A stretch of 64,000 bases of DNA, taken from contig NZ_CP092497.1 in NCBI RefSeq assembly GCF_022479115.1, positions 682,001 through 746,000 on the forward strand. Reading direction: 5' to 3'. Below the pieces are notes generated by a model. It searched no databases. It saw nothing but the letters and a program-made list of their open reading frames with translations, and was not told where the DNA came from. The stretch's first letter is position 1. Every line of letters begins with the position of its first letter. The position numbers were made by a program, and so were the translations under genes. This document shows positions 1 through 64,000 of the stretch, one piece after another. The stretch comes from Amycolatopsis sp. EV170708-02-1 (GTDB lineage: Bacteria; Actinomycetota; Actinomycetes; Mycobacteriales; Pseudonocardiaceae).

Positions 1-1
1 C

Positions 2-1507
2 GGGATTCCCGAGTACGACAAGGACATCACGAAGGTGGACCTCGCCTGGTCCGTCGACTTCCTGCCGGACGGCACGGCGCTGGCGACCGAACGGGACCGC
101 TTCGAGATCCTGCGGATCACGCCGTCGGGCGAGAAGACCGCGCTCGGCAAGGTCCCCGGCGCGGTCGGCACCAACGGCGAGGGCGGCCTGCTCGGCATCG
201 CGATCTCGCCGGACTACGCCACCGATCACGCGATCTACCTGTACCACACGGCATCCGGGGACAACCGGATCGTGAAGATGACCTACGAGAACGGAAAGCT
301 GTCCTCGACGTCGACCCCGGTGCTCACCGGGATCGCCAAGAACCGTTACCACAACGGCGGAAGGGTGCGGTTCGGCCCGGACGGCAAGCTCTACGCCACC
401 GTCGGCGACGGGCAGAACAAGGCGACGGCGCAGAACAAGAGTTCGCTCAACGGGAAGATCCTGCGGCTCAACCCCGACGGCTCGGCACCGAGCGACAACC
501 CGTTCTTCTCCACCGGCGGCAACGCCCGGTACGTCTGGAGCTACGGGCACCGCAACCCACAGGGCCTGGCGTGGGACTCCCGCGGCCAGTTGTGGTCGTC
601 GGAATTCGGCGACGGCACCCAGGACGAGCTCAACCTGATCCAGAAGGGCGGCAACTTCGGCTGGTCCCAGTGCGAAGGGACCACCGGCAGCTGCGCCGGC
701 ACGATCGCGCCGAAGAAGACCTGGCCGACCAGTTCCGGCGGGCCGAGCGGGATCGAGATCGTCAACGACTGGATCTATGTCGCGGCGGTCACCAGCGAGC
801 AGCTCTTCGCGACGCAGATCAACGCGGCGGGCAACGGCGTCGGCTCGGTGCAGTCGCTGTTCTCCGGCCGCTGGGGCAGGCTCCGCTCGGTCACCAAGAC
901 GCCGGACGGCGGGCTGTGGGTCACCTCGACCAACGCGGACAAGAACGGCGGCACGCCGAGCGGGATCGACAACGTGGTGGTCCGGCTGAAGTTCCCCGGC
1001 ACCTCGCAGCCGGGAGCGTTCAAGCTGACCAGCTCCGCGTTCGCCGACAACGCGACCATCCCGGACAAGTTCACCTGCGCCGGTGACGGCACCGCGGGGC
1101 AGGACACCTCGCCGCCGCTGGCGTGGAGCGCCGGCACCACCGGCGCCAAGGGATACGCGATCGTCTTCGCCGACGTGGCCAACAACGGCAACAAACTGCA
1201 CTGGGCGATCTGGGACATCCCGGTGTCGGCGGCGTCACTGCCGGAAGGGCTGGGCTCCGGCTTCACCGTCCCGAACCAGAACGGGGCCAAGCAGAAGGCC
1301 ATGGGCAGCGGGGCGAACTCGCAGAAGTACTTCGGCCCCTGCCCCGGCGGCTCCAGCCATCCCTACACCTTCACGCTCTACGCGCTGAAGTCGGCGACGG
1401 TGCCGGGCTTGTCCTCGTCCTCGACGATGGCGCAGATCGAAACGGCCATCAAGAACGCTTCGACGGCCAACGTCAAGCTGCGCGGCAAATCCAGCGCCGC
1501 GTCCTGA
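2..1507 (+). CDS. PQQ-type glucose/sorbosone dehydrogenase fused to a PEBP (YbhB/YbcL) domain, 5' end missing
   Basis: The reading frame is open from the first bases, so the start codon and probable signal peptide lie left of the window; a GTG at 35 is internal to the conserved fold. The first ~320 visible residues resemble the beta-propeller of PQQ-dependent soluble aldose/sorbosone dehydrogenases (GGLLGIAISPDY, HNGGRVRFGPDGKLYATVGDG, WSYGHRNPQGLAWD), which oxidise sugars outside the cytoplasm. After a short linker, the last ~160 residues form a Raf-kinase-inhibitor-like PEBP domain (HWAIWDIP, YFGPCPGG, YTFTLYAL). The two-domain reading is from motifs; substrate and electron acceptor cannot be told. 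An intrinsic terminator follows the stop. Confidence 0.85.
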   Translation, partial: GIPEYDKDITKVDLAWSVDFLPDGTALATERDRFEILRITPSGEKTALGKVPGAVGTNGEGGLLGIAISPDYATDHAIYLYHTASGDNRIVKMTYENGKLSSTSTPVLTGIAKNRYHNGGRVRFGPDGKLYATVGDGQNKATAQNKSSLNGKILRLNPDGSAPSDNPFFSTGGNARYVWSYGHRNPQGLAWDSRGQLWSSEFGDGTQDELNLIQKGGNFGWSQCEGTTGSCAGTIAPKKTWPTSSGGPSGIEIVNDWIYVAAVTSEQLFATQINAAGNGVGSVQSLFSGRWGRLRSVTKTPDGGLWVTSTNADKNGGTPSGIDNVVVRLKFPGTSQPGAFKLTSSAFADNATIPDKFTCAGDGTAGQDTSPPLAWSAGTTGAKGYAIVFADVANNGNKLHWAIWDIPVSAASLPEGLGSGFTVPNQNGAKQKAMGSGANSQKYFGPCPGGSSHPYTFTLYALKSATVPGLSSSSTMAQIETAIKNASTANVKLRGKSSAAS

Positions 1508-1570
1508 GCACGGCCGGGGTGTCCGGAGCGGCGCCGGGCACCCCGACCGTATCCAGTGTGACTGGAGGAA

Positions 1571-1609
1571 CGCCACCCCGTCCGGGATTTCCCGGCGGGG
1601 TGGCGTTTT
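1571..1609 (+). terminator. Intrinsic terminator after the sugar dehydrogenase
   Basis: A GC-rich stem (CGCCACCCCG pairing with CGGGGTGGCG, extended by CCGGG/CCCGG with one bulged T, loop ATTT) is followed by TTTT. It sits 60 bp after the stop of the sugar dehydrogenase and just before the NUDIX gene, so it should end transcription of the first gene. Confidence 0.8.
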
Positions 1610-1633
1610 CGTGGGGCCAGTAGGCTTCGGTGG

Positions 1634-2143
1634 GTGAAGGACTGGACGTTCTGCCCGCGCTGCGGAGACCGGACGAGACTCGACGGCGACGGCGAGGACA
1701 CCCATGTCCGCTGCCCCGCCTGCGGCTTCACCAAATACGACAACCCGCTGCCGACCACGGTCGGTCTCATCCTCGACGGCGACCGGATCCTGTTGCTGCG
1801 CCGGGCACACGAGCCCCGCAAGGGCGGCTGGGACACCGTCGGCGGTTTCCTCTCCGGCACCGAAACCGCCGAGGAGAACCTCGTCCGCGAAGGGCTGGAA
1901 GAGATCGGCTGCGAACTCCGGAACCTCAGCTTCACCGGGACTTATCCGTCGGTCTACGGCGAAACAGGCCTGAAGACGATCGGCCTCGCCTTCACCTGCG
2001 AACTACCGCCGGACGCGGAAATCGTGCTGTCGGAAGAGAATTCCGCGTACGCCTGGTTCCCGCTGGCCGGTCGCCCGCCGCTCGCCTTCGCCGACTGCGA
2101 AGCCGCGGCCGCCTCCCTCACCAGCCGAACAGGTTCCGCATGA
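1634..2143 (+). CDS. NUDIX hydrolase with N-terminal zinc ribbon
   Basis: A 169-residue protein. Residues 6-35 contain two CxxC pairs (CPRC and CPAC) typical of the small zinc ribbon in NudC-like NUDIX proteins. The NUDIX box follows as GGFLSGTETAEENLVREGLEEIG, fitting G-x5-E-x7-RE-x2-EE-x-G, so it should hydrolyse a nucleoside diphosphate linked to some moiety. The substrate is unknown; it is shorter than true NudC (NADH pyrophosphatase) and lacks its N-terminal domain. The start is GTG, giving MKDWTFCPRCG. Its last 26 bases overlap the 3' end of the convergent TetR gene. Confidence 0.88.
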   Translation: MKDWTFCPRCGDRTRLDGDGEDTHVRCPACGFTKYDNPLPTTVGLILDGDRILLLRRAHEPRKGGWDTVGGFLSGTETAEENLVREGLEEIGCELRNLSFTGTYPSVYGETGLKTIGLAFTCELPPDAEIVLSEENSAYAWFPLAGRPPLAFADCEAAAASLTSRTGSA

Positions 2144-2729
2144 TCCGCGAGCACCGCTCGGTCATCGCCGCGGCGTCCTGATCCGGCTGGTCGATCCACC
2201 AGCTGATCAGGGAGTCGACGACGCCGGTCCACACCTGGGCGATCGCCTCGATGTCGCGATCGTCGTCCAGCCCCCGCGAGTGCATCAGCTGGGCGGCGCC
2301 GACCAGCGCGAACCCGTCGAGCCGGTAGCGGTAGCCGACCGCGACGCCGGCGATCTCACCGGTCGAGGGCACCGTCGGGTCGCGAAGCAGCTTCCAGGCG
2401 TACCGGTCCTTGTCGAACGTCTCGAAGATGGCCGAGAGCACCGCGAGCGGCATCCGTTCCGGCGGCTCGCCGTCGGCCGCCATCGTCTCGGCGACCCCTT
2501 CGGTCAGCCTGTCCCCCGCCCGGTGCAGGCAGGCGAGGTACAGCCCGTCCTTCGAGCCGAAGTACTGGTACAGCAAAGGTTTCGTGACGCCGACCCGGCG
2601 GGCGATCTCCACCATCGACGCCCCGGCGTACCCGTTCTTGCCGAACTCCTCCGTCCCGGCGCGCACGATCTGGGTCTCCCGCTCTTCGCGGGGCACCCCC
2701 TTCGTGCCGACGGCCCTTGCTTCTGTCAC
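2118..2729 (-). CDS. TetR/AcrR-family transcriptional regulator
   Basis: A 203-residue regulator with a TetR helix-turn-helix near the N-terminus (ASMVEIARRVGVTKPLLYQYFGSKDGLYLACLHRAG) and an all-helical ligand-binding C-terminal domain. It is divergent from the sterol-desaturase-like gene, and the 58-bp palindrome between them begins 4 bp upstream of its GTG start. That placement suggests repression of both itself and the hydroxylase gene, relieved by an unknown, possibly lipid-like, ligand. No clear ribosome binding site precedes the GTG. Confidence 0.9.
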   Translation of the reverse strand: MTEARAVGTKGVPREERETQIVRAGTEEFGKNGYAGASMVEIARRVGVTKPLLYQYFGSKDGLYLACLHRAGDRLTEGVAETMAADGEPPERMPLAVLSAIFETFDKDRYAWKLLRDPTVPSTGEIAGVAVGYRYRLDGFALVGAAQLMHSRGLDDDRDIEAIAQVWTGVVDSLISWWIDQPDQDAAAMTERCSRIMRNLFGW

Positions 2730-2732
2730 GGC

Positions 2733-2790
2733 GGTTATCTTACCCTGAGGTAAATGACCCTAGGGTAAGTTACCTGATGGTCAGATAACC
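2733..2790. promoter_or_regulatory. 58-bp imperfect palindromic operator between tetR and the hydroxylase gene
   Basis: Two 30-base halves centred at 2761/2762 are inverted copies with 25 of 30 matching positions. The outer arms are GGTTATCT and AGATAACC. Nested elements include TTACC-N4-GGTAA (2740-2753), ACCCTAGGGT (2757-2766) and GGTAA-N-TTACC (2764-2774). It fills most of the divergent intergenic space, which fits a TetR-family operator, perhaps for two stacked dimers. The sequence symmetry is seen directly; TetR binding is inferred. Confidence 0.75.
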
Positions 2791-2814
2791 GGGGGCGAGA
2801 CAGGGAGAGGTGCG

Positions 2815-3693
2815 GTGGCGGATTTTCTTGCCCATCTGAGTGACCCGGTGCTGATGGCGACACCGGTGTTCCTGCTGTTCGTCGCGATCGAGATCCTCGC
2901 GCTGCACGTGCTGGGGCACGACGACAACGTCATCGGCTACAGCGTCAAGGACACCCGCACCAGCATGTCCATGGGCGCGGTGGCGGTGGTGATCAACGGT
3001 GTCTTCCGCATAGCCATGCTGTTCGTGTTCGCCGCGCTCTACGAGCTCGCGCCGGTGAAGTTCAGCCCGCACGACTGGTGGACCTGGGTCCTGATGCTGC
3101 TGGGCCAGGAGATCGTCTTCTACGCCTACCACCGGGCGAGCCACCGCGTCCGGCTCATGTGGGCGGGCCACCAGGTGCACCATTCGAGCGAGCACTACAA
3201 CTTCTCGACGGCGTTACGGCAGAAGTGGACGCCGTACTTCCAGCTGCCGTTCTGGTCGATCCTCGCACTGGCGGGCATCCCGCCGTGGATGATCCTCACC
3301 GGCCTGTCGATCGACCTCGTGTACCAGTTCTTCGTGCACACCGAGAAGATCCGGAAGCTGCCGCGCTGGTTCGAGTACGTGTTCAACACGCCGTCACACC
3401 ATCGTGTGCACCACGGCAGCGACCAGGAGTACCTGGACGCGAACTACGGCGGGATCCTGATCATCTGGGACCGGATGTTCGGCAGTTTCGTGCCGGAGGG
3501 CAAACGCCCGACCTACGGGCTGACCAAGAACGTCGAGTCCTACAACCTGCTCAAGGTGGGCTTCCACGAGTACGGCTCGATCCTGCGCGACGTCCGCGCG
3601 GCCGGCTCGTGGCGGGACAAACTCGGGTACGTGTTCGGCCCGCCGGGCTGGCAGCCCAAGGAGGCGCTAAGCGCTCCTGCGCAAAGCGGGTGA
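2815..3693 (+). CDS. Sterol desaturase / fatty acid hydroxylase family membrane protein
   Basis: A 292-residue polytopic membrane protein with the di-iron histidine boxes of the fatty-acid-hydroxylase superfamily: HRASH (106-110), HQVHHSSEHYN (119-129) and HHRVHH (195-200), plus His175. It should insert oxygen into, or desaturate, a lipid or carotenoid-like substrate at the membrane. The GTG start follows a good ribosome binding site (AGGGAGAGG). It is divergent from a TetR regulator with a shared palindromic operator, so expression is probably ligand-controlled. The substrate is unknown. The last 27 bases overlap the convergent gpgS gene. Confidence 0.88.
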   Translation: MADFLAHLSDPVLMATPVFLLFVAIEILALHVLGHDDNVIGYSVKDTRTSMSMGAVAVVINGVFRIAMLFVFAALYELAPVKFSPHDWWTWVLMLLGQEIVFYAYHRASHRVRLMWAGHQVHHSSEHYNFSTALRQKWTPYFQLPFWSILALAGIPPWMILTGLSIDLVYQFFVHTEKIRKLPRWFEYVFNTPSHHRVHHGSDQEYLDANYGGILIIWDRMFGSFVPEGKRPTYGLTKNVESYNLLKVGFHEYGSILRDVRAAGSWRDKLGYVFGPPGWQPKEALSAPAQSG

Positions 3694-4671
3694 GTTCTCC
3701 GGGCGGATCTCCGGCGGGAGGCTTTCCAGCGGCGGCCGCTGAGTGAGGCCCACGTCGGTGAGCACGAGTTCCCGCTCCACGGCCTCCCCCGCGCCGCGCC
3801 GGAACTGGGCGAGCGACGTCGACGGCGGGGCCGCGGAGATCACCCGGCCGCCGCGTTCCAGCCGGTCCATCAGGGTCAGCATGATCTGCGCGGCCATCCG
3901 GCCGAGTGCCTGGGTGCCCTGATGCCGGTGGGCGCGGTGGCCGAGGTCGACCTGCGCGAGCGCGTCGAGCCCGTGCAGTTCGAGCAGGTCGATCAGGTGG
4001 CCGACCTCGACACCGTAATGCGTGACGAACGGGATGCCTTCGAGCACTTCACGCCGTCCCGCGTACTCACCGGCGAGCGGCTGGACGAAACCGGCCAGCT
4101 CCGGCCAGTACATGTTGAGCAGCGGACGGGCGACGAGTTCGGTGACCCGGCCACCGCCGTCGGGTTCGACGCCCGCCGCCCCGGCGAGCGGACGGTGGTA
4201 GAACCCTTTGACGTAGGCGACCCCCGGGTCGGTCAGCAGCGGCCCGAGCAGTCCGGTCACGTAGTCCGCGGTGAAGTCGCGGAGATCGCCGTCGACGAAG
4301 ACGACGAGGTCCCCGCTGGTTTCGGCGACCCCCTTCCAGAGCGCTTCTCCCTTGCCCGCAAGGCTTCCCAGCGCCGGGAACACCGCGTCCTGCGCGACGA
4401 CGTCCGCCCCGGCCGCCGCGGCGACCTCGGCCGTCGCGTCCGTGGAATGGCTGTCCACCACCAGGATCTCGTCCACCAGGGGAAAGCGTTCGACGAGTTC
4501 GCGCCGGATGGTGCCGACGATCGCCCCCACCGTCTCCGCCTCGTCGCGGGCCGGGATCACCACCGAAACCCGCGTCCCGCGTTTGGCGGCGACCAGCTCC
4601 GCCGCCCACCAGTCACCCGCGCGGCTGCTGCGCCGCGCGAGCCATGTGCCGACCTCCGCCGATACCCGCAT
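3667..4671 (-). CDS. gpgS: Glucosyl-3-phosphoglycerate synthase
   Basis: A 334-residue GT-A glycosyltransferase (GT81). It transfers glucose from an NDP-glucose to 3-phosphoglycerate, the first step to glucosylglycerate and, in mycobacteria, methylglucose lipopolysaccharides. Visible marks are VSVVIPARDEAETVG near residue 36, the FVDGDLRD acceptor/metal region around residue 125, and the C-terminal GHRAHRHQGTQALGRMA stretch typical of GpgS. The ATG start is preceded by GAGGA at correct spacing. The gene lies downstream of, and in the same direction as, the alpha/beta hydrolase, with a hairpin between them. Confidence 0.92.
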   Translation of the reverse strand: MRVSAEVGTWLARRSSRAGDWWAAELVAAKRGTRVSVVIPARDEAETVGAIVGTIRRELVERFPLVDEILVVDSHSTDATAEVAAAAGADVVAQDAVFPALGSLAGKGEALWKGVAETSGDLVVFVDGDLRDFTADYVTGLLGPLLTDPGVAYVKGFYHRPLAGAAGVEPDGGGRVTELVARPLLNMYWPELAGFVQPLAGEYAGRREVLEGIPFVTHYGVEVGHLIDLLELHGLDALAQVDLGHRAHRHQGTQALGRMAAQIMLTLMDRLERGGRVISAAPPSTSLAQFRRGAGEAVERELVLTDVGLTQRPPLESLPPEIRPENSPALRRSA

Positions 4672-4683
4672 GGCTTCCTCTTT

Positions 4684-4718
4684 CCCTCGAAGATCACCTC
4701 ACCGGTGAGCTTCGAGGG
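4684..4718. repeat. Hairpin between the alpha/beta hydrolase gene and gpgS
   Basis: Arms CCCTCGAAG and CTTCGAGGG enclose a second perfect palindrome CTCACCGGTGAG (4698-4709). It is downstream of the hydrolase stop and just upstream of the gpgS start on the same strand, so it may end the hydrolase transcript or structure the gpgS leader. It lacks a T tract. Confidence 0.5.
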
Positions 4719-4757
4719 CGACTGTTTCCCTCCGTCGTCGCCGCGGAAACCGTCGCG

Positions 4758-5681
4758 TTACGCCTGCCCGCCGGAGGTTAACGACCGCGAGAGCACCTCA
4801 CCGGTCCGTCGTTTGGCGAGGTAGAACGCCGCCTCGTGCGGCTTCGCCCCGTTGTCGACCGTGTAGCCGCTGTCCAGGACTCCGTCGGCGCCGGGGAACA
4901 GCCCGCTGAGGTCGGGCCGGGCCGCGACGAGATCGTCCCGGTCGGCCAGGTTCACCCAGCTCGCGACGCCGGGCGGGACGGACGGCGGCTGCGGGCGGGT
5001 CCGTTCGTAGACCACCGTGCGCAGGCCCAGCGGCGAGCCGAGGGTGAGCAGCAGCGGCAGCGGGCGGCCGTGCCGATGGGCGGCTTCGTACGCGACGACC
5101 GAGCCGAGGGAATGCCCGATGATCGCCTCGGTCTCCGGTCCGATGTGCTCGGCGACGCGGTCCTGCACGCGTTCCCGGATCGTCTCGTCGGTGAGGTACA
5201 GCGTCACCTGTTTGAGTGCCTTGACCACCACGCGTTCGGCGAACGCCACCCCGAGCCTCGCGAACGGCTTCAGCCGCACCAGCGCGTTCAGCACCGGGCG
5301 GGCGGCCGCGCGGACGCCTTGGGTCTCCCCCGCCGGGCCACCGAGCAGGTCCAATTCGGCCTTGGCCCGGTTCCGGTCGGCCTCGCGGGACGCCGAAGAA
5401 GCCGCGTTCCGGAGCCATTCCGCCGCCAGCGCCTCGGCCAGCCCCCACTCGTCCTCGGTGAGTTCGTCCGCGCCGCCCTGCTGGCCGTCCTTGAGGAAAA
5501 GGTCGCCGTAGAAGGCCATCCGCGCGTCTCCGGGCCGGGCGTCGCGCCACAGGGTGTCGGCCAGCGCGGCGTCACCGGCGAGCCGGACGCCGCCCGCCAG
5601 ACTCGGCAGCCATTCCGCCTCGAGAGTGTCCGCGGACTTCTGTTCCTGGGCGATGCCGTGCACCAGAACGATCCGAGCCAT
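4758..5681 (-). CDS. Alpha/beta hydrolase (lipase-like), divergent partner of the caspase-like gene
   Basis: A 307-residue cytoplasmic alpha/beta hydrolase with no signal peptide. It opens MARIVLVHGIAQEQKSADTLE, with an oxyanion-type VHG; the nucleophile elbow is GHSLGS with Ser191, followed by an Asp-rich stretch (NLADRDDLVAARPDL) and a late His in KPHEAAFYL that could complete the triad. The start is chosen at MARIVLVHG because the fold begins there, although the frame stays open upstream. It is transcribed away from the caspase/ATPase/FHA/TPR gene only ~50 bp off, suggesting co-regulation. The substrate is unknown; a lipase/esterase role is inferred from the fold. Confidence 0.8.
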   Translation of the reverse strand: MARIVLVHGIAQEQKSADTLEAEWLPSLAGGVRLAGDAALADTLWRDARPGDARMAFYGDLFLKDGQQGGADELTEDEWGLAEALAAEWLRNAASSASREADRNRAKAELDLLGGPAGETQGVRAAARPVLNALVRLKPFARLGVAFAERVVVKALKQVTLYLTDETIRERVQDRVAEHIGPETEAIIGHSLGSVVAYEAAHRHGRPLPLLLTLGSPLGLRTVVYERTRPQPPSVPPGVASWVNLADRDDLVAARPDLSGLFPGADGVLDSGYTVDNGAKPHEAAFYLAKRRTGEVLSRSLTSGGQA

Positions 5682-5732
5682 GGCGCACAGTATCGCGGGC
5701 CGCCCTTGCCGGTGGCCGCCCGATGAGACAAA

Positions 5733-8677
5733 GTGATCTCCGTGGGAGAGCGGAGGTCGTTGGTGGTCGCGTCGCAATGCGACTCACTGAACCTTCTCTC
5801 GTTCCTCCCCGACGCGGGCCACCAGGTCTCGACGGCCCTGCTCGACCCCGAGATCGGCGGCTGCGTCCCCGCGCTCGAAGACGGTCGCGGCCTGCTCGTC
5901 GACCCGACGATGGTCGAGCTGGACGACGCGCTGGTGGAGGCCTTCGAGCGCGCGTCGGAAGACGAGGCGACGCTCTTCCTCTCACTCGTCGGGCACGGCG
6001 AATACGCCGACGACGACTTCTACTTCCTCACCAAGGACACCGGCCTGCCGGTGGACAGCCGCCGCTCCTTCCTGTTCGCCCAGCGGATCAAGGAACTCCT
6101 CGGCCGTCACTCGATGCTCGACGGGCTGGTGATCCTGCTCGACACCTGCCACGCCGGCATCGGGGCGAGGCAGGCTGGCCAGCGCTGGCTGCGGATCGTC
6201 GGTGAGGCAGGCAAGCGGTTCGACCTGCTCACCGCCTCGGACGACCGTGTCGCCGCGAACGGGTGTTTCAGCCGGTCTCTGGTCTCGGTCCTGCGGACGG
6301 GGCACGCGGAGTTCGGCGAGCGGGTGCGATGCGCGGATCTCAAACGGGTGATCACCGGCCTGTGCCCGGCGCAGACCGCCGTCCACCTGGGTTTCGACGG
6401 CACCCGCGAGGTGCCCGAGGCCGATCAGGGCCTGTGGCTCGCACTGAACTCCTCCCCCGCCTGGCGGCGTTCACCGCTGGCGGGCAACCCGGCCGCGCCC
6501 ACGATCGAACGGCTGACCGCGGGCTACCAGCCGGATCCGAAACTCGGCGAGACCGTCGGGCATCTGCTCACCGGTGCCCGGCTGGTCGCGATCACCGGTG
6601 AGGAGGGCGCGGGGAAGTCGACCATGCTCGCCGCGCTCGCCCGGCCTTCGGTGGCCGGATCGTATGTACCGCCCGACTTCCTGCACGCCGTGCTGTTCGC
6701 GAGCCGCGGCGACACGGCCGAGCGGCTCGCGCACGAACTCGCCCGCCAGTTGCGGCGCACCGTGCCCGGTTTCGCCGACGCCGAGCAGGCGTACCGGACC
6801 GGGCTCGGCGACGCCGCCCTCAGCGGTGCGAGCGCTTTCGATCTGGCGCTGCTCGGTCCGCTGCGAACCCTCGCTCCACAGTGGACCGGAGCCCCCGTGC
6901 GGATCGCGGTCGACGGGCTCGACGACCTCGATCCCGGCGTCCGGGAACGGCTGTGCGGTCTCCTCCGGAGCCTGTCGACGGCACCGGAGCTGGCACTGGT
7001 CAAGACGGTCGCGACCACGCGGGATCCGGCCTGCCTCCCGCCCGCGGTCGAGGTTCGCCTGGAGATGGCCGGCGGTTTCGAGCCGCCCGACGCGGCTCCC
7101 GTGGTGCGGGAACCGGAAGACAGTGGACCTTGGGGCGGCTGGCCGGGCTACGACACGGGTTCGCCCACCTCGCCGAGGATCACCCCCGCCACGCTGATCA
7201 TCGACGTGCCGGGGCAGCCGCCCGCGCACCACGAACTGTCCTTCGGGCTCACGACGCTCGGCCGCAGCAGGAACGCCGCGGTCCGGCTCGGCGACTCGCG
7301 GGTGTCCCGGCTCCATTGCAAGATCCGCTGGGACGGCACGAACGCGTGGCTGACCGATCTCGACTCCGCCAACGGCACCTTCGTCAACGGGCAGCGCGTG
7401 CCGAGCGCCGAGCTGGCGCACGGTGACGTGCTCCGGCTCGGTGATTCGACGGTCACCTTCATCAGCGTGGCACAAGAGGAGGCCGACATCGACCAGAGCA
7501 CCGGCGCCGTGGCCTCGCCGCGGCCCGGTCACGCGGTCCTGCTGGAGTTGCTGGGTCTCGCGGCCACCCGCGGGCCCGTCCCGATCTCGATCCTCACCGC
7601 GGCGAGCGCGGCGGCGGGCGGCCCGGACCGGCGGGTGCGCGTCCGCGATTTCCTGGCCGGGCTCGGTGACTCGGTCAGCCGGACGCGCGCCGGCCTCGAC
7701 GACGAAACCGTCCTGCTGACCTCCGACGCGCCCGTGCTCTCCCCCGATACGGTGACCCGGTTGCACGCCCGGCTGGCGGCGGCGACCTCGGAGGTGGCAC
7801 TCGTGGCCGGAGACGACGAGCCGACGCTCGAACAGAGCTACGCGGCGGCCAACGAGGCCGAGCACTTCTGGCTCGCGGGGCTCCGAGAAGACGCCCTCGC
7901 CGCGTTGGAGCGACGGGCCTCCCACATCCCCGTCGAGAACCGGGAACGCTGGGCGGCCTGGGCGAACCGTGCGGCCCTGGAGCTCGGCGACACCGACCGG
8001 ATCACGTTGCGCTGCAAGGCACGGCATGCGACCTGGACCGGTAAGGCTGGCGACGCGGCCGGAGCGCTCGCCCGGTTCGAGGAGCTGCTGCCGGTCGCCA
8101 CGGCCGCCCTCTCCGGTGGCGACGAAGAGGTCTTGAGCATGCGCCACAACATCGGCTACCTCCTCATGGAACTCGGCCGTTTCGAAGAGTCCCGGGCCGC
8201 GTTCGAAGCCCTCGTCCGCGACGCCACCCACGCTCTCGGCGCCGATCATCGCGAGACACTGCACGCCCGGCACCTGCTCGCGGTGACGACGGGCAAGACC
8301 GGGAACGGGGAGGAGTCCCTCCGCCTCTCCCGGGAGCTGCTGCCGCAGGCGAAACAGGCGCTGGGCGACGACGAGATCGTCGGCCACGTCCAGCACAACA
8401 TCGCGTTCTGGAGCGCCGAAATCGAGCACCCCCCCCCGTTGTTTCGGAGTATCGACAGCTCATCGACGAAGCGACGGGACGGCTGAGTGAACGGCATCCC
8501 GACGTCCTCGACCTCCGGTTCGGTCTCGCGCTGGCCCTCGCCAAAGCGGGCCGGGTCACCGAGGCGCTCTCGGTCTGGACCTTGCTGCTCGGCGATTCCG
8601 TCGAGGTCCGCGGCGAACGGCACGAAGAAACCCGGAAGATCCGCGAACAGCTCGAGTACTGGGGTACGCCGGAGTGA
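5733..8677 (+). CDS. Caspase-like / P-loop ATPase / FHA / TPR multidomain protein, frame broken at a C9 run
   Basis: Residues ~8-200 form a caspase/metacaspase-type (C14) protease with catalytic His88 in SLVGHGE and Cys139 in LLDTCHAG. Next comes a STAND/NACHT-like P-loop ATPase (ITGEEGAGKST, residues ~287-297; DGLDDLD as probable Walker B), then a phosphothreonine-binding FHA domain (~490-590: TTLGRSRNAAVRL, SRLHCKI, SANGTFVNG), then TPR-like helical repeats (~690 to the end). Read as sequenced, the frame stops at 8486. A -1 shift at the nine-C tract (8429-8437) restores TPR-like sequence (VVSEYRQLIDEATGRLSERHPDVL...) to a stop at 8677, giving ~981 residues. The GTG at 5733 is a plausible start; GTG at 5742 is an alternative. 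This is probably a stress or conflict sensor. Confidence 0.85.
8429..8437 (+). other. Nine-C homopolymer at the frame break of the caspase/TPR gene
   Basis: Nine consecutive C after A8428. Upstream and downstream coding potential are in frames differing by -1, as if one C were missing. It may be a sequencing error, a phase-variable tract or a site of programmed slippage. Confidence 0.9.
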
Positions 8678-8680
8678 GCG

Positions 8681-9895
8681 GTGAGCGCCCTGCGGATCGC
8701 GCTCCTGACCTACCGCGGAAACCCGCGCAGCGGCGGTCAAGGCGTCTATGTTCGGCATCTGAGTCGCGAACTCGCCGCGCTGGGGCATCATGTCGAGGTG
8801 CTGTCCGGGCCTCCCTACCCGGAGGTCGATGAGGGCGTGCGGCTGACGAAGATCCCGAGCCTCGACCTGTTCGCGGAGCCGGATCCCTTCCGGACCCCGC
8901 GCCCGCGGGAGCTGCGCGATCTGCCGTCGTGGGTCGAGTTCCTCGGCATGCGCCGCGGCGGCTTCCCCGAACCCCTCGCGTTCTCGCTGCGTGCCGCGCG
9001 CCATCTCGCGAAGCGCCGGGACGAATTCGACATCGTCCACGACAACCAGGGACTCGGCTACGGGATGCTCCACTGTGGACTGCCGACGATCGCCACGATC
9101 CACCATCCCATCGCCGTGGACCGGACGCTGAAGCTCGCCACCGTCACCGGGCGGGAGGCGGAGCGGGTCAAGCGGTGGTACGGCTTCGTGGACATGCAGC
9201 ATCGCGTCGCACGACGGCTGCCCGCGCTGACGGTGTCGCGGGCTTCCCGGGCGGCCATCGGCCGGGAGATGGGTGTCCCGGAAGACCGGATCCACGTCGT
9301 CCCGCTCGCCGCGGACACCCGGATCTTCCGGCCTCGGCCCGAGATCCCGCGGATCCCCGGCCGGGTCGTGGCCACCGCGAGCGCGGACGAACCGTTGAAG
9401 GGGCTCGAACATCTGCTGGCGGCGTGGGACCGGATCGAAGGCGAACTGGTGATCGTCGGCAAACCGAAGCCGGACGGCCCGGCGGCGCGGGCCCTCGCCC
9501 GGCTCGGTCCCGGAGCCGGCGTCCGATTCGTCAGCGGGCTGACCGACGACGAACTCGCGCGGTTGCTGTGTTCGGCCGAAATCGCTTGCATACCCTCACT
9601 GTTCGAAGGTTTCTCGCTGCCGGCGGCCGAGGCCATGGCCTGCGGGACGCCGATCGTCGCGACGACCGGCGGGGCGTTGCCCGAAGTCGTGGGTGACGCG
9701 GGGATCCTGGTGCCGCCGGGCGATGTCCCGGCGCTCGCGGAAGCGCTCACCAAGGTCCTCGGTGACGAACACCTGCGCGCCGATCTGGCGGCTCGTGGTC
9801 TGGCGACGGCGGGGACGCTGAGCTGGCGGCGCACCGCCGAGGAGACCGCCGCGTACTACCGGCGCGTCCTCGGCCGGGAGCGTGCGGAGTGCTGA
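8681..9895 (+). CDS. Glycosyltransferase family 4
   Basis: A 404-residue GT-B retaining glycosyltransferase. The N-terminal acceptor half opens MSALRIALLTYRGNPRSGGQGVYV; the C-terminal donor half carries the GT4 signature EGFSLPAAEAMACGTPIVAT with the ExxxxxxxE pair, then GGALPEVVGDAGILVPPGD. It should move a sugar from an NDP-sugar onto a lipid or glycan acceptor that is not identifiable here. The GTG start lies 3 bp after the (frame-restored) stop of the caspase/TPR gene, and its end overlaps the methyltransferase start by 7 bp, so at least these genes are co-transcribed. Confidence 0.88.
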   Translation: MSALRIALLTYRGNPRSGGQGVYVRHLSRELAALGHHVEVLSGPPYPEVDEGVRLTKIPSLDLFAEPDPFRTPRPRELRDLPSWVEFLGMRRGGFPEPLAFSLRAARHLAKRRDEFDIVHDNQGLGYGMLHCGLPTIATIHHPIAVDRTLKLATVTGREAERVKRWYGFVDMQHRVARRLPALTVSRASRAAIGREMGVPEDRIHVVPLAADTRIFRPRPEIPRIPGRVVATASADEPLKGLEHLLAAWDRIEGELVIVGKPKPDGPAARALARLGPGAGVRFVSGLTDDELARLLCSAEIACIPSLFEGFSLPAAEAMACGTPIVATTGGALPEVVGDAGILVPPGDVPALAEALTKVLGDEHLRADLAARGLATAGTLSWRRTAEETAAYYRRVLGRERAEC

Positions 9896-10596
9896 CCGTC
9901 GATTTCGACCGGTTCCCCGTCGGCCCCGGCGACCGGGTGCTCGATCTCGGCTGCGGGGACGGCCGTCACGCCTACGAGGCGTACAAACGCGGCGCGGACG
10001 TGGTCGCCGCCGACCTCGACGACATCGCGCTCAAACACGTGCGGGACATGTTCGCCAATCTGGCGGAGGCGGGCGAAGCACCCGCGTCGGCTTCGGCGCT
10101 GGCCGTCCGAGCGGACGCCCTCCGGCTCCCGTTCCCGAGCGGCTCCTTCACCCGGGTGATCGTCGCCGAGACGCTGGAACACATCCACGCCGACCGGACG
10201 GTGCTCGCGGAGGCGAGCCGCGTGCTGGCGCCCGGCGGCAGGCTGGTGGCGACCGTGCCGCGCTGGTGGCCGGAGCGGATCTGCTGGCTGCTCTCGGACG
10301 CGTACCACGAGGTCGAAGGCGGGCACATCCGGATCTACCGGCGCCGCGAACTGCTCGGCAAGCTCACCGAGGCCGGGCTGCGGACGACCGGCGGGCATCA
10401 CGCGCACGCCCTGCACTCGCCGTACTGGTGGCTGAAATGCGCGGTCGGCCCCGACGAGGAGCACCGGCTCTGCGCGCTGTACCACCGGTTCCTCGTCTGG
10501 GACATCATGCGGAGCCCTCGGCCGGTGCGGTTCGCCGAGTGGATGCTGAACCCGGTGCTCGGCAAGAGCCTCGTCGTGTACGCGCGCAAGCCGTGA
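9889..10596 (+). CDS. Class I SAM-dependent methyltransferase
   Basis: A 235-residue Rossmann-fold methyltransferase. Motif I is RVLDLGCGDGRHAYEA (residues ~17-32), followed by the acidic VVAADLDD and the LKPGG-like RVLAPGGRLVATVPRW. It is a methyltransf_11-type enzyme similar to UbiE/small-molecule methyltransferases; the acceptor is unknown. It overlaps the glycosyltransferase by 7 bp and the following prenyltransferase-like gene by GTGA, indicating translational coupling in a three-gene cassette. Confidence 0.87.
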   Translation: MLTVDFDRFPVGPGDRVLDLGCGDGRHAYEAYKRGADVVAADLDDIALKHVRDMFANLAEAGEAPASASALAVRADALRLPFPSGSFTRVIVAETLEHIHADRTVLAEASRVLAPGGRLVATVPRWWPERICWLLSDAYHEVEGGHIRIYRRRELLGKLTEAGLRTTGGHHAHALHSPYWWLKCAVGPDEEHRLCALYHRFLVWDIMRSPRPVRFAEWMLNPVLGKSLVVYARKP

Positions 10597-11549
10597 AGGC
10601 CACCGCCGCCGGCATCGCGGCCGTCCAGCGGTCCGACGGCGGGATCCCCTGGGAGCCCGGCGGGCACCTCGATCCGTGGAATCACCTCGAAGCCGCCATG
10701 GGACTGGACGTCGCCGGGCTGGGAGCGGAGGCCGAAGCCGCGTACGAGTGGCTGGTCCGCAACCAGCGCCCTGACGGATCCTGGGCGGCCCGCTACCGCG
10801 ACGGCCGCGTCGATTTGTCCACTATGGACACGAACTTCACCGCCTATGCCGCGGTCGGGGCCAGGCACCACTTCCTCCTGACCGGGGACGACGCCTGGCT
10901 GGAGCGGATGTGGCCGGTCGTGGACAGGGCCGTCGGCGCCGTCCTGCGGCGGCAGCAGCGCTCGGGTGCCTTCTCCTGGCGGGACGACGAACCCGGCATC
11001 CGGCTGGTCACGGGCTGCAGCAGCATCCACCACGCGCTGACCCAGGCGCTGGCGCTGGCGTCCGCGCGAGGACTGGACCGTCCACAATGGCGAGTCGCGG
11101 CGAACCGGCTCCGTGCCGCCCTGCTCGGCGAGCCGGGGCTCTTCGCCGCGAAACCGCACGCGATGGATTGGTACTACCCGGTTCTGGGCTCGGTCGTCAC
11201 CGGCGCCGACGCGACGGCGCGGCTGGCGGCGGGCTGGGACCGGTTCGTCGAGCCCGGGCTGGGCGTGCGCTGTGTGCACCACGAGCCCTGGGCGACCGGC
11301 GGCGAGACGGCCGAACTGGCGCTCACCCTCGCCACTCGCGGCGACCGTGCCCGCGCGGGAGAACTCCTCGCGTGCCTTGCCCGGCTACGCCACGACGATG
11401 GCTCGTACTGGACCGGCTACCAGTTCGCGGACGAGGAATTCTGGCCGGACGAACGGACCACGTGGACCTCGGGCGCGGTCCTCCTGGCGACCGCCGCCTT
11501 CGACGGCGACCCGGCCACGTGCGAAGTCTTCGGCGAGCAACGCGTTTAG
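10593..11549 (+). CDS. Prenyltransferase/squalene-cyclase-like alpha-alpha barrel protein
   Basis: A 318-residue protein with repeated QW-like segments (VQRSDGGIPWEPGG, NQRPDGSWAARY, RHDDGSYWTGYQ) and periodic helices, as in the prenyltransferase/squalene oxidase repeat superfamily or glycoside alpha/alpha toroids. No DxDD or DCTAE cyclase motif was recognised, so catalytic terpene cyclisation is not supported. The GTG start overlaps the methyltransferase stop (GTGA). With the glycosyltransferase and methyltransferase it forms a coupled cassette, possibly making or handling a modified lipid or glycan. The stop codon lies inside the left arm of a long palindrome. Confidence 0.7.
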   Translation: MKATAAGIAAVQRSDGGIPWEPGGHLDPWNHLEAAMGLDVAGLGAEAEAAYEWLVRNQRPDGSWAARYRDGRVDLSTMDTNFTAYAAVGARHHFLLTGDDAWLERMWPVVDRAVGAVLRRQQRSGAFSWRDDEPGIRLVTGCSSIHHALTQALALASARGLDRPQWRVAANRLRAALLGEPGLFAAKPHAMDWYYPVLGSVVTGADATARLAAGWDRFVEPGLGVRCVHHEPWATGGETAELALTLATRGDRARAGELLACLARLRHDDGSYWTGYQFADEEFWPDERTTWTSGAVLLATAAFDGDPATCEVFGEQRV

Positions 11550-11604
11550 TCCTCTGGATGCGGTCCTTGCACACGCAAGTACCGCATCCAGAGGACTAAA
11601 CGCG
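11541..11604. repeat. Long palindrome, copy 1 of a dispersed family, at convergent gene ends
   Basis: A 24-bp perfect stem (11541-11564 with 11581-11604) contains the core GTCCTCTGGATGCGGT and its inverse. After a C/T mismatch the stem continues CTTGC/GCAAG around an ACAC loop. The left arm includes the TAG stop of the upstream gene, and the right arm ends just before the whiA stop, so it can terminate transcription from both sides. The same 16-base core recurs at 31.7 kb. Confidence 0.9.
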
Positions 11605-11610
11605 GGCCGA

Positions 11611-12600
11611 TCAGGCCTCGTCTTCTTCCAGCATGTCCGGCGTGACGGCGGATTCGGTGTCCGGAATGCCTTGTTCCTTCGCCTTCTTGTCGGCCATCGC
11701 CAGCAGGCGGCGGATCCGGCCGGCGACCGCGTCCTTCGTCATCTGCGGATCGGACAGCTGGCCCAGTTCCTCAAGCGAGGCTTGCCGGTTCGACAGCCGC
11801 AGCTTGCCCGCCGCGAGCAGATGCTCCGGGGCGGATTCGCCGAGGATGTCCAGCGCGCGCTCCACCCTGGCCGCCGCCGCGACGGCCGCGCGGGCCGAAC
11901 GCCGCAGGTTGGCGTCGTCGAAGTTCGCGAGCCGGTTCGCGGTGGCGCGCACCTCGCGCCGCATCCGCCGCTCTTCCCAGGCGAGCACGCTCGTATGCGC
12001 GCCGAGCCGGGTCAGCAGGGCACCGATGGCGTCACCGTCGCGCACCACGACCCGGTCCGCGCCGCGGACCTCGCGCGACTTCGCCTGGATGCCCATCCGC
12101 CGGGCGGCACCGACGAGCGCCAGCGCGGCCTCCGGGCCGGGGCAGGTGACCTCGAGCGACGACGAACGGCCGGGCTCGGTCAGCGAACCGTGCGCCAGGA
12201 ACGCACCACGCCAGGCGGCTTCCGCGTCGGCGACGCCACCGGACACGACGGCGGCGGGCAGCCCGCGCACCGGGCGGCCGCGCTGGTCGATCAGGCCGGT
12301 CTGCCGGGCGAGCCCCTCGCCGTCCTTGACCACCCGGACGACGTACCGCGTGCCCTTGCGCAAACCGCTGGAGGAAATGACGTGCACGTCGGACTGGTGT
12401 CCGTACAGTTCGTGGATCTCCTTGCGCAGCCGCCTCGCCACCGAACCGGTGTCGAGTTCGGCCTCCACCACGACGCGGCCGGCCACGATGTGCAGCCCGC
12501 CCGCGAATCGCAGCATCGACGCGACCTCCGCGCGGCGCGGGCCGATCTTGGTGATCTCCAGCCGGCTCAGCTCGTCCTTCACGGCGGCGGTCATCGCCAT
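11611..12600 (-). CDS. whiA: WhiA sporulation/cell-division regulator
   Basis: A 329-residue DNA-binding protein. The N-terminal two-thirds are a LAGLIDADG homing-endonuclease-like fold without nuclease function ([36 protein letters not shown]), and the C-terminal part is a WhiA helix-turn-helix ([31 protein letters not shown]). In Streptomyces it controls sporulation septation genes together with WhiB; here it probably does likewise. A GGAGG sits 7-8 bases before the first ATG. It is last in the conserved uvrC-rapZ-yvcK-whiA run. Confidence 0.97.
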
Positions 12601-12618
12601 CGCTGCCCCTCCATACCT

Positions 12619-13593
12619 TCAGCTCCTCCCCCGGTGAGACTCCAGAGCGTCTCGCATACAGCCCGCGAGCGCATCAGGATCATGCCGCCCCGTCACGACC
12701 GGGTCAGCCACCGCCCCCAGCAACGCCCGCGCGCCCAGTCTCCCGGCCGCGTCCCGCAATCGGGCTGGTGAGGGCACCGAGTCCCGGTCTGCGATGACCG
12801 CGTCCACCCGTAATTCCGGGGCGTGTTCGAAGAGTACGTCCAAATGCTTCTCCGGCGAGAACCCCGCCGTCTCCCCCGGTTGGGGGATCAGGTTGAGGAT
12901 CACGACCTTCGTGGCGTCCGTTCGGAGCAACGCGTCGTGCAGATCCGGCACCAGCAGATGCGGCAGCACACTCGTGAACCACGAGCCCGGACCGAGGAAC
13001 ACCACGTCCGCGTCGAGCACGGCCTCGATCGCCTCGGCGCAGCCGCGCGGCGGCCGGTCGGCCTGCCCCGTCGGGTGCAGGCTGATCCGGTGCACCTGTC
13101 CCGGGGTCGTCGCCACCGCCACCTGACCGCGGATCCGCCGGAGCGCCTCGGGATTCTCGGCGTCCAGCCCCGAAACCTCGCCTTGGATCTCCAGCGGTTC
13201 GGGTGACATCGGCAGGACCCGGCCGGAGATGCCCATGAGCCTGCTCGCCTCGTCGAGCGCGGCGACCGGATCCCCGAGCACCTCGAACAGCCCGGCCAGC
13301 AACAGGTTCCCGACCGCGTGCCCGGCGAGCGCGCCGTCGCCGCCGAAGCGGTGCTGGAACACCTCCGCCCACAGGGTCCCGCCGTCTTCGGCGGCGAACG
13401 CGGCGAAGGCCTGCCGCAGGTCGCCCGGCGGCAGCAGCCCGAGCTCCCGGCGCAGCCTGCCGGACGAGCCCCCGTCGTCCGCGACGGTGACCACGGCGGT
13501 GACCTGCGAGGTCACCCGGCGCAACGCGGTGAGGGTGGCGTGCAGGCCGTGCCCGCCCCCCAGTGCGACCGCGCGCGGTTCACTCGCGGCCAA
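12619..13593 (-). CDS. yvcK: YvcK/CofD-like uridylate-binding protein
   Basis: A 324-residue member of the gluconeogenesis-factor (YvcK/CuvA) family, which binds UDP-sugars and links central metabolism to peptidoglycan synthesis. Typical motifs are ALGGGHGLHATLTALRR near the N-terminus and [29 protein letters not shown] at 13593 gives the earliest start before the ALGGGHG strand; it overlaps the end of rapZ by 14 bp. The neighbours rapZ and whiA are the usual ones. Confidence 0.93.
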   Translation of the reverse strand: MAASEPRAVALGGGHGLHATLTALRRVTSQVTAVVTVADDGGSSGRLRRELGLLPPGDLRQAFAAFAAEDGGTLWAEVFQHRFGGDGALAGHAVGNLLLAGLFEVLGDPVAALDEASRLMGISGRVLPMSPEPLEIQGEVSGLDAENPEALRRIRGQVAVATTPGQVHRISLHPTGQADRPPRGCAEAIEAVLDADVVFLGPGSWFTSVLPHLLVPDLHDALLRTDATKVVILNLIPQPGETAGFSPEKHLDVLFEHAPELRVDAVIADRDSVPSPARLRDAAGRLGARALLGAVADPVVTGRHDPDALAGCMRDALESHRGRS

Positions 13594-14470
13594 GGTCGCG
13601 GTGCACCACCTTCACGGCCATACCGTCCTCATTGGACAGACGCTGGGCGAGCTCCTCGGAGATGGCGACGCTGCGGTGCTTTCCGCCGGTGCAGCCGACG
13701 GCCAGCGTCAGATACCGCTTGCCCTCGCGCTTGTAGCCCGCGCCGATCAGGCGCAGGAGCTGGTGGTAGCGGTCGAGGAACTCGTCCGCTCCTTCCTGGC
13801 TGAGCACGTAGTTGCGGACCTCGCCCTCGAGACCGGTGTGGTCGCGCAGTTCCGGGATCCAGAACGGGTTCGGCAGGAAGCGGACGTCCATCACCAGGTC
13901 GGCGTCCATCGGCAGGCCGTACTTGTAGCCGAACGACAGCACGGTGACGCGGGTCTGCGTGCTCGCCTCGGAGCCGAAGGCGTCCTCGATCTTGGCGCGC
14001 AGGTCGTGCACCGAAAGCGACGACGTGTCGAGCACGAGGTCGGCCTCTTCCCGCAGCGGCTCCAGGAGCGTGCGCTCGGCGGTGATGCCGTCGGCGAGCC
14101 TGCCGTCGGCCTGCATCGGGTGCCCGCGGCGGACGGCCTCGAACCGGCGCACCAGCACCGCGTCGGTGGCCTCCAGGAACAGCACGCGCGGCTTGTAGCC
14201 ACGGGCGTCGAGGTCCTTGATGACCGAGGCCAGGTCGTCGGTGAACGCGCGCGAGCGCACGTCCATCACCACGGCGACCTTGGTGATCGCGCCCCGCGCC
14301 TGCGCGCCGAGCTCGACCATGGTCGCGATCAGCTCGGGCGGCAGGTTGTCCACCACGAACCAGCCCAGGTCTTCCAGGCATTTCGCGGCGGTGCTGCGGC
14401 CGGCGCCGGACAGACCGGAAACGACCGCGACCTCCATCCCGGAACCGCGGCCTTCTTCTTGCGCACTCAC
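13580..14470 (-). CDS. rapZ: RapZ/YvcJ-type nucleotide-binding protein
   Basis: A 296-residue P-loop protein: Walker A is SGLSGAGRSTA (residues ~18-28), and the C-terminal domain carries the GCTGGKHRSV motif that binds glucosamine-6-phosphate in enterobacterial RapZ. In E. coli it controls sRNA decay; in Gram-positives it has GTPase/ATPase activity of uncertain role. The GTG start (MSAQEEGRGSGMEV) is chosen because upstream sequence in frame belongs to uvrC on the same strand. It is 17 bp after the uvrC stop and overlaps yvcK. Confidence 0.93.
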   Translation of the reverse strand: MSAQEEGRGSGMEVAVVSGLSGAGRSTAAKCLEDLGWFVVDNLPPELIATMVELGAQARGAITKVAVVMDVRSRAFTDDLASVIKDLDARGYKPRVLFLEATDAVLVRRFEAVRRGHPMQADGRLADGITAERTLLEPLREEADLVLDTSSLSVHDLRAKIEDAFGSEASTQTRVTVLSFGYKYGLPMDADLVMDVRFLPNPFWIPELRDHTGLEGEVRNYVLSQEGADEFLDRYHQLLRLIGAGYKREGKRYLTLAVGCTGGKHRSVAISEELAQRLSNEDGMAVKVVHRDLGRE

Positions 14471-14487
14471 AATGGTCCCTTCACCGA

Positions 14488-16446
14488 TCACGTACTGGAC
14501 TCCCCCGCCGTCTGCGGCTGCTCCCCTGCGAGTGCCGCGACGACCGCTTCCGCGGTGCGCCTGCCGAAGCCGGGCACCGCCTCGATCTCCTCTATCCGCG
14601 CTTCGCGGAGTTTCTTCACCGAGCCGAAATGCTTGATCAGCGCGGTACGGCGAGCCTGCCCCAGCCCGGGCACACCGTCCAATGCGGACACCTGCATCCG
14701 CTTGGACCGCTTCTCGCGGTGGTACCGGATGGCGAAGCGGTGCGCCTCGTCGCGCAGCCGCTGCAGCAGATACAGCGCGTCGGAGGTGCGCGGCAGGATC
14801 ACCGGATCGGGGTCGCCCGGCAGCCACACCTCCTCCAGCCGCTTCGCCAGGCCGACCACGGCGATGTCGGTGACGCCCAGTTCGGAAAGGACGTCCGCGG
14901 CGGCGGTGGCCTGCGGGCCCGCGCCGTCGACGACGAGCAGATTCGGCGCGTACGCGAACTTGCGCGGCTTGCCGGTCTCCGGGTCGATGCCCGGGCGGTC
15001 CGGATCGACGGCGGCGTCTTCGGCGTTTTCCTTGAGATACCGCGAAAACCGGCGGCGGACGACCTCCGCGATCGACGCGACGTCGCCTTCCTCCGCGGCC
15101 TCACGCAAGGCGAAGCGCCGGTACTCGGACTTGCGCGGGATGCCGTCCTCGAACACCACGAGCGAGGCCACCACGTCACTGCCCTGGATATGGCTGATGT
15201 CGACGCATTCGATGCGCAGCGGCGCGGTTTCCAGCGCGAGGTAGTCCTGCAGTTCCGCCAGCGCCGCCGAGCGCGCGGTGAGGTCACCCGCGCGGCGCAG
15301 TTTGTGCTGGGTGAACGCCTCGCCGGCGTTGCGTGTCACGGTCTCGGCGAGCGCGCGTTTGTCGCCGCGCTGCGGCACCCGCAGGCTCACCTTCGACCCG
15401 CGCAGCCCGGACAGCCATTCGCCGAGCGCTTCCGCGTCGGCGGGCAGCTCGGGGACGAGCACCTCGCGCGGCACCGGAGAGCCGCCGTCGGGATCGTCCG
15501 CCCGTTCGGCCTGCTCGCCGTAGAACTGCGTGATGAAGTGGTCGACGAGATCCTTGACGTCCATCTCTTCGGCCTTGTCGATCACCCAGCCGCGCTGCCC
15601 GCGGACCCGGCCGCCGCGCACGTGGAAGACCTGGACGGCGGCTTCGAGTTCGTCGTGGGCGAAGGCGACGACGTCCGCGTCGGTGCCGTCGCCGAGCACG
15701 ACCGCCTGCTTCTCCATCGCCCGCCGCAGCGCGCCGAGGTCGTCACGCAGACGCGCGGCGCGCTCGAACTCCAGCTCTTCGGACGCGGCCGCCATTTCCT
15801 GTTCCAGGCGGCGGATCAGCGCGTCGGTGCGGCCGGCGAGGAAGTCGCAGAAGTCCTCGACGATCTCCCGGTGCTCGTCGGCGGAGACCTTGCCGACGCA
15901 CGGCGCGGAGCACTTCCCGATGTAGCCGAGCAGGCACGGCCTGCCGATCTGGCCGTGCCGTTTGAAGACGCCCGCCGAGCAGGTGCGCGCCGGGAAGACC
16001 CGGAGCAGCAGGTCGAGCGTTTCGCGGATGGCCCAAGCGTGCGCGTACGGCCCGAAGTACCGCACGCCCTTCTTGCGCGCGCCGCGATAGACGTGCAGGC
16101 GCGGGTACTCCTCGTTCATCGTCACGGCGAGGACCGGGTAGCTCTTGTCGTCGCGGTACCGGACGTTGAACCGCGGGTCGAACTCCTTGATCCAGTTGTA
16201 CTCGAGCTGGAGCGCCTCGACCTCGGTGCCCACGACGGTCCACTCGACGCTCGCCGCCGTCGTCACCATCTGGCGGGTGCGCGGGTGCAGGCCCGTGATG
16301 TCGGCGAAGTACGAGTTCAGCCTGCTTCGGAGGCTTTTCGCCTTGCCGACATAGATGACCCTCTTCGTGGCGTCACGAAATTTGTACACGCCAGGGGCGT
16401 CCGGGATGCTCCCCGGCGAGGGACGGTAGGTGGTCGGGTCAGCCAC
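14488..16446 (-). CDS. uvrC: Excinuclease ABC subunit C
   Basis: A 652-residue UvrC, the dual-incision nuclease of nucleotide excision repair. The N-terminal GIY-YIG domain reads [25 protein letters not shown]; a UVR (UvrB-contacting) motif lies near residues 200-240; the RNase-H-like C-terminal nuclease contains [16 protein letters not shown]; and helix-hairpin-helix repeats end the protein ([32 protein letters not shown]). The GTG at 16446 gives the usual start [15 protein letters not shown]; a further upstream GTG is possible. It heads the rapZ-yvcK-whiA run. Confidence 0.95.
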
Positions 16447-16695
16447 ATCGTCAAGCCTATGGGGCACCACCGACAGTCTTACGAGGCCCCGTCCTTACGC
16501 GCGGCCGGGTCAACCCTTCGAGTGGCCGTTCCCACCATCCGGTCCGTATTTCACTACGTATACCGACCTAAGTCTGGTCTTCGGCCGGAACCGACGTTCG
16601 TTGGTTCCAGGCGGGTGAATCGGTTGATTACTTTCCGTCCCAGTTCCACTTCATTCGGTTCTTCGTCAGATGACGCTCGAAAGGACTCCTGCACC

Positions 16696-17430
16696 GTGAG
16701 CCGTCTTCGTACGCTGGGCGCCGCCACCCTCGCCGCCGCAGCCCTCACCATGACCGCCGGCGTCGCCTCGGCGGGCACCCCGACCGGTGTCCAGCCCAAC
16801 ATCGTGGGCGGCGGCACCGCCCCCACCGTGAGCTGGGGTGCCCAGGTCTACGTCAACACCCCGGGCCGTCAGTGGGACGGGTTCAACTGCTCCGGCAGTG
16901 TCATCGCCCAGCGCTGGGTCCTGACCGCCAAGCACTGCCTCGACTCCGACGGCACCGGCATGCGGGTCCGCGTCGGCAGCAACCAGCTGCAGGGCGGCCG
17001 TGAGATCGCCGTCGACCGCAAGGTGTCCTCGCCGAACGGCGCCGACATCTCGCTGCTGCACCTCGCGTCCGACGCCGGTGTCACGCCGATCAGCCTGGCG
17101 AGCTCGAACCCGTCGGTCGGCAGCACCAACCAGCTCTACGGCTGGGGCCGCGAGACCCCGACCGGCCCGCCCGCCTCGGCGCTGAAGGTGGCCGACGTCC
17201 GCGTCACCGGCAGCTCGCGCGACGCCTACGGCGGCCCGGCCATCCAGAGCGTCGGCATCAACGGTTCGGCGTGGAAGGGCGACTCGGGCGGCCCCCAGGT
17301 CTACAACGGCGTCCAGGTCGGTGTCGCTTCGACCGTGCAGAACCAGAGTGGTTCGAACATCCGCGGCACCAACAACTACGGCAGCGTCGCTTCGGCCCGC
17401 TCCTGGATCCGCTCGACCACCGGGGTCTGA
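16696..17430 (+). CDS. Secreted trypsin-like serine protease (S1)
   Basis: A 244-residue preproprotein. A Sec signal peptide (SRLRTLGAATLAAAALTMTAGVASA) is followed by a short propeptide and the mature-type N-terminus NIVGGG. The catalytic triad is visible as His in LTAKHCL, Asp in GADISLL and Ser in KGDSGGP, with Cys pairs typical of trypsins. The GTG start has AAAGGA upstream at suitable spacing. The 249-bp region before it, up to uvrC, is non-coding and should hold divergent promoters. An intrinsic terminator follows the stop. Likely role: extracellular protein degradation. Confidence 0.93.
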   Translation: MSRLRTLGAATLAAAALTMTAGVASAGTPTGVQPNIVGGGTAPTVSWGAQVYVNTPGRQWDGFNCSGSVIAQRWVLTAKHCLDSDGTGMRVRVGSNQLQGGREIAVDRKVSSPNGADISLLHLASDAGVTPISLASSNPSVGSTNQLYGWGRETPTGPPASALKVADVRVTGSSRDAYGGPAIQSVGINGSAWKGDSGGPQVYNGVQVGVASTVQNQSGSNIRGTNNYGSVASARSWIRSTTGV

Positions 17431-17443
17431 CCTCCACCCCGGC

Positions 17444-17483
17444 GGCCCCTGTCACGACGTGACCCGTCGTGACAGGGGCCTTT
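17444..17483 (+). terminator. Intrinsic terminator after the S1 protease
   Basis: A 15-bp perfect stem GGCCCCTGTCACGAC / GTCGTGACAGGGGCC with a 7-base loop is followed by TTT, 14 bp after the protease stop. Confidence 0.85.
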
Positions 17484-17522
17484 CACGTCGGAGTGTCGGT
17501 GGGGTGTGGGACGCTCGCGGGC

Positions 17523-18302
17523 ATGCGGATCGCGACCTGGAACGTGAACTCGATCGGGCCCCGGCTGCCGAGGGTGCTGGAGTGGCTCGGTTCGGCTCAG
17601 CCGGACGTGCTGTGCCTGCAGGAACTCAAATGCGGCACCGACGCCTTCCCCTTCGACGCAGTGAAGGAACTGGGCTACGAGACGGCCGCCTACGGCATCG
17701 GGCGCTGGAACGGCGTCGCGATCCTGTCGCGCGTCGGGCTGGAAGACGTGACACGCGGGCTGACCGGCGAGCCCACCTTCGAGGACAAGACCGACGCGCG
17801 GGCCATCGGCGCCACCTGCGGCGGGCTGCGGCTGTGGTCGGTGTACGTGCCGAACGGGCGCGACCTGGAGAACCCGCACTACGGCTACAAACTCGCCTGG
17901 CTCTCGGCGCTGGAGGCGACCGTGCGGGAGGAGCAGGCGCGCGGCCTGCCGTTCGCGGTGCTCGGCGACTTCAACATCGCGCCGACCGACGCGGACGTCT
18001 GGGACATCGCCGTATTCGCCGAATCGACGCACGTGACCGAGCCGGAGCGGAAGGCGCTCGCCGCGCTGCGGGACCTCGGGCTGTCCGACGTGTTCCCGCG
18101 GCCGCTGAAGTACGACCACCCGTTCACGTACTGGGACTACCGGGCCGGGAACTTCCCGAACAACAAGGGAATGCGGATCGACCTCGTGTACGCCGACGCC
18201 GTCGTGGCTGGCGCGGTGACGGATTCCTATGTGGACCGTGAGGCGCGGAAGGGGAAGGGGCCCTCGGACCACGCGCCGATCGTGGTGGACCTCTCGCTCT
18301 GA
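17523..18302 (+). CDS. xth: Exodeoxyribonuclease III
   Basis: A 259-residue AP endonuclease/3'-5' exonuclease of the ExoIII (EEP) family for base-excision repair. Conserved blocks: RIATWNVNSIGPRL at the N-terminus, CLQELKCG with the metal-binding Glu, VLGDFNIAPTDADVWD with the catalytic Asp/Asn pair, and SDHAPIVVDL at the end. The ATG at 17523 is chosen because the conserved fold starts at MRIATWN. A long perfect palindrome follows the stop and separates it from the convergent PH-domain gene. Confidence 0.94.
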   Translation: MRIATWNVNSIGPRLPRVLEWLGSAQPDVLCLQELKCGTDAFPFDAVKELGYETAAYGIGRWNGVAILSRVGLEDVTRGLTGEPTFEDKTDARAIGATCGGLRLWSVYVPNGRDLENPHYGYKLAWLSALEATVREEQARGLPFAVLGDFNIAPTDADVWDIAVFAESTHVTEPERKALAALRDLGLSDVFPRPLKYDHPFTYWDYRAGNFPNNKGMRIDLVYADAVVAGAVTDSYVDREARKGKGPSDHAPIVVDLSL

Positions 18303-18315
18303 ACAGTGGGTCCGG

Positions 18316-18363
18316 TCTCGTGAGTGGCGAGGACGGTTAGAACCGTCCTCGCCACTCACGAGA
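18316..18363. repeat. 48-bp perfect palindrome between convergent genes
   Basis: A 23-bp perfect stem with only a 2-base centre (AG), arms starting TCTCGTGAGTGGCGAGGACG. It lies between the stops of xth and the PH-like gene and probably works as a bidirectional terminator. The arm segment TCGTGAGTGGCG is also in the ends of the inverted-repeat element at 57.0-57.4 kb. Confidence 0.9.
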
Positions 18364-18365
18364 GG

Positions 18366-20660
<2,295 letters not shown>

Positions 20661-20664
<4 letters not shown>

Positions 20665-21284
20665 GCCCGCTCCTCCGTACCGCCATTGTCCCCCTGCGCG
20701 CGCAGGTGCGGCATGGCCAGCTTCTCGACGTACTTGGCGACCACGTCCACCTCGAGATTCACCAGGTCACCCGGGGTGTTCCGGCCGAGCGTGGTGAGTT
20801 CGAGGGTGGTCGGGATCAGGGCGACGGAGAACTCCTCGTCGGTCACCGAAGCGACCGTGAGGGAGACGCCGTCGACCGCGATCGACCCCTTCTCGACGAC
20901 GTACCGGGACAGCTTCTTCGGCAGCGCGAACGTGGTGAGTCCCTGCTCGTCGCGTTTGAGGAAGACGCCGGTGCCGTCGACATGGCCCTGCATGATGTGC
21001 CCGCCGAGCCTGCCGCCCGCCGGCGTCGCGCGTTCGAGGTTGACGACGTCGCCGACGTGCACCTTCGCGAGGCTGGAGCGCTGCAGGGTCTCGTGCACGA
21101 CATCGACGGTAAACTCACCGCCCGCCACCGCGACCACGGTGAGGCACACGCCACTCACCGCGATGGAGTCGCCGTGCCCGGCGTCGCTGGTCACCAGCGG
21201 CCCCCGAACGGTCAGTCTCGCGGCGTTCGGGACCTGCTCGACCGCGGTGACCTCGCCGAGTTCCTCGACAATGCCGGTGAACAC
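20661..21284 (-). CDS. ribE: Riboflavin synthase, alpha chain
   Basis: A 207-residue enzyme that dismutates two 6,7-dimethyl-8-ribityllumazine molecules to riboflavin. It has the two internal lumazine-binding repeats ([12 protein letters not shown]... SGVCLTVV and [11 protein letters not shown]... [10 protein letters not shown]). The GTG start is chosen at MFTGIVEE, the invariant N-terminus. No FMN riboswitch was recognised in the ~110 bp upstream, and the usual ribD neighbour is absent between rpe and ribE. Confidence 0.95.
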
Positions 21285-21396
21285 TCCTGCTGCCCTCCTC
21301 CTGGCTCGCACCGTCGCTGGGAACGGTGCTCCCCTCATCCAACACCCATCGGCGCCGATTCCTTCTCCTGACCCGACGGCGGATCACGAGGCGGGA

Positions 21397-22080
21397 TCAG
21401 CCGCGGACGCGGGCCGCCTGCTCGCGAAGCGCCGCGACGGCCTTACCAGGGTCTTCGGCGCCGTAGACGGCGGAACCGGCGACGAAGCAGTCCACTCCGG
21501 CTTCGGCGGCCTGCTCGATGGTGTCGGCGTTGATCCCGCCGTCGATCTCGACGACGAGCTTGAGGTGGCCGGTGTCGACCAGGCGCCGCGCGGTGCGGAC
21601 CTTGTCGAGGACGCCCTCGATGAACGACTGGCCGCCGAAACCGGGCTCGACCGACATCACCAGGAGCGTGTCGTAGTGCTTGAGGGTCTCGAGGTGGTCC
21701 TCGATCGGCGTGTTCGGCTTGATCGACAGCCCGGCCTTCGCCCCGGCGGCGCGCAGGTTCTTCGCCAGCGCGATCGGGTCGTGCGCGGCCTCGACGTGCA
21801 CGGTGACGTTGTAAGCGCCCGCTTCGGCGTACCCGATGGCCCACTTGTCGGGGTTCTCGATCATCAGGTGGCAGTCGATCGGGACGTCGGTGGCCTTGAG
21901 CAGCGACTGCACCACGGGCAGGCCCAGGGTCAGGTTCGGCACGAAGTGCGCGTCCATGACGTCGACGTGGACCCAGTCCGCGCGAGTGTCCCCCTCGCCC
22001 GCGACGGCGCGGATCTCGTCGCCGAGCCGGGCGAAGTCCGCGGAGAGGATGCTGGGTGCGATCAAAGGTCGGTGAGCCAC
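21397..22080 (-). CDS. rpe: Ribulose-phosphate 3-epimerase
   Basis: A 227-residue TIM-barrel enzyme interconverting ribulose-5-phosphate and xylulose-5-phosphate. Signatures are [59 protein letters not shown] and VEIDGGIN, which contain the metal ligands and catalytic Asp pair. It supplies pentose phosphates to the rib genes downstream on the same strand, about 110 bp away. Confidence 0.97.
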
Positions 22081-22211
22081 GCGCCCGAGTGTAGGAGGGC
22101 GCCGCTAACGCCCGCTAACCGGCTGTGACGCCTCGACCCGGCCTGGAGTATGACGCGAAATGGCACCGCAGTGGGAGGTGCGCGCACGCGCCGCCGAATA
22201 GCGTTCCCCTC

Positions 22212-23447
22212 ATGGTCAACCCACTCAAGCCCCTCGTGCGGATCGGCAGCTACCGCAGCCTGCCGTTCGGTTTCCTCGGCATGGCGATCACCGCGATCCC
22301 GTTCCCGATCGCGCTCATCCCCGCCGTTCTCATCCCGGGCGACGTGCGGGCGAAGATGGCCTACGGCGTACTCGCCATGGGCTTGCTGGTCGCGCTGGCA
22401 GGCTTGCCGGGACCGATGCGGCGGGTCGGCATCTGGTTCTCCAACCAGATGCTGGGCACCCGGATCGCGCAGCCCCCGCCGAACACGAAGGTCGCCTGGG
22501 CGGAGCGCCGGCGCTCGGCGGCCTGGCTGGTCGTGCACACCGCGCTCGGCTGGGTGCTGTTCGGCCTCGGCTGCTTCCTGTTCCTGGGGTTCGTCCTGAC
22601 CCTGGTGTGGGCAGGAGGCGGTGGCAGCCCCATCGCGATCTTCGGTGAAGAGGTGACGATCGAACCCGGCATCGCCGGTGCGTGGACGCTGCCGATCGGG
22701 TTCTTCACGCTCGTCGTCATCGCCTACGTCCTCGCGGGTTTCACCAAGCTGTTCCAGTACAGCGCGGTGACCCTGCTGGGCCCCTCAGCCGCCGAACGCG
22801 TCGCCGCGGCCGAAGTCCGGGCGAACCATTTCGAGCAGCGCAACCGGCTGGCCCGCGAACTGCACGACTCCATCGGTCACACGCTGACGACGTCGACCAT
22901 CCAGGCCGCCGCGGCCGCCGAGCTGGTCGATTCCGAACCGCAGCTGGTGCGCCGGGCACTGGGCACCATCGAGGAGTCTTCGCGGGCGGCGCTCGAAGAC
23001 CTCGACCACGTGCTCGGCCTGCTGCGGGACGACCGGTCGTCCCGCGAGCCCGAGCGGCGGCTCATCGAGGCCGGGACACTGGCCGAACGGGCCCGCGCGG
23101 GCGGCGCGGTGATCGACTACGAGCTCACCGGTCCCGCCGCCGAACTGCCCGCGACCCTCTCGCGGGAGGCGTACCGGATCGTCCAAGAAGGACTGACGAA
23201 CGCGTTGCGGCACGCCCATCCGGGCCCGGTGACCGTGCGGGTCGCGGTCCTCGCCGACGCGTTGCGGATCGAGATCGTGAACCCGCTCATGGAGCACGCG
23301 GCCGCCTCCGGCCGCGGCGGCAACGGGCTGCCGGGGCTCACCGAACGCGTCGAGGCCCTGCGCGGGGAGCTCGTCGCGGGGCCCGCCATCGACGGGGAAC
23401 CGTTGTGGCGGCTGGTGACCACGATCCCGCTACGGTCGCACTCATGA
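22212..23447 (+). CDS. Sensor histidine kinase (NarL-type, HisKA_3)
   Basis: A 411-residue membrane kinase. The N-terminal part has about four transmembrane segments (residues ~18-42, 48-68, 106-134, 158-182). The dimerisation/phosphorylation box is RNRLARELHDSIGHTL with phosphoacceptor His218. The ATPase domain shows IVQEGLTNALRHAHPG and GGNGLPGLTERVEALRG. The ATG at 22212 is preferred over upstream options because the membrane domain follows directly. The stop overlaps the start of the response regulator (ATGA), so they form a cognate pair. The signal is unknown. Confidence 0.92.
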   Translation: MVNPLKPLVRIGSYRSLPFGFLGMAITAIPFPIALIPAVLIPGDVRAKMAYGVLAMGLLVALAGLPGPMRRVGIWFSNQMLGTRIAQPPPNTKVAWAERRRSAAWLVVHTALGWVLFGLGCFLFLGFVLTLVWAGGGGSPIAIFGEEVTIEPGIAGAWTLPIGFFTLVVIAYVLAGFTKLFQYSAVTLLGPSAAERVAAAEVRANHFEQRNRLARELHDSIGHTLTTSTIQAAAAAELVDSEPQLVRRALGTIEESSRAALEDLDHVLGLLRDDRSSREPERRLIEAGTLAERARAGGAVIDYELTGPAAELPATLSREAYRIVQEGLTNALRHAHPGPVTVRVAVLADALRIEIVNPLMEHAAASGRGGNGLPGLTERVEALRGELVAGPAIDGEPLWRLVTTIPLRSHS

Positions 23448-24103
23448 CACTGCGCGTCCTGATCGTCGACGACGAACCCTTGCTGCGAGCCGGATTGCGC
23501 TCCCTGCTGGACAACCAGCCCGACCTGACCGTGGTCGGCGAGGCGGGTGACGGCGGGGAGGTGGTCGATCTGGTGCGGCGGACGCGTCCCGAGGTGGTCC
23601 TGATGGACGTGCGCATGCCAGGGATGGACGGGATCGAGGCGACCCGGCGGATACTCGCCGAGATCCCCGACCCGCCGAAGGTCCTCGTGATCACGACGTT
23701 CGACAACGACGACTACGTCTACGACGCGCTGCTGGCCGGGGCGAGCGGATTCCTGCTGAAGCGGGCGCGCAAGGAGGAGTTCGCGCACGCCATCCGGACG
23801 ATCGCCGCCGGGGAGACGCTCCTGTTCCCCGACGCGATCCGCCGGATGGTCACCGCGCGCCCGGCGACGTCCGGCCTCGCTCCCCGCCCGTCGTCGCTGA
23901 CGAAACGGGAGACCGAGGTGCTGCGGCTCATCGCCACCGGGAAGTCCAATGTGGACATCGCGGCCGAGCTCGTCATCAGCCTCGAAACCGTCAAGACCCA
24001 TGTGGGCAACATCTTCGGGAAACTGGGCGCGGCCAACCGGAGCCAGGCGGTGGTGTTCGCCTACGAGACCGGCATCGTCGCGCCGGGGCACAGCCTGCGC
24101 TGA
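23444..24103 (+). CDS. NarL/FixJ-family response regulator
   Basis: A 219-residue regulator. The receiver has the acidic pair Asp9-Asp10 (LIVDDEP), phosphoacceptor Asp55 (VVLMDVRMPG) and Lys in FLLKRARKEE. The C-terminal LuxR helix-turn-helix reads LTKRETEVLRLIATGKSNVDIAAELVISLETVKTHVGNIFGKLGAANR. It is translationally coupled to the kinase. The next gene on the same strand encodes a secreted serine hydrolase and is a possible target, though this is only positional inference. Confidence 0.94.
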   Translation: MTLRVLIVDDEPLLRAGLRSLLDNQPDLTVVGEAGDGGEVVDLVRRTRPEVVLMDVRMPGMDGIEATRRILAEIPDPPKVLVITTFDNDDYVYDALLAGASGFLLKRARKEEFAHAIRTIAAGETLLFPDAIRRMVTARPATSGLAPRPSSLTKRETEVLRLIATGKSNVDIAAELVISLETVKTHVGNIFGKLGAANRSQAVVFAYETGIVAPGHSLR

Positions 24104-24232
24104 GCCTCTCGGCGCGCGGTCCCACGCCAGGCTGTGTCACGCGACGGCCGGCCGGACAGGTGGGGCAAACCTCAGTATGACGTGGGGGCGTACCCCATGG
24201 TCACCGCACGCACCCGTCTCTAGCTTGGATTC

Positions 24233-25348
24233 ATGCGAAAATCCTTGCCAGGCAAGAAGATCATCGCCGTCGGTTCACTGGTCGCACTGCTCGCCGCGAC
24301 GACCGCCACGCCGGCCCTCGCCGCGACCCATCCGCGGGACGAAGTCGACAAAGCGCTGAAGACGCTGGTGCAGGACGGCGTCCCCGGCGCGCAGGCGACC
24401 GTGACCAGCCGGTCCGGGCGGACGTGGTCGGAGCGCGAAGGCGTCGGGAACGTCGAGACCGGGACACCGTTCCCGCACGGCTCGAAGTTCCGGGCGGCCA
24501 GCATCACCAAGACCTTCGTCGCCGTCGTGGTCCTTCAGCTGGTCGCCGAGGGGAAGGTGCGGCTGGACACTCCGATCGAGGAGTACCTGCCCGGTCTCGT
24601 CCGCGGGAACGGCAACGACGGCACCAAGATCACCGTGCGGCAGCTGCTGCAGCACACCAGCGGGATCTACAACTACCTCCGCGACCTCGACCTCGAAGAG
24701 TGGCGCCATCGCGGCGCCGAACCGGAGGAGCTGGTCGCGATCGGTCTCGCGCATCCACCGCTGTTCGCCCCCGGCACGAGCTGGTCGTACTCCAACACGA
24801 ACTACATCATCGCCGGGATGCTGATCGAGAAGCTCACCGGTCGTTCCGTCGCCGGCGAGATCCGGAGCAGGATCACCGGACCGCTGGGCCTGCGTGACAC
24901 CTCTCTGCCGTCGCGCGGCGACGAAAGCCTGCCGTATCCGCACGCCAGGGGCTACGGGCCCGGCCCCACCGACTACACCGAATTCGATCCCTCGGCCGCC
25001 GGTGCCTCCGGCGGGCTCATCTCGACCGGCGCGGACCTGAACCGGTTCTACGGCGCGCTCGTCGACGGCCGTCTCCTGCCGCGCGCGCAGCTGGCGGAAA
25101 TGCAGCGGACCGTTCCGGCGCCCGTCGGGCTCCCCGGCGCGGAGTACGGCCTCGGGATCGCGTCCGTCCCGCTGTCGTGCGGCGGCAGGTTCTGGGGGCA
25201 CGGCGGGAACATCGTCGGCTACGCGAACCTGTCCGGCGCCGTCCCGCACGGCAGGCGGGTGAACGTCGTGGTGAACCTGAATCCCGCGCCGCCCAAGGTG
25301 GCCGACGACCTCGCCAAGGCGCTGGACACCGGGTTCTGCGCCCGCTAG
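24233..25348 (+). CDS. Secreted serine hydrolase, beta-lactamase/DD-peptidase fold
   Basis: A 371-residue protein with a Sec signal peptide (KKIIAVGSLVALLAATTATPALA, cleavage after ~30) and a class C beta-lactamase/DD-carboxypeptidase fold. The active-site motifs are SITK (Ser90-Lys93), YSN (Tyr186-Asn188) and a C-terminal HGG in FWGHGGNIVGY. It probably acts on peptidoglycan peptides or related esters/amides; true beta-lactamase activity cannot be judged. It follows a two-component system by 129 bp and overlaps the convergent flavoprotein by 4 bp. Confidence 0.88.
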   Translation: MRKSLPGKKIIAVGSLVALLAATTATPALAATHPRDEVDKALKTLVQDGVPGAQATVTSRSGRTWSEREGVGNVETGTPFPHGSKFRAASITKTFVAVVVLQLVAEGKVRLDTPIEEYLPGLVRGNGNDGTKITVRQLLQHTSGIYNYLRDLDLEEWRHRGAEPEELVAIGLAHPPLFAPGTSWSYSNTNYIIAGMLIEKLTGRSVAGEIRSRITGPLGLRDTSLPSRGDESLPYPHARGYGPGPTDYTEFDPSAAGASGGLISTGADLNRFYGALVDGRLLPRAQLAEMQRTVPAPVGLPGAEYGLGIASVPLSCGGRFWGHGGNIVGYANLSGAVPHGRRVNVVVNLNPAPPKVADDLAKALDTGFCAR

Positions 25349-25851
25349 GCCGACGGCAGCAGGTCCAGCACGGAGGTCCACGAGGCCTCCGGGCTGAGCC
25401 TCGTGGTGGTGACCCCGGCCGAGGCGAGCGTGTCGAGATGGCGTCGCCACGCCGGATGGTGGATCCGTGTGTCCTGGATCTGGTAACCCAGCACGATCGT
25501 GATGCCCGGTGTGCCGAGGACGTCGCCCAGCAGGGTCAGCGCCTGGTTGTCGGCGATGCCCAGCGCCAGTTTCGCCACGGAGTTGGCGGACGCGGGCGCG
25601 AACAGGAACACCGTCGGGTCCGGATGTGGGCGGGGTTCGCCCGGCAGCCGGGATGTGCTGCGGACCGGCAGCTCGGTGCACTTTTCGAGGTCACCGAGCC
25701 CGCCGGTCGTCTCCAGCCAGCGGGCCGCGGTGGGGGTCAGCGTGATCGCGAGCTCCCAGCCGCGGTCCGCGGCCGGTTTCGCGAGCTGCGCGGCGAACCG
25801 GGTGTCCAGTCCGCCGCACGAGCTCGCGACCAGGCCGAGGACCCTGCTCAC
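25345..25851 (-). CDS. Flavoprotein (HFCD/flavin-binding Rossmann-like family)
   Basis: A 168-residue flavoprotein-family protein related to the flavin-binding PPC-decarboxylase/UbiX fold. Visible features: an N-terminal Rossmann-type strand (VLGLVASSCGGLDT), VFLFAPASANSVAKLALGIADNQALTLL with the conserved P-A-(S/T)-A-N region, and VLGYQIQDTRIHHPAW. The reaction is unknown. The GTG start overlaps the rsmB stop as GTGA, placing it at the end of fmt-rsmB. It could be an amide/decarboxylation-type flavoenzyme, but nothing here decides that. Confidence 0.75.
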   Translation of the reverse strand: MSRVLGLVASSCGGLDTRFAAQLAKPAADRGWELAITLTPTAARWLETTGGLGDLEKCTELPVRSTSRLPGEPRPHPDPTVFLFAPASANSVAKLALGIADNQALTLLGDVLGTPGITIVLGYQIQDTRIHHPAWRRHLDTLASAGVTTTRLSPEASWTSVLDLLPSA

Positions 25852-27290
25852 CTGGCGGAGTCCGGCTTCCGCAGGACGGCGCAGAACATCGCGTCCGTGC
25901 CGTGGCGGTGCGGCCACAGCTGGACGTACGGGCCGTTGCCGAGCTGCGGGACACCGGGGAAGAACTCCCGCGCGTCGACGATCTGGGCACCGGCGCGGCG
26001 CGCGGTCTCCCCCACGACGCCTTCGGTCTCGGCCAGATGCGGCGAGCAGACGACGTAGGTGACGATGCCGCCGGGCCGGACCAGGTCCAGTGCCGCGGTG
26101 ATCAGCTGGCCCTGCAGTTTCGTCAGGTCCGCGATGTCGCTGGGCTGACGGCGCCAGCGTGCCTCGGGGCGGCGCCGCAGCGAGCCGAGACCGCTGCACG
26201 GCGCGTCGACGAGGACGCGGTCGTAGCCCGGTTCGAGACCGGTCTCGCGGCCGTCGGCGACGTGCACGGTCACCGGCAGGTCCTGGACGGCCTTTTCGAT
26301 CAGCTTCGCCCGGTGCGGCGCCTTCTCGACGGCGTCGACGGTGGCGCCGGCGGCCACCGCCAGCGCGCCGAGCAGCGCCGCCTTGCCGCCCGGACCGGCG
26401 CACAGGTCCAGCCACCGCACGTCGGAGCCGGAGCCGGAGAGCGGGACCCTCGTGACGGCGTAGGCGCAGAGCTGGCTGCCCTCGTCCTGCACCGCGGCCA
26501 GCTTTTCCTTGATCGGCTCGAGGTCTCCGGGGTCGCCGGAACCCGCGGGCAGCCGGACGCCGTAGGGCGAGTACGGCGCGACGTCGCCACCGGTGATGGC
26601 GGCCAGTTCCTCGGCGCTGATCTCGCCGGGCCGGGCGACCAGGTGGACGTCGGGGCGGTCGTCGTCGGCCTCCAGTGCCGCCTTCAGCTCCGCGCCCTTG
26701 TCCCCCAAGGCTTCCGCGAACGACCGCGCGACCCAGCGCGGATGCGCCGTCCGCAGGGCGTAGGCGCCGATCGGGTCGGCGGCCTCGTCGGGCGCCAGTT
26801 CGTTCAGCCAGGTCTCTTCGTCCTTTTCGGACACCGAGCGCAGTACGGCGTTCACGAAACCCGCGATCCAGGAACCGACTTCGGCGCGGACGAGGTCCAC
26901 AGTGGACCCGACGGCGGCGTGCTGGGGGATGCGGGTGCGCAACAGCTGATAGGCGCCGAGGCGGAGCCCGTCCAGCACGATGGCGTCGACCTTCTCCAGC
27001 GGGCGATCCAGGCAGGCCGCGATGACGGCGTCCAGCATGCCGACCGCGCGGCAGGTGCCGTAGGTCAGTTCGGTGGCCAGCGCGGCGTCGCGGCCGGAGA
27101 TCCGGCGGTTGCGCAGCAGCTGCGGCAGCACCAGGTTCGCGTACGCGTCGTCCTCGCGGACCGCGCGCAGGACGTCGAAGGCGACCTGACGAGCCGGGTC
27201 GATCTGCGGCGGGCGGCTCGGCCCTTCCTTGCGCGGGGCCGGACGGCCTCGCTGCGGCCTCGACGGCCGGCGTTCCCTACGCTCGTTCAC
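25848..27290 (-). CDS. rsmB: 16S rRNA (cytosine-967-C5)-methyltransferase
   Basis: A 480-residue RsmB/Fmu enzyme. The N-terminal NusB-like domain (~30-170) reads [27 protein letters not shown]. The C-terminal SAM domain has [19 protein letters not shown] and two catalytic Cys motifs, [15 protein letters not shown] and [10 protein letters not shown]. The GTG start overlaps the fmt stop by GTGA. The N-terminal ~25 residues are Arg/Pro-rich, common in actinobacterial homologues. Confidence 0.94.
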
Positions 27291-28213
27291 TGCAGGCGCT
27301 CTCCTTGTTCGATCCTCGTACCGCGCGCCCAGTCGGTGGCCGCCATCCGCTTCTTCCCCTGCGCCTGCACCTCGCCCAGCCGCACCGGCTTCGACGCCGT
27401 GCCGACCAGGACCCGCTTGCGCTCCACGACCAGTTCGCCGGGCGGGGGCCCCGGCTCGTCGACGATCGTCACCGGACCGAGTTTCAGCCGCTCGCCCCGG
27501 AACTCCGCCCACGCGCCCGGCTCCGGCGTGACCGCGCGGATCTGCCGGTCGACCGCGGCGGCCGGATCGGCGAACGACACCCGCGCGTCCTCGACCGTCA
27601 CCTTGGGCGCGTAGCTCACGCCGTCGCCGGTCTGCGCGACCGCGCGCAGCGAGCCGTCGGCGATTCCGTCCATCGTGGACACGAGCAGCTTCGCCCCGGA
27701 CTCCGCCAGCCTGCCGAGCAGTTCCCCGGCGGTGTCGGTGGCGGCGATCTGCTCGGTGACCACGCCGTAGACGGGGCCCGCGTCGAGTTCCTTGACGATG
27801 CGGAACGTCGAGGCGCCGGTGATCTCGTCCCCGGCGCGGATCGCGGCCTGGACCGGCGCGGCGCCGCGCCACGCGGGCAGCAGCGAGAAGTGCAGGTTGA
27901 CCCAGCCGTGCGCCGGGATGTCCAGCGCGGCCTGGGGCAGCAATGCCCCGTACGCGACCACCGGGCACGCGTCGGGCGCGATCTCCGCGAGCCGGGCGAG
28001 GAACGCGGGGTCGCTCGCCTTCGGCGGGGTCAGCACCTCGATCCCGTGCTCGTCGGCCAGCGCGCCGATCGGCGACCGGACGACCCGGCGGCCGCGGCCT
28101 GCCTGCGCGTCCGGCCGGGTCACGACGGCGACGACCTCGTGCTGCTCGGACGCGAGGAGCGCGCGCAGCGACGGGACCGCGGGTTCGGGGGTGCCGGCGA
28201 AGACGAGGCGCAT
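27287..28213 (-). CDS. fmt: Methionyl-tRNA formyltransferase
   Basis: A 308-residue enzyme that formylates initiator Met-tRNA using 10-formyl-tetrahydrofolate. Typical segments: [20 protein letters not shown], the [15 protein letters not shown] signature with catalytic Asn/His context (GWVNLHFS), and a C-terminal tRNA-binding OB-like domain. The ATG start is the conserved MRLVFAG. It is first in the coupled fmt-rsmB-flavoprotein operon. Confidence 0.96.
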
Positions 28214-28317
28214 CAACGCACCTCCGCCGGGGGGACGGGTACCTCTGACTGGGCGAACATCGCCGCTCAGTCTAGAAGGACCCCACCGCCGGGGCGCGCT
28301 CGCTCCACTCGTGGGGG

Positions 28318-28394
28318 CTGAAGGACGCTTTCCCCGCATGTCATGTGGGGAAAGCGCCCTTCACCGCGTGGGATGCGGGGAAAGCGTCCTTCAG
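28318..28394. repeat. Inverted repeat with a third internal copy, upstream of fmt and downstream of ggt
   Basis: A 22-base arm beginning CTGAAGGACGCTTTCC (28318-28339) is perfectly inverted at 28373-28394. Between them lies a slightly diverged third copy (ATGTGGGGAAAGCG, then CCCTTCA) in the orientation of the right arm. It directly abuts the ggt stop, so it may end the ggt transcript; alternative pairings of the left arm with either right copy are possible. Confidence 0.8.
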
Positions 28395-30206
28395 CTACCT
28401 GGGCGGCCAGGGCAGCACGACGGCCGCCGAGCCACCACCCCGGCGCGTGGGTTCGGCGGCCGCGAGCCACCGGCCGTCCTTCAGCCGCTCGACGCCGGTC
28501 GCCGCCCCGATCTCCCCTGGTGACGTCGAGAAGCCCTGTCCCTTGGCCTTCAGCGCCTTGAGCACCTCGGTCTGGTCCAGGAACGCCTGCTCCACCTGCG
28601 CGGCCGCGGAGTTCCGCTGTGAGGCGCGCGGTTCCGCGATCGCGTCGACCAGCTTCAGCCCGCGGTCGATGCGGCCGGTCAGGATCTGCAGCACCGTGGT
28701 GATGATCGACGCGCCACCGGGCGAGCCGACGGCGAGGAACGGCTTGCCATGATCGAGCACGATGGTCGGCGCCATCGACGAACGCGGCCGCTTCGCCGGG
28801 CCCGGCAGGTTCGGGTCGGGCACGCCCGGCGTCACCGGGGTGAAGGAGAAGTCGGTCAGTTCGTTGTTGAGCAGGAACCCGCGGCCCGGCACGACGATGC
28901 CGCTGCCGCCCTCCTGCTCGATGGTCAGCGTGTAGGCGACGACGTTGCCCCACCGGTCGGCGACCGTGAGGTGTGTGGTGTTCTCGCCCTCGTACGGCGT
29001 CGGCGCGGGGTTCGTCCCGGCCACGCACGGCGTGGGCTTACGCGGGTCGGCCGGCGCGACCGGGCTGGTCCCGGCTTTCGCGGGGTCGATCAGGCACGCG
29101 CGGCTGTCGGCGAACTTCTGGCTGATCAGTTGCTTCGCCGGGACGTCGACGAAGGCCGGGTCGCCGATCCACCGGTTGCGGTCGGCGAAGGCGTACCGGG
29201 TCGACTCCAGGAAGTAGTGCAGGTAGTCGGCCTTCTCCAGCTTCGAGAGCTTCGTGTTCTCGAGGATGTTCAGCGCCTCGCCGACGGTCAGCCCGCCGGA
29301 CGACGGCGCGGGCATGCCGTACACGTCGAGGCCGCGGTACTGGGTCTTGGTCGGCTTCCGCTCGACCACGCGGTACTTGGCGAGGTCGGCCGCGGTCATG
29401 TCGCCGGGGCGCACCTTCAGCGTCGAGGCGGGGTCGACCGGCGGCTTCCGCACCGTGTCGACGACGTCCGCGCCGATCTGGCCGCGGTACAGCACGTCGG
29501 TGCCCTTCGCGGCGAGCTGCGCGTACGTGCCCGCGAGATCGGGGTTCTTGAACGTCGTTCCGACCGCGGGCGGGGCGCCGCCGGGCAGGTACAGCGACCG
29601 GGTGGACGGGAACGCCGAGAAGCGGGCGGCGTTGTTCGCGATCTGGGTGTTGAAGGTCTGGTCGACGGTGAAACCCTTGCGGGCGAGGTCTTCGGCGGGC
29701 TTGACCGCCTTCGCCAGCGACTTGGTCCCCCACTTGCGCAGGGCTTCGTCCCAGGTGGCGGGTGTGCCGGGCACGCCGACGCCCAGTCCGCTCGTGACGG
29801 CCTCGGCGAACGGGATCGCCTTGCCGTTCTCGACGAAGAGGTTCTCGTTCGCCGTCGACGGCGCGGTCTCGCGGCCGTCGAGGGTGTGCACCTTACCGGA
29901 GCGCGCATCGTAGTAGACGAAGAAGCCGCCACCGCCGAATCCGGCGGAGAACGGGTCGGTGACGCCGAGCGCGGCCGCTGTCGCGACCGCGGCGTCGACG
30001 GCGTTGCCGCCCTCGCGCAGGATCTTCGTGCCGATCGCGGTCGCGTCCGCGTCGATGCTCGACACCGCGCCCAGATAGCCGACGGCGGTCGGCGACTTGG
30101 GTGTCGGTGGTGCCGCGGCCGCGGTACCCGGCGCGGCGGTGCCGACCAGGACGGCGATCGCGGTGACTGCGGTGATGCGTACCGGAATGCTTCTGTGCGC
30201 GGCCAT
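28395..30206 (-). CDS. ggt: Secreted gamma-glutamyltransferase
   Basis: A 603-residue Ntn-hydrolase precursor that cleaves gamma-glutamyl bonds such as in glutathione or gamma-glutamyl thiols. A signal peptide (PVRITAVTAIAVLVGTAAPGTAAAA) precedes the large subunit. Autoprocessing should occur before Thr410 in GENTTHLTVADRWG, which becomes the catalytic nucleophile. PSSGGLTVGEALN and PGGASIITTVLQILTGR are also conserved. The ATG at 30206 is chosen because the signal peptide starts there. It is divergent from the C15-like gene with ~97 bp between. Confidence 0.93.
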   Translation of the reverse strand: MAAHRSIPVRITAVTAIAVLVGTAAPGTAAAAPPTPKSPTAVGYLGAVSSIDADATAIGTKILREGGNAVDAAVATAAALGVTDPFSAGFGGGGFFVYYDARSGKVHTLDGRETAPSTANENLFVENGKAIPFAEAVTSGLGVGVPGTPATWDEALRKWGTKSLAKAVKPAEDLARKGFTVDQTFNTQIANNAARFSAFPSTRSLYLPGGAPPAVGTTFKNPDLAGTYAQLAAKGTDVLYRGQIGADVVDTVRKPPVDPASTLKVRPGDMTAADLAKYRVVERKPTKTQYRGLDVYGMPAPSSGGLTVGEALNILENTKLSKLEKADYLHYFLESTRYAFADRNRWIGDPAFVDVPAKQLISQKFADSRACLIDPAKAGTSPVAPADPRKPTPCVAGTNPAPTPYEGENTTHLTVADRWGNVVAYTLTIEQEGGSGIVVPGRGFLLNNELTDFSFTPVTPGVPDPNLPGPAKRPRSSMAPTIVLDHGKPFLAVGSPGGASIITTVLQILTGRIDRGLKLVDAIAEPRASQRNSAAAQVEQAFLDQTEVLKALKAKGQGFSTSPGEIGAATGVERLKDGRWLAAAEPTRRGGGSAAVVLPWPPR

Positions 30207-30303
30207 GGCGCGAGTCTGCCCCGCCTGTCCACCCCGGACAAGACCCGCCGAGACCTGCGAACGTCGGTGGTGCGGCCAGGCCCGGCTGAGAAGAATGCGG
30301 TCC

Positions 30304-31683
30304 ATGAAGACTCCCGGCAGGCGGTGGGGCGTGTTCCTCCCGCTGCTCATCGCTCTTCCCGTCCTCGCTGTCCCCCGTGTCGCGCAGGCAGAAGGCGCGA
30401 GCTCCTGCTTCGACGGCTCCGCCGCGATCACCGTCGAGGAGAAGCGGCTCACCGCGACCATGCCTTCGGGTGGCCCGGCGGTCGGCCCGGAACTCGTCCG
30501 GCTCGCCGGATTCGACAAGCTCGTCTCCGACTTCACGGCGCGTCTCTGCGCCACGAAGACCGCTTTGCGGGCCGAGAAGCTCGCCGAGACGGCTGGTGAG
30601 GGGCTCTGGCGCACCGCGGTCGACCGCGCGCAGGGCCGCCGTCCGGACCTCGGCGGGCTCGACAAGGCCGACGACCGGCCGCTCTATTGGGCCCGCCTCC
30701 AGATGAGCAAGGCGTTGCGGCAGTGGACGCCGCGTTTCCCGCTGTCCGCGCCCGCCCGCGCGGAGCTGCTGAAGACGTTCGACTTCGGCGCGCGAGGACT
30801 CGACGACTCCCGCTTCCCCTCCGGCCCGAAGCTGCGCAGGGTGTTAGTGAGCGGTTTCGACCCGTTCACCCTCAACGGCGCGGGCGTCCGCATCGCGAAC
30901 CCGTCGGGCGCGGCGGCACTGCATCTCGACGGCAAGACGATCCAGACGCCGACCGGGCCCGCGCTGGTGCAGGCGGTGTCGTTCCCGGTGGTGTGGAGCT
31001 ACTTCGACGCCGGCATCGTGGAAGCCGCCTACGGCAAGGCGTTCCAGGACCGTTTCCGCCGCCCGGAGCTGATCATGACGATCAGCCAGGGCCGTCCCGG
31101 CCGGTTCGACATCGAGCGGTGGGCCGGTGCCTGGCGCGGCGGTTCGCCGGACAACCTCGACGAGCCCGTCCGCGGCCAGGTCCCGCCCGCCGATGGCTGG
31201 CCGCAGCCGGACGTCCAGTTCATCGAGACCACGCTGCCGTACGAAAAGATGCTCGCCGCGCCCGCCGGGGCGTATCAGGTGCTGTACAACCAGGCTTTCT
31301 GTGTCTGGCCGGACAGCACGAAGCCGGGCACGGGAACCGCGGTGTGCCGGACGGACGCGCCGAAACCCGGTGAGGTCGCCGCCTCCGGGGGCGGCGGCAA
31401 CTATCTCAGCAACGAGTCCATGTATCGCAGCAACCGGCTCCGGACGGGGCTCGGCCTGGACGGGATCGCGGGCGGGCATCTGCACACGCCCGTCCTCGGC
31501 ACGCCCGCCGATCCGTCGGCGCTGACCGACGCCGATTTCGAGGCGCGGCGGGCGGCGATCACTTCGCAGATCGTCACCCTGCTCACGGCGGCCCTCAGCG
31601 GCTCCGCCACGAAGGCCGCTTCGCCCGCTCCGGGCGCTTCGGCTCGCGCCGACGTCCTCTCCACCCCCGGCACCACCCTCTGA
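30304..31683 (+). CDS. Secreted pyroglutamyl-peptidase I (C15)-like protein with Ser at the catalytic Cys position
   Basis: A 459-residue exported protein with signal peptide GVFLPLLIALPVLAVPRVAQA. After an N-terminal region of ~170 residues with no recognised domain comes a pyrrolidone-carboxylate-peptidase-like fold: LVSGFDPFTLNG, the Glu-containing FDIERWA (Glu271), GNYLSNESMYRSN and GGHLHTPVL (His394). In classical C15 enzymes the third motif is (A/G)xYxCN with the nucleophilic Cys; here that position is Ser369. It may be a serine variant, a different hydrolase or inactive. It is much longer than the ~215-residue cytoplasmic enzymes. Confidence 0.75.
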   Translation: MKTPGRRWGVFLPLLIALPVLAVPRVAQAEGASSCFDGSAAITVEEKRLTATMPSGGPAVGPELVRLAGFDKLVSDFTARLCATKTALRAEKLAETAGEGLWRTAVDRAQGRRPDLGGLDKADDRPLYWARLQMSKALRQWTPRFPLSAPARAELLKTFDFGARGLDDSRFPSGPKLRRVLVSGFDPFTLNGAGVRIANPSGAAALHLDGKTIQTPTGPALVQAVSFPVVWSYFDAGIVEAAYGKAFQDRFRRPELIMTISQGRPGRFDIERWAGAWRGGSPDNLDEPVRGQVPPADGWPQPDVQFIETTLPYEKMLAAPAGAYQVLYNQAFCVWPDSTKPGTGTAVCRTDAPKPGEVAASGGGGNYLSNESMYRSNRLRTGLGLDGIAGGHLHTPVLGTPADPSALTDADFEARRAAITSQIVTLLTAALSGSATKAASPAPGASARADVLSTPGTTL

Positions 31684-31755
31684 CCCCGCGCATTCAGTCC
31701 TCTGGATGCGGTGGTTCGACACCGAACTACCGCATCCAGAGGACGAAACGCGGGG
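31684..31755. repeat. Long palindrome, copy 2 of the dispersed family, at convergent gene ends
   Basis: The core GTCCTCTGGATGCGGT and its exact inverse match copy 1 at 11.5 kb. Outer CCCCGCG/CGCGGGG and inner GTTCG/CGAAC pairs extend the stem with a few mismatches. It lies between the convergent stops of the C15-like gene and priA, where it can terminate both transcripts. The loop differs from copy 1. Confidence 0.9.
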
Positions 31756-31759
31756 CGCG

Positions 31760-33850
31760 CTAGATGAGCTCCAGCGGGTCCAGCTGGATCCGGATGGGCT
31801 CGGACGCCTTGCGCGCGTCCCGGCGGGCGGCCGCGGCGTGGACGGCGGCGGCGAGCGCCTTCCCGTCCGGGCGCGCGACGCGCACCAGTGCCCGCTCCCG
31901 TTCGGCGTTGCCGTCCTCGTCGACGTCGCCGAGCGGCACCGGGCCCAGTACCTCGCCGGTTTCCGGGAGGGCCAGGTCGTCGAGCAGTCCGGCGACCGCG
32001 TCCGGCGTGCCTTCGATACTCGCCATCCGCATCGCGGGCGGGAACCCGAGCTCGCGCCGCTCGGCCAGTTCGAGGCTCGCGTGCCAGCCCGGGTCCCAGC
32101 GCACCAGCGCCTGCACCACCGCGAGGCCCGCTTCCGCGCCGACGAACACGCGACCGCCTTCGGTCCCCGGCCGCACCAGGGCCGCCGCCGCCATCCACCG
32201 GCGCAGGGTCTCCTCCCCCGCGCGCAGGTCTTGCCGGCCCAGCAGCGCCCAGCCGTCCAGCAGCAGCGCCGCGCCGTAGCCGCCTTCCGCGACCGGCTCG
32301 GCGCCCGGCGTGCACACCACCAGCGCCGGTTTCCCGGGCACCGAAGCCAGAACCTCCGTCGCGCCCGAGGTCCGCACGGGGAATCCGGAGAAAGCGCGGC
32401 CCAGCTCCTCCGCGGTGCGCTTCGACCCGACGACGACCGCCCGCAGCCGCACCGAACCGCAAGCCGCGCAATGGAAGTTCGTCTCGGGGACGCCGCACCA
32501 CCGGCAGGCGGGCGGCCTCGGCGCGCCGTCGATCAGCCCGCCCGGCAGGGAAAGCGGGCCGGCGCACCGGCGGCAGTGCGCTGAGGTCCGGCAGTTGCCG
32601 CACGCGAGCCCCGGGACGTACCCGCGACGCGGAACCTGCACCAGCACGGGGAATCCGCCGGCCAGCGACTGCCGCGCCGCCTCGAAGGCGACCGACGGGA
32701 GCCGCGCGGCCTTGGCCGCTTCGTCCCGGGCGACGTCGAAGTCCTCGCCGACCGGCGTGACCCGCGGCGCCGCCGCCCGCAGTTCCGGCCGGGCGGCCAC
32801 GAGGGGCTGCGCCCAGCCCGATTCCACGAGGAACTGCGCTTCCGCGGTGCGCGCGAAACCCGCGACGAGCATCGAGCCCTTCGCGGCGTGCGCGCGGTCC
32901 ATCAGCACGTCGCGGACGTGCGGATACGGCGCGTGCTGGTCGAGGTGGACGTCGTCGCCGTCGTCCCACACCACGAACAGGCCGGGATCGGCGACCGGCG
33001 CGAACATCGCCGCGCGCGTGCCGACGACGACGCGCACCGCGCCACGCAGCACCGCGAGCCACCGGCGGTACCGCTCGGCAGGCCCCAGCCCGGCGATCAG
33101 CGCGACCACGGAATCGGCGCCCAGCAAGGAAACGCACGCGTCGTGCAGCCGGGTCAGGTCACGATGGTCGGGAACGACCATGACGACGCCCCGGCCCGCG
33201 GAAGCCGCGACGGCCGCCGCTTCGGCGAGACGGCGCGGCCAGGCCTCCCCCGGCAGCGCCTGCCAGACCGCGTTGGCCGGACGCCGTTCCGCGACGGCCT
33301 CCAGGAACGCCGGACCGCTCTGATACCTCTCCCAGGCGGTGGTTTCGGGCGGTTCCGGCGTCGGCGCGGGCTCGGCGGGTGGCTCGCCCTCGACCTTCGC
33401 GTGCCGGGACGGAATCGCGAGCCGCAGGACGTCGCTGAGCGTGCCGCCGTAGCGGTCCGCGACGGATCGGCAGAGCTTGAGCAGCGCCGGGGGCAGCACG
33501 GGCTCGCTGGAGGTCACTCTGTCGATGTACGCGAGCTTCCCGGTGAACTCCGTGGTGTCGGCGCGCTCGACGAGGTACCCGTCGACGAGCTGGCCCGCGA
33601 ACCGGACCCGCACCCGGCAGCCGGGGACGGCGGTTTCGTGCAGTTTCTCGGGGATCCGGTAGTCGAAGGTGCGGTCGAGGTGGGTGAGCGGGATGTCCAC
33701 GACGATCCGCGCGACCGGGTTCTCGGGCGCGGGGTTCTGCGCTCCGCGCCGGCTGGCCGTTTTCGCGCGCGCCGGTTTGGCCTTCCGCGCCGGCTCGGCC
33801 TTCGGCTCCGGAAGGTCCCACAGCGGGGTCGGTTCGGGACTGCTGCTCAC
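31760..33850 (-). CDS. priA: PriA-like primosomal protein N' (helicase motifs lost)
   Basis: A 696-residue PriA homologue. The N-terminal 3'BD domain (ARIVVDIPLTHLDRTFDYRIPEKL) and the zinc-binding module (CGNC, CRRC, CRWC, CAAC) are intact. The Walker A region expected as GxTGSGKT is absent and the DEAH box reads VVWDDGDD, so ATP-driven unwinding is unlikely. This degeneration is a known trait of actinobacterial PriA, which is kept as a probable replication-restart scaffold. The GTG start MSSSPEPTPLWDLPEP is chosen; the frame continues upstream into repeat DNA. Confidence 0.9.
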   Translation of the reverse strand: MSSSPEPTPLWDLPEPKAEPARKAKPARAKTASRRGAQNPAPENPVARIVVDIPLTHLDRTFDYRIPEKLHETAVPGCRVRVRFAGQLVDGYLVERADTTEFTGKLAYIDRVTSSEPVLPPALLKLCRSVADRYGGTLSDVLRLAIPSRHAKVEGEPPAEPAPTPEPPETTAWERYQSGPAFLEAVAERRPANAVWQALPGEAWPRRLAEAAAVAASAGRGVVMVVPDHRDLTRLHDACVSLLGADSVVALIAGLGPAERYRRWLAVLRGAVRVVVGTRAAMFAPVADPGLFVVWDDGDDVHLDQHAPYPHVRDVLMDRAHAAKGSMLVAGFARTAEAQFLVESGWAQPLVAARPELRAAAPRVTPVGEDFDVARDEAAKAARLPSVAFEAARQSLAGGFPVLVQVPRRGYVPGLACGNCRTSAHCRRCAGPLSLPGGLIDGAPRPPACRWCGVPETNFHCAACGSVRLRAVVVGSKRTAEELGRAFSGFPVRTSGATEVLASVPGKPALVVCTPGAEPVAEGGYGAALLLDGWALLGRQDLRAGEETLRRWMAAAALVRPGTEGGRVFVGAEAGLAVVQALVRWDPGWHASLELAERRELGFPPAMRMASIEGTPDAVAGLLDDLALPETGEVLGPVPLGDVDEDGNAERERALVRVARPDGKALAAAVHAAAARRDARKASEPIRIQLDPLELI

Positions 33851-33913
33851 CCGGTGATCTCTACCAGACTCCCCCGTCACCGGCCGTACCGCGTGGCCGG
33901 GGTGACCGAACCC

Positions 33914-34011
33914 GGAACTCGCGTGCTTGAAGCCGGAACTCGCGTGCTTGGAGACGTAACTCGCGTATGTCGCCTCCAAGCACGCGAGTTACGTCTCCAA
34001 GCACGCGAGTT
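33914..34011. repeat. Cluster of direct and inverted 14-base repeats
   Basis: AACTCGCGTGCTTG occurs twice on this strand (33916-33929, 33937-33950) and its reverse complement twice (33977-33990, 33998-34011), with a further partial AACTCGCG at 33958. The repeats alternate with GAGACGTAA-type spacers, so several cruciforms are possible. It lies between the priA start and the metK terminator-like hairpin; there is no coding potential. Confidence 0.85.
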
Positions 34012-34028
34012 ACGCCCTGGGGCACACG

Positions 34029-34079
34029 CCGTGAGGGCCTCCTTCCCTACCCTCAAGGTAGGCAAGGAGGCCCTCACGG
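34029..34079. terminator. Hairpin downstream of metK
   Basis: A 16-bp perfect outer stem CCGTGAGGGCCTCCTT / AAGGAGGCCCTCACGG encloses CCTACC-CTCAA-GGTAGG. It is 10 bp after the metK stop on the minus strand and is probably its transcription terminator, although no clear T run follows. Confidence 0.75.
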
Positions 34080-34088
34080 AACGGCGGA

Positions 34089-35303
34089 TCAGGCGCCCGC
34101 GGCCGACTTCAGGTCCGCGGCCCGCGCCGTGCTCTCCCACGGGAGCGACAGCTCAGGACGGCCGAAGTGGCCGTACGCGGCCGTCGGCGCGTAGATCGGG
34201 CGAAGCAGGTCGAGGTCGCGGATGATCGCGGCCGGGCGCAGGTCGAAGACCTCCGTGATGGCGGCCTGGATCTTCGTCGGGTCGACCGTCTCGGTGCCGA
34301 AGGTCTCGACGAAGAGGCCCACCGGGGCCGCCTTGCCGATCGCGTACGCGACCTGGACCTCGGCGCGGGCGGCGAGCCCGGCGGCGACGACGTTCTTCGC
34401 CACCCAGCGCATCGCGTACGCGGCCGAGCGGTCCACCTTGGAGGGGTCCTTGCCCGAGAACGCGCCGCCACCGTGGCGGGCCATGCCGCCGTAGGTGTCG
34501 ACGATGATCTTGCGGCCGGTCAGGCCCGCGTCGCCCATCGGGCCGCCGATGACGAAGCGGCCGGTCGGGTTGACCAGCAGCCGCACGTCGGAGGTGTCGA
34601 GCCCGAGCTCGGCGATCTCCGGGGCGACCACGTGCTCACGGACGTCGACGCCGAGCATCTGCTCCAGGTCGATGCCGTCCGCGTGCTGGGTGGACACGAC
34701 CACCGTGTCGAGCCGCACCGGCTGGTCGCCGGCGTACTCGATGGTGACCTGGGTCTTGCCGTCCGGGCGCAGGTACGGCAGCACGCCTTCCTTGCGGACC
34801 CGGGTCAGCCGCTGCGAGAGCCGGTGCGCCAGCGCGATCGGCAGCGGCATCAGCTCGGGGGTGTCCGAGCAGGCGTAGCCGAACATCAGGCCCTGGTCGC
34901 CCGCGCCCTGGCGGTTGATCTCGTCCTCGTCGGATTCCACACGGGATTCGTATGCGGTGTCGACGCCCTGCGCGATGTCCGGCGACTGGGAGCCGATCGC
35001 GACGTTGACGCCGCACGAGTTGCCGTCGAAGCCCTTGGCCGAGGAGTCGTAGCCGATCTTCAGGATCACGTCGCGGACGATGGTCGGGATGTCCGCGTAG
35101 GCCTCAGTGGTCACCTCGCCGGCGACGTGCACCTGCCCGGTGGTGATGAGGGTTTCGACGGCCACCCGGCTGCGCGGGTCCTTGGCCAGCAGGCCGTCCA
35201 GGATCGAGTCGCTGATGGCATCGCAAATTTTGTCGGGATGACCCTCAGTCACCGATTCCGATGTGAACAGTCTGCTCGTGGACGCGGTCACGGTGCCCGT
35301 CAC
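34089..35303 (-). CDS. metK: S-adenosylmethionine synthetase
   Basis: A 404-residue enzyme making SAM from methionine and ATP. Conserved blocks: [54 protein letters not shown], the phosphate loop [22 protein letters not shown] and the C-terminal GHFGR. The GTG at 35303 gives [17 protein letters not shown]; a second GTG four codons later is equally possible. No SAM riboswitch was recognised upstream; a small hairpin TGCCTA-N6-TAGGCA lies ~20 bp upstream. Confidence 0.96.
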
Positions 35304-35387
35304 TCCCTCACCTAGACGTCTGATGCCTAGAAAGTTAGGCACCCCTCAGCTCGAACTCAAGCCTACTGACTATCGCTTTGGGGGCTC

Positions 35388-36608
35388 TCAACGCTTCATC
35401 AAGGTCACAACAGCATCCCACAATGTGGACGCCAGTTCGGCCTTGGCGCCGAGCGGGATCGGGATTTCGGTGCCGTCGGCCCCGAGCAGCCAGCCCGAGT
35501 TGTCCTCGGTCCCGAAGGCCTTCCCTTCACCGACGGCGTTCACCACCAGCAGATCCGCGCCCTTGCGCTTGAGTTTGACCCGGGCGTGGTCGAGGACGCC
35601 ACCCTTATCGTCCCCTGTTTCGGCGGCGAACCCGACGACCACCTGCCCCTGGGCGCGATTCCGCACCAGCTCGGCCAGGATGTCCGCGTTGCGGGCGAGC
35701 TCGACGACGGGATCCGGCGTGTCGTCGGACTTCTTGATCTTGTGGTCGGCCCGGTTCGACGGCCGGAAGTCGGCGACGGCGGCGGCCATCACGAGCACGT
35801 CGGCGGAGGCCGCCTCGGCGTGCATGGCCTGGCGCAGCTCCTCGGCGGTCGACACGTGGACGACCTTCGCGCCCGCGGGCTCCGGCAGCGCGACTGTGTG
35901 CGCGGTGACCAGGGTGACCTCGGCGCCACGCTGGGCGGCGACGCGTGCCAGCGCGTACCCCTGTTTGCCCGACGAGCGGTTGCCCAGATACCGGACCGGG
36001 TCCAGCGGTTCACGGGTGCCGCCCGCGGAGATCGCCACGCGCACGCCTTCGAGGTCGCGCGGGAGGGCGTTCGGCACGGCGAGCAGGAGCCGGGCGAGGT
36101 CGACGATCTCGGCGGGGTCGGCGAGCCGTCCCTTGCCGGTGTCGGCGCCGGTGAGCCTGCCGGCGGCGGGTTCGGCGACGATCAGGCCGCGCGAACGCAG
36201 CAGCGCCACGTTGTCGCGGGTGGCCGGGTGCTCCCACATCTCGGTGTGCATCGCCGGGAAGAAGGCGACCGGGCACCGGGCGGTGAGCAGGGTGTTCGTC
36301 AGCAGATCGTCCGCGATGCCGTGCGCGGCCTTGGCGAGCAGGTTCGCCGTGGCGGGCACGACGATCACCAGGTCGGCTTCCTTGCCGACGCGGACGTGCT
36401 GGACCTCGGGCACTTCGGTGAACACGCCGGTGTGCACCGGGTTCCCGGAGAGTGCCTCGAAGGTGGCCGCGCCGACGAAGTTCAGCGCGGCTTCGGTGGG
36501 GACCACGCGGACGTCGTGACCGGATTCGGTCAGTCCGCGCAGGACCTCACAGGCCTTGTAGGCGGCGATCCCGCCACCTACGCCCAGTACGACGCGAGGC
36601 TTATTCAC
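35388..36608 (-). CDS. coaBC: Bifunctional phosphopantothenoylcysteine decarboxylase / phosphopantothenate-cysteine ligase
   Basis: A 406-residue coenzyme A synthesis enzyme. Residues ~1-185 are the FMN-dependent CoaC part ([21 protein letters not shown], the catalytic-His region [47 protein letters not shown]). Residues ~190-400 are the CTP-dependent CoaB ligase ([35 protein letters not shown]). The GTG start overlaps the rpoZ stop by 8 bp. Confidence 0.96.
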
Positions 36609-36870
36609 CCTCGGTGTGCTCGAGCAGGCCGCCGTGGATCTCGCGCAGGGCGATGGACAGCGGCTTCTCGCGCGGGCCCGGCTCGACCAGCGGGCCGACG
36701 TACTCCAGCAGGCCCTCGCCCAGCTGGGCGTAGTAGTCGTTGATCTGGCGAGCGCGCTTGGCCGAGTAGATCACCAGCGCGTACTTCGAGCTGACCTTCT
36801 CGAGGAGGTCGTCGATGGGCGGGTTGGTGATGCCTTCGAGCTCTTCGTGCAGCGTGGCCTGAGTCGTCAC
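36601..36870 (-). CDS. rpoZ: RNA polymerase omega subunit
   Basis: An 89-residue omega subunit that helps fold beta-prime: [39 protein letters not shown] is the diagnostic core. The GTG start overlaps the gmk stop (GTGA), and the TAA stop overlaps the coaBC start. The order mihF-gmk-rpoZ-coaBC-metK is the standard actinobacterial one. Confidence 0.96.
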
Positions 36871-37523
36871 TCGTGGTGCTCCGAATCTTCGGTAGAGATG
36901 TCGCCGGTTATCAAGTTTAGCAACCGCTCGGCGGCCTCTCGCACGTCGGCGTTGACGACGCGCTCGTCGAACTCCCCGGCGGCGGCGAGTTCGCGTTCGG
37001 CCTCGGCGAGCCTGGCCTTCACCGCGGCCTGGTTCTCGGTGCCGCGGCCGGTCAGCCTGCCGACCAGTTCTTCCCACGACGGCGGCATCAGCATCACCAG
37101 CCGGGCCTCCGGCATCGCCTTGCGGACCTGCCGCGCGCCCTGGAGTTCGATCTCCAGTATCGCGTTGCGGCCTTCGGCTAGCACCCGCTCGACGGGCCCG
37201 CGCGGGGTGCCGTAGCAGTTGCCCGCGAACTCGGCGTGTTCGAGCAGTTCGCCGCCGGCGACCATGCGGTCGAACTCGGCCCGGTCGATGAAGTGGTAGT
37301 GCTCGCCGTCCACCTCACCCGGCCTCGGCTTCCTGGTGGTCACCGAGACGCTGAAATAGATCTCCGGATCCAGCTTGCGTAGCTCCTTGGCCACGCTCGA
37401 CTTCCCGACCCCCGAAGGCCCTGAGACGACCGTGAGCCGGTGCCGGGATTCGACTCCCGCCACCGGCTCACCGCCGCGGTCAGCGCCCGGGTTCACCGGG
37501 TGGTCCTGACCGGTGCCGCTCAC
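36867..37523 (-). CDS. gmk: Guanylate kinase
   Basis: A 218-residue kinase phosphorylating GMP to GDP. P-loop: [19 protein letters not shown] (residues ~30-48); GMP-binding: [30 protein letters not shown]; lid: [18 protein letters not shown] ~28-residue N-terminal extension precedes the fold. It is coupled at both ends by 4-bp overlaps to mihF and rpoZ. Confidence 0.95.
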
Positions 37524-37837
37524 TCGCCGCTGAATTCGGCCAGCAGCGCCTTGCGCTGCCGGTCGCCGAGGCCGCGAAGACGACGGCTGGGTGCGATCTC
37601 CAGTCGTTCCATGGTCTGCTGGGCACGGACCTTGCCGACGCCCGGAAGAGCCTCGAGCAGAGCCGAGACCTTCATCTTGCCGAGGACTTCGTTCTCCTCG
37701 GCCTGCTTCAACACGTCGACCAGAGTGGTACCGCCCCGCTTCAGCCGCTCCTTCAGCTCAGCACGGATGCGGCGGGCGGCGGCGGCCTTCTCCAGCGCCG
37801 CAGCGCGCTGTTCCTCTGTCAGCTGGGGAAGTGCCAC
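37520..37837 (-). CDS. mihF: Integration host factor MihF (sIHF type)
   Basis: A 105-residue nucleoid-associated protein of the actinobacteria-specific mIHF/sIHF family: MALPQLTEEQRAAALEKAAAARRIRAELKERLK followed by a helix-two-turn-helix with LLEALPGVGKVRAQQTMERLEI. It bends and compacts DNA and influences development and secondary metabolism in Streptomyces. Its stop overlaps the gmk start. Confidence 0.95.
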   Translation of the reverse strand: MALPQLTEEQRAAALEKAAAARRIRAELKERLKRGGTTLVDVLKQAEENEVLGKMKVSALLEALPGVGKVRAQQTMERLEIAPSRRLRGLGDRQRKALLAEFSGE

Positions 37838-37863
37838 GTTTTCCTCCGGTAGTTCTCAAATCT

Positions 37864-37890
37864 GGGTGGGTGTGGCGACGGTACCCACCC
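37864..37890. terminator. Hairpin between pyrF and mihF
   Basis: GGGTGGGT and ACCCACCC form an 8-bp stem with an 11-base loop in the ~107-bp gap after pyrF. It probably ends the carB-pyrF transcript before the mihF promoter; no T run is seen. Confidence 0.55.
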
Positions 37891-37944
37891 GTTACCTCGG
37901 GCCACAATGCGGGGGTGGCTGGTCATGACGGATTCCCGGGCCTG

Positions 37945-38780
37945 CTATTGGCCTTTTTCCAGGGGACCGAGGGAATCCCGGGTCCGCCGAACGGCCGCAC
38001 GCAACGCCTCCGGGTCCGGTCCGTTCTTGAGGACGTCACGGGAGGACGCCGGGAGCACACCCGGGAGTCCTGGGCCGAAAAGGCCCCGAAGATCGGCCAC
38101 GGTGGCTCCCTGGGCCCCGAAACCGGGCGCCAGGATCGGACCGTTCAGCTTGCTCAGGTCGAGCTCCCCCGGCGCGACGGTGGCGCCGACGACGACGCCG
38201 ATGTCACCCAGGGGGCCGACGCCCGCGTTGTACGCGGCCGCCGTGTCGACGATGTCCTGCGCGACGGTCTTTCCGTTGGGCAGCAAGGCGTTCTGCAATC
38301 CCTGCGCCTCCGGGTTGGAGGTGCGCGCGAGGACGATCAGCCCCTTGCCCTGCGCCTGCGCGACGTCGATCGCGGGAGCGAGCGAACCGAACCCGAGGTA
38401 CGGCGACACCGTGATGGCGTCCGCCTCGAACTCCGCCCCGGACGGCAGGAACGCCGCCGTGTACGCCGCCATCGTCGAACCGATGTCGCCGCGTTTGACG
38501 TCCAGCAGGACGAGCGCGCCCGCTTCCCGGCACACCTTCATCGTCTTGGCCAGAACAGCGACCCCAGGAGGCCCGTAGGCCTCGAAAAAGGCCGACTGGG
38601 GCTTGATCACCGCGACCTCGGGCGCGAGCGTCTCAGCGGCCGTGAGGGCGAACTTCTCCAAACCGCTCGCGTCCGCGGGGAGACCCCACGCCTGGAGCAA
38701 CCCGGGATGGGGGTCGATCCCGGCGCAGAGCGGCCCCTTCTCCGCGACCGCCCGCGCCAGCCTCGCCCCGAACCGCTCGC

Positions 38781-38784
<4 letters not shown>
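37945..38784 (-). CDS. pyrF: Orotidine 5'-phosphate decarboxylase (group 2)
   Basis: A 279-residue enzyme making UMP from OMP. It carries the group-2 active site [17 protein letters not shown] (Asp-Lys-Asp), [11 protein letters not shown] near the N-terminus, [12 protein letters not shown] and PGFGAQGAT near the C-terminus. The ATG overlaps the carB stop by 4 bp, so it is the last gene of the pyr operon. Confidence 0.96.
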
Positions 38785-42093
<3,309 letters not shown>

Positions 42094-42094
<1 letters not shown>

Positions 42095-43227
42095 TACTTG
42101 GCCTTCTCCATCAAAGCGACGAACTCATCGAACAGGGGGGCCGCGTCGTGCGGGCCGGCGGCGGCCTCGGGGTGGTACTGCACCGAGAACGCGGGGACGT
42201 CGAACGCGCGGACACCTTCGACGGTGTCGTCGTTCGGGCAGTAGTGCGAGATCTGCGCGGCGCCGAACGGCGACTCGAAGCGCTGGCCCGGCTCGCCTTC
42301 GAGGGCGAAACCGTGGTTCTGCGCGGTGATCGCGACCCGTTTGGTGGCCACGTCGATCACCGGGATGTTGATGCCGCGGTGGCCGTAGCGCATCTTGTAG
42401 GTGCCCAGCCCCAGCGCGCGGCCGAGGATCTGGTTGCCGAAGCAGATGCCGAACAGCGGGATCTCCCGCTGCAGCACCGATTTCGTCAGCTCGGTGGCGT
42501 GCGCGGTGGTCGCCGGGTCTCCGGGACCGTTGGACAGGAACACGCCGTCGGCCTCGACCGCGAGCAGGTCGTCCACAGTGGACGACGAGGGCAGCACGTG
42601 CACCTCGATGCCGCGCGCGGCCATCAGGCGCGGGGTGTTGGACTTGATGCCCAGGTCCAGCGCGGCGACACGGAACTTCCGCTCTCCCTGCGCCTCGACG
42701 ACGTACGTCTGCTTCGTGCTGACCTCGCCGGCGAGGTCAGCACCCTTCATCTGCGGGCTCGCCTGCACCTGCGCGAGCATCTCCTCGTCGGAGCCCAGCG
42801 CGTCGCCCGAGAAGACGCCGGACCGCATGGCGCCCTGCTCGCGCAGGTGCCGGGTCAGCGTGCGGGTGTCCACCTCGGAGATCCCGACGACGCCCTGGCG
42901 CTCCAGTTCCTCGTCCAGCGTGCGCTTGGAGCGCCAGTTGGACGGGGTGCGCGCGGGGTCGCGGACGACGTAGCCCGAGACCCAGATGCGCGAGGACTCG
43001 TCGTCCTCGTCGTTCCAGCCGGTGTTGCCGATCTGCGGCGCGGTCTGGACCACGATCTGCCGGTGGTAGGAGGGGTCGGTCAGCGTCTCCTGGTAGCCGG
43101 TCATGCCGGTGCAGAACACCGCCTCACCCAGGCTGCGGCCGCGGGCGCCGTACGCGGAGCCGCGGAAGACCCGGCCGTCCTCCAGGACGAGCGCGGCGGG
43201 GGTCCTGGTGCTGTTCGCGGTGCTCAT
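42094..43227 (-). CDS. carA: Carbamoyl-phosphate synthase small (glutaminase) subunit
   Basis: A 377-residue glutamine amidotransferase subunit feeding ammonia to CarB. The N-terminal domain ([35 protein letters not shown]) is followed by a class I GATase with nucleophile in [16 protein letters not shown] and the His/Glu of [14 protein letters not shown]. The ATG overlaps the preceding membrane PH-like gene (ATGA), and the TAA shares a base with the carB start. Confidence 0.97.
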
Positions 43228-43736
43228 CAGGCACCTCCCTTGATGTCGTTGCGGGTGTCTTGCAAAGCTTCGATCCACTGTGGATAGTCGTCGACGTCGT
43301 CGCCGCGGAATCCGGTGTCCAGTTCGACGTCCCCGGCCAGCCAGGTGATGACGAGCAGCGCGTCGATGCCCATCACCTTCCCGGCCATCCCCTTGTCCTT
43401 GCGGACGCCGGTGACCGAGGCGCGCGGGATCCAGAAGTCCGGGGCGCCGCCGCGCTCGATGGCGATGCCGTCTTCGTGCAGGCGCCACACCGCGCCGGTG
43501 CGCAGGCCGGCGCCGCGCGTGACGACACGGTCCTGCCAGTGCCCGGCGGTCGTCGTGCTGACGTAGAGGCCGGTCGATTCGAGCGACGCCTCGCCGGGCT
43601 CCGCGGGGATCTGCGGGAACGGCGGCACCTGGACGCTCTGCGCCCGGGACTTCCGCCGCCAGCCGCGCCACATCAGGAACACGCAGAACAGGAAGAAGGC
43701 GAAGACCGCCAGGGTCAGCAGGATCCGGTCACTCAT
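43227..43736 (-). CDS. Membrane-anchored PH-like protein in the pyr operon
   Basis: A 169-residue protein with one N-terminal transmembrane helix ([19 protein letters not shown]), a basic stretch, and a cytoplasmic PH-like domain ([31 protein letters not shown]... [20 protein letters not shown]). It is sometimes annotated as a transporter, but one helix does not support that. Overlaps of 4 bp with pyrC and with carA show it is translated as part of the pyr operon. The function is unknown. Confidence 0.8.
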
Positions 43737-45021
43737 TGCGCGATCTTCCCTTCCCGCGCGGTGATCCGCCCGCGCAGCAACGTCGCCGTCACCACGCCGG
43801 GGAGCCGCATTCCTTCGTACGGGGTGTTGGCCGCGATACTCGCGAACTCGGCCCCTCGCACGGTCCATTCGGTGTCCGGGTCCACCAGCGTCAGGTTGGC
43901 GGGTTCGCCGACCTCGATCGGGCGGCCGTGGTCGGTCAGGTTGCCGATCTCGGCGGGCCGCTCGCTCATCACCCGCGCGACGCCCCGCCAGTCCAGCAGG
44001 CCGGTGCGGACCATGGTCTCGACCACGATCGACAGCGCGGTCTGCAGGCCGAGCATGCCCGGCCGGGCCGAGCTCCACTCGCAGTCCTTGTCCTGGACCG
44101 CGTGCGGCGCGTGGTCGGTGGCGACGCAGTCGATGACGCCCTCGGCCAGCGCGGCGCGCAGCTTCTCGGCGTCGGACTCGGTGCGCAGCGGCGGGTTGAC
44201 CTTGTTGACCGGGTCGTAGGTCGCGAGCCGCTCGTCGGTCAGCAGCAGGTGGTGCGGGGTGACCTCGGCCGAGACCTTGGTGCCGCGGTCCTTGGCCCAT
44301 TTGAGGATGTCCGCGGTCCCCGAGGTCGAAACGTGGCAGACGTGCAGCCGCGCGTTCGCGTGCTCGGCGAGCAGGCAGTCGCGGGCGACGATCGACTCCT
44401 CCGCCGAGGCGGGCCAGCCGGTGTAGCCCAGGCGCGCGGCCTGCTCGCCTTCGTGCGCCTGCGCGCCGACGGTCAGCCGCGGCTCCTCGGCGTGCTGGGC
44501 GATGACCACGCCCAGCGCCGTCGAGTACTCCAGCGCGCGGCGCATGAGCAGCGGGTCCGCGACGCAGAGGCCGTCGTCGGAGAACACCTTCACCTGGGCT
44601 TCGGATTTCGCCATGGTGCCCAGTTCGGCGAGCTTCTCGCCCTTGAGCCCCACGGTGACCGCGCCGACCGGGTGCACGTCGACCAGCCCGGCCTCCTGCC
44701 CGCGCCGCCACACGTGATCCACGATCACCGCGTTGTCGGCCACCGGGTCGGTGTTGGCCATGGCGAACACCGCGGTGTAGCCGCCGAGCGCGGCCGCGGC
44801 CGAACCGGTGGCGATGGTCTCGGTGTCCTCGCGGCCGGGTTCGCGCAGGTGGGTGTGGAGGTCGACGAAACCGGGGAGCAGCACCTGGCCGCCCGCGTCG
44901 ATCACTTCGGCTTCTTCCGGCGCGTCGAGGGAGCCGATGTCGGTGATGACCCCGTCCTCGACGAGCACGTCGACCGGATCGCCCTCGCCGTAGGGTCGGG
45001 CGCCCTTGATCAGGACGGTGG

Positions 45022-45025
<4 letters not shown>
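43733..45025 (-). CDS. pyrC: Dihydroorotase
   Basis: A 430-residue amidohydrolase cyclising carbamoyl-aspartate. The metal site is [16 protein letters not shown], with later His in [13 protein letters not shown] and [12 protein letters not shown] and Asp in [11 protein letters not shown]. The GTG start [13 protein letters not shown] overlaps the pyrB stop as GTGA. It lies third in pyrR-pyrB-pyrC. Confidence 0.96.
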
Positions 45026-46745
<1,720 letters not shown>

Positions 46746-46807
46746 CTAGGAGTCCCCTGGATCGGTCACCCCGACCGGTTGGGGGTGAGGAAACGGAGAA
46801 CCACCAG

Positions 46808-47296
46808 ATGGGCGATTACGCCAAGGCGCTCGGGGCCAAGCTCCGCGGGATCCGCCAGCAGCAGGGCCTGTCCCTGCACGGGGTCGAGCAGAAGTCCGGA
46901 GGCCGCTGGAAGGCCGTCGTCGTCGGTTCGTACGAGCGCGGCGACCGCGCCGTCACCGTGCAGAAGCTCGCCGAGCTCGCCGATTTCTACGGCGTCCCGG
47001 TGGTCGAGCTGCTGCCGGAGGGCCGGGTGCCGTCGGGCGCCGAGCCCGCCACGAAGATCGTCATCAACCTGGAGCGTCTCCAGCAGCTCCCGGCGGAGAA
47101 GGTCGGGCCGCTCGCCCGCTACGCCGCCACCATCCAGAGCCAGCGCGGCGACTACAACGGCAAGGTGCTCTCCATCCGCACCGAGGACCTGCGTTCGCTG
47201 GCGATCATCTACGACATGACCCCCGGCGAGCTCACCGAGCAGCTGATCGACTGGGGTGTGCTGCCGCCCGAGGCTCGACCGTCCAAAGAGGACTAG
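46808..47296 (+). CDS. bldD: Developmental master regulator BldD
   Basis: A 162-residue regulator. The N-terminal XRE helix-turn-helix is LGAKLRGIRQQQGLSLHGVEQKSGGRWKAVVVGSYERGDRAVTVQKLAELADFYGVPV. The C-terminal domain keeps both cyclic-di-GMP ligand motifs, RGD (113-115) and RTED (124-127) with the standard spacing of eight, so c-di-GMP-driven dimerisation should hold. In Streptomyces BldD-c-di-GMP represses sporulation genes during vegetative growth. A palindromic BldD-type site lies in its own promoter. Confidence 0.96.
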   Translation: MGDYAKALGAKLRGIRQQQGLSLHGVEQKSGGRWKAVVVGSYERGDRAVTVQKLAELADFYGVPVVELLPEGRVPSGAEPATKIVINLERLQQLPAEKVGPLARYAATIQSQRGDYNGKVLSIRTEDLRSLAIIYDMTPGELTEQLIDWGVLPPEARPSKED

Positions 47297-47358
47297 AGAT
47301 GGCGACGTTTTCGGTCCGGGGGGACCGGAAACGCCAACCGGCACCACCGAGCACGAGA

Positions 47359-47392
47359 ACGGGCCGTGCCCTCGGCAGAGGACACGGCCCGT
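47359..47392. terminator. Bidirectional terminator between bldD and nusB
   Basis: Stem ACGGGCCGTG / CACGGCCCGT, continued by CCTC/GAGG around a GGCA loop with one mismatch, lies between convergent stops. It can serve both bldD and nusB. Confidence 0.75.
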
Positions 47393-47405
47393 CGCAGTAC
47401 GTCTT

Positions 47406-47870
47406 CTAGAGGACCGCGCGCAGCCTGTCGGCGATCGTGCCGATCCGGCCGAGCACGCCGTTCACGAAGCGCGGCGAATCGTCGGTCGACAGCTCCTTCG
47501 CCAGCCCGACGGCCTCGTCGATGGCGACCGGGTCCGGTACGTCCTCGGCCCACAGCAGCTCGTAGACGCCGACCCGCAGCACCGCCAGGTCCACCGGCGG
47601 CATCCGGTCCAGCGTCCAGCCCTGAGCGTGCTCGGAGAGCAGCTCGTCGATCTGGGTCTTGCGGCCGGTGACGCCCTCGACCAGCGAGATCGTGTAGTCC
47701 GCGATCGGGTCGACCTCGACCGAACCGACCCGGTCCGCCAGCAGCGTCACCGCGTCGGCACCGCGCTGGGCGGCCTCGTACATCATCTCGACGGCCCGCT
47801 TGCGGGCCTGACGACGGCTGATCGGCCCGCCGCGGTTCGGCGACTTGCCGGATTTGGCTGAGTCGGCCAT
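47406..47870 (-). CDS. nusB: Transcription antitermination protein NusB
   Basis: A 154-residue all-helical NusB: ISRRQARKRAVEMMYEAAQRG at the start, VDLAVLRVGVYELLW and PVAIDEAVGLAKELSTDDSPRFVNGVLGRI near the end. With NusE/S10 it binds boxA of rRNA leaders. A ~17-residue Lys/Ser-rich extension precedes the core. The start shares a base with the efp stop. Confidence 0.95.
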   Translation of the reverse strand: MADSAKSGKSPNRGGPISRRQARKRAVEMMYEAAQRGADAVTLLADRVGSVEVDPIADYTISLVEGVTGRKTQIDELLSEHAQGWTLDRMPPVDLAVLRVGVYELLWAEDVPDPVAIDEAVGLAKELSTDDSPRFVNGVLGRIGTIADRLRAVL

Positions 47871-48433
47871 CAGCTGGAAACGCGGCCCAGGTAGCGGCCG
47901 TCACGGGTGTCGACCTTGATCTTCTCGCCGGTGGTGAGGAACAGCGGCACCTGGATCTCGGCGCCGGTCTCCAGGGTGGCGGGCTTGGTGCCACCGGTGG
48001 AGCGGTCGCCCTGCAGGCCGGGGTCGGTGTGCTGGACGACGAGCTCGACCGAGGTCGGCAGCTCGATGTACAGCGGCGTGCCGTCGTGCACCGCGACCTG
48101 GACCTCGAAGTTCTCGAGCAGGTAGTTCGCGTTGTCGCCGACGGTCTCGGCCAGCACGGTGATCTGGTCGTAGGTCTCCGCGTCCATGAACACGAAGTCC
48201 GCGCCGTCCTTGTACAGGTACGTCATGTTGCGGCGGTCGACGGTGGCCGTGTCGACCTTCGTCCCCGCGTTGAAGGTCTTGTCGACGACCTTGCCGGTGA
48301 GCACGTGCTTGAGCGTGGTGCGGACGAACGCGCCGCCCTTGCCCGGCTTGACGTGCTGGAACGCGGTGACGGTCCAGAGCTGGCCGTCGAGGTTGAGGAC
48401 GAGCCCGTTCTTCAGGTCGTTGGTGGTGGCCAC
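47870..48433 (-). CDS. efp: Elongation factor P
   Basis: A 187-residue EF-P with the three beta-barrel domains: [37 protein letters not shown] contains the loop that contacts the P-site tRNA (Lys32-type position in KPGKGG), and [28 protein letters not shown] C-terminal OB sequence is present. It rescues ribosomes stalled at polyproline. GTG start. It lies between the peptidase and nusB. Confidence 0.96.
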
Positions 48434-48471
48434 GAGTGTGCAGTCTCCTGTGTCGATCTTCCGGGCCGTCG

Positions 48472-49563
48472 TCAGACGACCACGAGTTCCTTGGTGCTCA
48501 GCGTGAGGAGTTCGGGCGTACCTTCCCGCACGACCAGCGTGTCCTCGATGCGCACGCCTCCGCGTCCGGGCAGATACACACCAGGCTCGACGGTGACGGC
48601 CATACCGGCGGACAGTGTACCGACGCCGGTGGTGGCGAGGCTGGGCGCCTCGTGCACCTGCAGTCCGACGCCGTGGCCGAGGCCGTGGCCGAACTCCTCG
48701 CCGCGCCCCGCGTCGACGATCACGCCACGAGCCGCTTTGTCCACTTCGGACACTTCGGCACCGGGCAGGACGGCGTCGCAGCCCGCCGCCTGCGCGCGCT
48801 GGACCAGCTCGTAGATCTCCTCCTGCCAGGCCGCGGGCTTGCCGAGGACGAACGTGCGGGTCATGTCGGAGTGGTAGCCGTCGACCGTGGCACCGAAGTC
48901 GATCTTGACGAAGTCCCCGGTCGCCAGCACGGCCGAGGTGGGCCGGTGGTGCGGGATCGCGGAGTTGGCGCCCGCCGCGACGATGGTGTCGAACGAGGGC
49001 CCGGTCGAGCCGTGGCCGAGCATGCGGTTCTCGAGGTCACGGGCGACGTCGAGCTCGGTGCGGCCGGGGCGGAGCCCGCCGGCGGACACCAGGTCCTCCA
49101 GCGCCCTGTCCGCCGCCGCGCACGCCTGGCGCAGCGCCTCGATCTCCTGCTCGTCCTTGACCAGCCGCAGCTGCTCGACGAGACCGGGCGTCCGGACCAG
49201 CTCGACGCGGTCGAAGCGGACCTTGAGCTCCTCGTGCTGCTCGACACTCACGTGCTGGCTCTCGAAGCCGGTCTTGCCGAGCTTCTTCCCCGCCGCCAGA
49301 TCGGCCAGCTTCGCCGCGCTCGCGCGGTCCAGCACCCGTTCGAGATCGGGGACCTCCGTCGCCGACTGGACCTGGTAACGGCCGTCGGTGCAGAAGATCG
49401 TCTTGTCGTCGCCGCTCCCGTGGACGAGGAGAGCGGCGTTGGACCCGGTGAAGCCGGTCAGGTACCTGATGTTGAGCAGGTCCGTGACCAGCAGCGCGTC
49501 CACCCCGGAGTCGGCCAGCAGGGAACGCAGCGCCGCGCGGCGGCGAGAGAAGTATTCACGCAC
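48472..49563 (-). CDS. Aminopeptidase P / Xaa-Pro dipeptidase family protein
   Basis: A 363-residue M24B metallopeptidase. The N-terminal creatinase-like domain ([34 protein letters not shown]) precedes the pita-bread catalytic domain, whose dinuclear metal ligands are visible in [21 protein letters not shown] (two Asp), [16 protein letters not shown] (His), [11 protein letters not shown] (Glu) and [10 protein letters not shown] (Glu). It should remove residues N-terminal to proline. Position directly upstream of efp is the usual one. GTG start. Confidence 0.93.
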
Positions 49564-49672
49564 GTCATGGAGTTTAGGGGGTGGGCCGCCGGTGGCACGC
49601 TTTTCGCCTGCTGCTGGCGCTCGCTGTGGCTCGTGGGCGCGTGGGTCGCTACTGGCGAGTTAAACTCCCCCA

Positions 49673-50122
49673 ATGGCACCGTGGCTGACTCGTGGACTCG
49701 TGATGGCGCTGCTGCACGGCGCGGCCGTCACCGTGCTGGCCAAGTACGAGGTCTTCAACCCCACCGACAAGACGCTCGTGACCTCCCTCGCCCTCGCCGT
49801 CCTGGTCGGCGCGGCGGCGGGCTGGGGTGCCGTGGACGCCTGGCAGGGCAAACCCGAACGCGGCAAGAACTGGTTCATCGCGGCGCTGATCGCCGGCCCG
49901 GTCTCGGGCGTGCTGTACGTGATCGGCCGGGCGGTATTCGTCGACCAGACCGGCGCTTCGGAGCTCGGCGGCGCGCTCACCGGCGGCGCCGCCTTCTCGG
50001 CCCTGCTGGTGCTCATCCCGGCCGGGCTCGGCCTGTTCGTCGGCGGCCGCATCACCAGGACCGGCGACGACGAGGATCAGCCGGCGAGCGAGAAACCGGC
50101 CGGGAAGCCGTCCCAGGCCTGA
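49673..50122 (+). CDS. Small four-helix membrane protein (B-4DMT-type)
   Basis: A 149-residue protein with four predicted transmembrane helices (residues ~7-24, 35-54, 69-87, 100-124) and a short acidic, hydrophilic tail. It resembles proteins annotated as B-4DMT family transporters in actinobacteria. No substrate can be inferred. It is divergent from the peptidase gene and its 3' end overlaps the convergent lipoprotein gene by 46 bp. Confidence 0.75.
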   Translation: MAPWLTRGLVMALLHGAAVTVLAKYEVFNPTDKTLVTSLALAVLVGAAAGWGAVDAWQGKPERGKNWFIAALIAGPVSGVLYVIGRAVFVDQTGASELGGALTGGAAFSALLVLIPAGLGLFVGGRITRTGDDEDQPASEKPAGKPSQA

Positions 50123-51600
50123 TCACTGATCTCTTCGACGGTCGAGTCGTTCAGCGCCGCCATCCCGGCGTCCGGCACCGTGTACAGCTTGCCGTCGAGC
50201 ACCACGCCGAACCCGCGACCGGGCGCGTGCACCGCCTTCGCCCCGGCGCTCAGCCGCGCGGCCTGCGGGAACTTGTCGACGACCTTGAGCCGCTGGTCCA
50301 GCACCTCGCCCGCGAGCGCCGCCGCCACCGAGCGCCGGTCGACCCGCACGAGCTTGCCGTCGGCCACCAGATCGATGGTCCGCTGCGGCGACGGCATCGC
50401 GACGCCTTCGAACGAGGTCCGGACGCGGGCGTCGCCGTCGCACGCGCGCGAGCCGCGGACGTCCAGGCCGAAATGCTTCAGGTCGGTCGGTGCCCCCGCG
50501 CCGCCGACGACCGTGGCGCGGACGACATCGAACGGCACCCGATCGCACACGTCGCCCGACGAGAGCGGCGCGTGCCCGTCGGGCCGCCGGACCAGGCCGG
50601 GGCCTTCCTTCCAGGCGCCGGGGATGAGCGACGGCCGGTACGGCTGCGCGGAGAAGTCCCTGGTCCAGAAGGTGAGCGTGGTCCCGGCGTCGGTCTCGTG
50701 CGCGATCACGAAGGCGTCGAGCGCACCGACCCACATGAGGTCGGTGCTGAACCCGTCGACCAGCGAGCGGGTGCGCGGCGAGATCGTGGTGGGCTTGGCG
50801 ACGAAGCCCTGCTCCCCCAGCGTCTCCACGCCCCGGGTGAACGCCGCGTCCCTGGCGCGGAGCAGGAACTGCCCGGCACCGTTCCACCCGGCGGCCTTGG
50901 CCGTGGTGTCGGTGAAGAGCACGTAGAACCAGCCGTCGAGGTACACCGCCGAGGGCTGGCCCGCGCCGTAGACGTTGGCGCGGTGGACGTCGTGCGCCGG
51001 TCCGATGATCGGCTGCCCGCCTGCCGCGCGGGTCCAGTTGAGCCCGTCGGGGCTGGTCGCGAGGCCGATCGAGTTGCCGAGGGCGTGATCGCCCGCCGCG
51101 CCGGTGTAATACATGTAGTAGGTCGAGCCGACCTTGATCACCGACGGGTCGCAGGTGTGCATCCCGTCGAAACCGCCGGGCGCGCCGGAGAACACCGCCG
51201 CCGGGCCACCGCCGGACGGGCCGGTGAAGGGTCCGTCGAGCGAGGGCGACTGCGCGTAGAGGACGTCGTCACCGGGCGGCTGGGCGCTGCCGTACTGGCT
51301 GCACCACCACATCTTGAGTTTGCCGCCGTCCCGCATCACGGTCGGGCTGTAGTTGTAGACCGCGTCCTGATCGCCCGCGGCGATCACGCCGCCGCTGGCC
51401 CGGGGATCGCTCGTCGCGAGCTCGACGTCCATCGGCCGCGGCTTTTCCTGGGGCGCCTGCTGGGCGCCGCCGATCCCGCCGCCCTTGCCGTCGGCCTGGG
51501 ACTGCACGTTCCCGTCGCTGCACGCCGCGAGGACCGCGCCCGCCGCGACGACGGCCACCACGGCACGGGCGGGTCGCCGACCCCCACGAAAAAGGCGCAT
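50077..51600 (-). CDS. Secreted beta-propeller lipoprotein (GH43/GH32-like fold)
   Basis: A 507-residue lipoprotein; lipobox VLAAC with Cys27, then a Gly/Gln-rich linker. The body has glycosidase-type five-bladed propeller features: YNYSPTVMRDGGKLKMWWCSQYG, HTCDPSVIKVGSTYYMYYTGA, GLATSPDGLNWTRA, GQPSAVYLDGWFYVLFTDT and STDLMWVGALDAFVIAHETD. Similar proteins are called beta-xylosidases, but catalytic Asp/Glu assignment is uncertain and the C-terminal ~140 residues are unassigned. Role unknown; perhaps surface glycan binding or cleavage. Confidence 0.72.
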   Translation of the reverse strand: MRLFRGGRRPARAVVAVVAAGAVLAACSDGNVQSQADGKGGGIGGAQQAPQEKPRPMDVELATSDPRASGGVIAAGDQDAVYNYSPTVMRDGGKLKMWWCSQYGSAQPPGDDVLYAQSPSLDGPFTGPSGGGPAAVFSGAPGGFDGMHTCDPSVIKVGSTYYMYYTGAAGDHALGNSIGLATSPDGLNWTRAAGGQPIIGPAHDVHRANVYGAGQPSAVYLDGWFYVLFTDTTAKAAGWNGAGQFLLRARDAAFTRGVETLGEQGFVAKPTTISPRTRSLVDGFSTDLMWVGALDAFVIAHETDAGTTLTFWTRDFSAQPYRPSLIPGAWKEGPGLVRRPDGHAPLSSGDVCDRVPFDVVRATVVGGAGAPTDLKHFGLDVRGSRACDGDARVRTSFEGVAMPSPQRTIDLVADGKLVRVDRRSVAAALAGEVLDQRLKVVDKFPQAARLSAGAKAVHAPGRGFGVVLDGKLYTVPDAGMAALNDSTVEEISDQAWDGFPAGFSLAG

Positions 51601-51621
51601 GATGGCCGAGTGTAGCGAGGC

Positions 51622-52544
51622 TTAACCCGGCCGGGTGACGTCAGTACCCGGGAGGGCGACCAATTCCACTTCGAAGCCGTCGGCGTTTTCGAGGTAGGCG
51701 GCGTAGTGATGGTCACCGCCCGCATTCGGATAGCGGTCCGCGAACATCGGCGACCAGCCGTGTTCGACGGCCCGCGAAGCCAGTTCATCCACCCGATCGC
51801 GTGACTCGACGTGCAGCGCGAGGTGGTTCAGGCCCGGCGCGGTGCGGTCGTGCTCTTCGCCGCTGAGCGCCGGAGAACGTTCGACGACCAGGTAGGTCAC
51901 GCCGTGCTTCCAGCTGACCCCGGCGGGCCAGCGCTGGAACTCCCGCCAGCCGAGCTCGCCCAGCAGCCAGCCCCAGCTCTCCTCGGCGCGGCCGAGATCG
52001 GGCACCCACAGCTCGATGTGGTGCGCGCGGCCATGCGCCGACGGCAACGCGACGAAGACGCGATGCGGCCCGCTGCCGTAGTGGTCGCCGCCGCCGACAT
52101 CAAGGAAACCCAAGCGCCGCACCAGGTTCTGACTGGCCACATTGGACTCCCCGACCAGCGCCCACACCGAGGACAGGCCCAGCCCGACGAGCCCGTGCTC
52201 CAGCAGTGCCTTCGCGGCCTCGGTCGCCAGCCCCTGCCCGCCGTGCGCCCGCGACAGGTAGTACCCGAGCTCCGGAACGTCGCCGGGAAGCTCCTGCGAC
52301 GGCCGCAGATGCGCGAGCCCGATCACCTCTCCGTCGCGCTCGATCGCCCAGTGCCCCATTCCCGCCGGGCCGTCGTAGGACAGCCTGCGGCCGACCATGG
52401 CGCGGACCAGATCCGGCTCGGTCAGCGGTGTCGCGAAATGCGCGCTCATCGCCGGGTCGGCGAAGAGTTCGACGATCGCGTCGGTGTCGGCTGCCGTCAG
52501 CGCGCGCAGCCGCAGCCTCGCGGTCTTGAGCTCGGGCGGGTGGT

Positions 52545-52548
<4 letters not shown>
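51622..52548 (-). CDS. GNAT acetyltransferase fused to a VOC (glyoxalase-like) domain
   Basis: A 308-residue fusion. Residues ~1-165 are a RimJ/RimL-type GNAT domain ([65 protein letters not shown]). Residues ~175-305 are a VOC fold ([64 protein letters not shown]) with metal-ligand-like His and Glu. Acceptor and VOC substrate are unknown. The GTG start overlaps the aroQ stop by GTGA, so it rides on the aro operon. Confidence 0.85.
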
Positions 52549-54494
<1,946 letters not shown>

Positions 54495-54498
<4 letters not shown>

Positions 54499-55019
54499 GC
54501 TCGTTCCTTGCTGATCTCGGTCAGCCCGATGACGGCGGCTTCGACGACCTCGTCGGCGGTCAGCTGGTCGGTCTCGATCTCGAACGAGGCCACCTCGCGG
54601 TACACCGGCAGGCGCGCGTCGAGGAGCGCTTTGTAGGTGGCGCGGGGGTTCACCCCGGCCAGCAGCGGGCGCGCGGTCGAGAGCCCGGCGCGCTGGACAC
54701 CCGCGGCCATCCCGACGTTGAGGAAGATCACGGTGTGCCCGGCGAGGCGTTCGCGGGTGCCCGGCGTGATCGGCGCTCCCCCGCCCAGGGAAAGGACGCC
54801 TTCGTGTTCGGCCAGCGCCTTCGCGACCATCTCCTCCTCCAGCGCGCGGAAGGCGGGCTCGCCCTCCTCGGCGAAGATGTCGGTGATGGGCTTGCCCGCG
54901 CTCGCGACGATGTCGTCGTCGCTGTCGCGGAAGGCGAGACCGAGCCGGGCGGCGAGCGCCGGGCCGACCGTGCTCTTGCCCGAGCCCGGCGGCCCGATGA
55001 TCACCGCGCGAGGGGTCAC
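54495..55019 (-). CDS. aroK: Shikimate kinase
   Basis: A 174-residue P-loop kinase. Walker A is [50 protein letters not shown] binds shikimate; [17 protein letters not shown] and the lid Arg in [13 protein letters not shown] are conserved. The GTG start overlaps the aroC stop as GTGA. Confidence 0.95.
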
Positions 55020-56203
55020 CAGCGCTCCTCGAGCGCCTTCAAGTAGGCCTCGACGTTGCGCTTGCCCTCGATCAGCGAGTCGCCGCCGAACTTCTCCAGC
55101 GCGGCGTCGGCGAGCACGAGCGCGACCACCGACTCCAGCACGACCCCGGCGCGGGGTACCGCGCAGACGTCGGAACGCTGGTGGATGGCCACCGCGGGTT
55201 CCCCGGTGGTGACATCCACAGTGGACAGTGCTTTGGGGACGGTCGAGATCGGCTTCATGGCGACGCGCACGCGCAGCGGCTCGCCGTTGGTGATGCCGCC
55301 TTCGAGCCCGCCCGCGCGGTTGGACCGGCGGGTCACCCCGACCGGGCCGGTGCCGCGGTCGATCTCGTCGTGGGCCTGGCTGCCCCAGCGCTTGGCCGTG
55401 GTGAAGCCGTCGCCGACCTCCACGCCCTTCATCGCCTGGACACCCATGAGCGCGCCGGCGAGGCGGGCGTCGAGCCTGCGGTCCCAGTGGACGTGCGAGC
55501 CGAGGCCCGGCGGCAGGCCGTACGCGATCACCTCGATCACGCCGCCGACGGTGTCACCCGCCTTCCGCACGGCGTCGACCTCGGCGACCATCGCGTCGGT
55601 CCCCTCCTGGCCGAAGGCGCGGACCGGGCTCTCGTCGATGGCCGGGAGGTCCGACGGCACCGGCAGCGGCCCCTCGGGCGCCGAGGCGCCGCCGATGGAG
55701 ACGACGTGGCTGAGGATCTCGACCCCGAGCAGCTGCTTGAGGTACGCGCGGGCCACCGTGCCGAGCGCCGTGCGGGACGCCGTCTCGCGGGCACTCGCGC
55801 GCTCCAGCACCGGACGGGCCTCGGGGAAGCCGTACTTCTGCATGCCGGGCAGGTCCGCGTGGCCGGGCCGGGGACGCGTCAGCGGCTCGTTGCGCGCGAG
55901 GCCTTCCAGCTCCTCGGCGGGCACGGGATCGGCCGACATGACCTTCTCCCACTTGGGCCACTCGGCGTTCTCGATCTGGACCGCGACGGGGCCACCCTGG
56001 GTGAGCCCGTGCCGGACACCGCCGGTGAACTCGATGTGGTCGGTCTCGAACCCCATCCGGGGGCTGCGGCCGAACCCGAGCCTCCGGCGCGCGAGCTGCT
56101 CGCCCACTTCGGCGGTGGTGACCTCGACCCCGGCGGGCATCCCTTCCAGGATGGCGGCGAGGGCGGGTCCGTGCGATTCCCCTGCGGTTATCCAGCGCAA
56201 CAC
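55016..56203 (-). CDS. aroC: Chorismate synthase
   Basis: A 395-residue FMN-dependent lyase ending the shikimate pathway. [26 protein letters not shown] is the N-terminal signature, followed by [46 protein letters not shown] and [24 protein letters not shown]. The GTG start is placed at MLRW. It is the first gene of aroC-aroK-lipoprotein-aroB-aroQ-GNAT/VOC. Confidence 0.96.
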
Positions 56204-56250
56204 CTGACAGATCCTGTCACAACCTCCCAACCTTCCTAGGAAGGGTCGGG

Positions 56251-56862
56251 CTATCCAGGGCCGGGTCCGGCGAAGACGGCGAGCGCCCACGCCGCGACCA
56301 GGAGACCGGGACCGTGCGGCACCGTGGGATGCCGGGGCCCGCCCACCGCGAGCGCCACGCTCAGTAACGCGGCTGCGACGGCGCCGAGCACGATGGACGG
56401 CCAGCCCGTCGCAGCGAGGACCGCGCCGAGGCTGCCGGCGAGCTTCACGTCCCCGGCGCCGAGCGAGCGCGGCGACACCGCGTGCACGAGCGCGTGCGCC
56501 CCGCCGAACACCAGCGCGCCCAGCACCGCCCGCCACGCGATGGCGGCCCCTCCCCCGTGCGCGGCGAGCGCAAGCGCGGCGGCCAGCGCCGGGTAAGCGG
56601 GCAGGGTCAGGATGTCGGGCAGGCGGCGGTACTTCAGGTCGGCGAGGGTGAGCGGGACCGCGAAGACGGTCAGCACGGCCGGGACCGCGAGCCACCACGA
56701 CGGCCACGCTCCCGACTGGTACCTGAGGCAGACCGCGACGAGCGCCGCCGCGGTGAGGGCGGCGGCCCAGGCCGTGATCGGCGCTCCGGCGCGGCGCAGG
56801 CAGGAGCGCGTGGCGAGCGCCGATCCGGCGCCCGCCACCGCGAAGGCGATCGGCGTGAACAC
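56251..56862 (-). CDS. Prepilin peptidase (A24, short form)
   Basis: A 203-residue polytopic membrane aspartyl peptidase. The two catalytic Asp regions are [11 protein letters not shown] and the GxGDxK-type motif [12 protein letters not shown]. It lacks the N-terminal methylase domain of PilD, as is common for TadV-like peptidases, so it should process Flp/Tad or similar prepilins at the membrane. No pilin genes are in the window. It lies ~48 bp upstream of aroC on the same strand. GTG start. Confidence 0.88.
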
Positions 56863-57123
56863 GAGATCAAGAGTGCGTCCGGTGGTTCACCGGGGCAAGA
56901 TTTTCTTTTCGTGACAGGGACTTTCACGCCTTTTCGCCAGGTCGGGCGGGGGTGCGGAAGTCGTGAACGGACCGTTCACGCACGGGCGCGCGGCGCGGGG
57001 GCGGCCGGGTTGGTCGTGAGTGGCGTTTCGGGTTAGGGCGGATCTGTATTTGTTCACCCACTCCTGAGCAGGGCGAATGTCGAGAGTCGTACGAGTCTCG
57101 GGGGTGATGGTCGTGCCAGGTGC

Positions 57124-57172
57124 CGACGATGTAGGAATCGGGACGTTGAGCGTCCCGATTCCTACATCGTCG
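57124..57172. repeat. Perfect 22-bp-stem palindrome inside the inverted-repeat element
   Basis: The left arm starts CGACGATGTAGGAATCGGG; the right arm is its exact inverse, with loop TTGAG. The core GGGACGTTGA-N2-GTCCC is shared with the neighbouring palindrome. Confidence 0.9.
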
Positions 57173-57194
57173 AGGGGGCCCTCGGGCCTAGGAG

Positions 57195-57249
57195 CTTGAT
57201 CAACGGAAGATCGGGGACGTTGAATGTCCCGAATCCTCCGTTGATCAAG
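57195..57249. repeat. Second palindrome inside the inverted-repeat element
   Basis: CTTGATCAACGGA is perfectly inverted as TCCGTTGATCAAG; the centre has GGGACGTTGA-N2-GTCCC, as in the first palindrome, with a few mismatches between. The shared core and different arms suggest one repeat family. Confidence 0.85.
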
Positions 57250-57428
57250 GTCATGCCGAGCGGGGAATCCTCCCCACTCGCCGATATCGGCTCCGCGACG
57301 GCAGCATGACGGCGTCAAGCCGAGTGGGTAAGCAAATACAGGTTCACCAGAACCCGAAACGCCACTCACGACCAACTGGACCCAATCCACCCCGTCCCCG
57401 GCTCCGAAGACCTGTCATGACACCGGGA

Positions 57429-58058
57429 TCAGGGGTTCATCCGCAGCAGCGGGAGACCCGAGGGCGTGCGGATCTCCAGCGCCTTGATGTCCCCGGCGCG
57501 CATCGCGGTGCCGACCACGATATGCGCGGTGTCCTTGGGCATCGCGCGCCAGGACGCGAGCTCGCTGGTGCCGCCGTCGGCGCCGACGGCGACCAGGATG
57601 TAGTCCCCGGTGCGGGTGCCGCCGTAGCTGCAGGTCATGTCGACCTTCGTGCCGGTGTCCGTGGCGGACATGGCGACTTCGGCGGTCACCGGGTAGTCGC
57701 CGAGCGGGGTCATCGGGTCGCCCGCCGCCGCCATCGGCCCGGTCAGGACCACCACGAGCGCGACGCCGGCGGCCACGGCCAGCCCGGCCGCGGTGGTGGT
57801 GATCGCCCGTTGGATCCGCCTTCCCCGGCGGACCCGTTTGAGCACGGTCGGCAGCAGGTCCGGCGAGGGCGCCGGTTCGTCTTCCAGCAGGGCGGGAGCG
57901 CCGGCCTGGGCGAGCAGCCCGGGGATCCCGGCCAGGTCGCGCACGGACGCCGCACACCGGTCGCAGACGCGAAGGTGCTTTTCGTAGGCGGACCGGTCTT
58001 CCGGGGACAACGCACCGAGCACGTAGGCCGCGTCGTAGGTGGCGAAGGGGTCGGTCAT
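57429..58058 (-). CDS. Zinc-finger anti-sigma factor (RskA/RslA-like)
   Basis: A 209-residue single-pass membrane protein. The cytoplasmic N-terminus has the ZAS motif HxxxCxxC (His28, Cys32, Cys35 in YEKHLRVCDRCA). One transmembrane helix lies at ~84-108 (AITTTAAGLAVAAGVALVVVLTG) and an external RskA-type beta domain follows (YPVTAEVAMSATDTGTKVDMTCSYGG... SGLPLLRM). It should sequester the sigma factor encoded directly upstream; its ATG overlaps the sigma stop by 4 bp. Confidence 0.9.
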   Translation of the reverse strand: MTDPFATYDAAYVLGALSPEDRSAYEKHLRVCDRCAASVRDLAGIPGLLAQAGAPALLEDEPAPSPDLLPTVLKRVRRGRRIQRAITTTAAGLAVAAGVALVVVLTGPMAAAGDPMTPLGDYPVTAEVAMSATDTGTKVDMTCSYGGTRTGDYILVAVGADGGTSELASWRAMPKDTAHIVVGTAMRAGDIKALEIRTPSGLPLLRMNP

Positions 58059-58567
58059 TGAGTCACCCCTCTTTCCTCCAATATCAGCCGCAGCGCCCGC
58101 AGCGCGTAGTGCGTCCGCGACTTGATCGTCCCTTCGGCCACACCCAGCCGCTTCGCGGCGTCGGCGACGGAGTAACCCTGGAAATAGCACAGGACGAGGA
58201 CGTCCCGGTGCCTCGGCGAGAGCTCGCCGAGCGCTTCGGCGACCAGCCAGCCCTGAACCGCCCGTTCGGTGCCGTCCGTGACCGCCGTTTCGGGCGGTTG
58301 CCCGGTCACCACCTCCGGATGCGCCTCGGAGGCGCGCCAGTCGTCGATGGCGATCCGTCTCGCCACGGTGAACAGCCAGCCCCGCGCCGATCCCTCGGAC
58401 TGGTCGAGCACCTTGGCGTTGCGCCAGGCCCGCAGCAGCGTCTCCTGGACCACGTCCTCCGCGCGGACCCGGTCTCCGCTGGTGAGGTGCAGCGCGTAGG
58501 ACCAGAGTGCCGCCGCGTGCTCGTCGTGCAGAGCCCGCATCAGCCGGTCCTCCGCGAATTCCTTCAC
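58055..58567 (-). CDS. ECF-type RNA polymerase sigma factor (SigL/SigK-like)
   Basis: A 170-residue group 4 sigma factor. Region 2: AALWSYALHLTSGDRVRAEDVVQETLLRAWRNAKVL, ending RGWLFTVARRIAIDDWR. Region 4: LGELSPRHRDVLVLCYFQGYSVADAAKRLGVAEGTIKSRTHYALRALR. The GTG start overlaps the upstream membrane-protein stop (GTGA). With the anti-sigma downstream it forms an operon that appears autoregulated through a TGAACC-N16-CGTGTT promoter upstream of the first gene. Confidence 0.93.
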   Translation of the reverse strand: MKEFAEDRLMRALHDEHAAALWSYALHLTSGDRVRAEDVVQETLLRAWRNAKVLDQSEGSARGWLFTVARRIAIDDWRASEAHPEVVTGQPPETAVTDGTERAVQGWLVAEALGELSPRHRDVLVLCYFQGYSVADAAKRLGVAEGTIKSRTHYALRALRLILEERGVTQ

Positions 58568-58932
58568 CGATCCGTGCTTTCCCGGTTCAGGAGCAGCGGG
58601 AGCGCGAAGACCACGCAGGCCACTTCGGTGATCAGGCCCCACAGCTCGGCCTGGGTGGTGAAGCGCTCCGAGACGCCGAAGAATCCCGTGGTCAGCGAGA
58701 GCACGTACGCCCCCAGCGTGGCCAGGCCGAAGCCGATCGCCGCGAGCGCGGGAAGCCAGTGGTGCCACGCCAGGACGGCGATCGCGATGACCACGCCCGC
58801 CACGACGTTCACCAGGAAGAGCGGACCCACCACATCCGTTTCCGAGGCCCAGTCCTGCCATACGACGTAATGCACCCACGCCGAGCCGAGGAGGCCCGCC
58901 GCCACCACCGCCCGCAACAACCACCGGATCAT
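58564..58932 (-). CDS. Four-helix membrane protein, first gene of the sigma operon
   Basis: A 122-residue protein with four predicted transmembrane helices (residues ~5-24, 36-56, 62-82, 93-115) and two conserved-looking His near helix ends (WVHYVVW, WHHWLP). No catalytic motif was recognised. It is coupled to the sigma gene by GTGA and driven by the candidate ECF promoter ~40 bp upstream. A role in sensing or in the response controlled by the sigma factor is inferred. Confidence 0.75.
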   Translation of the reverse strand: MIRWLLRAVVAAGLLGSAWVHYVVWQDWASETDVVGPLFLVNVVAGVVIAIAVLAWHHWLPALAAIGFGLATLGAYVLSLTTGFFGVSERFTTQAELWGLITEVACVVFALPLLLNRESTDR

Positions 58933-58974
58933 GTCCGTATCTCTTTCCGCGTGTTCGGTTCCCCTATGCCTTTG

Positions 58975-59056
58975 AACACGGAAAAGAGGGCCTCTCGGTT
59001 CAATCCGGCACCCGATGGACGGCGAAATTGAACCGGATGGCCGCTCGGACCGTGTG
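58975..59056. promoter_or_regulatory. Divergent pair of ECF (SigL-type) promoters
   Basis: On the plus strand TGAACC (59029-59034), a 16-base spacer, then CGTGTG (59051-59056). On the minus strand TGAACC (59002-58997), a 16-base spacer, then CGTGTT (58980-58975). Both match the TGAACC-N16/18-CGTgt pattern described for mycobacterial SigL-type promoters. The -35 elements form the inverted repeat CGGTTCAAT/ATTGAACCG. One drives the sigma operon, the other the Rieske gene. Confidence 0.82.
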
Positions 59057-59063
59057 TATGGGC

Positions 59064-59507
59064 ATGACTGCCGAACTCCACTCCCGCCGCAAGGTCCTGA
59101 CCACGGGCGCCGCCGTCGCCGGTGCCGCCGCCGGGACCATGGCCCTCACCGCCTGCGGAAGCGACGGCAACCCGCCGTCCGGTTCGACCGCCGCACCGCC
59201 CGCCGCGGCGCCGGGCGAGACCCTGACCGCGCTCTCCGACATCCAGGTCGGCCAGGCGAAGGCCGCCAAGACCGCCGACGGCAAGGACGTCATCGTCACC
59301 AGGACCGCCGAAGGCACGGCCGCCGCGTTCAGCGCGATCTGCACCCATCAGGGGTGCGCGGTCGTCCCCGAGGGCGCGGAACTCAAATGTCCCTGTCACA
59401 ACTCGATCTTCGACGCCGTGACCGGCGCGGTCAAAAAGGGGCCCGCGGACCAGCCGCTGCCCTCGATCGCGGTCAAGGTCACCAACGGCCAGGTCGTCAC
59501 GGCCTGA
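59064..59507 (+). CDS. Rieske [2Fe-2S] lipoprotein with Tat-type signal
   Basis: A 147-residue exported protein. The signal region has a twin-arginine motif (SRRKVLTTG) and a lipobox LTAC (Cys31). The Rieske domain has box 1 CTHQGC (Cys93, His95, disulfide Cys98) and box 2 CPCHNSIF (Cys109, Cys111, His112). It is a small electron carrier or redox sensor, not a full dioxygenase or bc1 subunit. The ATG at 59064 fits the predicted transcription start 7-8 bases after the CGTGTG element, suggesting a leaderless mRNA. An ATG two codons upstream is possible. Confidence 0.88.
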   Translation: MTAELHSRRKVLTTGAAVAGAAAGTMALTACGSDGNPPSGSTAAPPAAAPGETLTALSDIQVGQAKAAKTADGKDVIVTRTAEGTAAAFSAICTHQGCAVVPEGAELKCPCHNSIFDAVTGAVKKGPADQPLPSIAVKVTNGQVVTA

Positions 59508-59510
59508 AAC

Positions 59511-59565
59511 GCGAGAAGGGTCCCTTTAGGACGTGAATACCGTCCTAAAGGGACCCTTCTCGCGA
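59511..59565. terminator. Long bidirectional terminator palindrome
   Basis: A 24-bp perfect stem (left arm starts CGCGAGAAGGGTCCCTTTAG) with a 7-base loop lies between the convergent stops of the Rieske gene and the PTS IIA gene, 3 bp and 4 bp away. Confidence 0.88.
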
Positions 59566-59569
59566 GCTT

Positions 59570-60025
59570 TCAGCTGTCCCAGGTGAAAATCGCGTCGCCC
59601 GCCTCGACGTCTCCGCCGGTGAGCAGTCCGGAAAGGACCTCCGCCTTCGCGTCGAGCGCCACCACGGGCACGATCGGCGAGTAGCCCGCGGCCTTGACCG
59701 CGTCGGGGTCCCAGCCGACCACCGGCTGCCCGGCACGGACGGCCTCACCCTTGACGACGTGGAGGGTGAACCCCTCGCCCTTCTGCTTCACCGTGTCGAT
59801 CCCCAGGTGGACCAGCACGCCGCGGCCGTCCTCGGTGGCCACCACGAACGCGTGCGGGTGCAGGGTCACGACCGTCCCGTCCACCGGGGCGACCGCGTCC
59901 TGGCGCCCGCCCGACGGCAGGACCGCGATGCCGGGGCCGACCATCGCCTGCGCGAAGACCGGATCGGGCACTTCGGTCATAGCGGTCGTCTTGCCGCCCA
60001 CCGGGCTGAGGATTTCGAGACTCAC
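59570..60025 (-). CDS. crr: PTS glucose-family EIIA (Crr)
   Basis: A 151-residue EIIA of the glucose/GlcNAc family that passes phosphate from HPr to EIIB. The phosphorylated His73 is in RGVLVHLGIDTVK, with the second active-site His58 in LHPHAFVV. It starts 4 bp inside the EIIB gene (ATGA), so EIIB-EIIA are co-translated. DasR control is likely. Confidence 0.93.
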   Translation of the reverse strand: MSLEILSPVGGKTTAMTEVPDPVFAQAMVGPGIAVLPSGGRQDAVAPVDGTVVTLHPHAFVVATEDGRGVLVHLGIDTVKQKGEGFTLHVVKGEAVRAGQPVVGWDPDAVKAAGYSPIVPVVALDAKAEVLSGLLTGGDVEAGDAIFTWDS

Positions 60026-60258
60026 AGCAGATCCTCGATGTCGCTGGCGATGTTGTCGGCCTCGGGGCCCACGATGACCTGAACACCGGCCCCCATGCGG
60101 ACCACGCCCATCGCACCGGCGGCCTTCAGCGCCGCTTCGTCGAGCAGGCTCATGTCTTCGAGCTCACAGCGGAGCCGGGTGATACACCCCTCGACCTCGA
60201 TGACGTTCTCGGCACCGCCGAGGCCCGCGAGGATCTTTTCCGCCCTGTCATCCGCCAT
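60022..60258 (-). CDS. PTS glucose-family EIIB
   Basis: A 78-residue EIIB with the phosphocysteine Cys25 in VEGCITRLRCEL and the C-terminal GVQVIVGPEADNIASDIEDLL typical of the Glc/GlcNAc family. It probably phosphorylates sugar taken up by the EIIC encoded across the divergent promoter region. ATG start. Confidence 0.93.
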   Translation of the reverse strand: MADDRAEKILAGLGGAENVIEVEGCITRLRCELEDMSLLDEAALKAAGAMGVVRMGAGVQVIVGPEADNIASDIEDLL

Positions 60259-60403
60259 CGCGGTCTCCCTGTTCCCTGTCGGTTTCCCACATGCGAACCA
60301 GCTGTACTACGCCGTTCGCCGACTCGCACCCGATCCCTGGCCACGAACGCGTAACGGTGGTTGACACCCGCTCGTGCGACGGAGCATCCTGCCCCATCGG
60401 ATC

Positions 60404-60419
60404 ATTGGTCTAGACCGGA
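60404..60419. promoter_or_regulatory. dre-like operator for the DasR-type regulator
   Basis: ATTGGTCTAGACCGGA contains the palindrome GGTCTAGACC and matches the DasR-responsive element ACTGGTCTAGACCAGT at 13 of 16 positions. It lies between the divergent EIIB and GntR genes, 38 bp after a -35-like TTGACA (60361-60366), so the dasR-like gene probably represses the whole PTS cluster including itself. Confidence 0.8.
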
Positions 60420-60492
60420 ACGTACCAATCTTCCGGACCAGATGCGAGTACGGGTTGCCCAACACGACCGGCCCGAAAGGACGGTGACCTTC

Positions 60493-61281
60493 ATGAGCGC
60501 TTCGGCGCAGGTGCCGCCGTCCGACCGTGTGATCAACGGACCGACGCCCAAGCACGCCCAGCTGCGGGAGATTCTGCGCCGCACGGTGGAGCGTGAGCTA
60601 CCCCCCGGCTCGCCGATCCCCTCGGAACGTGACCTCGCCGAGACCTACCAGGTGTCGAGGCTCACGGTCCGCTCGGCCATCGGCAAGCTGGTCGAAGAAG
60701 GGCTCTTGTCGCGGGTGCGCGGCAAGGGGACGTTCACCGCCGCGAGGCGGATGGAACTGCAGCTCTACCTGATGTCCTTCACCGAGGACATGCGCCGTCG
60801 CGGGATGACGCCGACCACGGAGGTCGTCAAAACGGCCACCGAGGTCCCGCCCGCCCCCTCGGCGCACGCGCTCGGCCTGACCGCCGGGACACCGGCGCAC
60901 CACCTGGTGCGGCTCCGCCGTGCCGACGGGGTGCCGCTGGCGGTCGAACGCGGCTGGTATCACGCCGGCCGGATGCCCGGTCTGCTCGACCTCGATCTCA
61001 CCCGATCGTTGTACGTCCAACTCGCCCAGTCGTACGACCTGCGCCCGGACCACGCGTGGCAGACGGTCTGGGCCGAATCCGCGGACCGCGAAACGGCACG
61101 CCTGCTCGGCATGCGCGCGGGCAGTCCGCTTCTCGTCTTCCGCCGGGTCTCCAGCGTCAACGGGGAACCGATCGAAGACATGACTTCCTGGTACCGGGGC
61201 GATCACTACCAGGTCACCATGCAGCTGGACCGGAACACCCCGGATTCCGGTCATCATCCTCACTACGGAGGTACCCGATGA
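60493..61281 (+). CDS. dasR: GntR/HutC-family regulator, DasR-like
   Basis: A 262-residue regulator. The N-terminal winged helix reads KHAQLREILRRTVERELPPGSPIPSERDLAETYQVSRLTVRSAIGKLVEEGLLSRVRGKGTF. The UTRA effector domain spans ~90-245 (MSFTEDMRRRGMTPTTEVVK... DMTSWYRGDHYQ). In Streptomyces DasR senses glucosamine-6-phosphate and controls GlcNAc uptake and antibiotic genes. Its stop overlaps the EIIC start (ATGA). GAAAGGA is the probable ribosome binding site for the ATG. Confidence 0.88.
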   Translation: MSASAQVPPSDRVINGPTPKHAQLREILRRTVERELPPGSPIPSERDLAETYQVSRLTVRSAIGKLVEEGLLSRVRGKGTFTAARRMELQLYLMSFTEDMRRRGMTPTTEVVKTATEVPPAPSAHALGLTAGTPAHHLVRLRRADGVPLAVERGWYHAGRMPGLLDLDLTRSLYVQLAQSYDLRPDHAWQTVWAESADRETARLLGMRAGSPLLVFRRVSSVNGEPIEDMTSWYRGDHYQVTMQLDRNTPDSGHHPHYGGTR

Positions 61282-62531
61282 GCTCCACCACCGCGGAGGG
61301 GGCGAAGGGCAAGGGCAAGGGACTGGCCGGGCTTCAGCGCTTCGGCCGCAGCCTCATGCTCCCCATCGCCGCTCTTCCCGCCGCAGGCCTCCTGTCCAGG
61401 CTGGGCCAAGACGACCTGCTCGGCAAAGACGGGCTCGGCTGGGACAAGGTCGCCGCGGTCCTCGGTTCCGCCGGCGACTCCCTGTTCAACTGGTTGCCGC
61501 TCCTGTTCGCGGTGGGTATCGCCGTCGGCTTCGCCCGTAAGAGCGACGGTGCCACCGGCCTCGCCGCCGTGGTCGGCTTCTTCGTGTTCACCAGTGTCCT
61601 CCGGGTGTTCGCGCCGTTCGCCGAGCTGCCGGGCTGGAACCCCGAAAAGCCCGCGGGCCTGATGCTCAACCCGCTCAAATGGCCCTACAGTGTGCTGGCC
61701 GGCGTGATCGTCGGTCTGGTCACCGCGCTGCTGTGGCAGAAGTTCTATCGCATCAAGCTGCCGCCGTACCTGGCCTTCTTCGGCGGCCGCCGGTTCGTGC
61801 CGATCATCACCGCCCTGACGCTGATGATCCTCGCGGTGCCGCTGGGCCTGGTCTTCCACTGGGTCAACGACGGCATCCAGGCGGCGGGCGAAGCGGTCAC
61901 CGGCTCACCGGTGGTCGGTGGCGGTATCTACGGTGTGCTCAACCGGTTGCTGATCCCGGTCGGTCTGCACCAGCTGCTGAACGTGCCGGTGTGGTTCATC
62001 TTCGACGGTGGCGACCTGACCGAGTTCTTCAAGGGTGACCCGACCCGCGGCACCTTCATGACCGGGTTCTTCCCGATCTTCATGTTCGCCATCCCCGCCG
62101 CGGCGCTGGCGATCTGGCAGACCGCGAAGCCCAGCCAGAAGAAGATCGTCGGCGGTGTGATGATCGCCGGTGCGCTGACCTCGTTCCTGACCGGTGTCAC
62201 CGAGCCGATCGAGTTCTCGTTCATGTTCGTCGCGTGGCCCCTGTACCTGATCCACGCGGTCCTGACCGGAACCTCGCTGGCGCTGGTGAACGCGCTCGAC
62301 ATCCACCTCGGCTTCTCCTTCTCCGCCGGGGCGATCGACTTCGCGCTCAACAGCTCACACCCGGCGGCCAGCAAGGCGTGGCTCCTCATCCCGATCGGCC
62401 TGGCCTACGGGGTCATCTATTACGTGATCTTCCGCTTCGTGATCAAGAAGTGGAACCTGCGTACCCCGGGCCGCGAGGACGACTCGATCGAGGCCGACCT
62501 CGAAGCCACCGCGGCCAAACCCGCCAAGTAG
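61278..62531 (+). CDS. PTS EIIC permease, glucose/N-acetylglucosamine family
   Basis: A 417-residue polytopic EIIC (~10 transmembrane segments): RSLMLPIAALPAAGLLSRLG, NWLPLLFAVGIAVGFA, GLHQLLNVPVWFIFDGG and the substrate motif GVTEPIEFSFMF with the conserved Glu. It is a stand-alone EIIC, so it depends on the separately encoded EIIB and EIIA. Link to a DasR-like regulator and dre site favours GlcNAc over glucose (inference). GGAGG precedes the ATG by 7 bases. Confidence 0.9.
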   Translation: MSSTTAEGAKGKGKGLAGLQRFGRSLMLPIAALPAAGLLSRLGQDDLLGKDGLGWDKVAAVLGSAGDSLFNWLPLLFAVGIAVGFARKSDGATGLAAVVGFFVFTSVLRVFAPFAELPGWNPEKPAGLMLNPLKWPYSVLAGVIVGLVTALLWQKFYRIKLPPYLAFFGGRRFVPIITALTLMILAVPLGLVFHWVNDGIQAAGEAVTGSPVVGGGIYGVLNRLLIPVGLHQLLNVPVWFIFDGGDLTEFFKGDPTRGTFMTGFFPIFMFAIPAAALAIWQTAKPSQKKIVGGVMIAGALTSFLTGVTEPIEFSFMFVAWPLYLIHAVLTGTSLALVNALDIHLGFSFSAGAIDFALNSSHPAASKAWLLIPIGLAYGVIYYVIFRFVIKKWNLRTPGREDDSIEADLEATAAKPAK

Positions 62532-62571
62532 TTTCAGCTCAGCAGTACCGAAGGCACGAAAGGGAAAGAAC

Positions 62572-62838
62572 ATGCCGGAGAAACGCGTCACCGTGGCCAG
62601 CAAGGTGGGCCTGCACGCCAGGCCCGCGGCGACGGTCGCCAAGGCGGCCGCGGCGCAGCCCGTCGCGGTGCACATCGCCAAGGCGGGCGGTGACCCGGTC
62701 GCGGCCGGCAGCGTGCTGAACCTGATGACGCTCGCCGCCGGTTTCGGCGACGAGGTCATCATCAGTGCCGAGGGTGAGGGGGCCGAGGCGGCCGTCGACG
62801 CCATCGCCGAGCTGGTGGCGACCGACCTCGACGCCTGA
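62572..62838 (+). CDS. ptsH: Phosphocarrier HPr
   Basis: An 88-residue HPr with phospho-His15 in KVGLHARPAATVAKAA. The region around the usual regulatory Ser46 reads AAGSVLNLMTLAA. It takes phosphate from enzyme I (not encoded here) and passes it to EIIA. It lies 40 bp after the EIIC gene, in the same transcription unit. Confidence 0.96.
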   Translation: MPEKRVTVASKVGLHARPAATVAKAAAAQPVAVHIAKAGGDPVAAGSVLNLMTLAAGFGDEVIISAEGEGAEAAVDAIAELVATDLDA

Positions 62839-62885
62839 TCCCGATCTTGGCCGTCCGTGGTGAACCCGCGACCGCGATCGACGTC

Positions 62886-62938
62886 GGCAGGGCGCCACCT
62901 GATCGTCCACGTCACGGCTGTGGACGAGGCGCCCTGCC
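62886..62938 (+). terminator. Hairpin after ptsH
   Basis: GGCAGGGCGCC and GGCGCCCTGCC form an 11-bp stem, with a second inner pair GTCCAC/GTGGAC. It lies ~50 bp downstream of ptsH and likely ends the dasR-EIIC-ptsH transcript. The rest of the 233-bp gap shows nothing else but the hairpin before the next gene. Confidence 0.7.
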
Positions 62939-63024
62939 ACCGCGATAGCGAGGCCTTCGGCCGGGGCGGGTTCACGCGTACGGTCGCCTGACAGGTACAT
63001 CTCCAGCTCCGCCATCGATCTCCG

Positions 63025-63059
63025 CGAAGCCCGGGCCGCCCCGACCGGCCCGGGCTTCG
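63025..63059. repeat. Hairpin just upstream of the final serine hydrolase gene
   Basis: A 14-bp perfect stem CGAAGCCCGGGCCG / CGGCCCGGGCTTCG with a 7-base loop ends 12 bp before the ATG at 63072. It may be a second terminator of the PTS unit or a structure that limits translation of the hydrolase. Confidence 0.7.
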
Positions 63060-63071
63060 TAGGGTGTGGAC

Positions 63072-63887
63072 ATGGACAGCGTGCGCAGGATCGAACAGTG
63101 GCCGGTGGACAACGCCGCCACGGCCGTGGTGACCGCCGCCGGTGACGTGCTGGGCACGCACGGCGACACGACGAAGGTGTACCGGCTGGCGTCGGTGACC
63201 AAACCGCTCACGGCCTACGCCGCGCTGATCGCCATCGAAGAGGGCGTCGTCGAACTCGATACCCCCGCCGGGCCGGAGGGCTCCACGATCCGGCATCTGC
63301 TCGCGCACACCTCGGGCCTGGCCTTCAACGAGCACAAGCCGATGGCCGCTCCCGGCAACCGGCGCCTGTACTCGAACGCCGGCTTCGAACAGCTCGCCGA
63401 CGCGCTCACCGAGCATTCCGGCATCCCCTTCGCCGACTATCAGGCAGAGGCGCTCTTCCAGCCGCTGGGCATGAAGTCGACCAAGCTGACCGGCTCCCCC
63501 GCTTCGGGCGCGGAGTCCACTGTGGACGATCTGGTCGCGTTCGCCGCCGAACTGCAGGCCCCGAAGCTCATCGCCGCCGAAACGGTGCGCGAGGCGACTT
63601 CCGTGGTCTTCCCCGGGCTTTCCGGTGTCCTGCCCGGCTTCGGCCACCAGAAGCCGAACGACTGGGGCCTGGGCTTCGAGATCCGTGACCACAAGAGTCC
63701 ACATTGGACCGGATCGTCGAGCTCCCCGCGGACCTTCGGCCACTTCGGGCAGTCCGGCACCTTCCTCTGGGTCGATCCCGACGCCGGCGCCGCCTGTGTC
63801 GCGCTCACCGACCGCGCCTTCGGCCCGTGGGCGGCCGAGGTGTGGCCGCCCTACACCGACGCCGTGCTCGCGGAGCTGGGTCAATAA
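63072..63887 (+). CDS. Cytoplasmic serine hydrolase, beta-lactamase fold
   Basis: A 271-residue class C beta-lactamase/esterase-type protein without signal peptide. The catalytic motif is SVTK (Ser41-Lys44), the Tyr motif is LYSN, and GHFGQSGTF supplies the third region in place of the K/H-(S/T)-G box. Lack of export argues against a cell-wall target; an esterase or amidase role is possible. A GTG two codons upstream (63066) is an alternative start. It stands alone between a hairpin and the iron-box region. Confidence 0.85.
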   Translation: MDSVRRIEQWPVDNAATAVVTAAGDVLGTHGDTTKVYRLASVTKPLTAYAALIAIEEGVVELDTPAGPEGSTIRHLLAHTSGLAFNEHKPMAAPGNRRLYSNAGFEQLADALTEHSGIPFADYQAEALFQPLGMKSTKLTGSPASGAESTVDDLVAFAAELQAPKLIAAETVREATSVVFPGLSGVLPGFGHQKPNDWGLGFEIRDHKSPHWTGSSSSPRTFGHFGQSGTFLWVDPDAGAACVALTDRAFGPWAAEVWPPYTDAVLAELGQ

Positions 63888-63970
63888 CCCACCCCGAACC
63901 CGGTCATCCCTCGAATGAGTGACGTGACCGAGGTTGCATCACGCAATGGCCACGATGCCTTGTCAGCCCA

Positions 63971-63989
63971 TTAGGTGAGCTTTACCTTA
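63971..63989. promoter_or_regulatory. Iron box (DtxR/IdeR-type operator)
   Basis: TTAGGTGAGCTTTACCTTA fits the DtxR/IdeR consensus TWAGGTWAGSCTWACCTWA at 17 of 19 positions. It is 82 bp past the last stop, so the controlled gene, likely for iron uptake or storage, should start just right of the window. The remaining bases around it are non-coding. Confidence 0.72.
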
Positions 63990-64000
63990 GCCGCGGCACA

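What the first reader, a model, noticed from the sequence alone, without database searches (positions are those of the whole stretch)
4758..8677. Candidate conflict/stress system: caspase-like + P-loop ATPase + FHA + TPR protein with a divergent alpha/beta hydrolase
Seen: one protein joins a protease with intact caspase dyad (His88, Cys139), a P-loop NTPase (GEEGAGKST), an FHA domain and TPR-like repeats; 50 bp away is a divergent cytoplasmic hydrolase with GHSLGS. Known: caspase/CHAT proteases coupled to STAND-type NTPases and repeat sensors are recurrent in multicellular bacteria and are often proposed to act in immunity or programmed death. Inference: TPR and FHA sense a signal (perhaps Ser/Thr-kinase phosphorylation), the NTPase switches, the caspase is released, and the hydrolase is a substrate or second effector. 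The FHA insertion between NTPase and TPR is unusual.
Basis: partly seen in the sequence, partly recalled or inferred. Interest (0 to 1): 0.75.

Follow-up and report, generated by a model that had tools for sequence, protein, structure and literature searches.

The report
Bacterial caspase gene with slippery switch
A soil bacterium carries a caspase-like protein of a kind linked to conflict and cell death, nearly always paired with a lipase-like enzyme, whose last part is put in or out of the reading frame by a run of C letters kept at this one spot across several genera, which suggests an inheritable genetic switch on a bacterial relative of animal cell-death proteins.

Summary
The protein has a caspase domain (His88/Cys139), a STAND-type P-loop NTPase, FHA and TPRs. 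The divergent α/β hydrolase is its regular partner: same 25 of 80 Amycolatopsis genomes, adjacent in 38 of 38 family loci with the caspase domain, and beside it in 4 of 5 distant loci. Four of four inspected plasmid homologues of the hydrolase also sit beside caspase-type genes, two with VMAP domains. So it is a variant of the known caspase/α-β-hydrolase conflict theme.

The frame is not 981 codons: it stops at 8486 (917 aa) at a C9 run (8429-8437); two C-terminal TPRs lie out of frame behind it. A C7-C10 run sits there in 24 of 33 family genomes (this one included); all 23 C/G runs of 8 or more in 693 kb of these loci are this one. The tail is in frame in 11, shifted in 6 and 7, with at least 10 changes on the tree, yet stays constrained as protein. 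This looks like a contingency (phase-variation) switch of the sensor's end. A methylmannose-polysaccharide operon follows directly and may be affected in some lineages. Phage defence and switching within one strain are untested.

The parts
4758..5681 (-). alpha/beta hydrolase (lipase/esterase fold), regular partner of the caspase gene; 307 aa from the ATG at 5681
5733..8486 (+). caspase-STAND NTPase-FHA-TPR protein as encoded in this assembly (917 aa; many homologues start at the GTG at 5742)
5760..6452 (+). caspase/paracaspase-like domain (His88, Cys139)
6480..7067 (+). STAND-type P-loop NTPase (GEEGAGKST)
7230..7463 (+). FHA domain, seen only in one Amycolatopsis clade of this family
7530..8428 (+). 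helical region and TPR solenoid before the tract
8429..8437 (+). C9 tract, the conserved slip site; only homopolymer of 7 or more in the window
8438..8677 (+). conserved C-terminal TPR tail (79 codons plus stop), out of frame here, in frame in 11 of 24 tract-bearing genomes
8681..9895 (+). ManT-like mannosyltransferase of methylmannose polysaccharide; starts 3 nt after the tail stop
9889..10596 (+). class I SAM methyltransferase, by position the putative 3-O-methyltransferase MeT3
10587..11549 (+). MmpH-like methylmannose polysaccharide hydrolase (start not determined)

Best explanation
A two-protein caspase/alpha-beta-hydrolase conflict module whose sensor end is switched by a contingency tract. 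Shown by sequence: the caspase-STAND-(FHA)-TPR protein and the hydrolase are a stable pair; a C7-C10 run is kept at one site before the last two TPRs; all three frames occur among relatives; the tail behind it stays protein-coding even where it is out of frame. Inferred: replication slippage flips the frame at high frequency, so that a population holds cells with a complete (capped) TPR sensor and cells with a truncated or scrambled one; signal binding by the TPR arm (plus FHA in this clade) switches the NTPase and activates the caspase, which acts with or on the lipase-like hydrolase to damage the cell's own membrane or lipids. A second, lineage-limited inference is that the in-frame state brings ribosomes to the start of the methylmannose-polysaccharide operon while the out-of-frame state stops them 154-191 nt early.
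For: Pairing; distant hydrolases beside caspase-VMAP, caspase-WD40 and caspase-HTH/PIN/TPR genes on plasmids, 4 of 4 inspected, of 6 records found. Tract: 24 of 33 genomes whose gene reaches the tail have C7-C10 at the site; 23 of 23 C/G runs of 8 or more in 693,239 bases of 40 loci are this tract, while a first-order composition model predicts 40-58, so such runs are avoided elsewhere; CCC is 29.8% of proline codons in the 24 genes. Frames 11/6/7; at least 10 phase changes among the 24, against at least 3 changes of tract presence, on a quick 37-row tree; 21 in-frame and 23 out-of-frame database proteins, at least 15 changes. Tail open in 13 of 13 out-of-frame genomes; dN/dS of the tail median 0.38 over 21 out-of-frame pairs; variable sites by codon position 12/11/29 beyond codon 20, p 0.003. 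Precedent: the G8 tract of pglX in the Streptomyces Pgl phage defence, to which switching at 1e-2 to 1e-4 is attributed (PMC4365076, passages).
Against: No two isolates of one strain were compared; the nearest in-frame/out-of-frame proteins are 94% identical. Out-of-frame tails are somewhat relaxed (0.38 against 0.20 in tract-less, in-frame relatives). In G024 a second frame difference lies a few bases behind the tract, so its phase is not set by the run alone. In 2 of 13 out-of-frame genomes the alternative frame stays open for 73-85 codons, so early stopping and operon coupling are not general. The tract/ManT association has 2 supported independent pairs, of which one agrees and one does not differ, and an exception (G216). 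The module sits in a syntenic chromosomal place and P0064 has no plasmid or phage match, unlike typical mobile defence. PADLOC finds nothing. Walker A pattern missing in 8 of 37. L054 has the caspase gene without a hydrolase hit nearby.
Confidence: 0.58

Rival explanations
1. Programmed slippage: RNA polymerase or ribosome slips on the C run, so every cell makes both the long and the short protein whatever the genomic length; no genetic switching is involved.
For: Explains why the tail is constrained although out of frame in 13 of 24 genomes.
Against: A programmed site should favour one offset, yet all three phases occur (11/6/7) and change at least 10 times on the tree. Actinobacterial C/G runs of 7-8 are known to vary genetically (passages read).
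Confidence: 0.2
2. Decay: the C-terminal TPRs are dispensable and the frame breaks are ordinary loss-of-function changes at a mutable run.
For: Four of 37 relatives end before the site (G015, G035, G076, G212); out-of-frame tails are slightly relaxed.
Against: The run itself is kept in four genus codes (g1, g8, g13, g22) at caspase-part identities down to 39-43% although such runs are otherwise absent from these loci; tails are open in 13 of 13 and show codon periodicity in two of three groups tested; in three Kibdelosporangium-type out-of-frame pairs the tail is more conserved (59-74%) than the region before it (50-55%).
Confidence: 0.08
3. Sequencing error: the window's gene is intact and its run is miscounted.
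For: Homopolymer miscounts happen in assemblies; this one is a single-contig 9.66-Mb genome.
Against: 8 of the 13 out-of-frame genomes are assemblies of 4 to 80 contigs, so not one platform or lineage, and 23 of 44 classified database proteins are out of frame. Even with miscounts the conserved run itself needs explaining.
Confidence: 0.08
4. Regulator of lipid and polymethylated-polysaccharide homeostasis rather than immunity: caspase and hydrolase tune the adjacent methylmannose-polysaccharide pathway, and the tract sets its expression.
For: ManT, a methyltransferase and MmpH follow directly in 24 of 24 tract genomes, tail stop to ManT start -6 to 9 nt in 17 and 15 to 39 nt in 7 (extrapolated from alignments); 7 of 9 tract-less genomes lack all three; glucosyl-3-phosphoglycerate synthase is the gene next to the hydrolase in the window; [quoted passage not shown]
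Against: In 9 of 10 sampled cassette loci there is neither caspase nor hydrolase (the tenth, G185, keeps a hydrolase and a short caspase remnant); the caspase/hydrolase pair stands without the cassette in 7 tract-less Amycolatopsis genomes and in L055-L058; hydrolase homologues accompany caspase conflict systems elsewhere; of 2 supported independent pairs one agrees and one does not differ.
Confidence: 0.17

Closest known systems
VMAP ternary conflict systems with caspase and alpha/beta hydrolase (Kaur et al. 2020, PMC7159879)
   Same: N-terminal caspase protein beside an alpha/beta hydrolase; two distant homologues (36-38% identity) of this hydrolase lie directly 5' of genes with a caspase-type N-terminus and VMAP-M2 (one also VMAP-C), followed by an AAA ATPase
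   Different: Here no VMAP domain, MoxR or vWA gene; the caspase is fused to STAND-(FHA)-TPR; a slip tract is present, and none of 8 or more in those plasmid loci
EACC1 two-gene system (Kaur et al. 2020)
   Same: Caspase domain scores on NF047832; N-terminal caspase with variable C-terminus
   Different: Below the model's cut-off (41.4 of 140 bits); the partner is a soluble-looking hydrolase, not an EACC1 membrane protein
Pgl phage growth limitation of Streptomyces coelicolor
   Same: Actinobacterial defence gene with a G homopolymer whose length change switches it
   Different: Methyltransferase/kinase system, unrelated proteins; shown by experiment there, not here
Homopolymer phase variation in mycobacteria (glpK, espR; PMC11898584)
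   Same: High-frequency indels at C/G runs in an actinobacterium
   Different: Known within one species; here the run is kept across genera and moves the end of a sensor protein
STAND-TPR proteins (MalT, PDB 8BOB; STAND protein with TPR, PDB 6MFV)
   Different: Caspase effector fused N-terminally; FHA inserted; switchable C-terminal cap
Mycobacterial methylmannose-polysaccharide gene cluster (PMC9883506)
   Same: ManT (7QSG, 2e-119) and MmpH (7QSJ, 8.5e-87) homologues plus a methyltransferase
   Different: No meT1 among the genes beside it that were scanned; the caspase gene stands directly before manT

Membership tests
Caspase superfamily (C14) | His/Cys dyad and caspase fold | tested here: met
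STAND NTPase with TPR sensor | P-loop NTPase followed by a TPR solenoid, STAND-like fold | tested here: met
   but Walker A pattern in only 29 of 37 relatives
EACC1 two-gene system | 5' gene for an EACC1 single-TM protein | tested here: not met
   neighbour is an alpha/beta hydrolase; highest 19-residue hydropathy 1.17
EACC1 two-gene system | caspase domain over the NF047832 cut-off | tested here: not met
   41.4 bits against 140
VMAP ternary system | caspase protein with adjacent alpha/beta hydrolase | tested here: met
   homologous hydrolases beside VMAP genes
VMAP ternary system | VMAP-M/VMAP-C domain plus MoxR and vWA genes | tested here: not met
   no VMAP hit in the caspase protein; scanned neighbours are GpgS, FA hydroxylase and the methylmannose genes
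Phase-variable contingency locus | simple-sequence run in the coding region that shifts the frame | tested here: met
Phase-variable contingency locus | several phases populated, tract older than its phases, sequence behind it still constrained | tested here: met
Phase-variable contingency locus | length variation within one strain with a phenotype | not testable with these tools
   one genome per species; no reads
Methylmannose-polysaccharide cluster | manT, mmpH and meT3 homologues together | tested here: met
   ManT and MmpH; the methyltransferase is assigned by position only
Methylmannose-polysaccharide cluster | meT1 | not tested
   no search of the genome for meT1 was made
Known anti-phage system | match to PADLOC models | tested here: not met
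   0 families for both proteins at E 0.01

The most novel reading that the evidence does not exclude
A phase-variable bacterial NLR-like protease: an ancient C-run, kept through the divergence of several actinobacterial genera, flips the C-terminal cap of a caspase-STAND-TPR sensor between three frames, so that clonal, multicellular filaments hold immune-competent and immune-disarmed (or re-tuned) lineages side by side, and in most carriers the same flip throttles the next operon, which makes methylmannose polysaccharide.
Probability: 0.5. Interest if true: 0.86.

Novelty: new variant of a known kind. Interest (0 to 1): 0.72.

Why it matters
Caspase/STAND systems of multicellular bacteria are thought to be dangerous to their owner. 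A heritable, reversible genetic switch on the sensor itself would show how a clone hedges between immunity and its cost, as Pgl does with other proteins. It gives a simple readable assay (tract length) for when such systems are favoured. It also points to one α/β-hydrolase family as a recurrent partner of bacterial caspases in Actinobacteria, Betaproteobacteria and a cyanobacterium, and warns that annotation reports two protein lengths for one gene.

Tried and rejected
Known defence system: PADLOC gave nothing. EACC1 and VMAP membership tested and not met as a whole. Mobile-element cargo: the relative P0064 has no match in 72,556 plasmid records (E 1e-20) or 50,697 phage records (E 1e-10). Rfam: no RNA family in the window. 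Translational coupling as the general purpose of the tract was my model after (note); rejected as general because in G187/G188 the alternative frame stays open, and because of 2 supported independent pairs one agrees and one does not differ; its rival's odds were lowered from 0.20 to 0.17 on re-reading. Phase as mere decay and sequencing error: see rivals. Chromosomal neighbourhoods of hydrolase homologues outside the family were sought (2 of 394 genomes, this one included, and 1 of 13) and gave too little; plasmid records were used instead. In the four plasmid loci the caspase call rests on NF047832 matches (1e-9 to 1e-14, all below its cut-off) in 4 of 4 and on Pfam C14 over its cut-off in 1 of 4. 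Literature: searches. None of the listed papers joins a bacterial caspase/STAND system, or Amycolatopsis, with phase variation as far as titles and abstract starts show (27: 13 listed; 100: 1; 101: 3; 132: 10 of 14 listed); in the two Kaur papers phase variation and homopolymer or phase variation and frameshift have zero occurrences.
Full report

THE BREAK. A run of nine C at 8429-8437 is the only homopolymer of 7 or more in 64 kb and one of 12 C/G runs of 8 or more in the whole genome. Behind it 79 codons in another frame encode a TPR-like tail ending at 8677. I fetched one locus from each of the 40 family genomes that matched at 1e-60, of 390 searched. In 33 the gene reaches the tail; 24 of these have C7-C10 at the same place and 9 do not (two of them have C6); 4 end earlier; 3 (G014, G211, G238) are fragmentary or lack the TPR part. 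In the 693,239 bases of these loci all 23 C/G runs of 8 or more are this tract, although base composition alone would give 40-58 (first-order Markov, five runs). CCC is 29.8% of proline codons in the 24 genes, so three in a row by drift would be rare (0.026). Carriers belong to four genus codes and their caspase parts are as little as 39-43% identical to this one. No run above C7 was seen in the betaproteobacterial, Solihabitans or plasmid loci.

SWITCHING AMONG SPECIES. Among the 24 tract genomes the tail is in frame in 11 and shifted by one or two in 6 and 7 (the less clear ones checked against other tails). In G024 a second frame difference lies just behind the tract. On a quick 37-row tree of the caspase-NTPase part, for which the tool warns of long branches, the phase changes at least 10 times, tract presence at least 3 times. 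Of 78 database homologues I classed 44 by the sequence after the PP(P) motif: 21 in frame, 23 not, at least 15 changes; the other 34 I left out as cut, tract-less or without the site. The closest in-frame/out-of-frame pair is 94% identical. Eight of the 13 out-of-frame genomes are assemblies of 4-80 contigs, so a single platform error is not the explanation, though any one count may be off.

CONSTRAINT. The tail is open in 13 of 13 out-of-frame genomes. Its dN/dS is 0.38 (median of 21 non-independent pairs of the FHA clade) against 0.26 upstream; in tract-less, in-frame relatives 0.20 against 0.29 (28 pairs); three Kibdelosporangium-type out-of-frame pairs 0.22-0.45 against 0.29-0.37; G187/G188 0.37 against 0.46; one in-frame pair (G184/G186) 0.65 against 0.37. 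Variable sites by codon position are 12/11/29 beyond codon 20, p 0.003; in three Kibdelosporangium-type out-of-frame genomes 23/12/30, p 0.02; in G187/G188 2/2/5, not significant. The tail is therefore still selected as protein, with some relaxation, as expected if lineages spend part of their time out of frame.

THE NEXT OPERON. The three genes behind the tail are methylmannose-polysaccharide genes: ManT (PDB 7QSG, 2e-119), a class I methyltransferase, and MmpH (PDB 7QSJ, 8.5e-87); names from PMC9883506 (passages). They follow directly in 24 of 24 tract genomes, with -6 to 9 nt between tail stop and ManT start in 17 and 15 to 39 nt in 7 (extrapolated); 7 of 9 tract-less genomes lack all three, G043 keeps remnants and G216 has all. 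In Amycolatopsis ManT is found in 15 of 80 genomes, all with the caspase gene; family-wide in 90 of 390, of which I sampled 10 without a caspase match: all 10 have the three-gene cassette, with no run of 7 or more within 1.4 kb before it; nine have no hydrolase or caspase hit and G185 keeps a hydrolase and a 62-residue caspase remnant. In 11 of 13 out-of-frame genomes translation stops 154-191 nt before the tail stop, but in G187 and G188 it does not. Coupling to the operon is thus possible in most carriers and cannot be the general purpose; the exchange of the last two TPRs is common to all.

HOW IT MAY WORK. Shown: stable pair, fold, tract, three phases, constraint. Inferred from families: TPR arm as sensor, STAND switch, caspase as executor with or on a lipase-like hydrolase. 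Inferred from precedent: replication slippage. In S. coelicolor switching of Pgl at 1e-2 to 1e-4 is attributed to a G tract in pglX, eight G in strain M145 (PMC4365076, passages), and C/G runs of 7 vary in mycobacteria (PMC11898584, passages). Whether the shortened protein is inactive or over-active cannot be told from sequence.

VERDICT. The module is a new variant of a known kind; the conserved slip tract in a caspase-STAND sensor is, as far as searches go, not described.

Noticed in passing
window 8681-11549: Methylmannose-polysaccharide operon (ManT, methyltransferase, MmpH) in Pseudonocardiaceae; a glucosyl-3-phosphoglycerate synthase gene (3667-4671), recalled as the first enzyme of the sister polysaccharide, lies beside the hydrolase.
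   Followed up: partly
own genome C1, for example 3753942, 4153038, 4548073, 5867848, 5870659, 8929250: Eleven other C/G runs of 8 or more (up to C12) in 9.66 Mb; some may be further contingency loci. One lies about 10 codons before the end of a possible ORF (L164).
   Followed up: no
P0058, P0059: In place of FHA these relatives carry zinc-ribbon hits: the stretch between NTPase and TPR looks like a plug-in slot.
   Followed up: no
P0117 residues 116-128; window about 5298-5336: A low-confidence loop (116-124) in the hydrolase's helical lid and the residues after it hold Q121-G122 and R128; G122 is kept in 7 of 7, R128 in 6 of 7 and Q121 in 5 of 7 distant homologues: a candidate cleavage or docking site.
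   Followed up: partly
L094 (G014), L120 (G211), L203 (G185), L095, L100, L113, L121: Losses: G014 keeps only a TPR piece and no hydrolase; G211 keeps hydrolase, TPR and operon but no caspase hit; G185 keeps hydrolase, operon and a 62-residue caspase remnant; four others end before the tract.
   Followed up: partly
G063 (L109): Nested by its caspase part among tract carriers, but its C-terminal end and lost operon resemble the tract-less clade: possible recombination.
   Followed up: no
L050: A record titled Rhodococcus rhodnii NRRL B-16535 holds a locus that resembles those of Kibdelosporangium; the title may be wrong.
   Followed up: no
stretches after the tract: In Amycolatopsis and Kibdelosporangium-type carriers the alternative frames that were printed stop within 15-18 codons, while in G005, G054, G140, G184, G187 and G188 they stay open 73-95 codons.
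   Followed up: partly
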